Source: Cunninghamella blakesleeana (Eukaryota > Mucoromycota > Mucoromycetes > Mucorales > Cunninghamellaceae). Taken from it: 64,000 nucleotides of DNA. Every line of letters starts with the position of its first letter. The stretch's first letter is position 1. The stretch is taken from contig JAFCIZ010000005.1 in assembly GCA_017871115.1 (NCBI GenBank), forward strand, positions 2,969,501 to 3,033,500. The letters are read 5' to 3'. The notes under the pieces were generated by a model. The model did no database searches, had not been told where the DNA came from, and saw only the letters and a list, made by a program, of their open reading frames with translations. The translations under genes were made by a program, and so were the position numbers. This document shows, piece by piece, positions 1-64,000 of this stretch.

Positions 1-65
1 TATCAATAGGTGTTTTATTTTTATATATTTTTATTATTAAAGAAATAACAAGGAATATATTTTAT

Positions 66-248
66 TTACTTTTTTGTTGGCTCCAAGAAAGGCTCGAAAA
101 TACTACCCGTCATACTTTTTTGAACATTTTTATCATTGGATAAATGTCGAGTAGCTAAAAAGTTTCTTTTTATAACAGAACGATGACAACTATATACATT
201 TTTATAAGTATATAATAGTCGTCGATTACTAACTATAAATAAACGCAT
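66..248 (-). CDS. Possible N-terminal exon of a ferritin-like protein with presequence (partial, runs off left edge)
   Basis: Sixty codons open on the minus strand. The first ~40 residues are rich in Arg, Ser and Lys with almost no acidic residues, like a mitochondrial presequence. The last 15 residues (TGSIFEPFLEPTKK) resemble the plant-ferritin start of the form TG-x-[VI]-FEPF-x-E-x-x-K, from which I infer a ferritin. The apparent stop lies inside AAAAAAGTAAAT, which reads as an intron donor (GTAAAT), so the coding sequence may continue left of position 1. No acceptor is visible in positions 1-60. It is divergent from the glutaredoxin-like gene at 417, with 168 bp between them. If the splice reading is wrong, this is an unrecognised 60-residue ORF. 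Confidence 0.35.
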   Translation of the reverse strand: MRLFIVSNRRLLYTYKNVYSCHRSVIKRNFLATRHLSNDKNVQKSMTGSIFEPFLEPTKK

Positions 249-416
249 AATTTATTTTATGGAAAAGAAAAAGAGAAAAATGAAGAGAGAAAAAAAAAAA
301 AAATGAAGGAAAAAAAATTAAAATTAAGCCATCTAGATTGAGACCCCCAATATATTTTCAAATTCTGATTATTTTTGTATTTCTTTCTTTTTTACACTAT
401 TTATTTTTTTAAAAAA

Positions 417-785
417 ATGTCAGCAACTAAAAATATTATCTTGACACTATTTTCTTCAAGAACTTGTTCTTTATGTACCACTGCAAAAGATACTTTATTA
501 CGAGCACAAAATAAAGTAATATATGTTATAAAACTTTAATTCATATTTTATATATATTTACTAATTTCTTTTTTTTAATTTTATATGTAAAAGATTCCTT
601 TTGAATTAAATGTATTAGATATTCATAAAGAAGAATGCCCAAAGGAATTCGCTGAAAAGTATATATTTGATATTCCAGTTGTTCATTTAAATAATGAATT
701 TTTAGTACAGCACCGTGTAGCCGAAGATAAATTAATTCATGCTCTTGAAACTTTTCAAAAAACTGGTAAAGTAGAAAAATTTTAA
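417..785 (+). CDS. Glutaredoxin-like protein (YDR286C/C5orf63 family)
   Basis: Two exons, 417-515 and 594-785, are joined across an intron with donor GTAATA and acceptor AAAAG, giving 122 residues. Exon 1 starts MSATKNIILTLFSSRTCSLC, the beta strand plus CxxC redox motif (CSLC) of glutaredoxin-like DUF836 proteins. Exon 2 contains FDIPVVHLN, the cis-Pro strand of the thioredoxin fold. Length and architecture fit the small yeast YDR286C/human C5orf63 family, whose function is poorly known but presumed thiol-disulfide. The gene is convergent with IPI3, 131 bp apart. The acceptor is AAG rather than the usual TAG, but the joined frame stays open and gives the expected fold order. Confidence 0.8.
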
Positions 786-916
786 ATAAGTTTATTCTAG
801 GGGAATATAATAAAAATAATAGACAAATAATAAAGTAAAAGGCGCGTATAAATATATATCTCTATGATGATGGTGATGATGGTAATGATGCTGTTGTTCT
901 TTTATTATTATTATTA

Positions 917-2566
917 TTATTCATCTTCTGATGAAGAATGCTTCGTTTTTTTTCTATCTGAAATAAATCGATCAACCAAAGTATGATACGCTTCATTATG
1001 TAAAGATTTTACTTTTCCATGATGTTCATATAAATTTGACAATTCATTTTGAAGACTAACAACTTGAGATTGTAAATCACCAGAAGGATCTTGTTGATTA
1101 GATGATTTTTCTTTATCCCTGACTTGATCTAAAAAAGAATACCCGGATGCTAAATCAGAAGTATTAAATGATCCATTTTCTATTAGCTGTTGGTGTTGAC
1201 CCAAATCGGATAACGTGTTCATTAAGTGTTGATCAATACCATTTTTTTCTTCATTTGTAACAACTGATCGTTTAAATGATTTCCATGCCATAGGTGTATA
1301 TTTTTGTTGAGAAGTGTTAACCGTACCGGTTGATAATTCAATTGGTTTTAATATACAAGAAACGTGTGTGACAGGCCCTTTATGACTAGTGAATTGTCTT
1401 AGTGATTGTCGACTGTTGACATCCCATACAATACAATTTCCGTCCTCCGATCCTGATATTAATAAACTTCCATCAAAAGATAAACTTAATGAATGAATTG
1501 TATTTCTATATTAATTAATAATAAATAAATAAAAATATGAATATGAATATAAAGAAATAATTATATATAATTTTATATTTGTACATATCTGTATATATAT
1601 GTATTACGTGTGGCCACTAAAGATGAGACTTGATGATAATGTGTCTGTACCAACACCTTCCACCTTACCAAGTCCTCCAAGAGCTTGTACGGATTGATAA
1701 GTTTGCTGTTGTCTACGTTTATATAATTCTACCAAATAAATTTCGTTTCCACAAGCTGCAAAAAGCATTGTTTCTGAAGGATTTACAATTAAAGTAGTAA
1801 CAGCTTTTGGAAATAAAAATGTTGTTAATAATTCACCTGTTGCAAGATCCCAGACCTAAATATACAAAATAATAACATATATAATGAATAACAATGCATT
1901 ATATGTATATATATATATATATATTACCTTGACAGTAAAATCAGAACTTGAAGTATATACACGGGTAGTTGATAAAGTACCAGAACCAATATAAATATCT
2001 GTAACAGGTAAAGTGTGGTCTGACCAAGAATATAAGGGGCTAGGATTGATATTTGAAGACATACCATTTGCATCATTGTTATTATTATTGTTTGATAAAA
2101 GAGAAGATACTAACCAAACATTGATAGTAGCGTCTTCCCCAGCAGAAATAAGTATACTATCATCATTTGAAAATCCAAGGCGAAGAATAGAGCGATAATG
2201 AGCGTCAAATACTTTTATTAATAACCCACTTGAAATATGCCAGAGATAGATCCGACCATTAGCTGTAGCACCGGCAATATAATGACCTTGATGAGAGGAA
2301 GCAACCGTTATTATTTTTTCAGGTATTAACATTTTATGAGTAAGTTGATCACGTCTCCAATCGTATACATTTAAAGTGGCTCTATCAGTTTGTGCTGTTA
2401 AAATAGAACCTATTTGGAAAGTAGCATTGGGTCTTGGTACAAGTGCTAACCCCCCCTTTAAAGATAAGCTCTGCTTAAATGTAAATATCGTTGATCCTGA
2501 TCGCAAATCCCATACATATATTGTTGAATCTGTGTTTGATGCACTAACGACTATTTCTGTAAACAT
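917..2566 (-). CDS. IPI3: IPI3/WDR18-like WD40 protein of the Rix1 complex
   Basis: Three exons on the minus strand (2566-1928, 1855-1608, 1505-917) give 491 residues. WD40 blades are readable throughout: IYVWDLRSGS, IYLWHISSGL, INVWLVSSLL, VWDLATGELL, and NCIVWDVNSR near the end. The blade order, the DWRRDQL segment and the C-terminal helical tail match WDR18/Ipi3. That protein acts with Rix1 and Ipi1 in the nucleolus and nucleoplasm in ITS2 processing and pre-60S maturation. Exon joins are phase 0 then phase 2, and TAG acceptors precede GTCTGGG and AAATACA. A stretch of about six Asn codons interrupts one blade. The C-terminus ends in an acidic SSSEDE. A (TA)n tract lies in the first intron. 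Confidence 0.88.
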
Positions 2567-2752
2567 ATTTTCTATTATCTTTATTTTATGGTAATAATAA
2601 TAAAAGAGTTGGAAAAATACTTGAAAAAGAAAAATGCAACAGAATAATGCAAAAAAAAAATTGAAATAGTAGTCACTAAGCCACTTTCGCTAATTTATGC
2701 GCTAAATTAATATTTTCTTAAGCTTATCAACCACTCTCTATGTAAAAATATA

Positions 2753-2797
<45 letters not shown>

Positions 2798-3083
2798 ATC
2801 TATATATTATTTAAATTATATAATAAATCAATCAAAGCTTTGATTATAAGCATAAAATAAATGGTTATGTATTGGTTCTTTAAAGCTTATTTTTTTTTTG
2901 TATTTAAATCTTTAAAGCTTATATAAAAAAAAGTTAAAGGAATAGTAATAAGATCAAATTATACTTAAAATATATGTTATGATATCATATTATACTCAAT
3001 TTTTATTCATTTTGAACGAATGAAATGCAGACATGGCATTCGGAGGTTTGTTCCTTTTTTTTAAAAAAGACCCATTTTAAGTA

Positions 3084-3116
<33 letters not shown>

Positions 3117-4116
3117 CTTATATCTGAGTATGAGTATATTATATTATCTGATTATTTCATAATAGTTGTGCCTTACCTAAGTTACCGCATATCATATAGC
3201 TTATTACTAAATTTAATAATGAATGAACATTTTAAGTATTCATTCTTCTATTTATTGTTCGAAACAAAATACGCAAGAGACAAACTTTAATTTTAAGGCA
3301 GAGCAAGAGTGAGTTAGCTTTGTTTATCTCTTTATTTAAAAAAGGAAAAAAAGAACACTAGGAAAATGCCTCATCTTTTTTATTTCGAATCATATCCGAG
3401 TTACCTGACTTTAGTCTATTACATTCTTATTTTTTATTTATTAAAATAAAACGTTTTCATTTAATTGGGCAAGTCTGAGTTGATTTATTATGTTCATCCT
3501 TTTACTTCTCAACTGCGTTTTAAAAGGTATTGCATGGGTTCCTTTAAAAAAAGTTATTATTATATATTCAACACGATATTAAAGTGTAACATCTACTCAG
3601 ATTAACGTTTATATTTATAAATATATATTTATTTGTTTATTTTATTTTATTTCTTCTTCGTTCCAATTGTTTTTTGCCATACCATTTTACAATTTGATGA
3701 GAAAATATTTTTAAATAATGATATAATTTTTGTCCATTTTTTTAATAAAAAGTTATAATTTTTTTAAAATAAAAAATGGAAATGTGTCTTTTTTTGGAAA
3801 TTGATGTTCATTTTATTTTATATACCAAGCCTTTAGTATATGTATAAACTTATTGAAAAAAATACGTAGTGTAACATTGATACAAATATGAGAAAAAAAA
3901 GTTAATGCTGATGTTTTTAAAACTCCAACCGGCAGCTTCCATCCATTTGGAAAAAGGTTCACGTCTTCTATTTTTATTAAAGTTAAAAAATAAGTTTTTT
4001 TTTGGGGGGAAAGATAACTGAAGAGTAATGAATATAAAAACGCGTATTTTTATTTTATTTTCTTTTTCTTTTTCTTTTCTATTATATATACATATATAAA
4101 TTAATTAATCTCAAAC
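2567..4116. other. Divergent intergenic region between IPI3 and the C2-domain gene
   Basis: About 1.55 kb of AT-rich DNA with (TA)n tracts near 2755-2785 and 3083-3110. Short ORFs in it, including one at 3108-3290, have low-complexity composition and no family signal. A pyrimidine-rich stretch just before 4085 probably belongs to the leader of the C2 gene. I see no further gene or RNA. Confidence 0.6.
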
Positions 4117-4801
4117 ATGACTCAAGCTATTATCATTACTGCTGTCTCCGCTAGATTCGAAAAGGATGGCGAACTTATTGGCAAACAAGACCCTTACTTA
4201 CAAGCTTCTTTAGATTTAAATGTCAAGGAAAGCTACAAAAAGACCTATGTTGCCCAAAACTCTGGTACTGAACCTGAATGGAACCAAACTTTAGAATTCA
4301 ACTACAATGGTGAAAATGAAATCTACGTTGAAATCTTAGATAAAGAAAAGGGTGTTGATGGTATCATTGGTTATACTACCATCCCTCTCAAGAACATCAT
4401 TAACTCTGAAAACGCCGTTGTCAATGGTCAATTCCCTCTCTTTGATTACAAAGGTCAAAACACTGGTGTTGTTGTCTTAGTCGTCAAAGCCCGTGGTTTT
4501 GAAAACTCCAGCGATGTTGTTCCTGAATATACTACCAGCGGTGAAGCTTATCTCAATGAAGATCAACAAACCCGTGCCAAGAAGATCCACAACAAGGAAC
4601 TTGCTGGTGATGTTGCTACTGGTCTTGCCGGAGGTAAATAAAATTACTATTTATATTAATTAAAAAGATTTATAATATCAGGACTCATTCGTTATTTTTA
4701 TTCATTTCGTTTCTATAGCTGCTCTTGCTGGTGCTGCTGCTTTCTTCGGTAACAAGGTTTACCAAGAACGCAAGGCTCAAGAAGGTGAAGAAGAACAATA
4801 A
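4117..4801 (+). CDS. C2-domain protein with Gly/Ala-rich C-terminal segment
   Basis: Two exons, 4117-4633 and 4719-4801, make 199 residues. Residues ~4-125 form one C2 domain: an N-terminal beta strand, KQDPYLQASL with the first loop Asp, PEWNQTLEFNY, and IYVEILDKEKGVDGIIGYTTIPL with the second loop acidic residues. C2 domains of this type bind membranes, often with Ca2+. The C-terminal end reads LAGAALAGAAAFFGNKVYQE, a GxxxG/Ala-rich segment that could be a glycine-zipper or membrane-embedding helix, followed by a charged tail. Codons are unusually C-ending for this AT-rich window (GCC, AAG, GTC, ATC), which suggests high expression. The exact function is unknown; single-C2 proteins of this size occur in fungi. 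Confidence 0.85.
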
Positions 4802-5994
4802 ATATAATTCATTTTATCATGTTTTATAAGTATACATAAAGAAGATGATTTTTTTTTTTTCGAAAAATCATTTTGTTCAAAAAAAAAAAAAAGAGTAGAT
4901 AGTGTAAATTTTATATATATAAACTCGTTAATATATTTTTATTAAAAAGTAAATAAAGATATCCTGTAATTTATAAAACTCATTTTTATTCTATTTTTAT
5001 TCTAAATGCTATTTGGTACTAAAAACAAATTATTTTATATTTGTTTATTTTTGGGTTCAAATAAGAAAGCAACTCCAAGTTTTATTTATTTGTACACAAA
5101 AAAAAAAAACAAACAAAAACATCATTTTGGCATACACGTAAACCTTGTCAAATGTCAATCCACCTGTAACATATTCCATCGTTATTTAATTTCGGAACCA
5201 ATTATTCGCAATATATTCTAAGTAGTAACTTTATATTCCCTTGTTACAGACTTTGATTATTCGAGGATTTACAGTGTCGAAAGAGTGTAAGTATAGTGAT
5301 TACGTATTTGATTGAAAAAAGAATAAGACTAGAGAGATAATAGAGTGTTTATTTTTTTCATTAAACATTTTTAAATGGATGGTGAAGATAATTTTTAGAA
5401 ATGTAAAACAATACAAAAGGGTAATGCAGGTATATTAGAGTGGTATTTTGAAAAGGTAAGTTTTGGGATGATATAATGGTATATTTTTAAGACAAACAAC
5501 CTTGACAAATTTTATACTTTAAAATAAAATATTGTTTTAAATATAATATCCACAAAAATAAAATAAAAGATAAAAGAAATCAGCTCGCTATAGATTATTA
5601 AATAACATTTTATTAAATAACGGAATGTTCTAGAGTAATTTTTTAATTTACATAATTGTTAATTATATTTTGATAATTAGTTTGAGGGAATTCATTTTTG
5701 AGATATTCATTTTCAAATTAGACCTTTCACTTATTTTTTTTAAAGTTAGTATTTTTTTATATCTATTTATTTTCTTAGCCATTTTAAAAAAAAAAGCTTT
5801 TTACTTAATAATAAAATATTTGAAATAATCATAAATAGATTATCCTTTGACTTCGATACAGTTTGGTATTCAAGTACATTAAGACCTTTCCTTAATTTTC
5901 CACACAAATAGCGGTCTTTAATTTTTTTTAAAAAAATTGTCAAAAAAACTTTTTTCGCTTACTTTTTTAAAATATCATTATTTGAAAATAAACA
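4802..5994. other. Intergenic region between the C2 gene and BMT2
   Basis: About 1.2 kb, AT-rich. The one ORF over 60 codons (5006-5221) is composed of AT-driven residues and poly-Lys, has no splice partner, and is not supported. The first ~120 bp would hold the C2 gene 3' UTR. Nothing else is recognised. Confidence 0.6.
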
Positions 5995-6943
5995 ATGGCA
6001 AAAGCAAAAAAGAAGAGGCCCATTACGCAACAGATAAAAATTGAAAAATCAGAAAAGTTTAAACACTCTAGAGTAGAGACAGCTAGATTGATACGACGAT
6101 ATCATGTATTGAATAAAGAATTAGCAAAATGTCGCAATGCAAAAACCATTGATCGAAAAGTAGAAGAAGGTATATTAAAAGAAATGGAAGATATGGGTGG
6201 TATAGATTGGTACCAAAAGGCTTCTCAATTAGGTCAAAGCAAAACCCGTGGTGGTGATTCTTCAAAATGGCTAATGCAAACTTTAGAATCTCATTGTCCA
6301 CAGTTATTAAAAAAGAATGAAAGAGAATCAATATCCATTTTAGAAGTGGGTGCAGTAGCTCCTGATAATTACAAACCTTATTTAAAAAAATACCCTATTC
6401 AAGTGTATCCAATTGATTTAAACCCCCAACATGAATCCATCCATAAACAAGATTTTTTAACTATGAAACCATTTAAACAATTTGATATTATTTCTTTATC
6501 TTTGGTTATTAATTTTGTAGGTGATCCAAAAGACCGAGGTAAGAGATGTATTTATATTAGTATACAATTAAGTAAAAAAGAGTATAGTTTTGTTTATTTT
6601 TAAATTTCTTATTGTATCTTATATTATTTTGTTTTAAAAAAAAGGTAAAATGCTTCTTCATACAAGAGATTTTTTACATAATATATCACAAACATCCAAA
6701 CTTCACCATTTATTTATTGTATTACCTTTACCTTGTATCAATAATTCTCGCTATATGTCACATGATCACTTTTTATCCATTATGACTTCCATTGGTTATT
6801 CACTTATTCATCATCACTTCTCTCATAAACTAGCTTATTATTTATTTGAATTAACATCCATTCCTAAATCTATACTTGAATTCAAAAAAAAAATATTAAA
6901 AGATGGTGGTGGTAAAAATAATTTTTGTATTATAATAAATTGA
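5995..6943 (+). CDS. BMT2: 25S rRNA adenine-N1 methyltransferase BMT2
   Basis: Exons 5995-6538 and 6645-6943 give 280 residues. The order is a basic N-terminus (MAKAKKKRP), the helical segment HSRVETARLIRRYHVLNKEL, the family signature GGIDWYQKASQLGQ, then the SAM-binding start ISILEVGAVAPDNYKPY and VYPIDLNPQ, and the DIISLSLVINFVGDPKDRGKML block that spans the splice junction. These fit Bmt2 (DUF3321), the SAM-dependent enzyme that makes m1A2142 in 25S rRNA; the animal relative is SAMTOR. The donor is GTAAGA and the acceptor AAAAAAAG, so the last intron base triplet is AAG. The gene is followed by LSM4 on the same strand 197 bp away. Confidence 0.88.
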
Positions 6944-7071
6944 ATTTTTTTTGCATTATTTTTAAAATGAATGAAAAATTTTAAAACTCAAACATGACGT
7001 CTTTTTTATTTTTTGGAATTTCAAAAATTCATTTTTCTTTTTCCATTACCTTTTCTTCTATCCAACCTTTG

Positions 7072-7110
<39 letters not shown>

Positions 7111-7140
7111 TTGATACATATACACAAATATTTATTTATA

Positions 7141-7518
7141 ATGTTACCTTTATCATTACTAAATGCAGCAGCTGGACATCCTATGCTTGTAGAATTAAAA
7201 AATGGTGAAACTTTTAATGGTCACCTTGTTAATTGTGATAATTGGATGAATCTTACGTTACGTGAAGTTATTCAAACATCTCCTGAAGGAGATCGATTTT
7301 GGCGATTACCAGAATGTTATATTCGAGGAAACACTATTAAATATTTAAATGTACCTGAAGAAATTGTAGATATTGTCAAAGAAGAAGAAGCTGGAAGACA
7401 GCGTCATTTAAATAATTCAAGAGGAAGAGGGCGAGGTCGTGATAATACCGGAAGAGGAGGTCGTAATGGTGGTAACATGAATCGTGGTGGACGTGGTGGA
7501 CGTGGTGGAAGATCATGA
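7141..7518 (+). CDS. LSM4: U6 snRNA-associated Sm-like protein LSm4
   Basis: A single exon of 125 residues. I chose the ATG at 7141 ([20 protein letters not shown]) because it begins exactly where LSm4 proteins begin; the in-frame upstream ATG at 6994 would add a low-complexity Ile/Tyr run encoded by a (TA)n repeat that belongs to the 5' UTR. The Sm1 motif ([26 protein letters not shown]) and Sm2 motif ([14 protein letters not shown]) are intact. The C-terminus is an RGG-type tail of Gly, Arg and Asn. LSm4 is a subunit of the Lsm1-7 (mRNA decay) and Lsm2-8 (U6 snRNP) rings. Confidence 0.93.
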
Positions 7519-7912
7519 TTAGCTTATTTTTGTTATTATTATTATTATTATTACAATTACTGTTTATTTCATTCAAACTAATAAAAAAATCATTCATATA
7601 CATATAGTTTTCTATTCATTTTATTTTATTTTTTATATTAATAGCATTATTATAGTATTAATAAAAATGATAATAGATATATATTTATATCTTCACTGCA
7701 TCTATATCAATGTCCATATCCATATCTATATCTCTATCTATATTTATGTAATATATTTCAGTGTTTTTTTTTTTTTTTGATTCCGTTTGATTTGAACTCC
7801 TGATTGGTGTATTTTTTGTTGTCATTTTTTCTTTTGATTATAAATATTCGAAATTCTTTGATTTTATTTATTTTCTCTTTCTTATCTTAAATAATATATA
7901 CAAATAAACATT
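7519..7912. other. Intergenic, LSM4 to glutaredoxin
   Basis: About 390 bp. The LSM4 3' side begins with a TTA-trinucleotide repeat (7528-7555). A repeated TATCTATATC-type stretch lies near 7690-7745, then a T-run at 7765-7780. No gene is seen. Confidence 0.5.
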
Positions 7913-9190
7913 ATGGCTAATTTACAAGATATTACTTCTGATGAACAATTTAAAACTCTCACTTCTGATAAAAAAAATGTTTTTATCATAAATTTTTGGG
8001 CTACCTGGGCAGAACCTTGTCAACAAATGAATGAAGTATTTAGCGAACTTTCCAAGAAGTTTCCTGCTCTTCAATTTTTAAAAGTAAAAAGAAATAAAAA
8101 GAAAAGGTATATAAAAATATATACAAGAATAATAAACTAATATATATGTACCTAATTATAGCTTGAAGCTGAAAATTTCCCTGAAATCTCAGAAGACTAT
8201 GAAATCTCTGCTGTCCCAACTTTTATTATTTTAAAGGTATAGGTATAAAATGCAAAATATAAATTGACAAAGCAAAAGAGAGAAGAGCAAAAAAAAAAAA
8301 AAAAAGGAAAGATCAATATAATAATGCAATACTTATATTATGTCTATAGGGTGAAAAAATAGTTGAACGTATTGAAGGTGCTAAAGCTGCTGAATTATCT
8401 AATGCTGTTGCTAAACATTCCAAAGGTATTTTAACATCATACAGTAACGCTGGCACTATTGATTCATCCTCTACGAAACCTCAAGATTTAAATTCACGTT
8501 TAAAGGCTTTAGTCAATAGTGCACCTGTTATGATTTTTATTAAAGGAACTCCTCAACAGGTAATGTATAAATATTAATAATATTAATAGTGTATATCTCT
8601 ATATGTATGTATATGCACTCCAAAAACTGACTATGAACTTTTTTATGTTGTTTTAGCCTCGATGCGGATTTTCTCGTACACTTGTTGATTTATTAGCCAA
8701 CGAAAAGGTGAAATATAGCTCATTTAATATTTTGGCTGATGAAGATGTGCGCCAAGGGTTAAAAGCATATTCAGATTGGCCAACTTATCCTCAAGTATAT
8801 ATAAATGGAGAATTAATAGGTGGATTGGATATCATTAAAGAATTGATTGCCTCAGGGGAATTTCAAGAAATGCTTCCTAAAGAAAAATCACTCACAACAC
8901 GTTTACAAGAATTAATCGAAAAACAACCTGTCATGGTTTTTATTAAAGGAACACCTCAAGAACCTCAATGCGGATTTTCTAGACAAATTATTACTATTCT
9001 TGACGATCGTCATATTAAGTATGGTTATTTCAATATTTTATCGGACGACGATGTTAGACAAGGTTTAAAAACACATGTGGATTGGCCAACTTATCCAATG
9101 TTATTTTATAAAGGTGAACTATTAGGCGGTTTAGATATTGTAAAGGAAATGATCCAATCTGGGGAATTTGATCAAGTGTTAACTGCTTGA
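7913..9190 (+). CDS. Monothiol glutaredoxin GRX3/GRX4/GLRX3 type with one Trx and two CGFS Grx domains
   Basis: Four exons (7913-8083, 8162-8236, 8350-8559, 8657-9190) give 329 residues. Residues 1-105 are a thioredoxin-like domain whose active site is WAEPC (32-36), with one Cys only. Two glutaredoxin domains follow, each with FIKGTPQ, a CGFS motif (residues 155-158 and 257-260), DWPTYPQ/DWPTYPM with the cis-Pro, and GGLDI for GSH binding. Multidomain CGFS glutaredoxins bind a glutathione-ligated 2Fe-2S cluster in the cytosol and nucleus and control iron sensing and delivery. Yeast Grx3/4 have one Grx domain, whereas this Trx-Grx-Grx layout is like animal GLRX3. The last intron falls just before the first CGFS. 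The two Grx domains are very similar, consistent with tandem duplication. Confidence 0.92.
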
Positions 9191-9869
9191 AATCATAACT
9201 TATATATATATATATATAAAATAAAAAACGAAACTTTTCAAATTCATTGATCAAAGAATTGTTGAATACCAATATATAATTTTTTTATAATAATATATAT
9301 ATTGTATTAAATATGTTTTTATTTATATAGTAATTGTTTTCAAATTAAATAGTAGGTTTTTGATAAATAAAGCAAATATAATCAATTTTATAAATGTTGA
9401 GTTCCAACTATTATGTATAATTTTGTATGCTTGGTAATCCCAAAACCTTGAAATTAAGGAAAAAGGTGTTTTTGATTAAAGGTTATATATAATCTTTGGC
9501 CAGAAATAGAATGGATTCGATAATTGTTTTTTATAAATAACAATGTTTTATTAGCTTTTATTTCTTCATGTAAGAATGCGTAAAATTATTTTACTTCATA
9601 TAATAACGTGCATTGGAACTTTTTGAATTATAATGTATTTATATTTTTTTACTTATATAAGTACATTAATTATATATTTTATAGCTATTAACATTTATTA
9701 ATAACAGTAAGATAAAAAAAAATTACATTAAATTAAGTGAGAATATGTAATCTATAATATTAAAGGTGATGCATACCCAAGCAACTCCTATTTTTATTGA
9801 TAAAGTCTATAATTTTTTCAAAAATATGGTAAACAATGCTTTTTTTTTTTACTGCTATTGATATTATTA
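9191..9869. other. Convergent intergenic region, glutaredoxin and COX16
   Basis: About 680 bp of AT-rich sequence between two 3' ends, with a (TA)n stretch after 9200. No open frame or structured RNA is recognised. Confidence 0.5.
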
Positions 9870-10222
9870 CTATTCTTCTACACCTGCAGGACGATCTATT
9901 CTTACTTGCTCCCAGTCATCTTCTGTTTTTGCTTGCAAACGCTATTGTATATATATATAATTAGTATTTATTTATTATCATTGAAGAAGCGATAATAAAT
10001 AAAATATTACTTATCTTACCCAATATTCCTCTTGTATGCTTAAACTACGGCGGTTTTTATCTAATCCCAAGGCTTCTTCTTTTTCAACCTTATTATAACA
10101 AAAAATATGAGTATAAAATCGTGAAAAATATTATTGTGTTAGTAAAAAAGTTTCATTTTTTTTTATTATTATATGGGTTTGAATAATTGATTGTTTATTT
10201 TCATTTCATTTCTATTCTCTCG

Positions 10223-10282
<60 letters not shown>

Positions 10283-10490
10283 CGTATGTGTAGTAGATAG
10301 TAAAATATACCTTTCGATGCCTTAAATCCCTATGATCGTACTTTGTTTGTGTTAATTGAGCTAAACCGAAGGAAGCTCCTACCATAATAGCTATAAAAGG
10401 TAATCCAAATAGAGCAAATGGATGCTTCTTTACTTTTTGTATAATTGGTGATGCTTGTTTATTAAATGGTTTTGACTGAAAAGTAGGCAT
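9870..10490 (-). CDS. COX16: Cytochrome c oxidase assembly protein COX16
   Basis: Three exons (10490-10311, 10088-10020, 9941-9870) give 106 residues. The N-terminal part has one membrane span, ALFGLPFIAIMVGASFGLA, followed by QLTQTKYDHRD, matching the Cox16 core (hydrophobic, GASFGL, then xQxxYD). The later exons give LSIQEEYWRLQ and DDWEQVRIDRPAG, matching the family's SLExEY and DDWxxxRxxRP. COX16 is an inner mitochondrial membrane factor in Cox1/Cox2 assembly of complex IV. The first intron contains a mixed (TA)n(TG)n microsatellite. The first intron acceptor is AAG. The gene lies 203 bp beyond the 3' end of ARO1 on the same strand. Confidence 0.9.
10225..10290. repeat. (TA)n(TG)n compound microsatellite in COX16 intron 1
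   Basis: An unbroken TA dinucleotide run passes directly into a TG run, together about 60 bp. It starts about 20 bp past the intron 1 donor. Confidence 0.9.
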
Positions 10491-10693
10491 ACTATTTTAT
10501 TCAAAATAAAAAATTACAGGAAAAAGAACTTTTAAAGAAATATCATTTTTAAAAAAATAAAATAAAACAGCGATTATCACGTGTTCAGCATAAAGCAATA
10601 GTATATAATGAAAAAAAGAGTTTAAATAGTTTTATTGTTTTATTCATTCTATTTACTAAAAAATGAATATGATATATTAAAAATATTTATTTT

Positions 10694-16701
<6,008 letters not shown>

Positions 16702-17825
16702 CTAAGTCCAAAGTCTAAGAGAGCCATCAGCACCAGATGAGAATAACCAAGGCTGGGTTGGATGAAATTCAATATCAAGTACACCAAGGCCATCTTTAAT
16801 ATCATGGCCACGTAAAATCTTAACAGGAACGATTAAAGGATTTTGTAATAAATCATTGTAAACCATACCATAAAAGATTTGAATAGTACCATCATCAGAG
16901 GATGAAGCAAAAAGTGGGTATCGTTTATGATAAGATACTTGACGAACAGCCTTTGCATGATATTTTAATGATATATAAGGGCGAGAGCTGAGGTCTAAAT
17001 CAAACCAACAAACACGTCTATCATAACTACCAATAATTACATTATCGCCTCCAGGATGAATATCAATACTAGAAATCCACTTGACACCAGGCTGTAAAGT
17101 TCTTATTAATGATTGTCGCATTAAATCATAAACACGGACATATAACTGAGTACAAACATAAAAGATGGGCTTAATAGGATGGAAGGCAACTTTTTGAATA
17201 GCACTTTTTAATTTGCGGAAAGGTGATTGTGATTGATGTCTTGTTGTTTGATGAATAAGTACACCCTTATCTTTACTATCCGGAGAAACAGTTGCAAAGT
17301 AATCACCTTTACGATGCCATACAATTTGTTTTACCCTTTGAGGATGTATCAATCGAATTTTATAACCATATTTTTCATCTTCTTCTTCGGAAGTTTTCAT
17401 CCATTTGATTAAACTTTCACTAGTTTTGTCATCTACACTGCTTCCATTATTCACATATTGATGAGCTAACTGTTGTTGTTCTTTAGATGATAAACAGGGT
17501 GGTACTATTAATAATACTTCACCATCGCCAATAGATACCGCAAATAGCCACATTTCTGAACTAGGATTCCATGCCACTGCGTGAATAGTTTCTCTAAATT
17601 GCCACATAAATAAGCATCTACCAGTTGATACTTCCCATAATCTTACACTACTGTCATCTGATCCCGATAATATAAATAATCCACTTGGATGAATAGAAAG
17701 ATTTCTAATACGTGCAGTGTGTCCAATATATGAAATTGATTGCTGTGTAGGGAATGGTCGAAGATCTTTAGGACTTGGTAATTTAGGAACCAATGATTCT
17801 GGATCAATATTAAGCTAAATAATTA

Positions 17826-17856
<31 letters not shown>

Positions 17857-17922
17857 TTAATATAAAAAGTGAATATGTAAGTTGCCAAAAAAAAAAAAAT
17901 GTGGCATTCTCAATTTTCTCAA

Positions 17923-17957
<35 letters not shown>

Positions 17958-19337
17958 ATACTTACTCTATTCTTTTTAACACGAGGTGCCAAGTATAAAT
18001 CTAAACATCTTTGGAAACGCTCTTGAATAAATTGATTGTAAGCAGGTACTTGACGAAGGGATTTATATTTTTGAGGTAAATAATTCTTTTCTCTTTCTTG
18101 TTCATCCATTTCATTCCATTCTTTAATTTCTTTTTCATCAGGTAAATATTCTTCAGGAGGATTATAACTCTCATCATGTTGAGGTAAAGCCATTTTTGGA
18201 GCAGCAATATGCATAATATGTTCTTCACGAGGTTTATCTGTTTCATCATTCCAAATATTATAAAACTGATTAGTTGCAGTTTTAGGTTTACGAGGAACAA
18301 TACGACCAGTACGAATAGCATGAACAATTTTCATAATTTTTTTAGCTTCCCATTTAGATGGAATAAAGCGGCTTTTAGGTTCAGGTCTTGCACTAAGAGG
18401 CATCACTTCCGTTTTACTACTAAACCATTCTACTGTAGGTTCATAAGGGTTATAAGCAGCATCAGGTATTTGTCCTTCTTGTAATCTATGAATAATATCT
18501 AACTCTTCATCATTTAATACGATATCCTTTCCTTCCTTTTCATTATATGCTGATTTCCATGAGTCTGGATCTTCTACAGTAGCTAAGAATTTATCCAATT
18601 CGTCTCCAGTTGCTGGTTTCATTACTTTTTTGCCATCGATATCATATCCAATATGGGGTAAATCATTATACCATTCCATTGGAATATTCCCTACCGTATT
18701 TTCAGTCTAAATTTATATATATATATATATATATATAGATATATATATATATATATGAATATGTATATGTATATAATAAGTAAATGTTATTTTTTCTATT
18801 TTTCTCTATTGCTAATATATGTACTTATACTGTGTACTTACTTCTTCTGTTGATGAGTCGCTATCATAATTTGCTTCAATATCTGGTAATATATCGATAT
18901 GTCCATTTTTATCTCTAATAAATAATAATAATGATGTATAGCTTAATAATAATGATACTAAAACATTAGCCCCATTCATATTATATATGTATATTTTACC
19001 TCTTATAAGGGTTTTTTTTAATTTTTGCGATTTCATCATCCAGATCAGCCTCGTCCAAACTATCACCTTCCATATAATCACTTTCATTTTCTTCTTCTTC
19101 TTCTTCTTCTTCTTCCTCTTCCTCTTCTTCATTATCATCATCATCATCACTTAATGTTAATTCAGGAAATGCTTCTATAGTATCATCGTCTTGATCATTG
19201 TCAGAATCTGAAGGCTCTTCGTCTGAAGAATTCATTTCAATAGCAATATTATCAAAACTTTCTTTTTCTTCATCCTCTGTTTGTGTTGCTGATCTTTTTC
19301 GCGATATTTTTTCTTGTTTAGTAGCCGATTTAACCAT
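16702..19337 (-). CDS. ERB1: Ribosome biogenesis protein ERB1/BOP1
   Basis: Four exons (19337-19000, 18914-18842, 18706-17966, 17814-16702) give 754 residues. The N-terminus is a long acidic region with a Glu run. Exon 3 has the BOP1NT signature: EWYNDLPHIGYDIDGKKV, RFIPSKWEAKKIMKIVHAIR and LPQKYKSLRQVPAYNQFIQE. Exon 4 (from residue ~384) holds the WD40 propeller, from YIGHTARIRNLSIHPSG to the end GADGSLRLWT. Erb1 forms the PeBoW complex with Nop7 and Ytm1 and is needed for 27S pre-rRNA processing and 60S formation in the nucleolus. (TA)n tracts lie in introns 2 and 3. Confidence 0.95.
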
Positions 19338-20214
19338 AGTTATAATTATATATATATATTATATATAAATTACTATATTTAAAAAAAAAGAAAAGGAGAG
19401 TAAAAAAAAATTGACCAGAAAATCAAATTTCCCCGGTGGCTTTTTAACATAAAAATGCAGGCCAAGCCACTTTCGGTTCCAAAAGACAATATATTACCAA
19501 TAAAAAAATTGTACAATAAAAAGCTTAATGATATGTAATAAGGTATTTTACAGTAATCGATTTTTATTAAACAAATTATTTATATGCTTACTACATTTAA
19601 AATCTATAAGTATTTCTTTGCATACTTCTTCTTTCTCTTCCTCCTTGTCCAAAAAAGGCAATACTTTCAGTTTTCTCTAAAAAATATAAACATATGTATA
19701 TAGAAATTGTAATTTACGTACGTATTAATAAAAATATATATTTATATATCTATAAAAATAATAACATTGGTGTTATGTAATTAAATAGAAAAGTCAAAAA
19801 AATTAGAATACTTTATTATATTAATAAAATAATTGATAGCTTAAAAATGGACTTAATATACTCTACTGTCAATTCATGCAAAAAAAAAAAAAAAAGAGAA
19901 TTGTGAAACAATCGCTTGTCACCATGCTTGTATTTATTTTTCTGATTGTACTAAATTATATATATTTTATTGAGAAAAAAGAAAGATTTTATATTTACAA
20001 ATAAAATAAGAATAAAAAAATGAATAGAGTATATGTAGTATTGATTGCTGCCTATATAAATGTGAGTGAGTGAGTGAGTGAGTCAGTGAGTCAGTGAATG
20101 AATGTCGAACAAAGAGAACAAAAACTAATAATATGATAAGTTACTTTTTTTTTCTATTTTTTTTTTTAGTAAATTTTTTTCTTTATCCTTTTTTTAAATA
20201 ATAATAAAAATATA
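19338..20214. other. Intergenic region between ERB1 and SKN7
   Basis: About 880 bp, mostly low-complexity. It contains a tetranucleotide repeat near 20062-20104. A minus-strand stretch at 19681-19604 reads like a terminal exon but has no visible first exon, so it is not called as a gene. Confidence 0.5.
20062..20104. repeat. (GTGA)n tetranucleotide microsatellite
   Basis: About ten units of GTGA/GTCA/ATGA in a row with minor variation, about 110 bp downstream of the SKN7 stop codon. Confidence 0.85.
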
Positions 20215-23062
20215 CTAATCTTCATTATTTAATCGTCGACGTTTATTATTCATCTCTACAGGATTAGAAGTGGGAAGGGACCAAGTAAATTTGCCATCAT
20301 TTGAAGGAACAATAGCAGGAGCTACCATTGGAGGATGAGAAGGTGAAGAAGTGGTGTGTATTGATTGTTTTTCTATGGATGGCCATAATGTTAAGTTAGT
20401 AATTGAAGATGTTCCATTCATCGGTAGTTGGTGCGATGGAGGTATACTGTTAGTATAAGAAGGTTGAGATGAATCAATTGAAACTGCATTCATAGTGATA
20501 GGATATTGGTAAGATGACATAGGATAACCTTGTGTCAAATTTGGTGCAGATGTTGTAGAAGATGAAGCTTGTGATTGAAAATGTTGCTGTTGCTTTTGTG
20601 ATGATAATTTATTTACTTCATTATTACTATTATTTTTAGTGTTTGTATTTTGATTATTGATATCATTGCAGACGCTGTTATTATTACCACTGTTATTATT
20701 GTTATTGTCATTATTTGTATTGCTATTATCACTATTCATATTATTATGCTGAAGTATAGATGGTGGTGTAGAGGATGAAGAGGAAGAAGCAGGTGCGGGT
20801 AAGCTTAGTGTACCCAAGGTAGGAGGAATGTTTTGATCCTGTACCCGATGAACTCTTTGTATCGCTTTTAAATGGGCACAATACTTTTCCAGCATACTAT
20901 AAAGTGTCTTTTTTGAAAATGGTTTAGGTAAAATATCTGTCATACCACTACCAATATATTGCATAATATCATTGTCTGTAAAATTAGATGTCATTGAAAT
21001 AATCGGTGTTAAAGCATCATATTGTCGAATATTTCTAGTAGCTGAGATACCGTCCAAATTAGGCATGACAATGTCCATTAGAATTAAATCATATTTTTCT
21101 AGCCCCATCTTACGTAGAGCTTCAACCCCATCTTTAGCCAAATCAATCGAACACCCAATAACTTGTAACAATTTACCACTTAGATCACGATATACAGAAT
21201 CATCATCTACAAGTAAGACACGAGGGGGGACGGTCCAGCCGGCAATGTTCATTTTTCTTTTTAAACTAACTGCTCCGTTTTGATTATCGGATATAATTGA
21301 CGATGTTGAAGCTGTTGATTGTTGCTGTGATGATGATGATGATGATATTGCAGAAGCAGAAGTTATATTAGTTAAATTCATATCTTGTTGTTGAGAAAGA
21401 ATTTGTGTTTCAGTTGAAATAGAAGATAATTGCTGATCAGCAGCAGTGATTTCAATGGCAGGTTTGTTATCTCTTAAAGTTGTATTTGAACATAAACGTC
21501 CTAAAGTAACAAAAGTTAATCCATCAGCTGTTTTTAATGGAGATCCGATTAAACTACCAGCATTCATACTAGCTGCAGCAGCTGCAACACTGACTGGAAT
21601 ATTAAATGATTCTGTTGTTTGTTGGCTAGGAATTGTTGGTGGAATAGTAGAAGTATTGCTAGGTGTTTCAAGCCTTTGAGAAAGCGAGCAGTCATTTGAT
21701 AGTGCGGATGATTGCTGTATAGATGATGTAGATGCATCTATAATTGTTTCTTCCTCGACCTTTATATCGGAATCATCTCCATTCCATTGATTTTGTAGTC
21801 GATGAGTAATTCGATCAAGTTGTATAGAATTTTGCTTTGATATATTTAGAAAAGAATTTAATAATTCATTCATTTCTAGTTTTGATTTTTCTTCAGGTAA
21901 ATCTAATAAAATAATAAAATAAAAATAACAATTATAATAATATTAACATAATGTTAATAATGCTTTGAAGATGTTATCCAATTTTATATAAATATACTAT
22001 ACCTTGATTTATCCCAATCTGTTTTGAAAAAAAATCATGTATTAATCTATCCTTCGTTTCCATATTTTTTCCTAGTCCAGCAAGTTCTTGAATAATAGTA
22101 AAATTTGCATTACTAAGTTGTTGTAATCTTTTTTCCAATTCTATACGATATTGCTGAAGTTCGTTAATTTGATTTTGCAATTGTTGGGTAGTGTGCTTCA
22201 TATCTTCTAGCTGCAAATTACTTGCTTGTTGTTTTTGATTGTTTTTAATCATTTCAGTTGCTATCGTAGCAGAGGATTGTGTTGACGATGCTGTTGTTGA
22301 TTTATTATTATTTTCTTTTGTAAAAGTATTTGATTCCTCTTTTTTTGATTTTCCAGGCGTTTTACGCCTTATTTCTTCCAATAAATCTTTTCTATCTCTT
22401 TTAAATTTTGGATGCACAAACTCCCATGCCTAAAGAAGAAGAAGTAGAATAATAATAGTAATAATAATAGTAATAATAATAATAATAACATAATTAATAC
22501 TAATTTTAATAATTTAATATTTACTTTAGTACTTTTTATTATTTTGAAAACTGTCTAACCTGATCACCAAATGGACGGCTACCATCATCAGAATTTCTTA
22601 CTTTATGAAAATCATACTTGTTTAATTGTCTAACAAAACTAGCAAAATTACAATGTTTAAAATGCTTTGGCAAAATACTCTTGGAAAATTCATTTGTGTC
22701 TTTTACTACGAAGGTTGTACCATCAGGACTCCAACAAAAAGTGTTTTGAAATGCTGTATTTTCAAGCATTCTATTTTTTATTATTATTATTTATAATAAT
22801 ATAAAAAATAGAGTATATTAGTTACTTTGTATTATTTTTTAATACTCATTGTATATTTATATATTTTTATACTATCATCTAGTTTTCATCTATGTTACCT
22901 AAAGAGTTTTTGAATAAATTCAGGCACTGCACCATCATTACTTTTTGAGTTTATCTTCCCACCTGCTTTTTTATTATTGCTTGGACCAGCCATATTTGAA
23001 TCTTCTTGTTTATTAGTATTATTAGGTGGCGATGGATAGTCTTTGACAATAGGTAAATCCAT
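20215..23062 (-). CDS. SKN7: SKN7-type transcription factor: HSF DNA-binding domain plus response-regulator receiver
   Basis: Four exons (23062-22899, 22770-22560, 22429-22003, 21902-20215) give 829 residues. Residues ~45-145 are an HSF-type DNA-binding domain: EFIQKLFRMLENTAF spans the first junction, then FCWSPDGTTFVVKD, FASFVRQLNKYDFHKVR and AWEFVHPKFKRDR. A Gln-rich coiled coil follows (~190-260). Residues ~493-612 are a receiver domain (VLLVDDDSVYRDL, LILMDIVMPNLDG with phospho-Asp ~544, SMTSN, LPKPFSK). Skn7 is the nuclear output of Sln1-Ypd1 phosphorelay signalling for oxidative, osmotic and cell-wall stress. The C-terminal ~220 residues are Asn/Ser/Gln-rich and probably disordered. 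Phases agree at all junctions. Confidence 0.94.
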
Positions 23063-25119
23063 CAAACACTTGTGTATATAAATATATATGTATATATGTA
23101 TATATATAGTTCAGTAATTTATATAATAAATAGTAAGTGTAATTTAAATGAAATTGGATTATGAGTTAATCAATTGGAGAACAATATATAAAACTCCAAG
23201 TATATATTTATATATATATATACATATAATTATTTATATGTGTTTATTATATATATATAGCTTTTAATATTAATAAAAATAAAAATAAAAATAAAAATAA
23301 AAATAAAAATAAAAATAAAAATAAAAATAAAAAAAAAGAGTTATGGACAAACGTTTTTGGAAAAATTCATTTTTTATAAAATCGCAGTTTGAATCAAGAT
23401 TTACAGTCTTTATTAGGTTTTCCTACACAAACGGAAAAATATAATAAAAATAAAAATCAATCTGAGATTAAATAAAATATTGCATATAAAACGTTAACTG
23501 ATATATGACAAGAAATATATAATCAGTTTGAATAATAGATGGAAAAAACGTATTTGGTAAGATACTATATTGATATATTATCGATATCGCACTGACTAGG
23601 TTTTTTAGAGCTGAATTAGGTTGAAGGATAATAACCATGAACATATAAAGTCAATATTACTATATATCAAATGAATACTCTTAAAAAAAATAATAATCAG
23701 ATACATAAAAAAATATACACACATAAGAAACATAAAAATCATGAAAGTAGAGCACAAAATTACTATTATAGTATAAAAAATAACAAAAAATAAAGAGAAA
23801 AAAAAGCAGATTTTATATTTCCAATTATCTTTGCTCGTTTTTAATTTTTATTGATGTTACACAATACACTGTTTTCCCTTCATTTACTGCTCATTTTTTT
23901 CTCCATTAAATTCTATGATATATTTTTTCTTTTGAAATATATTTTAATATTATGGAACTAAACAATCTGTTTTTCTTTTTTAAATTATTAAATCTGACTT
24001 CACAAAATAAAATGAGTGAGCTTAAAATTAAAAAGGTAGTATTTTTTAAATAGATGCTTTATTTATTATTATAAATATTAAATTTAAGTATAATAAATAT
24101 GGATGCAAACATTGATACAATAACTATATCTATATTTTAAAAATAATATGGAAGTCAGTGTGATCTGTGAATTACAAAAACAATGTTATATTTGGTATAA
24201 AATATTATATAAACTATGCACTAATACTCTCCCTTTATTATGAATTTTGGAAATCCAGTAGTCGAAAGAAAAACTTTAAACTCGATGGTAGCAAAATACG
24301 TATACCCAATAAAAATCCCGTACATAAAAAAATAATGTGAATAGATAAAATCTGGTGTATTATATTCATATTAAATAAATATAGCGCTAGTCAGAATCAT
24401 GATAAATATATAGATAATATTGGCTATTTTATCTATTCTATATAATATGAAAAGTAAATGGGACTTATAAACAATTATATTTCCTTTTTAAGAAATATTT
24501 TTAAACAATACAATCAGTATGATGGACTTTTAGAAGTCCCTTTTAGTATTGAATTTTTTAAAGCATAATTACTTCTGTCATTTAAAACCGCATTAAAGTA
24601 GCTTTATCATCAATAATTACATGCTGTAGTATAAAGAACTATGCAATCACAATTCTTTTGGGGACAAATTAATTAAAAAAAATTAAGATGGATAGATCCT
24701 GATAAGGTAATGTAAATAGAATTTTTTTTTTCTTTGTTCAAAATTGAAGATGTCTGTCGTTAAATTATTTTAAGATATTATAAAAAATAATTATTTTGAA
24801 TTCTGTAAAATTGACTTACACACTTTACCACAAAAGTAGAATATTACCTTTTGGATAAAAAGATCATCAAGTAAATAATCACTATGTACTTATTTTTATT
24901 ACTATATATGCCTTTTTTTATGAGACACTCCAAAGCAAAGCAAAGAGTTGTAGTTAATTGCCTAATTAGTTTTTAGAAAAGGAATTGATATAAAGGGTTA
25001 TGTAAGTGACTGTGTTTTAAATGAATATAATTTCAAATCCCTTTATTCAGAAGTATAATTTCTTTTTTTTACTTTTTTAAAAATATAGAAAAAAAATATA
25101 CATTTTATATATTTTAGAG
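23063..25119. other. Long divergent intergenic region, SKN7 to SF3B4
   Basis: About 2.06 kb of very AT-rich DNA with no ORF of interest on either strand. It contains the (AAAAAT)n microsatellite at ~23274-23332. It must hold the promoters of SKN7 and SF3B4. No RNA gene is recognised. Confidence 0.6.
23274..23332. repeat. (AAAAAT)n hexanucleotide microsatellite
   Basis: About nine consecutive AAAAAT units in the SKN7 upstream region, ending in an A-run. Confidence 0.9.
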
Positions 25120-26025
25120 ATGGCACACTTAGAGAGAAATCAAGATGCTACTGTATATATTGGTAATTTAGACACAAGAGCTACTGAATCTTTAATATGG
25201 GAACTTATGTTACAAGCTGGCCCTGTTGGTAAGGAATATAAAAATTAATCAAATATATATATATATATATATATACATATAGACACTTATATACTCTTAT
25301 ATACGTACCATGTATTTAAATAGTGAATGTTCATTTACCAAAAGATCGAGTTACACAAATGCATCAAGGATTTGGTTTTGTTGAATTTTTATCAGAAGAG
25401 GATGCCGATTATGCAGCACGTATTATGAATCAAATTCGCCTATGGGGAAAACCAATTCGTGTGAATAAGGTAATGATAAATGATACGAACGATGATACTA
25501 AAAATTAATAGTACAAATAATGATAATAAATTAAAAATACTAAATTTAAAACCTATGTTTATATAGGCAACAGCAGATAGACGAAACTTGGATGTTGGTG
25601 CAACACTCTTTATTGGTAATTTGGATCCAGAAGTAGATGAAAAATTATTATACGATACATTTAGTGCATTTGGACAGATTATACAAACACCTAGCATAAC
25701 ACGAGATCCTGAAACAGGCACACCAAGAGGGTTTGGGTTTATTAGTTTTGATAATTTCGAATCATCCGATGCGGCTATTGATGGTATGGATGGACAATTT
25801 TTAATGAATAAACAAATCAGCGTTTCTTATGCCTACAAAAAAGATGGTAAAGGTGAAAGACATGGTTCTGCTGCTGAAAGATTATTGGCTGCTCAAGGTA
25901 AAAAGAATATTCAAATGCCTAATCGATTATTTGCTGATCAACAGCAGCACCAGTTACATAATCAACACAATATGTCATCTTTACCATACCCACCACAACC
26001 TTCACCCTATTATCCTGCTTATTAA
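25120..26025 (+). CDS. SF3B4: Splicing factor 3b subunit 4 (SF3B4/Hsh49)
   Basis: Three exons (25120-25228, 25324-25469, 25567-26025) give 237 residues. RRM1 (residues ~12-90) reads ATVYIGNLD with QGFGFVEF and KPIRVNK; RRM2 (~99-176) reads [20 protein letters not shown] with RGFGFISF and [10 protein letters not shown]. The linker [20 protein letters not shown] and the post-[18 protein letters not shown] are diagnostic for SF3B4, a U2 snRNP SF3b subunit that contacts pre-mRNA near the branch site. The tail is short and His/Gln/Pro-rich, so length is near yeast Hsh49 (213) rather than human SF3B4 (424). The first join restores [13 protein letters not shown]. Confidence 0.94.
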
Positions 26026-26897
26026 TATTTAAATTTGAAATAAATTACTTTTAAAACGCCAACCTATTTTTTTAAAAAATTCAATAAGAATATAAACTCT
26101 TATATAATATATAGCCTAACTTGTAAAATAAAATATTCATCGTCTTGTATCATATAGTTGGATTTTATCTTATATGTTATATTGATTATACACTCTTTCT
26201 TTTTTCATACATGAATTAAAATCTATTGGTATCTTTGTGCAATTATTTTCTTTTAAATCAATAACTATATAGCCAGTCTTTCTCTCATTTAAAGCTCACT
26301 AAATAAATGAATAAATCACGTGATCTATTGCTGTTCAACAGATAACTATTTGGGTAATCGACAAAAATCTATTAAATAGAAATGATATCAATAAGTCAAT
26401 TTAGTATTAAGATTTAATAGTGTTTTACTTGAGTATCAAAATGTTTACATTACTAAACTAAGTAATGAGATACAAAATAAAAACAAAAAATACTTTTGAT
26501 CAAAACAGAGTTTACGGATGAAATTATAATTCTTTTAAATGACATTAATAATATCAAAATTATGGTGGATAAACTAAATATATATAATAGAATCCTTCAA
26601 CTCTAAAATAAATAATGCTAAATACATTGCTTTTATATAGTCAGGTAAGGTTCCTCCCACTGATATTGAAGTTTTCTTTCCAATAAGAACTTTTTTACTA
26701 TAATTGACACTACCCTGTCCTACATAAGATATACTGTTTAAACGACTATTTTATTTATATTTTTTATTATCAAGTGATTATTTTAATGCATTATTTTAAA
26801 ATTTAAGCTTGCATAAATTTCTTTCACATATATATACAGGTTTTTATTTATTATCGCGTAATGTGTTAAATAACTGTATATTGTTTTATTTATTATA
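26026..26897. other. Convergent intergenic region, SF3B4 and beta-adaptin
   Basis: About 870 bp between two 3' ends. AT-rich, no ORF and no repeats of note. One CACGTG lies at 26317-26322, with no nearby gene start. Confidence 0.5.
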
Positions 26898-28553
26898 TTA
26901 TAAATCAAGTAAAAGATCTACACCAGCAGCATTAGTTGACGATGTTTGGGCAGGTGTTCGGATGATATTTTGCTGAATATCAGTTGCATAAGGATTTGTA
27001 GCTGTTGGTTGAAATATATTGCTTGTACCATTAAATGAGAGTCTATGTTTATAAAAAAATTAAAAAAAAAAATTAATATGGTTTACTTAATTGCTGTATG
27101 CAAATGTATATACCTGTTCGCTGCTATACTGTTGTAGCCTAAATCATTAATATTGTTAATAGTGCTATTGTTATTAATAGCGTTGTTATTATTATTATTG
27201 TTAGTTTGTACAATTGATAACTGAGAATTAGAAGCGAGTGTATTGGATGTAGTAACTGTAGATTGGTATAATGATTGCTGAGGTTGTTTTTGAAGCACAG
27301 GAGATAGTGTCAAATATCTAGGTTTATAATGATGAATAAATGTAGTAGGCGACTTATGATAGATAGATGCCAAACTTGAAATATGAAGTAGGAGTTCATC
27401 TAAAAAGGATATATCCAAATTATCAGATTCAGTGGAAATAGATGGTTTATCTGATAGCACAATTGCCTTAGCACTAGCAGGATCTGTTGAAAGCAAACGC
27501 CAATATATATAACCACGGTCACGTAAATCAGGATTAACTGTCTCTTCTGTAGCCCATTTTAACACTTTTGGTACTAGCTCTTGGCCAGCAGTAGGTCGTT
27601 TAATAAATAATTTTACAGTTGCAGTTAACAAAGCCATTTGAACTTCCACAGTTTCTTCCAAAAATGTATAAAGAAAATCGTCTAATAATTCATCAGCATT
27701 TTCAATTCGATCAGCATATTGTCCTATAATCCATATCATAGCTGCTTTTGCTTCGGGTTCATCCAAATTATCTAAATTTTCACAAAGCGTACCAATAATG
27801 CTTTCATATTGATTAGGGTATTTACGGAATATATCCTAATATATATATATTAGTATGAAAAAATTAAGGTATCATAGTTATTTTTCTTCGCCAACCTATT
27901 TTTTATAATTATTATTAATATTACCTTAATTACAACTATTGCTTCTTGTACAACATAATTAACCTTTGTATGGATTAGATCTAATAATGCAGTGATACAT
28001 CTTTCAGTGGCAGATTCAATTTTTACTGCTAATCTACCAATAGAGCGAACGGCTTTTCTTACGAAATCAACATCTACTTCAGTAGCATATTCTTTCAATT
28101 CACTTAGTACTTGGTCAACATTGTTTGCATTTGCTAATCTAAAAATGATTTCCAATTTGGCCAGTTTCACATATATGGGATCGTTGTATTTGCAAAAGAA
28201 GACCTTCATATCATTACGTAAAACTTCAGGTCTACGTTGAATAACTAATAAAATGTTTCTCAAAGCAACATATTGAACTTCAGGACCAGAAGATAGTAAG
28301 GTAACTAAAGGTGGACTTAACTTTCTGCAGAATGCTATAATGTCATTTTCATCCTTCATATAATTCATCAAATACATCATCACTTTAACACAAGTTAACA
28401 CCACCGCTGAGTTTGCGTGCTGCAATCTAGGTGCAATTCTTTCTGCTAACATTTCTGCATCTCCTTGTTCTTGAGGAACATAATACATTAATGCTTCCAA
28501 AATATAAGTTTGTCCCCATCTAATATCGAAAATAAAACCATAATAAATCTTAG

Positions 28554-28595
<42 letters not shown>

Positions 28596-29581
28596 TACTT
28601 ACTCTGAACACTCATTCAAAGCTGCTGCTAATTTACTTGACACTGAATGGTTGAATTTTAATTGGATGCTATCTGATCTTTCAGAAATTTCTATCAAAGC
28701 TGCTACTGCATTTGCAATTACCTAAGTTTATTATTCAGTTCAAGAATGAAAAAAAGAAAGGAAATGTTCAATTTCATATATTTAATATAATGTTGAGATT
28801 TTTTTAATATTATTCTTTTTATTCTACTGGTACTGGTTGGGATGTTTTTACCGTTGGGTTTGGATCGCTTAAAAGGTCACGCAACATGTCGATAAAATGC
28901 TCACTTTCTACCATAACATGATCGTACATATACAATTTGGCAACACAAATAGCGGCAGTTTTACGAACATAAGGGTCTTTATCTCTTAAACAATGACGTA
29001 AAGGATCCACTAAACAATCTACAATTTTTTCCACTTGGATATACCCCATGGTTCGAATAGCTAAAGCACGGATTAAAGGATTTGGATCATCCACGTCTTT
29101 TATAAACATAGTGATAGCCATCATAGCCATATCTGGTTTACTTCGAGCATAATTGATCAAATATAAATACACCATTTTTTTGATTTCCAAAATAGGCACA
29201 TTCATCACGTTAAGTATATCTGGAAATAAACTAGACATATCATTTCCCATTGTCATATTGGCTACAATTTTTTTCATCACTGTCTTTTTTCGTTGATGTT
29301 TAGGATCTCTTTTTTCTGAATTTAATTCTGCACGTAATTCTTGTGTTTTCCCTATAAAAGAAGTCAATAAAAACATTATTATAATTAGTATTGTTAACAT
29401 TTTTTTATGTTATTAAATAAAATGAAAAAACAGCAAGATACGTTTTCAATATTAATAAATAATATTAAAAGAATTAGGTTTCGCTGCTAGAGCTCATCTT
29501 TTTATCATCCATTCTTTTTATAATGTAAATTTTTATATTATTTCAATATATACCTCGCTGAAAATATTTTGCATCAGACAT
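26898..29581 (-). CDS. Beta-adaptin large subunit of an AP-1 or AP-2 clathrin adaptor
   Basis: Six exons (29581-29554, 29351-28852, 28721-28603, 28519-27925, 27835-27114, 27042-26898) give 702 residues. The start [10 protein letters not shown], then [60 protein letters not shown] and the blocks around [10 protein letters not shown] form the adaptin N-terminal trunk (to ~590). It matches beta1/beta2 adaptins, which form AP-1 (TGN/endosome) or AP-2 (plasma membrane) and bind clathrin; I cannot decide between them. After ~600 the chain is Asn/Gln/Thr-rich and ends DLLLDL with no appendage (ear) domain. Length is like yeast Apl1/Apl2. The first exon is only 28 nt. Confidence 0.9.
28559..28591. 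repeat. (TA)n microsatellite in beta-adaptin intron 3
   Basis: An uninterrupted TA run inside the short intron between the exons ending at 28603 and starting at 28519. Confidence 0.85.
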
Positions 29582-31834
29582 GACGTTAATTGTTATATAT
29601 TATAAAAAAATCAAAAGGTGGTATTTTTTAAAATCTAAAAATTTTTAAAAGAAAGAAGAAGAAATAAACTTTTAAAAGGTAAAATAATAATTTATAATTC
29701 AGATACCGCTCTGAATATTTTATGAATTTTTTTGTTACCACTCATTTTATTATAAACATCACTTTTATTATATTTCATACATTTTATTGTTCTACTTACT
29801 ATGAGAACAACGATTGATATCATAGCCACTCGATTTATTTCTCCTTAATTATGATTTTTATTCTAAGAACTTTGATTTTAAAGAACCACCTACTGGTAGG
29901 GATTTACGAAATAATTTTAAATATTCATTAACCAGAATATGAATATAGACTTATTTATAGATTAATAATAGTTAACAGATACATCATTTTTAAATAATAA
30001 AATATCATTTTATTATACTATAATACTATTAAATAAAAATAAAAAAAAATAATATAATTTAACCTTTGTTTGTTATAAAATGCATTTACCCAAGCAGGTA
30101 GTATTTGTTTTTTAAAATAGTACATCAATAAAAGAGGAAATGCAGATAAAGACTATAGTTACACAAGATATTTTATTTTTTTATATATATCAGAATATTC
30201 ATATAATTTTTTTGTTGACAGCATCACTAGAATCGTTTATTTTGGTACATTGATATATAGTCAATTACTTATTTAAGAATCTTTATTAAACAAAATCTCA
30301 TTGCTTTTGGTAATATATAAATTTTCATATTTTGTAAACATTATTAATAGTCAAACACTTATTTTATATTTCTTATTATACATATTTAATTCGTTTATTA
30401 CTATTATAAATTCTAAACTATTTATTTTCTTAATCAATTGAATTTTTTTTAACACATCTGCCAATCCTATGTATTTTGTTTCTAGCTACTTTCTATTATA
30501 TAATTTTATATTAATGCACTACACAGCTCTTTTCCATATTTATCGATGGTCAAGTCTCAACAAATAGTATCTGAAAAGATCAAACTAGTAAAGTTAATTG
30601 TATTAATAGTATTAAACTTGTAAAAAATATACTCATACCTTTTAAATATAAAGCATCATTTACTGGCTAATAAAAATATATTTTATGCATATTAAAAATA
30701 ATGATTTGTTTTTAACCTATAACAATTTATTATTATTATTAGTTTTTATTATTTCTTATTATCATTTTATAATAAAAAAATTATATAATTTACAATTTCT
30801 AAATCAGAGAATCTTCCTTTTATATAAGTTTATATATATAGTTTGTTGTCGGCATAGTTTTCATAAAATAAAAAAAATCTTTATATATGCTAATGCAAGA
30901 TGATTATAAAACCGTTTATATTTTTTATCATTTTTTAATAATAAAACAGTATTAAATAGTATGATATATAGTTGATAGAAGTATAGTTTTCTATATTTAA
31001 AATTTGAAGTAAAAAATCGTTATATTCAAATTATCTACATAAAATTTCGTTGATATGAATTTGTTATCAGCGAATTCGAAAGTTTAAAGTTAGTGGATTT
31101 TCATTTCTTCATGCTAATAATCCAAAAATGTATAGAAAAAAGAGAATAAACAAAACAATAACAAAACAATATCTGCTTGATATTGTAATAAATAAAAAAT
31201 ATATAAAGGCATGAAACTGAACTTTTTTTATTCCGCTATCATTTTTTTTAAAAGCTATCGTTACCTATCACTTGCCTTTATCAGCAAGGTTTATAAAACG
31301 AAAAGAATATTCTATTATTTGTCTGAATTAGCTATGGTCATCCTCACTATATATTAGATTGTTGGGTTTTGATTTCTTCTTGCGACCAGTATTTTCACCC
31401 AGTTTTTTTTAATGAATATTTCTTATATTTTAATGGCTAACAGTATTGATTTTTGAATTTTACATATGGTACTCTCTTCACATGGATGGCGGGCAGAAAT
31501 AACGAGAGAATATTCACATCTTTATTTGAACATTTGAAAACACTCCATCATAGAGCTTTTTTGCGTTTAATAAGTTTTTACTATCGTTTTATTTCGGGTA
31601 AATGTCCTTGTCTTATAGTGGAGGTAAAGAGTAATAAATTTTTTAATAATGCTTTATTTTAATAGCAATACTTTATAAAGAATTTACTGATAAACAAATT
31701 TTTATTTTCAATTTTATTTTTATTTATTTTTATTTATTATTGTTATTATTATTACATATATTTTTAATTACTATTATTATTTATTTTTTTATTATATTGA
31801 TATCAATAAAGGCGTTCAGTATTTTAATGTTTTT
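29582..31834. other. Long intergenic region, beta-adaptin 5' side to ZW10 3' side
   Basis: About 2.25 kb, strongly AT-rich. ORFs at 30685-30903 and 31453-31662 are short, have no domain and no splice partner. I see no supported gene, RNA or repeat. A TTATT-rich stretch (31700-31790) precedes the ZW10 stop. Confidence 0.55.
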
Positions 31835-34800
31835 TTAAAAAATATCTTCTTCTGCATCTGACCAGCCAATTGGCTCATCATCATTAAATGCAAAAGTCGT
31901 ATTGAAAGCAGTAATATTGTTTTTAGCCATAGATTTTTCCGTTCCATCTCGATTTTTTTCGATATGTGATTTAGTAGTTACATCGTGCTGTCTATCCTGT
32001 TCCGTTGAAGTTTGATTTTCCTGTTTACTTGGCTGGGGTGATGAGCTTGCAGTGTTATCAATTGATGTTATAATAAAATCATCAATATCGTCATCCAACC
32101 ACCCACTATCTTGATCCCAACCACTATCGTCAGAAAGACCGTCAAATATAAACCGATCACTTGTAATGGAAGGTTGATTTTTTGGTTGTGGTTGTAGGTT
32201 TAAACTATTCGAATTTGTTTGTTCTAATTTAGTTGACATACCTTCTGATATTTCATTTTTAATTTTATTTTGTAAGTTTGAATGAGTATATTCATCGTTG
32301 CTGTCGTTAGCATTATCATTTTGGGATATATTTGTTTTATTATCTTCGTTATGTTTTTGTTCGCTAAATGTTGTATTAGTAGACGTGTCGTTGATCATTA
32401 CACTTAAAGGTTCATCTTGATTCCATTGATCAATACCACTGGTAGATTGTAGCTCTTTTATTTGAGTATCTTCAATATGTGGTTGTCTATTGGACTTTTT
32501 ATTCATATAAATATCATTGATTATTATATCTACCGGTTCTTCTTGATCCCATCCATCGTCATCTATTAAATCATCGTTAAATTCGAATTTGCTACTAACC
32601 GCTGGTTGCTTGTGACAATGATCTTGAGATATATCAACTCTACTTTGATCAATGACATTTGTAACATCATTTTGATCACTTCGTAATTGTTCAGTTTCAA
32701 GCTTGCTGCCAAATTTAGACCGATTTTGTTGTGATTGATTAGAATCAGAAAGCACACTTCCCATAAGGTTGTCATATAAATCAGGACTGTTTTCATTACT
32801 ATTTATGTTGTCATTAATCATATTTTGATCTGCTAATTTAATTTGGCTCAATTCATTGTCATTAGTATTATCGTTTGCTATAGTAGTTTCAGCTGATAGT
32901 TCCAGTCGATTTGGTATATCATTTTCATCATTTTTAGCATTAACATTGTTTATATCCTTTGTGTCTAATTGATCTAGGTTAACATTTTCATTTTCGTCGG
33001 AGATAACGGCATTTTCAATTACTGATTCCAATCGATCCAATACAGTGCTTTCTTCATCACTACTACTACTATTAGCTATTTTTCCAGCAGAAGGTTCTGA
33101 AAGATCTTGTATAGTGTTTTTATGGGCATATATTTCAGTTGATATTTCTAATTGGTCTAATTTAGCTGTTTTATCATCATTATCATTATCACCAGTAATA
33201 TTTTCAGCTATTTGCTCTAGTTGACCTAAGGTGTTATTTTCACTGACAACATCGTCTATATTACATTTTATTGCTAAATGTTCTTTGCTTAATTCAGTTA
33301 TTTTATTATCATTGTTGGTGATACTAGGTTCAGTTATTGATTCTGGTTGATCTAAGACGCTACTTTCATTGACAATATCATCTACATTATTTCCAATAAC
33401 TAATTTTTTATCCAACCCAATATTGTTATCATCATTATGGATAATACTATTTTCACCTATAGCTTGTAAATTATCTACATTAACGCTTTTATTATCATTG
33501 CAAATATTGCTGTTTTCGGCTGCTGGTTGCAATTGGTCCTCTTTAATACCTTCTTTACAATTATCAATAGTATTATTTTTATTTGGCAATACTGACTGAT
33601 TCATATCTATAGCTTCATTTTCTAATGCATGATCTAATCCAATTCCATCATCAAACGGTTGTAAGTGTTGATTAGGATCATATAATCCTTGCTCTAAAAG
33701 GTTCATAGCGTGATCATATTGATTATTTTCCAAAACATTTGTATTTGATTGATTACGACCGCTAACAGCATCGTCCATTATACCACATAAGTCCATATTA
33801 TCACTCGTTATTACTTGCTTTTCTAACTTATCAGGTTCATTTGTTTTTAATATATCGTTTTTTTCACTGTCTTTATTCGTATTTAAATTCATTGAATTTA
33901 AACAATTGTGTTTATCGTTTTCAATATCTTTTTCTAGTTTAGTGTCGTCCTGTTGAAGTTGGTTATCAATTGTTGACTGATTTTCCTCTTTTGTTTCTTG
34001 TTGCTTGATTTTTTTATTACTGTTCATACTTTCAATAATAGTATCCAAAGGTTCAGATTCGTCCCAGCCATCCTCTAGAAGCCTGTTATCGTCAAATTTA
34101 AAAATGTTACTGATTGCAGATTGTTGTTGTTGGTTATCAAATACATTTTCAGTGAGTCTTTCTTCATTTTTTATATCGACTGAATCATTGCCACTTTCGC
34201 TATTTCTAACTAAGTCCAACGAATTTGGTACATCATGATTGTTACTACCTAAATCACTATCAATGCTAGTTTCATTTTCTAAAGATATTATTTGTTGCAG
34301 ACCGGTATGTTCTTGAGAATGTGAAGAAGGTGTTCGATTAACTTCATAAGACAAATGAACATCATCCTCTAAAATAAAAATATTAACATTAATATTCCTT
34401 TAATTATCAACTAGGTATGCTATTGTTTCATTGTTAATTATATATATTAATTTTATTACCAGCATCAGATATTTTTTTATCTAATAATTCTGATTCTTCC
34501 CACAAATTATCAGCTAAAGCTTCATTAAATCCAAACTTACTACTAACATTAGATAATTGTTGACTACAAAAAGATTTTTGAGGAGAGCTTTCCGTAGGCA
34601 ACAAACTCGTTGGTTCATTATTATTCAGTTGATTATCTGTTATATCCAATATGTCATCTTGATCCCATCCATCATTTTCATCATCCAATATTTCGTTAAA
34701 CCCAAATTTACTATTTATAATTGGTTGGTGAATAGGCTCTAGCAATTCTTTATCGTCACCATCATCGACAGCATCAGCATCTTGTTCTGTTTCTAGAAAT

Positions 34801-37800
34801 TATAATATCAGTTACATTTAATGTTGATATTGTGATTACTATCAATATCAAATGTTCAATCGGTATTGATATTGTTTTTATTTCTTACCAAATAGCATGT
34901 CCTCGCTATCTTGAACACCATATTCATCCATAGGTATTTCCAGAGGATCCGATTCACCCCATTTATCATCTGTAACATCCAAACTTTCATCATAAATAAA
35001 CTTGTTGCTAATAGATTTTTGATGTTGTTTAAGAGGAGGAGATACTATAGTTTCCGAAGCTGATTCAATTTTATTATTTGTAATTTTATGAATGAAATCG
35101 CTTTCTTCTTCGTCACCTGACCAGTTACTATCTTGGTTCCATTCATTAATATCTACTATTAATTAAATTGAAAATGATCCTTAGACAATTGATGTTGGCG
35201 TGCATCTTTTAAAGTAAGCTACATACCAGCATATTTATTACCTGAATCATCGACACCCTTAGATTGATCATCATAGTTAGAACTTATTGAAGAATTTGAC
35301 GTAAATTCATTATTCATTGTATGAGGTTGCTGTGCTTCATCTTCAGGAATGAGTAATCTTTCCAAAAACGATCTCTTTATAGGCTGCTCATTATATGGAT
35401 TTGTTAATGATATTGATCGTTTGGATGATGATTGCTGTGTGGATGTTGTTGGTGAAGAAACTGGTCGATGTACTGCCTCATTCAAGTCACTTGATTTAAT
35501 AATACGTATTGTTTCATCTCGGCGGGGCGTATCGGAAAACAAAGCACATACAAGGTGTGTTAATTGATCGTGAGTAAAACAGGCCAAATCACCACGGTAA
35601 AGAGCGTCTAAAATATCTGCCATTGTCATATCTAACATATCTTTTAACATCCAGAAAGGCTGCCAATGTGGAATCCATTGTCGTAAGGTAACTTCATTAA
35701 CAGATTCTTCATTTTCTACCACCATGGAAAAAAGAGTACCTAGTTGTGCTAGTCCATTAAGAGCTTGAGCCATAGATCTTGAAGTGTCGGCTGCAATATC
35801 GCCCATACCCAAGATACCATCCATTATTTTTTTAAAAACACTGTCAGCAATAGAAATTAAAAAGGTCTTACTTTGTTTTTGAGCAACTACTTTATTTATG
35901 TCAGTGATAAATGTGTTTATTTGATGAACAATGACTTCAATAGCACTTTCAAGCGATATAACTTCTTTGTTCAACTGTTGATGTTGCTGTTGTTGACGCA
36001 AATCCGTTGGTAAACCTGCATGGTCCCATTCTTCAGCTTTACTTAAAATAATATCAACATTTGTCATAAACTGTGCCATTACTATCCTTTCCCATGTATC
36101 ACCTAACCTTTTTAATTTTTCTAATACATCATTATTGCCATCTTGATCCATTAAAACAGCCATATTATTTGCCAACCAATAACAATCATTACGAAATACC
36201 ATAGCATGACTAGAGTGTTGTAAAAATAAATGACGATGAAAACTAGGCATGATAGTAATATAAAGCATTAAAACCTCCTGAACCGTTCTTTTTAAAGTAG
36301 TTGCTGTTTCTGGATATTTATCTAGTTCAGAAGAGAGAAGTTGAATTTCTTGAATTGCCTGTTGTATCATTGTTAATAAAACCCTCGGTGTTTGTGTGAT
36401 CTTTCCAAGGTCACTACGCTCTTCTGCATCATACACTTTTCTTAACATAATTTTCCTTGCGTCATTCAAAAGTATAGATCGTCGTTGATGTGCTACATGA
36501 TGGTCAAAATTTTTGGCATATCTTCCTAAAGGTAAATCAGTAATATCCTGTGAAAGATGTGTATAATCCACCGCCCATTGATTTTCAAAGTTAATTGCTG
36601 TTTTAGCCAAAATATCTAAGTCATTTAACGCGATGGGTAAATCCGAAAGTGAAATATGTGTCAATGAGACAGTTGGTACCATGGCTTTAGTAACAAGTTT
36701 GTCTAGTACATAAGGTAATAGAAGGTGCCCAAAAAGCTGTTGTAAGGATTTTAATGAGGAGCAGATATCATTGTTTTCAGTATTATTAAACATGCCATTG
36801 AAAATAAACTTTAATATCAAATCAGTATGTTGTAATAATTTTTCCGCATCAGTGCATCGATCATGGTGTCTTTTAATTGAATTAGCCCCATCATCATTGC
36901 TAGTACTAGGAAGATATTCTACAACATAAAGAAGAGACATTATTTGGCAATTGTCCTCTTCTTTTTTATCAATGGACAACTGAATAGAAGGACCAGAAGT
37001 TCTTTGTATTGATAAAAATGGATCAATAAAATATTTAATTATTTGGCGTTGAATAGAAGCTAATTCTGAATGCTGTATATCAAGTAAAATAGTTGCACGT
37101 AGCAAATCACTTAAATAGAACGTCGTATTATTTAATTTTATAGATGACAAAATAGTGATAGAATTTTGAAAGTTACTAGAAAATTTGGTATTACTATTGC
37201 TATCTGCATATTTATTATCAAAAACCACACATTTTTCCAAACCATCATGAACCAAAGATGTAATCCATTGGCGATATTGAGTAGCTTTTTGTTTTAATCC
37301 TTGCCAAGCAATAATAGATTCGTTTTTTTCTACAGCATCTATTTGTTTTATGATTAAAAAGATTTGCTGTATTGCCTCCTCCATCTTATTCTGTTGTTGT
37401 TGTTGTTGTGAAGTAAGAATGTTATAAACAGTGTCCAAGTGTTGAGATACTTTTATTAATTGTTGTAAACCAGTAATTGTTTGTTCACAGTTTTCAAACT
37501 TTGATTGTGTTGTAAGATAATTTGAGGTTATAGTTTTAGGAATAATCTTAGCATCATGTAAAAGAATATTATGACTAGATGAAAGTGCATCTTGAATTTT
37601 TTCTTGCCCTTGCTTATATACTTTTTCATTTCCTTTATAAACAGAAAAAAAAGGATCAAGTTGGCTTTTAACATTTCTTTGTAAAGACTGTCCAAGTTGA
37701 CTAGACGTGTCTTGTAAAGTAGTTAGTGCATGACCAAGATTGGTGATATTAACTTCATTACTAAATGATTCTTGCTTAAATAAATTATTTATATAATCAT

Positions 37801-37831
37801 TTTGGCTACTCCTATGAAAATTAGATGCCAT
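31835..37831 (-). CDS. ZW10/DSL1-type vesicle tether with very long acidic Trp-motif tail
   Basis: Four exons (37831-35227, 35155-34889, 34792-34460, 34368-31835) join in frame to 1,912 residues. Residues 1-~781 are a helical ZW10-type protein; the C-terminal block WIPHWQPFWMLKDMLDMTMA followed by DILDALYRGD and LVCALFSDTPRRDETIRII matches the end of ZW10. ZW10/Dsl1 is a subunit of the Dsl1/NRZ complex tethering COPI vesicles at the ER. The remaining ~1,130 residues are Asn/Asp/Glu-rich and contain 11 Trp, all in acidic motifs such as GWDQDD, GWDESEPLD and GWDQEEPVD, often preceded by SKFxFN. Yeast Dsl1 binds COPI through an acidic Trp loop, so a COPI-binding role is inferred. The exon 1 donor could instead lie 15 nt upstream. 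Confidence 0.82.
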
Positions 37832-39927
37832 TATCAATTATAAAAAATAAAAACGCTATTCTTTTAATATATATAAAAGAAAGAAAGAAAAAAAGTGAAA
37901 AAAGCAACACCAGACGATTATTTAAAAAATAGAAAAAGCTAAACGCACCCCCCCCTAAAAAATTTTAAACCCCCAAAAATATATATATATATATATATAT
38001 ATATGGTGCCTTTTTTCGACCTTGTAATTATAAAACTTACAGTCAAAATGGTATTGCATAATAAAGGCAATGCTAAAATATATTATTTTGAATTTTCTGG
38101 GCAAATGAATTTTTACTTACTAGCAGCAGAAGCGATTAAAAAAATTTCAACTTGAATTATTTTAAAAAAATAAACTGATAAATGTGAATAAACGACATTT
38201 TCTCCAATTGTTAATGAAATAAAATAATATATATACACCGCTTTTAATGTATTTATTTTTCTGTTTTATTTTATAGCCATCGTACTAAAGTTGCACTTCC
38301 AATTGTTACCTTATTTTTCCCTATATATAGCAATATTTATTGTACCAGGAAGAACGTGAAAATTGTATGTTAAAGAATAAATCAATGTTTGTAATACTCT
38401 TATTGATACTTTAAGTATTTACTATTACATATATAAATTGTGAAAAGTGAAAGGCGATAATTCTTAACAAAAATAAGAAATATTAGATATATCCAATTTT
38501 AGTCGTATAGTCAGCAATAATATAAAATTAAAAAACGAATGAGTAGCTTGATATTTCACCAAGAACTTTTTTTTAAAAATATACCTAGCACATTTGTATT
38601 AGTAAACAATAGTTAATATGAGTGGTTATAAATGAATTAAATTAAATTATTGGTCGATTAACTAAAAAATTACTAGAAAATGAATTTTAATCCTAATAGC
38701 ATTAACATACATAATAAAAAGGAACGAAGATTAATTGAAAAAGTAGAATAAATAAATTTCATATTCAGCTTTGCCCTTCATTTAGCATAAAAATAAACTT
38801 TATAACAGTTAAGTACCCACTACCTCTTTTTTTAAAGATATATTAGAAAAATGTTTAAACTCTGAATAACACTCATAGAATGTAAACCAATCAACTCTAA
38901 TTCATGATAAGTCAATAGTAAAAAAATATCTGTATAGGATGATTGAGTACTTATTAATTTTATTCAAAGAATGAACATCGAGTTAAATATACATCTCTAG
39001 TGACAAATATTGGTTTAAAATTCATGAAAGTTGTCGTATAAAAATATAGTTTATATTTATGTTATCAATCTATTATAATTTTAACTCAATCGGCCTGTTA
39101 TTCATACAAGCAAATTAATAATTTGCTTGAATTTCATTTTTTATATAAATCAGTCAATATACATGTTACATGATGGCCATATGAAAGTTAGCCTATATAA
39201 ATTTAATACTGGCAATCCTGAGTTTATATAATAAAAATTAATATGGAAGCATATATACATATATATTACGGTTTGTTATTTATTTATAGAGAAAATATAT
39301 ATACATTAGTAGTTATTGTGTTTTAATGTTTTTCAACATTCTAATTAATCCCTTATAAATCTATTACAAAGAACAAATAATATAACATAAGGATAACAGT
39401 AGCAATATATATGCATATGTATATATAATAATCGCTTAAAATACTCGTAAACGGTAAGAATATGAAAGGATCAAATGCCATGATAGTAAGTGTGATTTGA
39501 GGAATACAAAATTAAATGTTGGGTCGGACTAACTTTATTTTCTTTCATATGATAAAGTTTTATATTATATTTTAAATAATTTCATTTGATTGGCTAGAAG
39601 TAATGGGCCGACGGCTCCGAAAAAAAGATAAAACTATTGCCAATTGACCATATTATGATTATTGGGATCATTGATCAACAAACATAGTGCATTTTTGAAA
39701 TGGATAAAGAAAAAATTATTCTTTTTAATACTAAATAATATGGTTTGTATAATATATGGCGGTGAACTAAACCGACGACTATACTTTGTATCACGGTACA
39801 TCAGACAGACAAAATAAATAAAAATATTTTTCAATCTCCGTGTATATTTATATATCTTTTTAATTGTCAAAATGTTTTTTTTTTTCTTTCATCATCTTTC
39901 TTTTATCCATTCCAATAGTAATAAATC
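37832..39927. other. Long divergent intergenic region, ZW10 to ERG6
   Basis: About 2.1 kb, AT-rich. It contains a (TA)n run near 37979-38004 and a 35-codon plus-strand ORF at 38048-38155 that looks a little like a glutathione-transferase N-terminus. A minus-strand ORF at 39634-39870 has no family signal. The last ~100 bp before ERG6 are pyrimidine-rich (CTTTC, TTTTTTC), like a leader. Confidence 0.55.
38048..38155 (+). pseudogene. Possible glutathione S-transferase N-terminal remnant
   Basis: A 35-residue ORF whose centre reads KIYYFEFSG, then LLAAEA, resembling the first beta strand and helix of cytosolic GSTs (typically xLxYFxxxGRAExxRxLL). The Arg that normally follows the Gly is replaced and the frame stops right after. 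No downstream exon is visible. It could be chance. Confidence 0.15.
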
Positions 39928-41364
39928 ATGTCCACTGAAGGTACTGTATCAGCTATTCACGCAGAAGATATTGCTTTTGCTAAAGCTCTCCATGGTAAAG
40001 AAATTAAATCCGGTTTACTTTCCAATTTGACTTCTAAAAATGCTGATGTACATAATGTTGCAACGGAAACCTATACTAAAATGTGGAAAAAGGCTGATAC
40101 CGAAACCAAGGAAGATGAAGATAAACGTTTAGACAGCTATACTCAATTGGTCAACTCTTATTATAACTTGGCAACTGACTTTTATGAATATGGTAAATAC
40201 TATAAAAAATATAATAACAATAATAATAATAAAAGGTTTTAAAAGTTTTGAAAAAAAAATGGGGTATTACCATTGAGGATAACTATTGTTTATTAACAAA
40301 ATACTCTCATTTTAATTTATTAGGTTGGGGTGGTAGTTTCCACTTTGCTCGTTATTATCCTGGTGAAGAATTCTTCCGTGCTATTGCTCGTCATGAACAT
40401 TATTTAGCTGCCAATACTGGTATCAAGAAAGGAATGAAAGTACTTGATGTTGGATGCGGTGTTGGTAATAATCTAAACCATTTATTAACAAACTAAAAGA
40501 TATAAAATAATTTAAAACTTATTTTTTATATCTGATAAATCAAAATAGGTGGACCTGCCCGTGAAATTGCTCATTTTACTGGTGCTCACATTACTGGTTT
40601 AAATAATAATGCTTATCAAATTGAACGTGCTTTCCATTATGCTGCTAAAGAAGGTTTACAAAATCAAACCAATTTTGTTAAGGTAATTAAATAAAAAGAT
40701 ATGTCAATAAAAATAAGAGAAAGAATGAAATAAAGGAATGTGTTTGAATAATCATTAATATATTTTCTATTATCATTAGGGTAACTTTATGGAAATGCCA
40801 TTTGAAGATAACTCTTATGATGCTGTTTATGCCATTGAAGCTACTTGCCATGCTCCTGTGTTCGAGGGTGTATATGGAGAAATCTTTCGTGTATTAAAAC
40901 CAGGAGGTACTTTCGGTTGTTATGAATGGTGTATGACTGATAGCTTTGACGCTAGCAATCCTAAACATCATGAGATTGCCCACGGTATTGAACATGGTAA
41001 CGGTATCCCAAAGATGAGACCTATTGCTGAATGTTTACAAGCCTTAAAAAATGTCGGTTTTGAAATTGAATTACACCAAGATATGGCCAATGTAGGAGAT
41101 GAAATCAAATGGTATTATCCCTTAGAAGGTGACTTACGTAAATGTCAAACTTTCCGTGATTACTTAACCACTTTAGCTATGACAAAAGTAGGTCGTTTCA
41201 CCACTACTAACATGTGCCGCGTTTTGGAAAAAGTTGGCGTCATTCCTAAAGGTACTGTTGAAACCCAAAAGTTCCTTGAAGTTGCTGCCGATGCTCTTGT
41301 AGCTGGTGCTCGTGAAAACTTGTTTACCCCTATGTTTTTCTTTGTTGTTAGAAAACCTTTGTGA
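39928..41364 (+). CDS. ERG6: Sterol 24-C-methyltransferase ERG6
   Basis: Four exons (39928-40192, 40324-40464, 40549-40682, 40780-41364) give 374 residues (yeast Erg6 is 383). The conserved sterol-binding region [11 protein letters not shown] (86-96) spans the first junction. SAM motif [16 protein letters not shown] (from 129) spans the second. [26 protein letters not shown], and [17 protein letters not shown] are all present. The enzyme moves a methyl from SAM to C-24 of the sterol side chain in ergosterol synthesis, on ER and lipid droplets. The last exon is rich in C-ending codons, consistent with good expression. Two of the three introns interrupt Gly codons at phase 1. Confidence 0.96.
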
Positions 41365-41786
41365 ATATGTTAAAAAAAAATATTTTCATTTATATCATTT
41401 CTTTTTCTCATCTTTATTAATTTTATTTACTATCTCCTAATATAATTTGTGATAATTTTTGTTTTACTTAATAATATAATAATAATAATATTCTTTTATT
41501 CCAATAAAAAATATAATAAAAGTGATAATGTTAATAACTATAATAACGAACATAAAAGAATAAAATGCATAATAGAATAAATAATAAAAATATGTATAAC
41601 TGGATCTGGTTATCTTTTTAAAATATATATATATATATATATATAGCCAAAATTAAAATTGCATATAAAAAACTGATTTTGTAGTACGATGCATAGTTAA
41701 ACATAATAAACATAATACTATAGTATATAAAATTAAATATAATAAAAAAAAAAACATAAAGCATAAAATATAAAAATATAAAAATA

Positions 41787-41818
<32 letters not shown>

Positions 41819-41936
41819 CGTGTAAAAAGCATATATAATCGTATAGATCGTCCTTTTTTTTTTTTAGTTTTTAGTTTTTTATATTTTTCTTGAAATTTTC
41901 AAAAATTTTTTTGCTTTTTTTTTTTTTTTTTTTTTT
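41365..41936. other. Convergent intergenic region, ERG6 and STE12
   Basis: About 570 bp with (TA)n runs near 41618-41645 and 41791-41818 and a 24-T run (41915-41938) that overlaps the STE12 stop codon, so that on the STE12 sense strand the TAA is followed at once by an A-run. No gene. Confidence 0.5.
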
Positions 41937-44349
41937 TTAGTTTAAGTTAAATGTATGCTGTGGCAGCTGGTAAGACCAATCTTGTTCATCAATAAAAAAA
42001 TTTGTTGTTGGTACGAAAGAAGAAGTTAATAAAGAAGTAGAAGTAGATGGCGTGCCATGAATAGAAGGTGGTGGTGTTATCCAAGCATGCTGAGATGGAT
42101 TCACAGAGCAAGAAGTTAAAGCTTGCTGTAAAGCACTGATTTGAAAATGATAATTACTTGTGTTATTATTGTTATTGAAATAATAATCATTCAACATATT
42201 ATTAGGGTTAGATGAAGTGCTTGATGTAGGTAAAGAAGCAATATAAGGTGAAGAAGTAGAAGAAGATGGAGATGGCAATATGGAAGAAGTAGCTGAATAG
42301 CCTCCAAATGTATCTACTAAAGGACTATCCATCTTATTCATTTCATTATGGAAAGGCATACTACTAAAAGATTGAATAATAGGAGAAGAAGCAGATGATG
42401 ATGCTGCAGAATTTGTTGTAGAAGCATTTGTTGTCGTTACCATTAATTGCTTTTTTTGGTTTTCTTGCTGTTGATATAAATGGTGGTGACTATTACTATT
42501 TTTTTGATGAATCTTTTTATGTTGATTTAAATTGTCAGACCTTGAGAATCGTTTACCACATATTTGGCATAGATGAGGACGATGTAAGGTATGCGTGCGT
42601 AAGTGACGTTTTAAATGTTCCAAACGGCGGAATAGTTTTCCACAAGCATGTAAAGGACATGTAAAAGTAGGGTTACCTTGATTACCTTGCTTTTTGTGGT
42701 TTTCTGTTATAAAAGTAGCTAATGTACTGGTTGCCTTAGCAAGTGAATTGTAAGAAGAAGTAGATATCATTGGTTTATCCATATTATGATCAACGTCGTT
42801 GCTCGCCTCTTCTTCTTCTTCATAATAATCATCATCACCGTCATTGCCATCATGTTGTTGTTGTTGCTCTACTTCGCTATAAGTAAAACCATTATTATTA
42901 CTATCAATTTCTTCATAACGTTGTTGACTTTGGCGTTGCAAACTAGCTTCAATAGCAGCTTGCATGAATTTACTAGTTTGATTTTCCAATCTAAAATCGC
43001 TATTATGAAGGGAATGGATACTTGGTACAGAGTGATGTTTTTTCTTTTTTTCAAAGGAGGTAATATTAGATGATGTACAGTGTGAGGTCATAGATGAAGC
43101 ACGATGACGCCTTTGTTTATACGTTGGTGAACCATCAAATAAAGTTAAATTTCCAAATATTTTTTTTTTGATTTGGTGATCGTAAGAAGGAAGAAAAGAA
43201 TGATCAATTAAAGTAACTGGTAATTGTTTTGGTGAAGAAGGGCATGAAATAGTATTTGAATTTTGATGGTGATGGGGAGAATGGTGAGAAAAGTATGGTT
43301 GTTCGTGATACGGCTGATGCTGCATGATGATCGGATCTTGCCCCAGACTAGAGGTGTCTTGTGATTGGATTGGTGCTTCATCATTACCAAAAGAGGATTG
43401 GCCGATCCAAACTTTGTTTTTGGTTGGTGGAGCACTTAATTCCTCTAGATTATAACAATTTAGAATTAGATGATCATTATAAAATAAATAAATAATATAT
43501 ATATAAGAATTTATGCAAATGAATAAATTATAGTAATGATAATAATAAATCAATATACATTAGCAGCTATTTTATTATGGCAATAACAATAAAATAAAAC
43601 AATAATAATAATAATAATAATAATAAAAAGATGTGTATTTTAAAATCATATCATGCTTTACCTAATGAAATTGGATTCGTTGTAGGAGAACTATCATCCG
43701 AATAAGGTAATAGAGAGATTGTTTTTCTCAAATGATCAAACAATTCTTGTGTAGTATCTAAAGATAAAGAAAGAGCTGGTTCAGCAATAGCGGTTGAAGT
43801 AGATTCTATTCCTAATTTTTCTCTTTTTAAATCGCGTTCCAGGGCATCCAAAAAGAGACGATCATGAGGTACAGAAAACCAATAAAACACTTTTTGTTTT
43901 TTTTTTGTACGAATACAATTATTTTTATATAAAATATCCAAAAATTCAGATCTGGGTTCTTCCAAACAAGCATCTTGACCAGGCTTTAAATTCCTTAAAT
44001 CACTAAATATACCTTCTTCAAACTTTTTTAAGTTATGAACAGGTCTACCAAATGCATGAAATCGAAATATCAAAGATCGTACAATATCTGTTCCAGTTAT
44101 ATGGTATAGATTATTCCATAATACACAAGATACACTTTCGCCAGTAGGTAATGGATAGGTTCTTATCATACGATAATGATCATTAGTTGCTGGGGATCCT
44201 ATATCGTCCCATCCATCATTGGCAGTAGCAAGAAATAGTTTTAAATCATCTATTTGCTTCATACGTTCTCCAAAATCATTTTCACTTGGTGGTTCAAGTT
44301 TATTATTATTTGGGTCTTCCCCGTTAGTTTGTTGTTGGTTGCTTAGCAT
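41937..44349 (-). CDS. STE12: STE12-like transcription factor with two C2H2 zinc fingers
   Basis: Two exons (44349-43662, 43444-41937) give 731 residues. Residues ~45-185 are the STE homeodomain-like region: [73 protein letters not shown]. After the intron come [15 protein letters not shown], an acidic stretch, and two tandem C2H2 fingers (~490-542: [19 protein letters not shown] and [19 protein letters not shown]). Ste12 proteins with C-terminal fingers act downstream of the mating/filamentation MAPK cascade; yeast Ste12 lacks the fingers. The C-terminus is Ser/Asn-rich and probably an activation region. The start ATG is preceded by a long CT-rich leader. Confidence 0.95.
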
Positions 44350-44842
44350 AAACGATAACTGAGATTTAATTTACAAGTATAATATATATAAATAAATAAA
44401 ATAAAATTATATACACATATAAAAAAAAAAAGAGGGAAAAAAAAGAGAAGGAAAAAAAAAAAAAAAGAGAGAGAGAGAGAGAGAAAGAAAAGAAGAAGAA
44501 AAAAAAAAGGTGAGAAAAAGATAAAATAAGGAGGGAAATAGTAAAATAGGGAAAAGAGCCGAGTTTAAAAAAAATTATTGACGCCAAAAAAACTTTACCA
44601 TCTTATGCTTGCCACTCTTTAGTGTTCTATTGTGCCTAATGCCTTTTATGGAAAATATATAAACTGATAGAAAGGAAATAAAGCATGCTAATGCAATATA
44701 AAAAAAAATTGATATATTCCCCACATTCTTATATAAATAAATAAAAACATATTATTTTCTAAAATATTGATAAGAATATATTGTTTGATTATCAAGATCT
44801 TGCTATATAATGATAATAAAAATAATAATAATAATAAAAGGG

Positions 44843-44879
<37 letters not shown>

Positions 44880-45006
44880 GTATAAATAAGGGGCCTAACT
44901 CATATTCGTGACATCATCTTATTTTGCCACTATTTTACTTTTAAATTGATTGGTTCTTTTTTATAAATATTTTTTTAAAAAAAAGAACAGATGATTAAAT
45001 GATTAT

Positions 45007-45044
<38 letters not shown>

Positions 45045-45452
45045 ATATAAATATGCAATAAAAATAAAGAAATAAAATCTTTAAATAACACGTTTTTAAT
45101 ATAAAAACGTGGATAAATTCAATTTTAGTATTACTTTAATTGAGAATTATAAGATCTCCGCAAAGTTTTTATTTTTGGCAAAATATATAAAAATATATAA
45201 ACATATAAATGTAATAATTTATGCAAATTAACTAATAAAAAAATGAGATTATAAATTTATAAGTATTTCTCGTATCATATTAAAACTAGAAGATAGTTTA
45301 TGCTACGACAAAGCTTTGATACTATGTCCACGTGACTGCCTAATCTTACAAGAGTTATTACTGGATTTGATTACTAATTGTTCGACATTTTTCTATCTCT
45401 TTCTTTTTCTTTAAAATGGATATTTTTCTTTTTTCTGCTTTTTCTTTCAACA
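44350..45452. other. Divergent intergenic region, STE12 and F-box gene
   Basis: About 1.1 kb. It contains a long purine tract (44421-44510), (TA)n runs near 44850-44876 and 45011-45038, and one CACGTG at 45329-45334, about 120 bp upstream of the F-box start. No coding sequence is supported. Confidence 0.55.
44421..44510. repeat. Purine tract with (GA)n in the STE12 leader
   Basis: Ninety bases with A and G only, including about ten GA units. On the STE12 sense strand it is a CT-rich leader 70-160 nt before the ATG. Confidence 0.85.
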
Positions 45453-46547
45453 ATGATAAAAAATAATAATCTAGTGGATTTACCTATAGAAATAATAGAA
45501 AATATCGCATTTTATCTTGATATATGCACATTATGGCAACTCCTAGACACTTGTCAATATTGTCGTTACAGTTTGTTAAAAGCTAAAAAGTTATGGCATC
45601 GTATCGTATTCACATTTAATGATAATGATCAAACCCTTCATCTTCTTTATGCAACCTTGAGAAGGTTTCGAGATTCCAATGGGCATGGTATACGCCAGTT
45701 AGTAGAAGAGGTAATTTTTGCTGGATAGTATTAAAAAAAAAAAAAAAAAAAAAAAAAACCTTATATTTCAATATTATTTTAAGATATAATTTTAATATTT
45801 ATGTTATAATATATTATAATGCTATGTTGAAATATATTATACAAGTTATGCCAAAAAAAAAAAAAATTGGTATTATATTAATACATACATTTTGTATTAA
45901 AATAGGTTATAATGGATGGTACTGATGATTCAATGATTTCGCCAATTGTCATGATAGTCAAGTTTCCTAATTTAAAGTTTTTAAGTGCAAAACATCGCCG
46001 GTTTAATACTAATTTAAATGCTGATACCAAAGTATTACAAGAATTTTTAAGGCAAGGAACATTAAAGGAAAAAAGTCTTTCATTACAGCATTTCAATATT
46101 TATCACTATTTCATGGATAATGAACCTTATTTAGATGCATTTCAAAAAACAATAAATAGACTTAGTCGTTATGATCATGTTCAATTAGATATACGACGAT
46201 GTAGTGAATCTACAAATAATAGTAGTATACTTGAACAACAGCTTTCTCAATTAAATCTTTATATAAATGGCAATAACTCTGCACAAACTAATGATAATAG
46301 GCGAGATTATAATGGTTGTACAAAAATAATATCCAATTCAAGTCGATGTTGGAAATGTGACAATCTATTTACACGTTGCTGGAGCTGCCAACCTTTTTGT
46401 TTAAAGTGTAAAATAAAAAGATTACCAGCTATTGCAAATGACCACCAAAGACTAAAGGCTCAGTTAGATAGTCGTTCTTTGTCGATAAAAAAACAGCAAT
46501 TAAAAATAGAGGATGATTTAAAAGAAGAATTTAGCTTATTTGAATGA
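45453..46547 (+). CDS. F-box protein with C-terminal Cys cluster
   Basis: Exons 45453-45710 and 45906-46547 give 299 residues. I chose the ATG at 45453 because the F-box starts right after it (NLVDLPIEIIENIAFYL, then LWQLLDTCQYCRYSLLKAKKLWH); the in-frame ATG at 45378 would add a Phe-rich leader-like stretch. F-box proteins recruit substrates to SCF ubiquitin ligases through Skp1. The middle lacks recognisable LRR or WD repeats. Near the C-terminus six cysteines at ~234, 237, 244, 247, 251 and 254 form CxxC-x6-CxxC-x3-CxxC, probably a zinc site, followed by a charged helix. The intron holds a 26-A run. The substrate is unknown. Confidence 0.75.
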
Positions 46548-46690
46548 TTTTTATGCTAGCATTATCATTTTTAACCATTTTTATTGGCCAATAGACTTTT
46601 TTTTTTTGATATAAAAGATTACTAAATATTTAATTTCCAAAAATATAAATAAATCTCTTTTCTTGCTATTATATTATTCTATATTATTTA

Positions 46691-48394
46691 ATGGCAAAAG
46701 GACCCAGTTATTTATCGATTTTAATATGGTTAACACCTATTGTTGCCTCTACCACTTATAGTCATTTTAGAGAAGGTGAATATAATAAAGACATTTATTA
46801 ATTATTACCATAGGCTTATTTTTTTTCGTTATTTTGTGTTTTTGTCAGGTCCACCTGCTAAATCATGGACTCTGAAATATTATTTAATGTTAAGGATTGT
46901 TCAATGCTATTTAGCTGGTCCATCTAAATTATTAACTCTAAAACAAATACAAAAAGCTTCTGTAATAAGAGGCATGCCTTTGCCAAAATATTGTACTTCT
47001 ACTTCTATTGTAATTCCTCTTGCCTACCAAGAACAAGGCGGCAAGGTCCTTCAAACCTTATTTGACGAAAAAGTGAATAAAATGATAGGCTGGGAATGGT
47101 ATAAAGATCGTTATAGCTGTAATGAAGAATATAAAGGAATTTGGATTCAACCTCTTAATACTGAAAACAATAATTCAAAAAGAAAAACGCTATTGTATTT
47201 GCATGGTGGTGGCTATTTTTTGGTATGTTCATATTTTTTTATGTCAATATTTAGAAAAAAAAATAAGAAGTTTTTATAACAACTTTTATTTTTACTTTTC
47301 TAAATATTTAAAAAGGGCACTTACAAGTTGTATAGACCTCTTTTAGCAAAGATAGCAAAATTAGCTAACTGTAATGTACTAGCAGTGGATTATCGTCTTG
47401 CACCTCAGCATTCATTTCCTATCGCAGTAGAAGATGCTTTAGCCGCTTATTTGTATTTGTTAAACCCACCTTCCGACTCGCCTATACAAAGTGTCTCAGC
47501 TTCTGATATTTTTGTAGCAGGTGATAGTGCAGGTTAGTGATAAATAATAATAATGATAAAATAATAATAAGCTTTAGTTTTACATGTAGAATTAAATGAC
47601 TCTTATATTTTATAGGAGGTGGATTAACTCTCGCTTTATTGCTTTCTATTCGGGATTCTGGGCTTCCTGTACCTGCTGGAGGCATACCTATAAGCCCTTG
47701 GACTGATTTAACTAGATCATTACCATCTTGTGCAAGTAATCAAATAACTGACTATCTGCCTGGCATATTTAATGGATGGAAAAACGATATACCTGTACCT
47801 GAAGATACCTTATTAGCAATGGATGATGATGACCGTAGCTTGATAGATGATTTGGTAGATAAAGGACAATTGCAAGTTTACACCAAAAACCGATGCTTAA
47901 AACACTATCTTGTTAGCCCTATATTTGATAAATATCAGTTGCATGGTTTACCTCCTTTATTAATTCAAACTGGCGATGCTGAACAATTTCGAGATGAATC
48001 TATTTGTAGTGCTATTAAGGCAGCAGGGCACCTTAATACCAATCCCCCACCTTTAGATTCAACTACTCATCATTTTACTTACCCTCCAACTAAAGTAACT
48101 TTAGATTTATATGTAGACCAACCACATGTTTTTCAATTATTATTCCTGGGTACTAATTTGGCTACACAAGCAATTCAGAGATCCGTAGACACAATGGCCG
48201 AATTTATTCGTGATCAACCTTTATCAGCATCACCTTCTTTGACTATTCGCTTGATATCACCTGATGGTCATTCTAATAACGTAACAGATGATATGATTAA
48301 AGTACATGCTGAAGTATGGGACGATTGGCAAAATCGATTAGAACATCCTAGTTTAAAAGAACGTATGGATAAGATTTTAAGACATCGATTATAG
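46691..48394 (+). CDS. Alpha/beta hydrolase of the hormone-sensitive-lipase type, N-terminally membrane anchored
   Basis: Four exons (46691-46775, 46849-47222, 47316-47532, 47616-48394) give 484 residues. The N-terminus (SYLSILIWLTPIVAS) is a likely signal anchor. The oxyanion motif HGGGYF (147-152), the DYRLAPQHSFPIAVEDALAA block and the nucleophile elbow GDSAGG (Ser ~224, split by intron 3) are characteristic of HSL-family esterases. Likely acid and base are the Asp in TGDAEQFRDES and the His in DQPHVFQ. The family hydrolyses ester bonds of lipids, sterols or xenobiotics; the substrate is not predictable. The second intron acceptor is AAG. It starts 143 bp after the F-box gene. Confidence 0.88.
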
Positions 48395-48634
48395 TTTAAA
48401 TTTAATAAAAATAATTCTATCACTTTGAAAATAAATAAATAATAATAATAGTAATAAATACTTTTATATAAATGCATAATCATTTTTTTTATTTTCTATA
48501 TATATCTCCTTATGATATATATTTTATAAAGTACGTATGGGATATTCATGCTAGTAGTTAAAGCAGATTTATATTTTTATTCCTAATAATATTAATATAT
48601 AAGCATACTATTTCTGAAAATATATATTTAAGAT

Positions 48635-49829
48635 TTATAATGAGATATCCATAGCATCGCCCTCTGTTACATCAACCAAGCTTTTTACAGATTCCTTAAG
48701 AATTGCAGTTGTTCCTCTTGGGTAAACGTAGCGGCCTTCTTTAATACCTCGTTCATTTGGTCTACCATGATTACGTAAATAATCTGTCTTATCTTTTTCA
48801 ATTACACATACATCAACATTTGAACCAGAGCCAAGATCGTTAAAAATACCTGCTTCAATAGCATCGTTTACTATTTGAATTGCTTCTTCTCTCTAATAAA
48901 TTAGGATATCATAAGATCCATTAATTTATCAATTTATCAATTTATATATTATATAAGGGTTATATATATAAACAAGTACTTACAGTCATGTTAGGTTTCC
49001 ACCGACTTTCAAAAACGCTCATTGCCGCTAGAGATCCTGAACCCATAGTAACATAAGGTAATTTATCAGTACTGCCATGAGGGTAGACTGTATATAATGC
49101 TGGACCTGTGGGATCAAACCCACCTAATACTAATGCTGCACCAATGTGTCCTTGATATTTGAATAACATTTGCTTTAATAATGTCATAGCAGTAACAACG
49201 CGTGATTGACGTCCAGTTGATAATCTGTGTAATTCCATTTGTGAGCTAATTAAATTGGTAGTAAATTCTGTATCTGCTGCTGTACCTGCACCACAGCAAT
49301 AGCTGTTTTTTTTAACAAAAAAAAGGGTTTTATGTTACTATTTCAAAATGGTATTAAAGTAATGATGATATATATGTTTATATTGATAGTTTATATTATA
49401 TAATATATATTTATAAATGCATTACATATTAGGGGCAATATAATGGATTTTCTCACAATTTTTATCTGCAACAATAGGACCTTCAGTAGCACGAGTATCA
49501 GCGCCTAAACAAATGCCATCCTAGTATTTATTGTATTAAATAAAAAGTATTAATTAATTAGAAAATACAATTTAGATTCAATATTCAGTATTTTATGATT
49601 ACTTTAAAAATAACACCAACAATAGTAGTACCAGTGCTCGTAGCCTTAGGAGGTCGAGTTCCTTTTGATTCTAATGCTTGATTTCTTTACATTCAATAAA
49701 AAAAGAAAAAGAAAAAGAAATAAGTCATGTTTTATTTCATCAGTATAAAGTATCGCCTTTAAATGCTGTATACCTGATAACATTATCGAAATTAAAACCA
49801 CCTTTAGGTAATGTATATTTGGTAGCCAT
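48635..49829 (-). CDS. PUP1: 20S proteasome subunit beta-2 (PUP1/PSMB7)
   Basis: Five exons (49829-49774, 49684-49603, 49520-49426, 49302-48984, 48892-48635) give 269 residues. The propeptide ends at TSTG and the mature chain begins [20 protein letters not shown], so the catalytic Thr1 is residue 38. Further marks are [32 protein letters not shown] and [19 protein letters not shown]. The C-terminal extension ([14 protein letters not shown] and onward) is the arm that wraps beta3. Beta-2 provides the trypsin-like activity of the proteasome. The gene shares a 369-bp divergent promoter with CDC6. Confidence 0.96.
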
Positions 49830-50198
49830 TATGAAGTTTCAAATAAAAATGTAATAAAGTATAAAGTTATAAAATAAAAAGAAGAAAAAAAGTACGCGTC
49901 AGTCTCTTCAAAGAAAAAAGAACGGAATTTTAATTAGAAATATGCTTGAAGTTAATATGTGTCACGTGCTTTCTGAAAACGATTTGCAGTCACATTCTGA
50001 ACTAATATCCATATTAAAAGTAATATTTTGGACCAATCATGTGCACTTTTGATGTCGGTTAAAAAAATATAATAGCTTTTTTTTTTATATAAATATTGTA
50101 ATTCTATATCTTTTACTATTTTGTACATATTTTATTTTTCACACACATATAATTGCAAATATCACATTCATATATACATATTCGAATTATAAATTACA
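49830..50198. promoter_or_regulatory. Bidirectional promoter of PUP1 and CDC6 with MCB-like, CACGTG and CCAAT elements
   Basis: Only 369 bp separate the two start codons. It holds ACGCGT at 49894-49899 (the MluI cell-cycle box bound by MBF in yeasts), CACGTG at 49963-49968, and CCAAT at 50033-50037. An MCB would fit G1/S expression of CDC6. These are short words, so the functional reading is an inference. Confidence 0.4.
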
Positions 50199-51783
50199 AT
50201 GGCTAATGTTTTAAAGAGATCGCGAGCATATGAAAACAATTCAGGTATTTTTTTTATAAATAATTAGATATTCATATTATAATCATATATATATATATAT
50301 ATATATTTACCTATATTTATATTATTACAAATGATAGTAGCTATGTCTAAAAGACAGCAACAAAAACAAATAAATGATGAAAATACTGTACCAATTCCTT
50401 TAACGAAGCCAAATAATATCAATAATAATAAAGTAACAACACTTCAACATACCATGAAAAACGCATCTATTAATGAAGCTGATTTATTCCAACAAGCAAA
50501 AGCACTTTTTCGTCGTACTACTATACCCACAAGATTAATAGGTCGTGATCATGAACTTTCTATACTTGAGAATTTCTGGGAACAACATGTTATTCAAAAT
50601 CGACCTGGATGTTTATATATATCTGGTTCACCTGGAACAGGTAAAACAGCCATGTTAGATCATGTTATTAATTCTTATCAAAACAAAAAGAATACAAACA
50701 GTAAAATTAATAAAAACAATAAAAACACACACCAAACAAAAACTATTATGATCAACTGTATGTCTGTTAATGAACCCAAAGCTATATATGCCAAGTTAAT
50801 CACAGAATTAAAGCCATCCTTTCAGCCTACTTTGTTATCATCAAATGAAATTTTACTTCAAACTGAACAATTATTAAATGGAAAGAAAAATATATTAAAC
50901 GTGGTCATACTTGATGAAATTGATCATTTAGTCACAAAAGATCAGGATGTATTATATAAAATATTTGAATGGGCCTCTTTACCTCAATCAAGACTAGTAT
51001 TAATTGGAATAGCGAACGCACTGGATTTGACAGATCGTGTTTTACCAAGACTAAGGGCTAAAAATTGCGAACCTCAATTACTTCACTTTAATCCTTATCA
51101 AGTAAACGATATTTCAGCTATCATTAAAGATCGATTAACTTCACTTAATGGGCAATTGGTTCAGCCTCCTGCAATTGAATTATGTGCACGTAAAGTAGCT
51201 GCAAGTAAAGGTGACTTACGTACTGCGCTGGATGTTTGCCGTCAGGCAATTGAAATAGCGGAAAAAGAGTATAAACGTAAACCCAATGTCAATCCTTTGG
51301 GCAACCACAACTGTCAACCACAACAGCAACAACAGCCTAAAGTAACTATTGCACATATTGTAAAGGTGCTCCAATCCGTATTTGGTAATCCAATGATGGA
51401 AAAGCTAAATCAATTTAATCTTCAACAAAAAATTGTATTAGGAACTTTATCAAAAGTTAAAGAAATGGATGGCCAAGTTACCATGGTTAAGGTATGATAC
51501 TATAATTTATAATGCTATCATTTATGTGTGGAAATTTATATATTCTTTTTTTTTTTAGTTCCGTCAAATATATACTAGTATATTACGAAATAATGGCACT
51601 TTAAATCCTTTAACGAACACTGAATTAACTGATATTATTTCAACAATTGAAACAAATGGAATATTGACTTTCAAATCAAAAAGCAAAGACATTATGAAAA
51701 GACAATTAGTTCTAAATGTTCAGGAAACTGACATACAAAAAATGATCGATCAGGTACCTATATTACAAACATTATTCAAATAA
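50199..51783 (+). CDS. CDC6: DNA replication licensing ATPase CDC6
   Basis: Three exons (50199-50244, 50338-51491, 51559-51783) give 474 residues. The AAA+ core has Walker A GSPGTGKT (112-119), Walker B VVILDEID (Asp-Glu 208-209), the sensor-1 region LVLIGIANALDLTDRVLPRL and the sensor-2 region ASKGDLRTALDVCRQAIEIAE; a winged-helix end is shared with exon 3. Cdc6 loads MCM2-7 with ORC and Cdt1 at origins. ORC1 is excluded by length and the absence of a BAH domain. The first intron acceptor could be either AG of TAGTAG, a 3-nt difference. The short basic N-terminus has no Ser/Thr-Pro sites. Confidence 0.9.
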
Positions 51784-52197
51784 TAATAACATAAATAAAA
51801 CAAAATTCCTAGCTTTTTAATTGCAACTAAAAAGTAATATGAAATGTAATGTATATTAATCACAGAAGTACATAGTATTGTATTATGCAAGCTTTCTTTA
51901 TAAATAAATAAATAAACAAATATAGTTTTTAGTTTTATTTATCGATTGCCATTTCTTTTCGGGTTTATACTAAATCATGGCTTTTATTCATTATATTAAT
52001 AACAATGTAAAAAAGTATAGATTCAAGTGAATAGTTTAGTGTGTCATGATCAGATTACTGGGGTTAAAATAATGTGTACAAAAATCGCCATACCCCCACA
52101 AAATGGTGAGACTTTATAAATAAATATGAACTCTATAAATTTTTACTTTTTACTTTTTTCTTTTTTCTCTCTTTTTACTTCATGAATAAGAAAAAAA
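51784..52197. other. Intergenic region, CDC6 to GILT-like gene
   Basis: About 410 bp, AT-rich, ending in a CT-rich leader (52140-52180) just before the GILT-like ATG. No other feature. Confidence 0.5.
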
Positions 52198-53103
52198 ATG
52201 TATTCTCTAATTGTTGTACTTGTAATAAATTTTTTATTATTCACTTTTGTTCAAAATCAACCATTGCAATACTATATCAACAAACAAAATGACGATAATA
52301 CTTCATTTGTACCAGTAGACTTATTTGTCATGAGCAAATGTCCCGACGCAGTTTATTGTGAACAAGTCTTTAAGCAAGTACTACAAAGGGTAAAAGTGCC
52401 AGTTCAATTGGATATCAATTATATAGCAGAGTATAATCCTGATAAACCTTATCAGCATATATGGTAATAAAATAATGATAGTAGAAAGTTAAAAATCATA
52501 TAATTGAAAAGGTATTATGTATTATGTATATATTATTGAATAGTAAGCATGGTGAAAGTGAATGTTTAGGAAATATACAACAACTATGCTATCATAACAC
52601 ATACCCTCAAATCAATCAGTGGTTTCGATTTAATTTATGTTTGAATAAACACTATAGGGAAATTGGATTGGATAATGACTTAGCCGAGTCATGTGGTAAT
52701 TTAAATAATATTAATCTTGTTTAGCAGTATATAAAATTGTGAAAGATAATTGATTTTGTATTTATAATTTAAAATAGCTTATCAGTTAAGTACATCTTAT
52801 GAACCAGTAAATCAATGCGTTCAAAGTGATTTTGGTGTTGGTTTATTAATAGAAAGTGCACAAAAAACAAAGGCATTACAAATCTCGTAAGTGTTATATT
52901 TTAAAATTTATTAATGTTTTTAGAGTTTACTAATTTTATTGCTATGATAAAATAATCTTTTTAGTAAAAGTTGTACTGTTTTCATTGATAATAAACTAAG
53001 GTGCATTCATGACGGTATTTGGAAGGACTGTGAAGGAGGATATCAAGTTGAGGATTTTGTAAAATCCATTGAAGATGCTTATTATCGTCATCATCAAAAG
53101 TGA
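52198..53103 (+). CDS. GILT-like secreted thiol reductase family protein
   Basis: Four exons (52198-52463, 52544-52695, 52778-52886, 52965-53103) give 221 residues. A signal peptide (LIVVLVINFLLFTFV) is followed by VPVDLFVMSKCPDAVYCEQV, then CKHGESECLGNIQQLC across the first junction, NQCVQSDFGVGLL, and CTVFIDNKLRCIHDGIWKDC. The CKHG...CxGN(I/M)QQLC signature defines the gamma-interferon-inducible lysosomal thiol reductase family. Fungal members are secreted or vacuolar and poorly studied. Here the active-site CxxC is CPDA (Cys48), with the next Cys at 54, so it differs from the CGxC of human GILT. It is convergent with POP3, with 71 bp between the stops. Confidence 0.82.
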
Positions 53104-53174
53104 TGTTTTATATATTAACTTGTAATGATACAAGCAATTAGTTATTACTGTTAATAAAATAATAATAAAGTATT

Positions 53175-54091
53175 TTATTTCAATGCAGTTATGACAGATT
53201 TAGTAGTATGAGGTTCAGGAGTAATTTTTTTTTGTTTAATATTAGAAGATGTTTCTAATATTTTGATGCAAGTGTTGTTATAATGAACTGGTAATAAAGG
53301 ATTGGTAGGCCATGAGGTTTGGGTTAAAGGAACCTCATGAAGACAAACCCTTAAAGCCTCTTCTTCTACAGAGGTATAATTGGAGGATAATTCAATTAAC
53401 AGACACGATGCTTTTGATAGATTAAGGGTTTTTGCTAATGCTTTTTCAGCATTTAACGGTAATGGTACCAATTTAATACCTGATAAAACAGACATTGATA
53501 ATAGGTGTGTGCATAATTGTAGAGGCTTAATATCGCGACGACAAATAAATATAACTGGTGTCAAGCCTTTATCACTATTTATATCTACTTCTGTTTTCTT
53601 TGTATGTCTTTGATATTTAATTACTTTCTCTAAATGCCTCGTTACACTGTTTATTCCTAATAATAGTCGCATTTCAGATAATATTAATGGCTTATTCATT
53701 ATAGATTTTCCTTTCACCTTGGCAGATAATGAACGTCTATACTGCCCAACAGGATCCAATACTCTAATTATTTTATATTATATAAAAAATAAAAATTAAT
53801 TCATATTAATTATATGTCGAAAATAATTATGTAGAGTTTAATTTAAAAATTTACTTTAATAGATTATCTAAAATTCTTATGTTTAGATCAGCTTCAATGC
53901 GAGGCCTATTTTATCATGAAATAAGAGGACTTTAATACTATATGTTTGAATAAACTATTTTATTGTAAATAATCATGTTTTAATTACCACTTAAAAGAAA
54001 ATGGCGTATCAAGAATATTACGGTATATAATTTTATTTGTTTTTGCTTTTTTTCTTAAGGTGTCATTATTTTTATCATTATTATCTGACAT
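53175..54091 (-). CDS. POP3: RNase P/MRP subunit POP3
   Basis: Three exons (54091-53988, 53905-53855, 53763-53175) give 247 residues. The features align in order with yeast Pop3: a basic start, then IIYRNILDTPFSFKWPRI (yeast has VYKPVLDNPF and WPRV), a VIFICRRD strand, GIKLVPLPLNAEKALAKTL with CLLIEL, and the end SWPTNPLLPVHYNNTCIKIL. Pop3 is an L7Ae-like RNA-binding subunit of RNase P and RNase MRP, needed for tRNA 5' and pre-rRNA processing. Both internal joins are phase 2 and restore the conserved TPFSFKWPRI and LLKVLDPVGQYRR. The last exon alone would not be recognisable. Confidence 0.82.
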
Positions 54092-54550
54092 TTTTTATGT
54101 TTAGAGAAAAAAAATTTTGAAGGTTTTTTTTTGTAGTTATTTATTTATTGAGAGAGCTAATCTCCGATTTAAAATTATCAATAAATTTTCCCAGTTTTTT
54201 GTTTTTCTTTTTTTGGTTTATATTGTAATAACTGCAGATAATTATTTAAGAACCAGCTTTTTATGCCCATTATATGTAACCAACAATACCTTCATACGAT
54301 TTCTATCATATTAGTAACTATTACAGAGTTAAAAAAAGTTTTTTGAAAGGCATGTTAGTATACCTTACCAAGTAACTTCAAAAAAAAAAAAATCGTCAGA
54401 TTCACACCAATTAATGAGATAATTGAAATTTCATTTTTTCTTGATTCGAATTTAAAGCTAACAATATTACCTGATATAATTGAATTTTTTTTATAATAAA
54501 AAAAGATAAATAGGCTATAGTTTTATTATAATAATATATTAATTTAATGG
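54092..54550. other. Intergenic region, POP3 to NDUFB7
   Basis: About 460 bp. A 65-codon plus-strand ORF (54117-54314) runs opposite the POP3 leader, has no family signal, and is not called. Nothing else is seen. Confidence 0.5.
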
Positions 54551-54802
54551 TTATCTTGTAAAAATTAATACTCTATTCGTCATTTTGTTCTTTTGCGGCA
54601 GCAGCACGACGTTTAAAGTCATTTTATATTGACATTTTTCGTATGCATGGCGTTCGTTTTCACACTTCCAAGGAAGATAAAGGGATTCTTCACGACATTT
54701 ATTGAGTGACATTAACATTTTTGAGCAAACATCTCTATGTTCAATAGGCAAATGAGCCTTTGTCATTTCAGCTTGTGTATCTTGAGTATCAGGTACTAAC
54801 AT
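54551..54802 (-). CDS. Complex I subunit NDUFB7 (B18), C-terminus apparently frameshifted
   Basis: Eighty-three codons. The core HLPIEHRDVCSKMLMSLNKC then REESLYLPWKCENERHAYEKC matches NDUFB7, with twin CX9C motifs (Cys 26/36 and 47/57) as in CHCH-fold proteins of the intermembrane space. NDUFB7 is an accessory subunit of the membrane arm of NADH:ubiquinone oxidoreductase. After KCQYK the open frame becomes unrelated (MTLNVVLLPQ), while another frame reads DFKRRAAAAKEQNDE and stops at 54573-54575, which looks like the true end. The shift falls in a four-base T-run (54622-54625). No intron can explain it. The gene may be mutated or the base count may be an assembly error. Confidence 0.8.
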   Translation of the reverse strand: MLVPDTQDTQAEMTKAHLPIEHRDVCSKMLMSLNKCREESLYLPWKCENERHAYEKCQYKMTLNVVLLPQKNKMTNRVLIFTR

Positions 54803-55619
54803 AATGTATATATTTATATACTCTAAAAAAAATATGTAAAGTTAAAAAAAAAAGATATAATTGAAATTTCTTTTTTTATTTTATATTAATTCATATAATA
54901 TATTTTGTGACCAAACACCAAATACTAGTCAAATTTAATTATAAAGCCTTTTGTATTCATTAGGTATCCTGTATTTTTCATACCACATTTGCCTATTCTA
55001 TGGATATATATAGCACATTCCTTTGACCTTTCCCAGGTATTAGAATGATTTGCAGTATAGCCTCCATAACTAATAGGAATATAGCTAGACCCAATCCATA
55101 TTTGTATACAAATATCATTTTTGCAGCTTTTATTACCATCAGAATACATTTTCATACCTTCACCCCAACTAACCTCTTTATCACCATTAATAGAAATTGT
55201 TTAATATAAGGAGTCATTGTAATTATTTGTGTTGAATTTATCAATTAAAATTATACAAAAAATTAAAAACAAAGAAATATTGTGAAACTTTTGGTTAACC
55301 TTTATTCAAATGTATAAGAAAAGGGTTGTATTTATATTTTTTAGTGGATTAGTGACACTGGGCTTAGTTTATATGTTATATAATATGAAAATAGAGTTAT
55401 AAAGTTATCTAGTAAAGGTAACGTGAATTAGAATGGAGTTTAAAGTATGTCTATGGTAATGGATCTGCGGGATTAGAAGATTTAAAGTTATAGCATAGCA
55501 TAAGCTAATAGGAATAGATCATTTTGTATCAGGTACACAGTAGTGATTTTATAATAAATATCAAGTATTTCATGTGTATTATAAGTGTATTATAATTATG
55601 AAGTCATTTAATATTGTTA
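54803..55619. other. Region between NDUFB7 and the first LINE copy, with an orphan Cys-containing ORF
   Basis: About 820 bp. Besides the ORF at 54925-55155 (listed separately), the stretch 55200-55619 holds no clear coding sequence. The homology between the two LINE copies ends at about 55634, so DNA left of that is host sequence or a different element. Confidence 0.5.
54925..55155 (-). CDS. Unrecognised small ORF or terminal exon
   Basis: Seventy-six codons from the ATG; the open frame extends further upstream to about 55205 without another ATG (NGDKEVSWGEG before it). The residue composition (five Cys, several Gly/Tyr/Asn) is unlike the AT-noise ORFs of this window, so it may be a real terminal exon or the remains of a gene. 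An out-of-frame ATG at about 55221 has a leader-like upstream sequence and shifts frame soon after. I do not recognise a family. It lies at the boundary between the housekeeping gene block and the LINEs. Confidence 0.3.
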   Translation of the reverse strand: MKMYSDGNKSCKNDICIQIWIGSSYIPISYGGYTANHSNTWERSKECAIYIHRIGKCGMKNTGYLMNTKGFIIKFD

Positions 55620-56378
55620 TTATATGGTAAATACAACAGCTAGTAAGTGATGGTCAGTCCATTCAGAAGGTAGGTAAGCCAGTAGAGTGTTTATCAAGTC
55701 CTCTTTTAAATTACTAGAGATAAAGATATAATCAATAGTGGATCTAGTACGACCTCTTTTAAAAGTTGACATAGGTTTGTACATACAATCAGAGCTATTG
55801 TTATTGGCACTAAATGCATCTATGTAATTAGTCAGTAGGTGCTGTATCCATGGTTGATGATCGCAATAGGAATAATGACGATGGTCATATATATGTATAT
55901 TGAAATCACCAAGAATCATATGCTTGTTCGGTAAAGGAGGAGCTATAACTTGTGGGTTATCTAAGATACTGTTATAGAAAGGAATTCTTTGATCTCGATT
56001 TGCCGGAGCATAGATATTAGTTATGTAGCACAGCTGTTGATTATCTTCTGTAGAGATGATAGTACCAGCTGTGATTCTTTCGTCCAGACTAATACTTTGG
56101 TCTATAATAGTCAGTTTTGGATTAAGACAAATAATTGCTGTATATTTAGAAAATAAGTAACAAGTATTTGGAAAAAGGTAACGTAGAGTTCGTAAATCAG
56201 ATGGAGATAGATGATTATGTTTCGAAGAAGCAGTTAGTTCTTGTAGACATAATACATCGGCTTGAGGATGAATACGTGAACGTAAAAAACGCGAGTATTC
56301 TTTTTGTGTTCGAGGGTTGTTGGATTTGAGTACACTACGTGCATTCAGAGAGGAAATATTGATTTTTGATAATGTCAT
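55620..56378 (-). CDS. LINE copy 1 ORF2 fragment: AP-type endonuclease domain only
   Basis: 252 codons. It starts MTLSKINISSLNARSV and holds the endonuclease motifs LCLQELTAS, MILGDFNIHIYD, RSTIDYIFIS and SEWTDHHLLA, i.e. the exonuclease-endonuclease-phosphatase fold that nicks target DNA. The next codons, VVFTI then stop, come from foreign sequence: copy 2 continues with 1,000 more residues here. The ORF is therefore a cut-off ORF2. About 97% of its nucleotides match copy 2. Confidence 0.85.
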   Translation of the reverse strand: MTLSKINISSLNARSVLKSNNPRTQKEYSRFLRSRIHPQADVLCLQELTASSKHNHLSPSDLRTLRYLFPNTCYLFSKYTAIICLNPKLTIIDQSISLDERITAGTIISTEDNQQLCYITNIYAPANRDQRIPFYNSILDNPQVIAPPLPNKHMILGDFNIHIYDHRHYSYCDHQPWIQHLLTNYIDAFSANNNSSDCMYKPMSTFKRGRTRSTIDYIFISSNLKEDLINTLLAYLPSEWTDHHLLAVVFTI

Positions 56379-57969
56379 ATTTATTTGTTTTTTTTTTTTT
56401 ATTTTTTTTTAATATATATATATAAACACAACAAAATTAGATTTAATTCTTATTCACATTGGAAACTTTCTTGACTGAAAGATCCTTTGGAACAGAATTA
56501 TCTTTTTTCCTGTCTAGAATAAGACTTGCGTGAGGGTTTGACATGGATGAAGCAATAGCTAATCTATTCTTTGCTTTTGCCGTAGTCATACGAAGCATAT
56601 CCACCTGATTTGATATTACTTTTTCTTGGTGTACTGACTTGGCTGATGATTTCTTTTTACTATCTATGTCCATTGCCATTGTCTCTGGATCTATATCCAT
56701 AGTAGTACGTTTGGTAATGGGAGCATATTTAGATGCATTGAGACCATCTTGATCCATTGTAACTTTGGTTACAGTTACATCCTTAGTATCAACCTCCATT
56801 GGTGCTGACTTGGTTTTATTACCTCCTGACTTGTTCAAGCTGATAATTTTTGCTTCTTCTACGGTAGTTTTACCATCGACCATGTTAGTCTTATGTAAAT
56901 CTCCTACCTTACCTTCAATAACCTTTGGTACTTGAGAAGAGGTATCTACCTCTGTAGTTTCCAAATCTCCTTTTTTTACTTTTTCATCGTTGGTTTGTAC
57001 CCCATCCTTTGATGACTTTTGATTACTAGCAGCCTGTTTTTTCTTACGTTGCTCTTCTTTTAAGAGCTCGTATCTGACCATATCCTTTTCTATATCGCTA
57101 TTCTTCTCTTTGCAGAAGCGAGCGATATGTCCTTTGACCAAACATTTTGAGCACGTTATTTGTTTCATAAGTGGACAATCTTTGCGAATATGGCCAGATT
57201 GTCTACATTGAAAACAGACTGGTGGGGCACCTTTATACGACGCTGGCATATAGCTGTCCCAAAAAGAAAGATAAAGCATTCTTTGAAGTGGTTGATACTT
57301 CTTTGCTTCGTCTGTATCGTTGGTGTCCAAAAGCACCGAAACTTGACCTTCAAAATAACCATCATTGGTAAGTTTTTTAATTTGGCAAACCTTACCATAA
57401 ATGCTCATGGATAAGAAAATGCCATCCAACAATTCAGCTTGTTTTTTTGGAATATAATCCAAAAGCACTCTTACCATCTTTGGTGGAGTTGCTGAATTAT
57501 TTATTTTGCTTGGGCTTGCTTTATAAAGTAGTTCATCTATGATGAAACCTTTTTCAATTGCTTCCTCAGCGTGTTTATTATCCTTGAAATTTATACCTAA
57601 CAGTATGGTACCTCTCGTGTTACCATGACGACTATACGGAGTAACACCTTCTATTTCACCTATTTGGGACTCAATTAGCTTGTAGATTTCCTTATTTGAG
57701 AGCCCATGTTTCTTAGGAAGTTCGAAGAGCACAGAGTCTTCCTCCAAAGCGCGTTGTGCAATTTGTTCTGCCTTATGAATTCTTAAGTGATCTTTAAGAA
57801 GATCATCTTCATACATGACTTCATGAGCAATATTTATTTGCTCTCCATAGATATTTTTATTTTGCATGGCATTAGGTATTCTTTTTTCCATACCTTTCGC
57901 CACTTTTTCTGCCCATGTTTCCCCGATTCCATTTCGAGGAAGATGGTTAGAATCTTCAGTATTAGACAT
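55634..57969 (-). mobile_element. LINE copy 1 (L1-type, 3'-truncated, no reverse transcriptase)
   Basis: A minus-strand non-LTR element with ORF1 (57969-56443), a 64-bp spacer, and the first part of ORF2 (56378 onward). Similarity to LINE copy 2 stops at about 55634, inside ORF2 after the endonuclease domain. The RT, the Cys-rich C-terminus, the 3' UTR and the poly(A) are absent. Most LINE copies are truncated at the 5' end, so loss of the 3' part suggests later deletion or recombination. Its 5' side is only 45 bp from the poly(A) of copy 2. L1-type LINEs of this layout are known in Mucoromycota (Grem-LINE1 in Mucor); the family match is an inference. Confidence 0.85.
56443..57969 (-). CDS. 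LINE copy 1 ORF1: nucleic-acid-binding protein with CCHC zinc knuckles
   Basis: 508 codons, open. Residues ~160-215 have an RRM-like segment (KMVRVLLDYIPKKQAELLDG and onward to GYFEGQVSVLLD). Two CCHC knuckles follow at ~250-285: CFQCRQSGHIRKDC and CSKCLVKGHIARFC (CX2CX4HX4C). The C-terminal third is Lys/Ser/Thr-rich and probably disordered. In LINEs ORF1 protein coats the RNA and forms the RNP. It is only about half identical to ORF1 of copy 2, with the knuckles and the region before them best conserved. Confidence 0.88.
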   Translation of the reverse strand: MSNTEDSNHLPRNGIGETWAEKVAKGMEKRIPNAMQNKNIYGEQINIAHEVMYEDDLLKDHLRIHKAEQIAQRALEEDSVLFELPKKHGLSNKEIYKLIESQIGEIEGVTPYSRHGNTRGTILLGINFKDNKHAEEAIEKGFIIDELLYKASPSKINNSATPPKMVRVLLDYIPKKQAELLDGIFLSMSIYGKVCQIKKLTNDGYFEGQVSVLLDTNDTDEAKKYQPLQRMLYLSFWDSYMPASYKGAPPVCFQCRQSGHIRKDCPLMKQITCSKCLVKGHIARFCKEKNSDIEKDMVRYELLKEEQRKKKQAASNQKSSKDGVQTNDEKVKKGDLETTEVDTSSQVPKVIEGKVGDLHKTNMVDGKTTVEEAKIISLNKSGGNKTKSAPMEVDTKDVTVTKVTMDQDGLNASKYAPITKRTTMDIDPETMAMDIDSKKKSSAKSVHQEKVISNQVDMLRMTTAKAKNRLAIASSMSNPHASLILDRKKDNSVPKDLSVKKVSNVNKN

Positions 57970-58010
57970 AGCTGAAAATTCTATAAATTGTTAACAGTAG
58001 TTGCCGCAAG

Positions 58011-58014
<4 letters not shown>

Positions 58015-58043
<29 letters not shown>
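58015..58043 (-). repeat. Poly(A) tail of LINE copy 2
   Basis: 29 consecutive T on the plus strand, i.e. an A tract on the element's sense strand, right at the 3' side of the 3' UTR. Its far side meets the 45-bp leader of LINE copy 1. Confidence 0.85.
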
Positions 58044-58053
58044 GTATTTAAAG

Positions 58054-58083
58054 CAACACTGCATTACTGTGTAATGCTTGTTG
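58054..58083 (-). other. 3' stem-loop of LINE copy 2
   Basis: An inverted repeat: GCATTAC, loop TGT, GTAATGC, extended by CAACA/TGTTG pairs after a small bulge, giving about 12 paired bases. It lies 11 bases from the poly(A). Several LINE families (for example eel UnaL2) use a 3' stem-loop for recognition by their own RT; a similar role is inferred. Confidence 0.6.
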
Positions 58084-58300
58084 TATTTCTTTATTAGGCA
58101 AATTATAAGCTCCGGTTAAAAATTAAAATAAAATAAAATAAACAAAAAAACAAAAAAAAACTAGCTATATTTTTCTTTTCTTTTCTTTTTCTTTTCCAAG
58201 TTCTTTTGACAATGCATAATTCTTTTTCTTTTTCAAAATTAAAGATCTTCAGACAGCTATTTAAAAAAGTACAAAAGATAATTAAAACATAGATTGTACA

Positions 58301-61300
58301 TTACTGCCAATCTAAGTTAATATCATTATAGTTGTGGAAGACCTTCCATCTTGCTAAAGCAAAATCTGTCCTCCAAGTTGTTTCTTCAAAGACATGATGC
58401 CAGTGTTGTTGCCAAAGTATCAGTAAAACATGTCCTATTAGTACCAAAGTATTGCTGTTGACCTTATTAATACGATTAAACGTTATTGATGACCAAATAT
58501 TATTAAACTTCTCCTGTGGTATATTTTTGGAATAAAGGAAAGCTTTCCAAAATTCCTTTTTCTTTTTACAGTGAAGAATAAAATGTTGATCATCTTCAAA
58601 ATCAGGACAGAAGGAACAAAGAGGAGTCTGAAACTTGGTTGGTATCATTTGATGTAGTCTACAATTTGTTGGTAACTTGTGGATCAATATTCTCCACCAT
58701 ATTTCTATGGCTTTATGAGGAATATCTAGTTGCCAAAAATTGGACCAGTCAGCTTTCGACATTAACGCACCTGGAGTTTGCACCAGAGGTGGATGTTTGA
58801 CAGGATAAATGGGAGAACCTTGGAAGAACCAATATCTACGCAAGGAACTCGGAGAAGCTTTATGCACCATTATTGTATTGGACGAGGAGGACAAAGAAAA
58901 CTTCCATTCTTCTAGAACAGTAGAAACAGGAATATTACGACCTACTCTACTGCTTTGAAAGAAATTGTTTTTAAGAAGAGGATGAATTTTTAGTTGATCC
59001 AAAAGTAAAGAGGATATTATATCATCATACTTTTTCCGACTACGACTATTACTAGGAGGTACTTCCATAAGATCTTTAGCAAACCAATTAGCTGGTATCA
59101 ACCTTTTAATATCTAAAATAGGTTTAGATATTCTAGGTGATTCATTTATTACTAAAGCTTTTCTAAGAGGCAGATGTTTAATTATTTCCCTCGACCAGTT
59201 TGAAGAAGGTTCTAGTGTAGGTACGGATGCTAACATTTTTATCATATGCTTCATCTGTGGCAACTTTCTGAATTTTTTGTTATAATAATGTGGATCAGCA
59301 AGAATCGGAATGACAGAACACTGATTAGTGTAATAGGTGATTAATTGTTGAAACACATTAAATAAAAAGTTGGTGGCATCTGAGGTGATCATCTTATTGA
59401 TATATACCATATGAAGAGCTTTGAACTGATGATTTATATCAATTAGATTAATTCCACCTTGATTCTTTGGAGCGCAGAGAAAGTGGTATGACGGTTTTGG
59501 AAAGAAAGGCACAACATATTCATATACTTTTCTTCGAATTGATGCCAACCATTTTTCAGGGACTATTGTAACACGTAGGATATGCCATAGTCGAGAAAGG
59601 ATCAACGAGTTCGTCACTATAGATCTACCTCTAATTGATAATGATCTTTGCTTCAGCACATTAATATGATTGGTAAGTTTATTTTCAACCGACCATAAAA
59701 AGGTGTTAAGCTGCTCTTTGCTAGAGTAAACTGGATAACCTAGATAAGTGATGGCTGTTGGATTTTCCTTGTCATGCCATGAAATTTGATCTGCCTTGGC
59801 TATCTCTTTCCAGGCATCATGTCTTTCACCTGTTACTGAAAACATGATAGTCTTTTGAAAGTTAACTTTGGCATTACTGGCTTCACCATACAACTTTAGG
59901 ATACCTTTAAGATAGTACCACTCTTTCAAATCCCTAACGAATACTAAAAGATCATCAGCATAGGCTAGTAATTTGATGGTAACTGGATACTGTTTATTTT
60001 CAACTGTTTCCACCTTTTGATCAAGTATAGGTACACCATAAATATTACTTTCACTTAATATGGTACGTAATAAAGGTTCAAAGGCAATATTGAAAAGTAA
60101 AGGTGAAATTGGATCACCTTGACGTAAACCACGTTTCTGATCTATAGGAGCAGCCAACCAACCATTTACAGACAAACATATCTTTGTATTAAAGAAAAGG
60201 TCAAGTAAACAGTTTATCAGAGAGGATGGGAAATGGAAACACTCTAATACTTTTTGAAGGTATAATGGATGAATCCTGTCATATGCTTTCTCTTGATCTA
60301 AGAGTAAACCTATGGAAGTATCATCAGGATTTGTATTTACAGTGTGTTGCATCAGAGTTTGTGTAATCCAGCCATTATCAGATATCAAACGGTGTGGCAT
60401 GAAACCAGTTTGATATGGGTTGATAATTTTTGGAAGACAACAGTTTAACCTATTTGCTATAATCTTTGTAAATATTTTAGCATCACAATTAATCAGAGAC
60501 AGCGGGCGCCAATTTTGTAAGAGGGTACGATCACCTTTCTTATATAATAGCACCATCTTGGTTTCTCTCCAAGAAGTAGGTTGTAATCCATTTAAAGCAT
60601 CATTCATAATCAAACTAAGAAGTTCCAAAAGCTTGGGATGCATACCTAGGATGAGTTTATAAAACTCGAAACCTAGACCATCCAAACCTGGACTCTTGTG
60701 AATAGGACTGTGTTTGATTATGTTTAATACATCCTCTTGTAAGATAGCAGCAGTTAGAAGATTTTGATCTTGAAAAGATAGCTTATTATTATCAGGTATA
60801 TTATTGGTTAGGACATTAATAGCAGCAACATCAACATCCTGAGTGCTATACAAATCTTTGTAATAGCTTCTGGTTTCCTTAATAATATCCTTTATATCCG
60901 TATGGATCAGATGACTTACTGGATTTTGAATAGCTGTTAGGGTCATCCGTTTAGATCTAGTTTTTAAGGTATTGAAAAAATATTTATTATTTTTTTCACC
61001 TTTATCTGACCACATAGTATTGGATCTAATTATCAACTGTTGTGTCTTGACTTTATATAAATCATCAAGTTGATGTTCTATCTTTTCAATTTCTTCCATA
61101 GATGATAAATTTTGCCTGGCTTCTTGTAACTGTTCAAGATCAGTTTTATACTTTTTGTTCTTTTCAGAACTATAAAGTGTGGTACATATCTTTACTTTTA
61201 CTTTAATCTTATCCCATAATAATTGCCTATTGATGGTCTGTAGGTCAATATTATCTATCAGATTATGAAGTACCTCTGACAGGATAGGATAAAATTCATT

Positions 61301-62117
61301 GTCATGGAGTAATTGTGGATTAAATCTCCAAGTACCTGGTCCCATTTGCATCGACTCACTAGTATGTATTGACATAGCTAGTAAGTGATGGTCAGTCCAT
61401 TCAGAAGGTAAGTAAGCCAGTAGGGTATTTATCAAATCCTCTTTTAAATTACTAGAGATGAAGATATAATCAATAGTAGATCTAGTACGACCTCTTTTAA
61501 AAGTTGACAGAGGTTTGTACATACGATCAGAGCTATTGTTATTGGCACTAAATGCATCTATGTAATTAGTCAGTAGGTGCTGTATCCATGGCTGATGATC
61601 ACAATAAGAATAATGACGATGGTCATATATGTGTATATTAAAATCACCAAGAATCATATGCTTGTTCGGTAAAGGAGGAGCTATAACTTGTGGGTTATCT
61701 AAGATACTGTTATAGAAAGGAATTCTTTGATCTCGATTTGCCGGAGCATAGATATTAGTTATGTAGCACAGCTGTTGATTATCTTCTGTAGAGATGATAG
61801 TACCAGCTGTGATTCTTTCGTCCAGACTAATACTTTGGTCTATAATAGTCAGTTTTGGATTAAGACAAATAATTGCTGTATATTTAGAAAATAAGCAACA
61901 AGTATTTGGAAAAAGGTAATGTAGAGTTCGTATATCAGATGGAGATAGATGATTATGTCTCGAAGAAGCAGTTAGTTCTTGTAGACATAATATATCGGCT
62001 TGAGGATGAATACGCGAACGTAAAAAAACGAGAGTATTCTTTTTGTGTTCGAGGGTTGTTGGATTTGAGTACACTACGTGCATTCAAAGAAGATATATTA
62101 ATTGTTGATAGTGTCAT
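58301..62117 (-). CDS. LINE copy 2 ORF2: endonuclease plus reverse transcriptase, one frameshift
   Basis: The ORF2 start equivalent to copy 1 is the ATG at 62117. An A7 run at 62022-62028 (A6 in copy 1) breaks the frame about 30 codons in. From 62083 a second frame runs open for 1,260 codons; its residues become endonuclease-like just after the A7 run. Endonuclease motifs are LCLQELTAS, GDFNIH, STIDYIFIS and TDHHLL. RT motifs are DQEKAYDRIHP (motif A), RGLRQGDPISPLLFN (motif B) and LLAYADDLLVFV (motif C, YADD near 59955). The C-terminus has a zf-RVT-type Cys/His cluster (CSFCPDFEDDQHFILHC). No RNase H domain is seen. It provides nicking and target-primed reverse transcription. Confidence 0.88.
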
Positions 62118-62166
62118 TTTTTATATTTTTTTTTTTTTTTTATTTTTTTTTTTATTTTATTATATA

Positions 62167-62209
<43 letters not shown>

Positions 62210-62225
62210 ATTGCACTAGCATCAA
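62118..62225 (-). other. ORF1-ORF2 spacer of LINE copy 2
   Basis: 108 bp with long T-runs and a (TA)n tract. The equivalent spacer of copy 1 (56379-56442) is also T-rich with a short TA run, but differs in length. Confidence 0.7.
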
Positions 62226-63656
62226 TTACTGAAGCTGTCCTTTAGAAAGAACAGATTCAGTAGAAGCAAGACGTGATTTTCTTCCAGAAGGACTATATCC
62301 CAATGTTCGATTGGCTACTGATGTATTTAAAGTTGAAGAAACCTTGCCTTTGTTCATTTCAGAGAGTTTCATCACAAGTGTATCATTAATATCTTTTGAT
62401 GTATGTTGGTCTATGTCCATTGTTGTTCGAGATGTAATTGGTGCATACTTGGAAGCCAAGGATCCACCAAAAATGTCTTGATCCTTATCCTCATCACTAT
62501 CCTTATCGTTTATAGCCCAATCCATTTTTGATAAAATGTTATCTGAAGTGGTTGTATCTTCAGATGGTGCCAACTTATCGGAGGATTCAATTTTGTTTTT
62601 TGATGAACTATTTTTATTTAGGTCATCCTCTGATTTTTCTTCCTTATCCAAAACCATAAGGTTTGTTGATTTGGTATCGGCTACTTTTTTCTCTTTGACT
62701 ACCTTTTTCTTTTCAACATTGGCTATAGCATCCGTTCTTTGACCTTCTTTCATTTTTTCATAGCTATTTAATTCTTTTTGGAAATCGGCTTCTTTCATTT
62801 TACAGAAGCGAGCTATATGTCCCTTTTCCAGACATCTAGAGCAAGTTAATTGCTTCATCATAGGACAGTTTTTTCTAATATGTCCTGATTGTCTACATTG
62901 ATAACAGACTGGTGGAGCGCCTTTAAAGGTAGCAGGGAGGTATCTATCCCAGTATTCCATATACAACATACGTTGTAATGGTTGGTATTTTACCTCATTA
63001 CCTTCATCGTTAATATCCAACAAAACTGAGATTTGACCTTCAAAGAAACCGTCATACAGCATCTTTTTGATCTCACAAATTTTTCCATAACGATGCATGG
63101 ACTCGAGAACCCCTTCTACTAGGGCAGCTTGCTTTTTCGGGACATAGCTAAGATGGACTCTTACCATTTTTGGAGCAATGTCTGAGTTTGACAATTTACT
63201 GGGACTTGCTTTGTAATTAGCTTCGTTAATAATAATACCTTCTTGGATGGCCTTACTATTATGAACGCTGTCCACAAAGGTGACTTCAATGAAGACATTA
63301 CCCCTCACATTGGTTCCAAATTTATTGAGGGCAACTACTCCATCAACTTTGCCAATTTGCTTTTCAATTGTTCTGTACATTTCCGAGAATGTAGCGAATT
63401 CTTTTTTTGGGATTTCAAAAATGACAGAATTATCCTCCAAAGTTTGTTGAATGATTTGTTCAGACTTGAAAATACGCATATGATCTTTCAAGTGGACGTC
63501 TTCATAAATAACTACTGGCTGTAGTTCTATTCTATTACCCATAATATCTTTATGGGTCATTGGAGTGGGGACCTTCGCCTTCAGGCCCTTTGCGACTTTT
63601 TGAGCCCAGGACTCCGTCGGCTCCATTTCAATGGAGTTTCTCTTTGAAACTGACAT
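62226..63656 (-). CDS. LINE copy 2 ORF1: CCHC zinc-knuckle protein
   Basis: 476 codons, open. The architecture is the same as in copy 1: an N-terminal WAQKVAKGL block, an RRM-like segment (MVRVHLSYVPKKQAALVEGV to GFFEGQISVLLD), YQPLQRMLYMEYWDRYLPAT, then the knuckles CYQCRQSGHIRKNC and CSRCLEKGHIARFC, and a Lys/Asp/Ser-rich tail. By eye it is about half identical to ORF1 of copy 1, far less than the ORF2 endonuclease parts are. It presumably binds element RNA. Confidence 0.88.
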   Translation of the reverse strand: MSVSKRNSIEMEPTESWAQKVAKGLKAKVPTPMTHKDIMGNRIELQPVVIYEDVHLKDHMRIFKSEQIIQQTLEDNSVIFEIPKKEFATFSEMYRTIEKQIGKVDGVVALNKFGTNVRGNVFIEVTFVDSVHNSKAIQEGIIINEANYKASPSKLSNSDIAPKMVRVHLSYVPKKQAALVEGVLESMHRYGKICEIKKMLYDGFFEGQISVLLDINDEGNEVKYQPLQRMLYMEYWDRYLPATFKGAPPVCYQCRQSGHIRKNCPMMKQLTCSRCLEKGHIARFCKMKEADFQKELNSYEKMKEGQRTDAIANVEKKKVVKEKKVADTKSTNLMVLDKEEKSEDDLNKNSSSKNKIESSDKLAPSEDTTTSDNILSKMDWAINDKDSDEDKDQDIFGGSLASKYAPITSRTTMDIDQHTSKDINDTLVMKLSEMNKGKVSSTLNTSVANRTLGYSPSGRKSRLASTESVLSKGQLQ

Positions 63657-64000
63657 TTCAAGAAAAAATGAGTTTCAAATGTATTATGTTAATGTTTAAA
63701 ACTATGTAGTTATTGTTTTAAAGTTTTAAAAAGAAAAAATAAATGAGTATATGATTTTCTTTGAGCGCTTAAAGGTTTATCCGTTGTAAAAAGTGTTTCT
63801 TAAGCGAAAGAGTTTTTACGGTTTTCTTTGAGCGCTTAAAAATTTATCTGTTAAAAACTGATTAAAATTTTTTTTTTAAAAAAAGCAACAGTGTTTTCGC
63901 GCAATTTTTACCTGTCAAATAAATTCTATAATTTTTTAAAAATATTATTTAATATTTTGCTATATTTTAACAAATATAAATAAAATTTTTAATATATAAA
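63657..64000 (-). other. Upstream (5' UTR/promoter) region of LINE copy 2
   Basis: 344 bp to the right edge with no ORF. It contains a 31-base direct repeat (63755-63785 and 63822-63852) built on TTTGAGCGCTTAAA with four mismatches, and a partly inverted relative near 63798-63811. It could be the internal promoter of the element or flanking host DNA; the 5' end is not resolved. Confidence 0.45.
63755..63852. repeat. Two-copy direct repeat with GAGCGCTTAAA core
   Basis: Copies start at 63755 and 63822, 67 bp apart, each 31 bases, differing at four positions by eye. AGCGCT in each is itself palindromic. Confidence 0.75.

Follow-up and report, generated by a model that had tools for sequence, protein, structure and literature searches.

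To our knowledge, the only case in which recognition of a coated vesicle by a tether is understood in detail is the yeast Dsl1 lasso. The singleton tryptophan motifs of alpha-COP were reportedly the subject of Travis et al. 2019. As described in parts of PMC4868844 and PMC4206994, Dsl1, the yeast form of the tether, binds COPI via an acidic motif of the Trp class; a passage of PMC4206994 places this element in a central acidic region, and animal ZW10 is stated in passages of both sources to be without an acidic COPI-binding region. The di-Trp motif of the delta-COP mu-homology domain is given as W-x(1-6)-[WF] in excerpts of PMC8015235 and PMC7145657, and singleton Trp motifs are said in part of PMC10866661 to bind the alpha-COP C-terminal domain.

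Here we analysed a gene in a 64,000-nt stretch of Cunninghamella blakesleeana DNA (GCA_017871115.1, JAFCIZ010000005.1, positions 2,969,501 to 3,033,500, forward strand), referred to as the window. We consider it quite probable that the product of this gene is the ZW10/Dsl1 member of the ER-resident Dsl1 tethering complex and that its disordered tail is an acidic-Trp array of putative COPI ligands. Dsl1 of the yeast Dsl1/Sec39/Tip20 complex is of the same family and fold as the window protein, and acidic Trp motifs occur in both; however, the Dsl1 lasso is internal and central, whereas the motifs of the window protein lie in a C-terminal tail beyond the end of human ZW10, where 11 Trp are spread across some 1,050 residues, and no yeast-type lasso was found before its C-terminal domain. 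Metazoan ZW10 (of the NRZ/RZZ complexes) provided the best whole-core fold match, but the acidic COPI-type region is large in the window protein.

Gene model and ZW10/Dsl1 core

The gene is on the minus strand and comprises four exons (37831-35227, 35155-34889, 34792-34460, and 34368-31835) with GT...AG borders, which, as claimed in an earlier note on this DNA, are joined in frame, yielding an ORF of 1,912 aa whose TAA stop ends at 31835. Exon 1 (35227..37831) encodes the ZW10/Dsl1 core (residues 1-780) and the beginning of the disordered tail, and is followed by intron 1 (35156..35226), a phase 1 intron with a TAGTAG acceptor and two candidate donors. Exon 2 (34889..35155, 267 nt) and exon 3 (34460..34792, 333 nt) are both symmetric, with phase 1 at either end; the former carries the Trp pair 874/880 and the singleton module with Trp 934, and the latter the modules with Trp 1000 and 1055. 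Exon 4 (31835..34368), predicted to be disordered, contains the last six Trp, a W-free repeat spacer, the C-terminus and the stop. Within the 1,132 tail codons, stops numbered 0 in the tail frame versus 43 to 231 in the five other frames. The position of the exon 1/2 junction may be off by as many as 6 residues, because VDDS-DINEW stands in one C. echinulata protein where the join gives VDDSGNKYAVDINEW. The interval to which the earlier note had assigned the tether, 31835..35227, does hold the tail exons but reaches into exon 1 by a single base, its last, and leaves out the ZW10 core (35228-37831).

The ZW10_C2 domain (Pfam PF22766; 35507..35944, minus strand; residues 630-775) was detected in a Pfam profile search with an E value of 6.9e-14 and 52.7 bits, above the cut-off of 27, and was the sole PF22766 match in the 32 Mb genome. 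Fold comparison revealed a CATCHR rod nearest to ZW10/Dsl1, the top whole-core match being metazoan ZW10. Dsl1_C (PF11989) scored 28.7 bits versus a cut-off of 30 in the window protein and was above the cut-off in the relatives P0002, P0003, and P0004, and Zw10_N (PF06248) was reported neither in exon 1 nor in the genome, control genomes being equally silent. The core of the gene product belongs to the ZW10/Dsl1 tethers, in agreement with the earlier classification. The nine Trp of this core are without an acidic lasso-like stretch (no module score in the core exceeded -6.7), and every acidic Trp element is located after residue 868.

Tryptophan modules of the tail and its relatives

Eleven Trp residues follow residue 782 (874, 880, 934, 1000, 1055, 1170, 1675, 1717, 1819, 1825, and 1904), exactly where the earlier note had placed them. 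Its claim that they lie in acidic motifs also held, as the acidic residues within 7 of each tail Trp numbered 5.82 on average (minimum, 3) versus 2.99 in shuffled tails, with the mean being matched by 0 and the minimum by 20 of 5,000 shuffled tails. The proposed repetition of aromatic-x-aromatic plus Trp modules proved to be real: the pattern [FWY]x[FWY][ND][DEG]-x(3-9)-W[DEGS] occurred 7 times in the tail, whereas 5,000 shuffled tails averaged 0.0022 occurrences, and repeat detection identified degenerate 21-residue repeats in the Trp-free middle in addition to these FxF...W modules. Two W-x5-W pairs (874/880 and 1819/1825) account for four of the 11 Trp, and the other seven (934, 1000, 1055, 1170, 1675, 1717, and 1904) are singletons.

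Along the protein, with all coordinates on the minus strand, the tail signals begin with the acidic Trp pair WNQDSNW (874/880; 35097..35141), after which the pattern scan placed the modules FIYDESLDVTDDKWGESDPLEI (Trp 934; 34935..35000), FGFNEILDDENDGWDQDDILDI (Trp 1000; 34641..34706), FGFNEALADNLWEESELLDK (Trp 1055; 34476..34535), and FKFDDNRLLEDGWDESEPLDT (Trp 1170; 34040..34102). About 500 residues without signal separate Trp 1170 from Trp 1675, including the Trp-free spacer of degenerate 21-residue repeats (32735..33553; residues about 1341-1613). The signals resume with the module FEFNDDLIDDDGWDQEEPVDI (Trp 1675; 32525..32587) and the singleton block QWNQDEPLSV, which has no upstream FxF (Trp 1717; 32399..32428), followed in the pattern scan by the module FIFDGLSDDSGWDQDSGWLDDDIDDF with the Trp pair 1819/1825 (32075..32152) and the C-terminal module FAFNDDEPIGWSDAEEDIF-COOH (Trp 1904; 31838..31894).

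A homologue search with exon 1 yielded nothing from 7,987 scored candidates; matches to poly-Q words had probably crowded the list. Seven distinct relatives, six of them Mucorales by name, were obtained with residues 500-780 (4 of 1,386 candidates) and with a poly-Q-free alignment (4 of 7,992, one a repeat); none was retrieved from Dikarya or other fungi, on which the survey is silent. This survey, of the kind suggested for other Mucoromycota in the earlier note, revealed acidic-Trp tails in all seven, shorter than or equal to that of the window protein and each containing one or more W-x(1-6)-W. Hence the view of the tail as a peculiarity of this protein did not stand as such. Among the literature titles listed, none described a ZW10/Dsl1 with a long Trp tail or a Mucorales Dsl1. 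The C-terminal end of the Absidia cylindrospora protein is GWSDADEELF, comparable to GWSDAEEDIF in the window protein. Strict FxF patterns were found in 0 of the 5 non-Cunninghamella tails; in the two Absidia tails, whose FxF position lacks an aromatic residue, the Trp block accounts for the whole-module score, and P0002 was weak on this score (101 of 2,000 shuffles).

Likeness of the modules to COPI-binding motifs

The two acidic W-x5-W pairs of the window protein resemble the delta-COP di-Trp class (ELM LIG_deltaCOP1_diTrp_1; Dsl1, Gcs1, ArfGAP1, and Cex1), and WNQDSNW and WDQDSGW, in acidic sequence, both fit W-x(1-6)-[WF]. Di-Trp spacing varies in the window protein and its relatives (x1, x2, x4, and x5), and these are candidate ligands by sequence. 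The singletons share with those of alpha-COP a single Trp in an acidic disordered stretch and an aliphatic residue at +6, often also at +8, as in GWDQDDILDI and KWGESDPLEI of the window versus GWDVEEDLEL and GWGEDAELQL of alpha-COP; however, the coat subunit alpha-COP itself carries two motifs of this kind, whereas in the window they are multiplied in the tether.

The initial block test on hand-picked motifs was repeated on the full Trp set, i.e., 23 of the 25 Trp of the five non-Cunninghamella tails (those testable), all reference Trp and the window core Trp, and the full-set figures are used here. The window singleton blocks ranked two animal alpha-COP motifs and a Trp-rich yeast-type Dsl1 stretch above about 98% of shuffles, but the test is loose because an unrelated Trp of the own-genome alpha-COP (28/5,000) and one window core Trp (155/5,000) scored too. 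Against the two cognate motifs of the own-genome alpha-COP, the singleton block gave no close match and did not exceed shuffles (742/5,000 and 882/5,000), and these motifs were reached solely by the whole FxF...W module. Among the 23 blocks of the non-Cunninghamella tails, 5 passed at 0.02 and 7 at 0.05.

The Dsl1 in PDB 3k8p, which we take to be that of K. lactis, contains a stretch, TESWGWNENQDSDEHDGWDEELDIDV, with the same layout as a window module (aromatic-x-aromatic-N-E ... GWD); it was first spotted in an alignment with an i-Evalue of 1.4e3, which is not significant alone. Searching PDB sequences with the module profile retrieved neither Dsl1 nor alpha-COP, and single-module PDB searches likewise returned nothing useful. 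Single modules searched against the genome yielded self-matches only and missed six sister modules in the same gene, and this search is therefore no evidence that the gene alone carries the module. As an intended positive control, ArfGAP loci were scanned for an acidic-Trp motif, some scans covering the plus strand and one both strands; none was found in 10 loci, taken from 17 matches, of about 3 kb each, in which distant exons were unseen, so this control gave no signal. The comparison with alpha-COP had been prompted by a sub-threshold match between the alpha-COP C-terminus family and the frame of exon 3 (9.9 bits versus 25, E 0.37), a candidate too weak to use.

Possible roles of the tail

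The earlier note had read the tail as a multivalent COPI-capturing signal and named delta-COP for a binding check. The multivalent COPI tail is the best supported reading; judged from sequence, however, alpha-COP, and not delta-COP, is the likely partner of most modules, since 7 of the 11 Trp are alpha-COP-type singletons and just two W-x5-W pairs occur. Our best reading is that the tail would be a C-terminal, amplified version of the COPI-catching element of Dsl1. The disordered tail (about 1,050 to 1,130 residues) would then present an array of short acidic-Trp ligands of the COPI coat, the singletons binding the Trp-binding site of the alpha-COP C-terminal domain and the two pairs the delta-COP mu-homology domain, as we infer from motif class. 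It would serve as the internal lasso does in yeast Dsl1, with more sites and a longer reach, and one tether could probably grip the vesicle coat at many points, such that many weak contacts would, by avidity, catch and hold a coated retrograde vesicle and release it during uncoating. Loosening of the coat by the array is a further possibility, because self-association of alpha-COP uses the same kind of motif.

Alternatively, the tail might bind another trafficking partner (clathrin-adaptor appendages or a motor adaptor) via acidic-aromatic motifs, with COPI being at most one client. The GWSDAEEDIF C-terminus and the FxF[ND] halves presumably resemble generic appendage ligands, whereas we know of no kinesin light chains in fungi, which counts against a motor adaptor. 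Part of PMC7503644 describes "tryptophan-acidic" WD/WE motifs similar to the signal for kinesin light chains, and a passage of PMC4206994 motor-linked roles of ZW10 in animals; the window protein, however, is orthologous to a COPI tether that in yeast, according to parts of PMC4868844 and PMC4206994, uses the same motif class for COPI, and the nearest-scoring outside motifs are those of alpha-COP and Dsl1. We regard this alternative as unlikely.

It is likewise improbable that the tail is mostly a neutral low-complexity expansion in an AT-rich genome, in which function would rest with only one or two ancestral Trp motifs and the others are copies tolerated by drift. Such an expansion would suit the window GC of 0.29, the long Trp-free middle of degenerate repeats, the range of tail length among eight proteins (the window protein and its seven relatives; 189 to 1,132 residues) and the faster divergence of the linkers (68-85% identity) than of the core (91-96%), but module positions are more conserved than the remainder, and two relatives retain every one of the 11 Trp despite linkers up to 32% different, the three Cunninghamella proteins being close relatives whose sites are not independent tests. 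A gene-model artefact, in which the core stops just past exon 1 and the tail exons form a separate gene, would be in line with the translation of a retained intron 1, which meets a stop after two residues and gives an 870-aa product without the Trp tail. This is very improbable: the GT-AG borders preserve the frame at three junctions, core and tail are joined in one protein from Absidia cylindrospora and in two independent ones from C. echinulata, and the shorter tails of every other relative are joined to the core, so the tail exons belong to the ZW10 gene, as had been proposed.

Returning to COPI capture, the tail shares an FxF[ND/EE]-acidic-GW module with the linker of the own-genome alpha-COP (FKFEEGIDNIDEIGGEWGADDD), and for this reason the tail may compete with alpha-COP oligomerisation. 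Tentatively, and as a possibility that we hold doubtful, the Mucorales tether would catch COPI with multiplied copies of the signal through which the coat itself self-associates, coupling capture to uncoating through this competition; the C-terminal element would have arisen or moved independently of the budding-yeast lasso, with valency set by module duplication and by symmetric exons 2 and 3, whose skipping would keep the reading frame. A C-terminal signal of few to eleven Trp with an alpha-COP-like layout offers a natural series for asking if valency sets capture strength, and the Mucorales tails also suit the question of whether tethers aid uncoating by competing with coat self-association.

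Alpha-COP and delta-COP genes are present in the same genome, and genome profile searches detected Sec39 (PF08314) and Tip20/RINT1 (PF04437) above cut-off; the NAG beta-propeller had no match in the genome, with controls silent too. The Sec39 reading frame begins at the Sec39 domain.

Gene structure and composition of the tail

The tether gene lies on the minus strand in four exons (37831-35227, 35155-34889, 34792-34460, and 34368-31835), and joining them gives an uninterrupted frame of 1,912 residues, bearing out the observation in the earlier note of a four-exon, in-frame gene with an acidic-Trp tail. The introns (71, 96, and 91 bases) are all GT-AG and all in phase 1, which makes exon 2 (267 nt) and exon 3 (333 nt) symmetric. 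Where exon 1 gives way to exon 2, the join could shift by a few residues: the site offers two donors and a TAGTAG acceptor, and the two Cunninghamella echinulata proteins, P0005 and P0006, differ there. The genome holding the window comprises 32 Mb in 12 contigs.

The tail begins at the point where ZW10 ends, and D+E make up 21% and K+R 7% of its 1,132 residues. Acidic residues cluster around the 11 tail Trp far above the expectation from tail composition, and seven modules of the form FxF[ND][DEG]-x(3-9)-W were found against 0.0022 expected. Exon 4 was predicted to be almost fully disordered (mean pLDDT 36.0; 776 of 843 residues below 50); the prediction places a single low-confidence helix at roughly residues 1176-1229. 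Between Trp 1170 and Trp 1675, a Trp-free stretch carries a degenerate 21-residue (63-nt) repeat array (window 32735-33553): ungapped self-matching peaked at offset 42 with a score of 120, the top of 200 shuffles being 103, and multiples of 21 supplied seven of the top ten self-match offsets.

Retention of intron 1 (window 35156-35227) would give an 870-residue ZW10 that stops after KYAGM with zero tail Trp, possibly a tail-less form. Exons 2 and 3 (window 34460-35155) each carry two Trp elements and are phase-1 symmetric; skipping either would therefore alter valency without a frameshift.

Conservation and distribution of the tail

The nearest relative of the window protein is from C. echinulata, order Mucorales. 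Core identity was 750/781 residues with P0005 and 708/781 with P0006; both proteins keep all 11 tail Trp, and P0006 has an additional twelfth. Modules were better conserved than the rest of the tail in P0005 (220/236 versus 762/896; Fisher 7.5e-4) and P0006 (195/236 versus 609/896; Fisher 5.7e-6), and rotating the module mask round the tail did equally well or better in 4 and 8 of 1,132 positions, respectively. Although both are labelled C. echinulata, P0005 and P0006 agree at only 701/779 core residues, the window being closer to P0005, and by this comparison the two assemblies may represent different species.

C-terminal acidic-Trp tails of 189 to 902 residues, with three to seven Trp and at least one W-x(1-6)-W each, were also present in five non-Cunninghamella relatives, namely, Absidia repens P0001 (1,135 aa), A. 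cylindrospora P0007 (1,671 aa), Pilobolus umbonatus (654 aa), Phascolomyces articulosus (774 aa, partial), and the 944-aa protein P0002. The tail is thus common to all eight proteins seen and clade-wide rather than peculiar to one protein; Cunninghamella is distinguished by tail length and copy number. Among the eight, the strict FxF pattern occurred only in the three Cunninghamella proteins. A looser hydrophobic pair preceding Trp, defined post hoc after sequence inspection, was enriched in P0007, P0002, and the remaining two of the five relatives, P0003 and P0004 (0, 32, 141, and 0 of 4,000 shuffles as good, respectively) and was not enriched in P0001 (700/4,000).

Cunninghamella (window 31838-31870) and A. 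cylindrospora share the C terminus GWSDA[ED]E[DE][IL]F-COOH, and Pilobolus has GWGDADESLF and GWEDEDLF internal to its tail. P0001 is without this C terminus, perhaps owing to a shortened gene model.

Resemblance to COPI ligands

Dsl1 is described as contacting alpha- and delta-COP via an unstructured lasso that bears Trp motifs (PMC4868844; PMC4206994). W-x(1-6)-[WF] is given as the delta-COP motif (PMC8015235), and singleton Trp motifs are reported to be bound by the alpha-COP C-terminal domain and to be required for alpha-COP oligomerisation and ER tethering (PMC10866661). A scoring matrix built from the six window blocks that are pure singletons was tested against 5,000 shuffles. It recovered GWGEDAELQL (92/5,000 shuffles as good) and GWDVEEDLEL (79/5,000) in PDB alpha-COP chains and GWDEELDIDV (55/5,000) in Dsl1 (PDB 3k8p), and 5 of 23 Trp blocks in the five non-Cunninghamella relatives fell under 0.02. 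It failed on both cognate blocks of C. blakesleeana alpha-COP (742 and 882 of 5,000). Lone values of about 0.01 to 0.03 need caution, because a non-acidic Trp of the same alpha-COP (28/5,000) and one core Trp of the window (155/5,000) also scored.

With the whole module, including the upstream aromatic pair, the alpha-COP linker of C. blakesleeana gave GPTFKFEEGIDNIDEIGGEWGADDDVFD (25/2,000 shuffles as good) and 3k8p gave TESWGWNENQDSDEHDGWD (11/2,000); composition, and the resolution of 295 of 357 chain residues, suggest that the latter stretch is the Dsl1 lasso. The score was in register in P0003 (3/2,000) and P0004 (19/2,000), high in P0001 (0/2,000) and P0007 (4/2,000) but from the Trp block only, and weak in P0002 (101/2,000). 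The alpha-COP linker (L038, G000:C6:2637650-2638093, minus strand) holds two acidic Trp motifs in positions matching the pair of animal motifs, and FKFEE lies upstream of the first, resembling the ZW10 tail modules.

The interpretation of a COPI-capturing tail mostly holds, with corrections beyond its clade-wide occurrence: judged by sequence, most modules resemble ligands of alpha-COP rather than of delta-COP, and the concept of a multivalent tail extends an element already known from yeast, the Dsl1 lasso. SNAREs are described as anchoring the Dsl1 complex on the ER (PMC4206994). A disordered tail of >1,000 residues could use its roughly nine individual weak ligands to reach the COPI lattice and hold it at several alpha-COP and delta-COP sites simultaneously, and this grip would be lost while the coat disassembles. 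We infer that the tail captures vesicles; more boldly, it might compete with alpha-COP self-association.

Partner genes and neighbourhood

The Sec39 frame (L015, G000:C4) opens right at the Sec39 domain, leaving that exon no space for a beta-propeller. Such a start agrees with a proposal, cited in PMC4206994, that links loss of the propeller with the acidic region of Dsl1; a propeller search was silent at genome level and equally silent in controls. Within the window, two LINE-like retroelement copies occupy 55620-63674 (minus strand); the frame at 58301-62083 encodes endonuclease, reverse transcriptase, and zf-RVT domains; zinc-knuckle-like CCHC stretches are present in two upstream frames. 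Downstream of the tether and on the same strand, an adaptin large-chain gene (window 27083-29409; Adaptin_N, E 1.1e-49) is a further vesicle-coat gene adjoining it.
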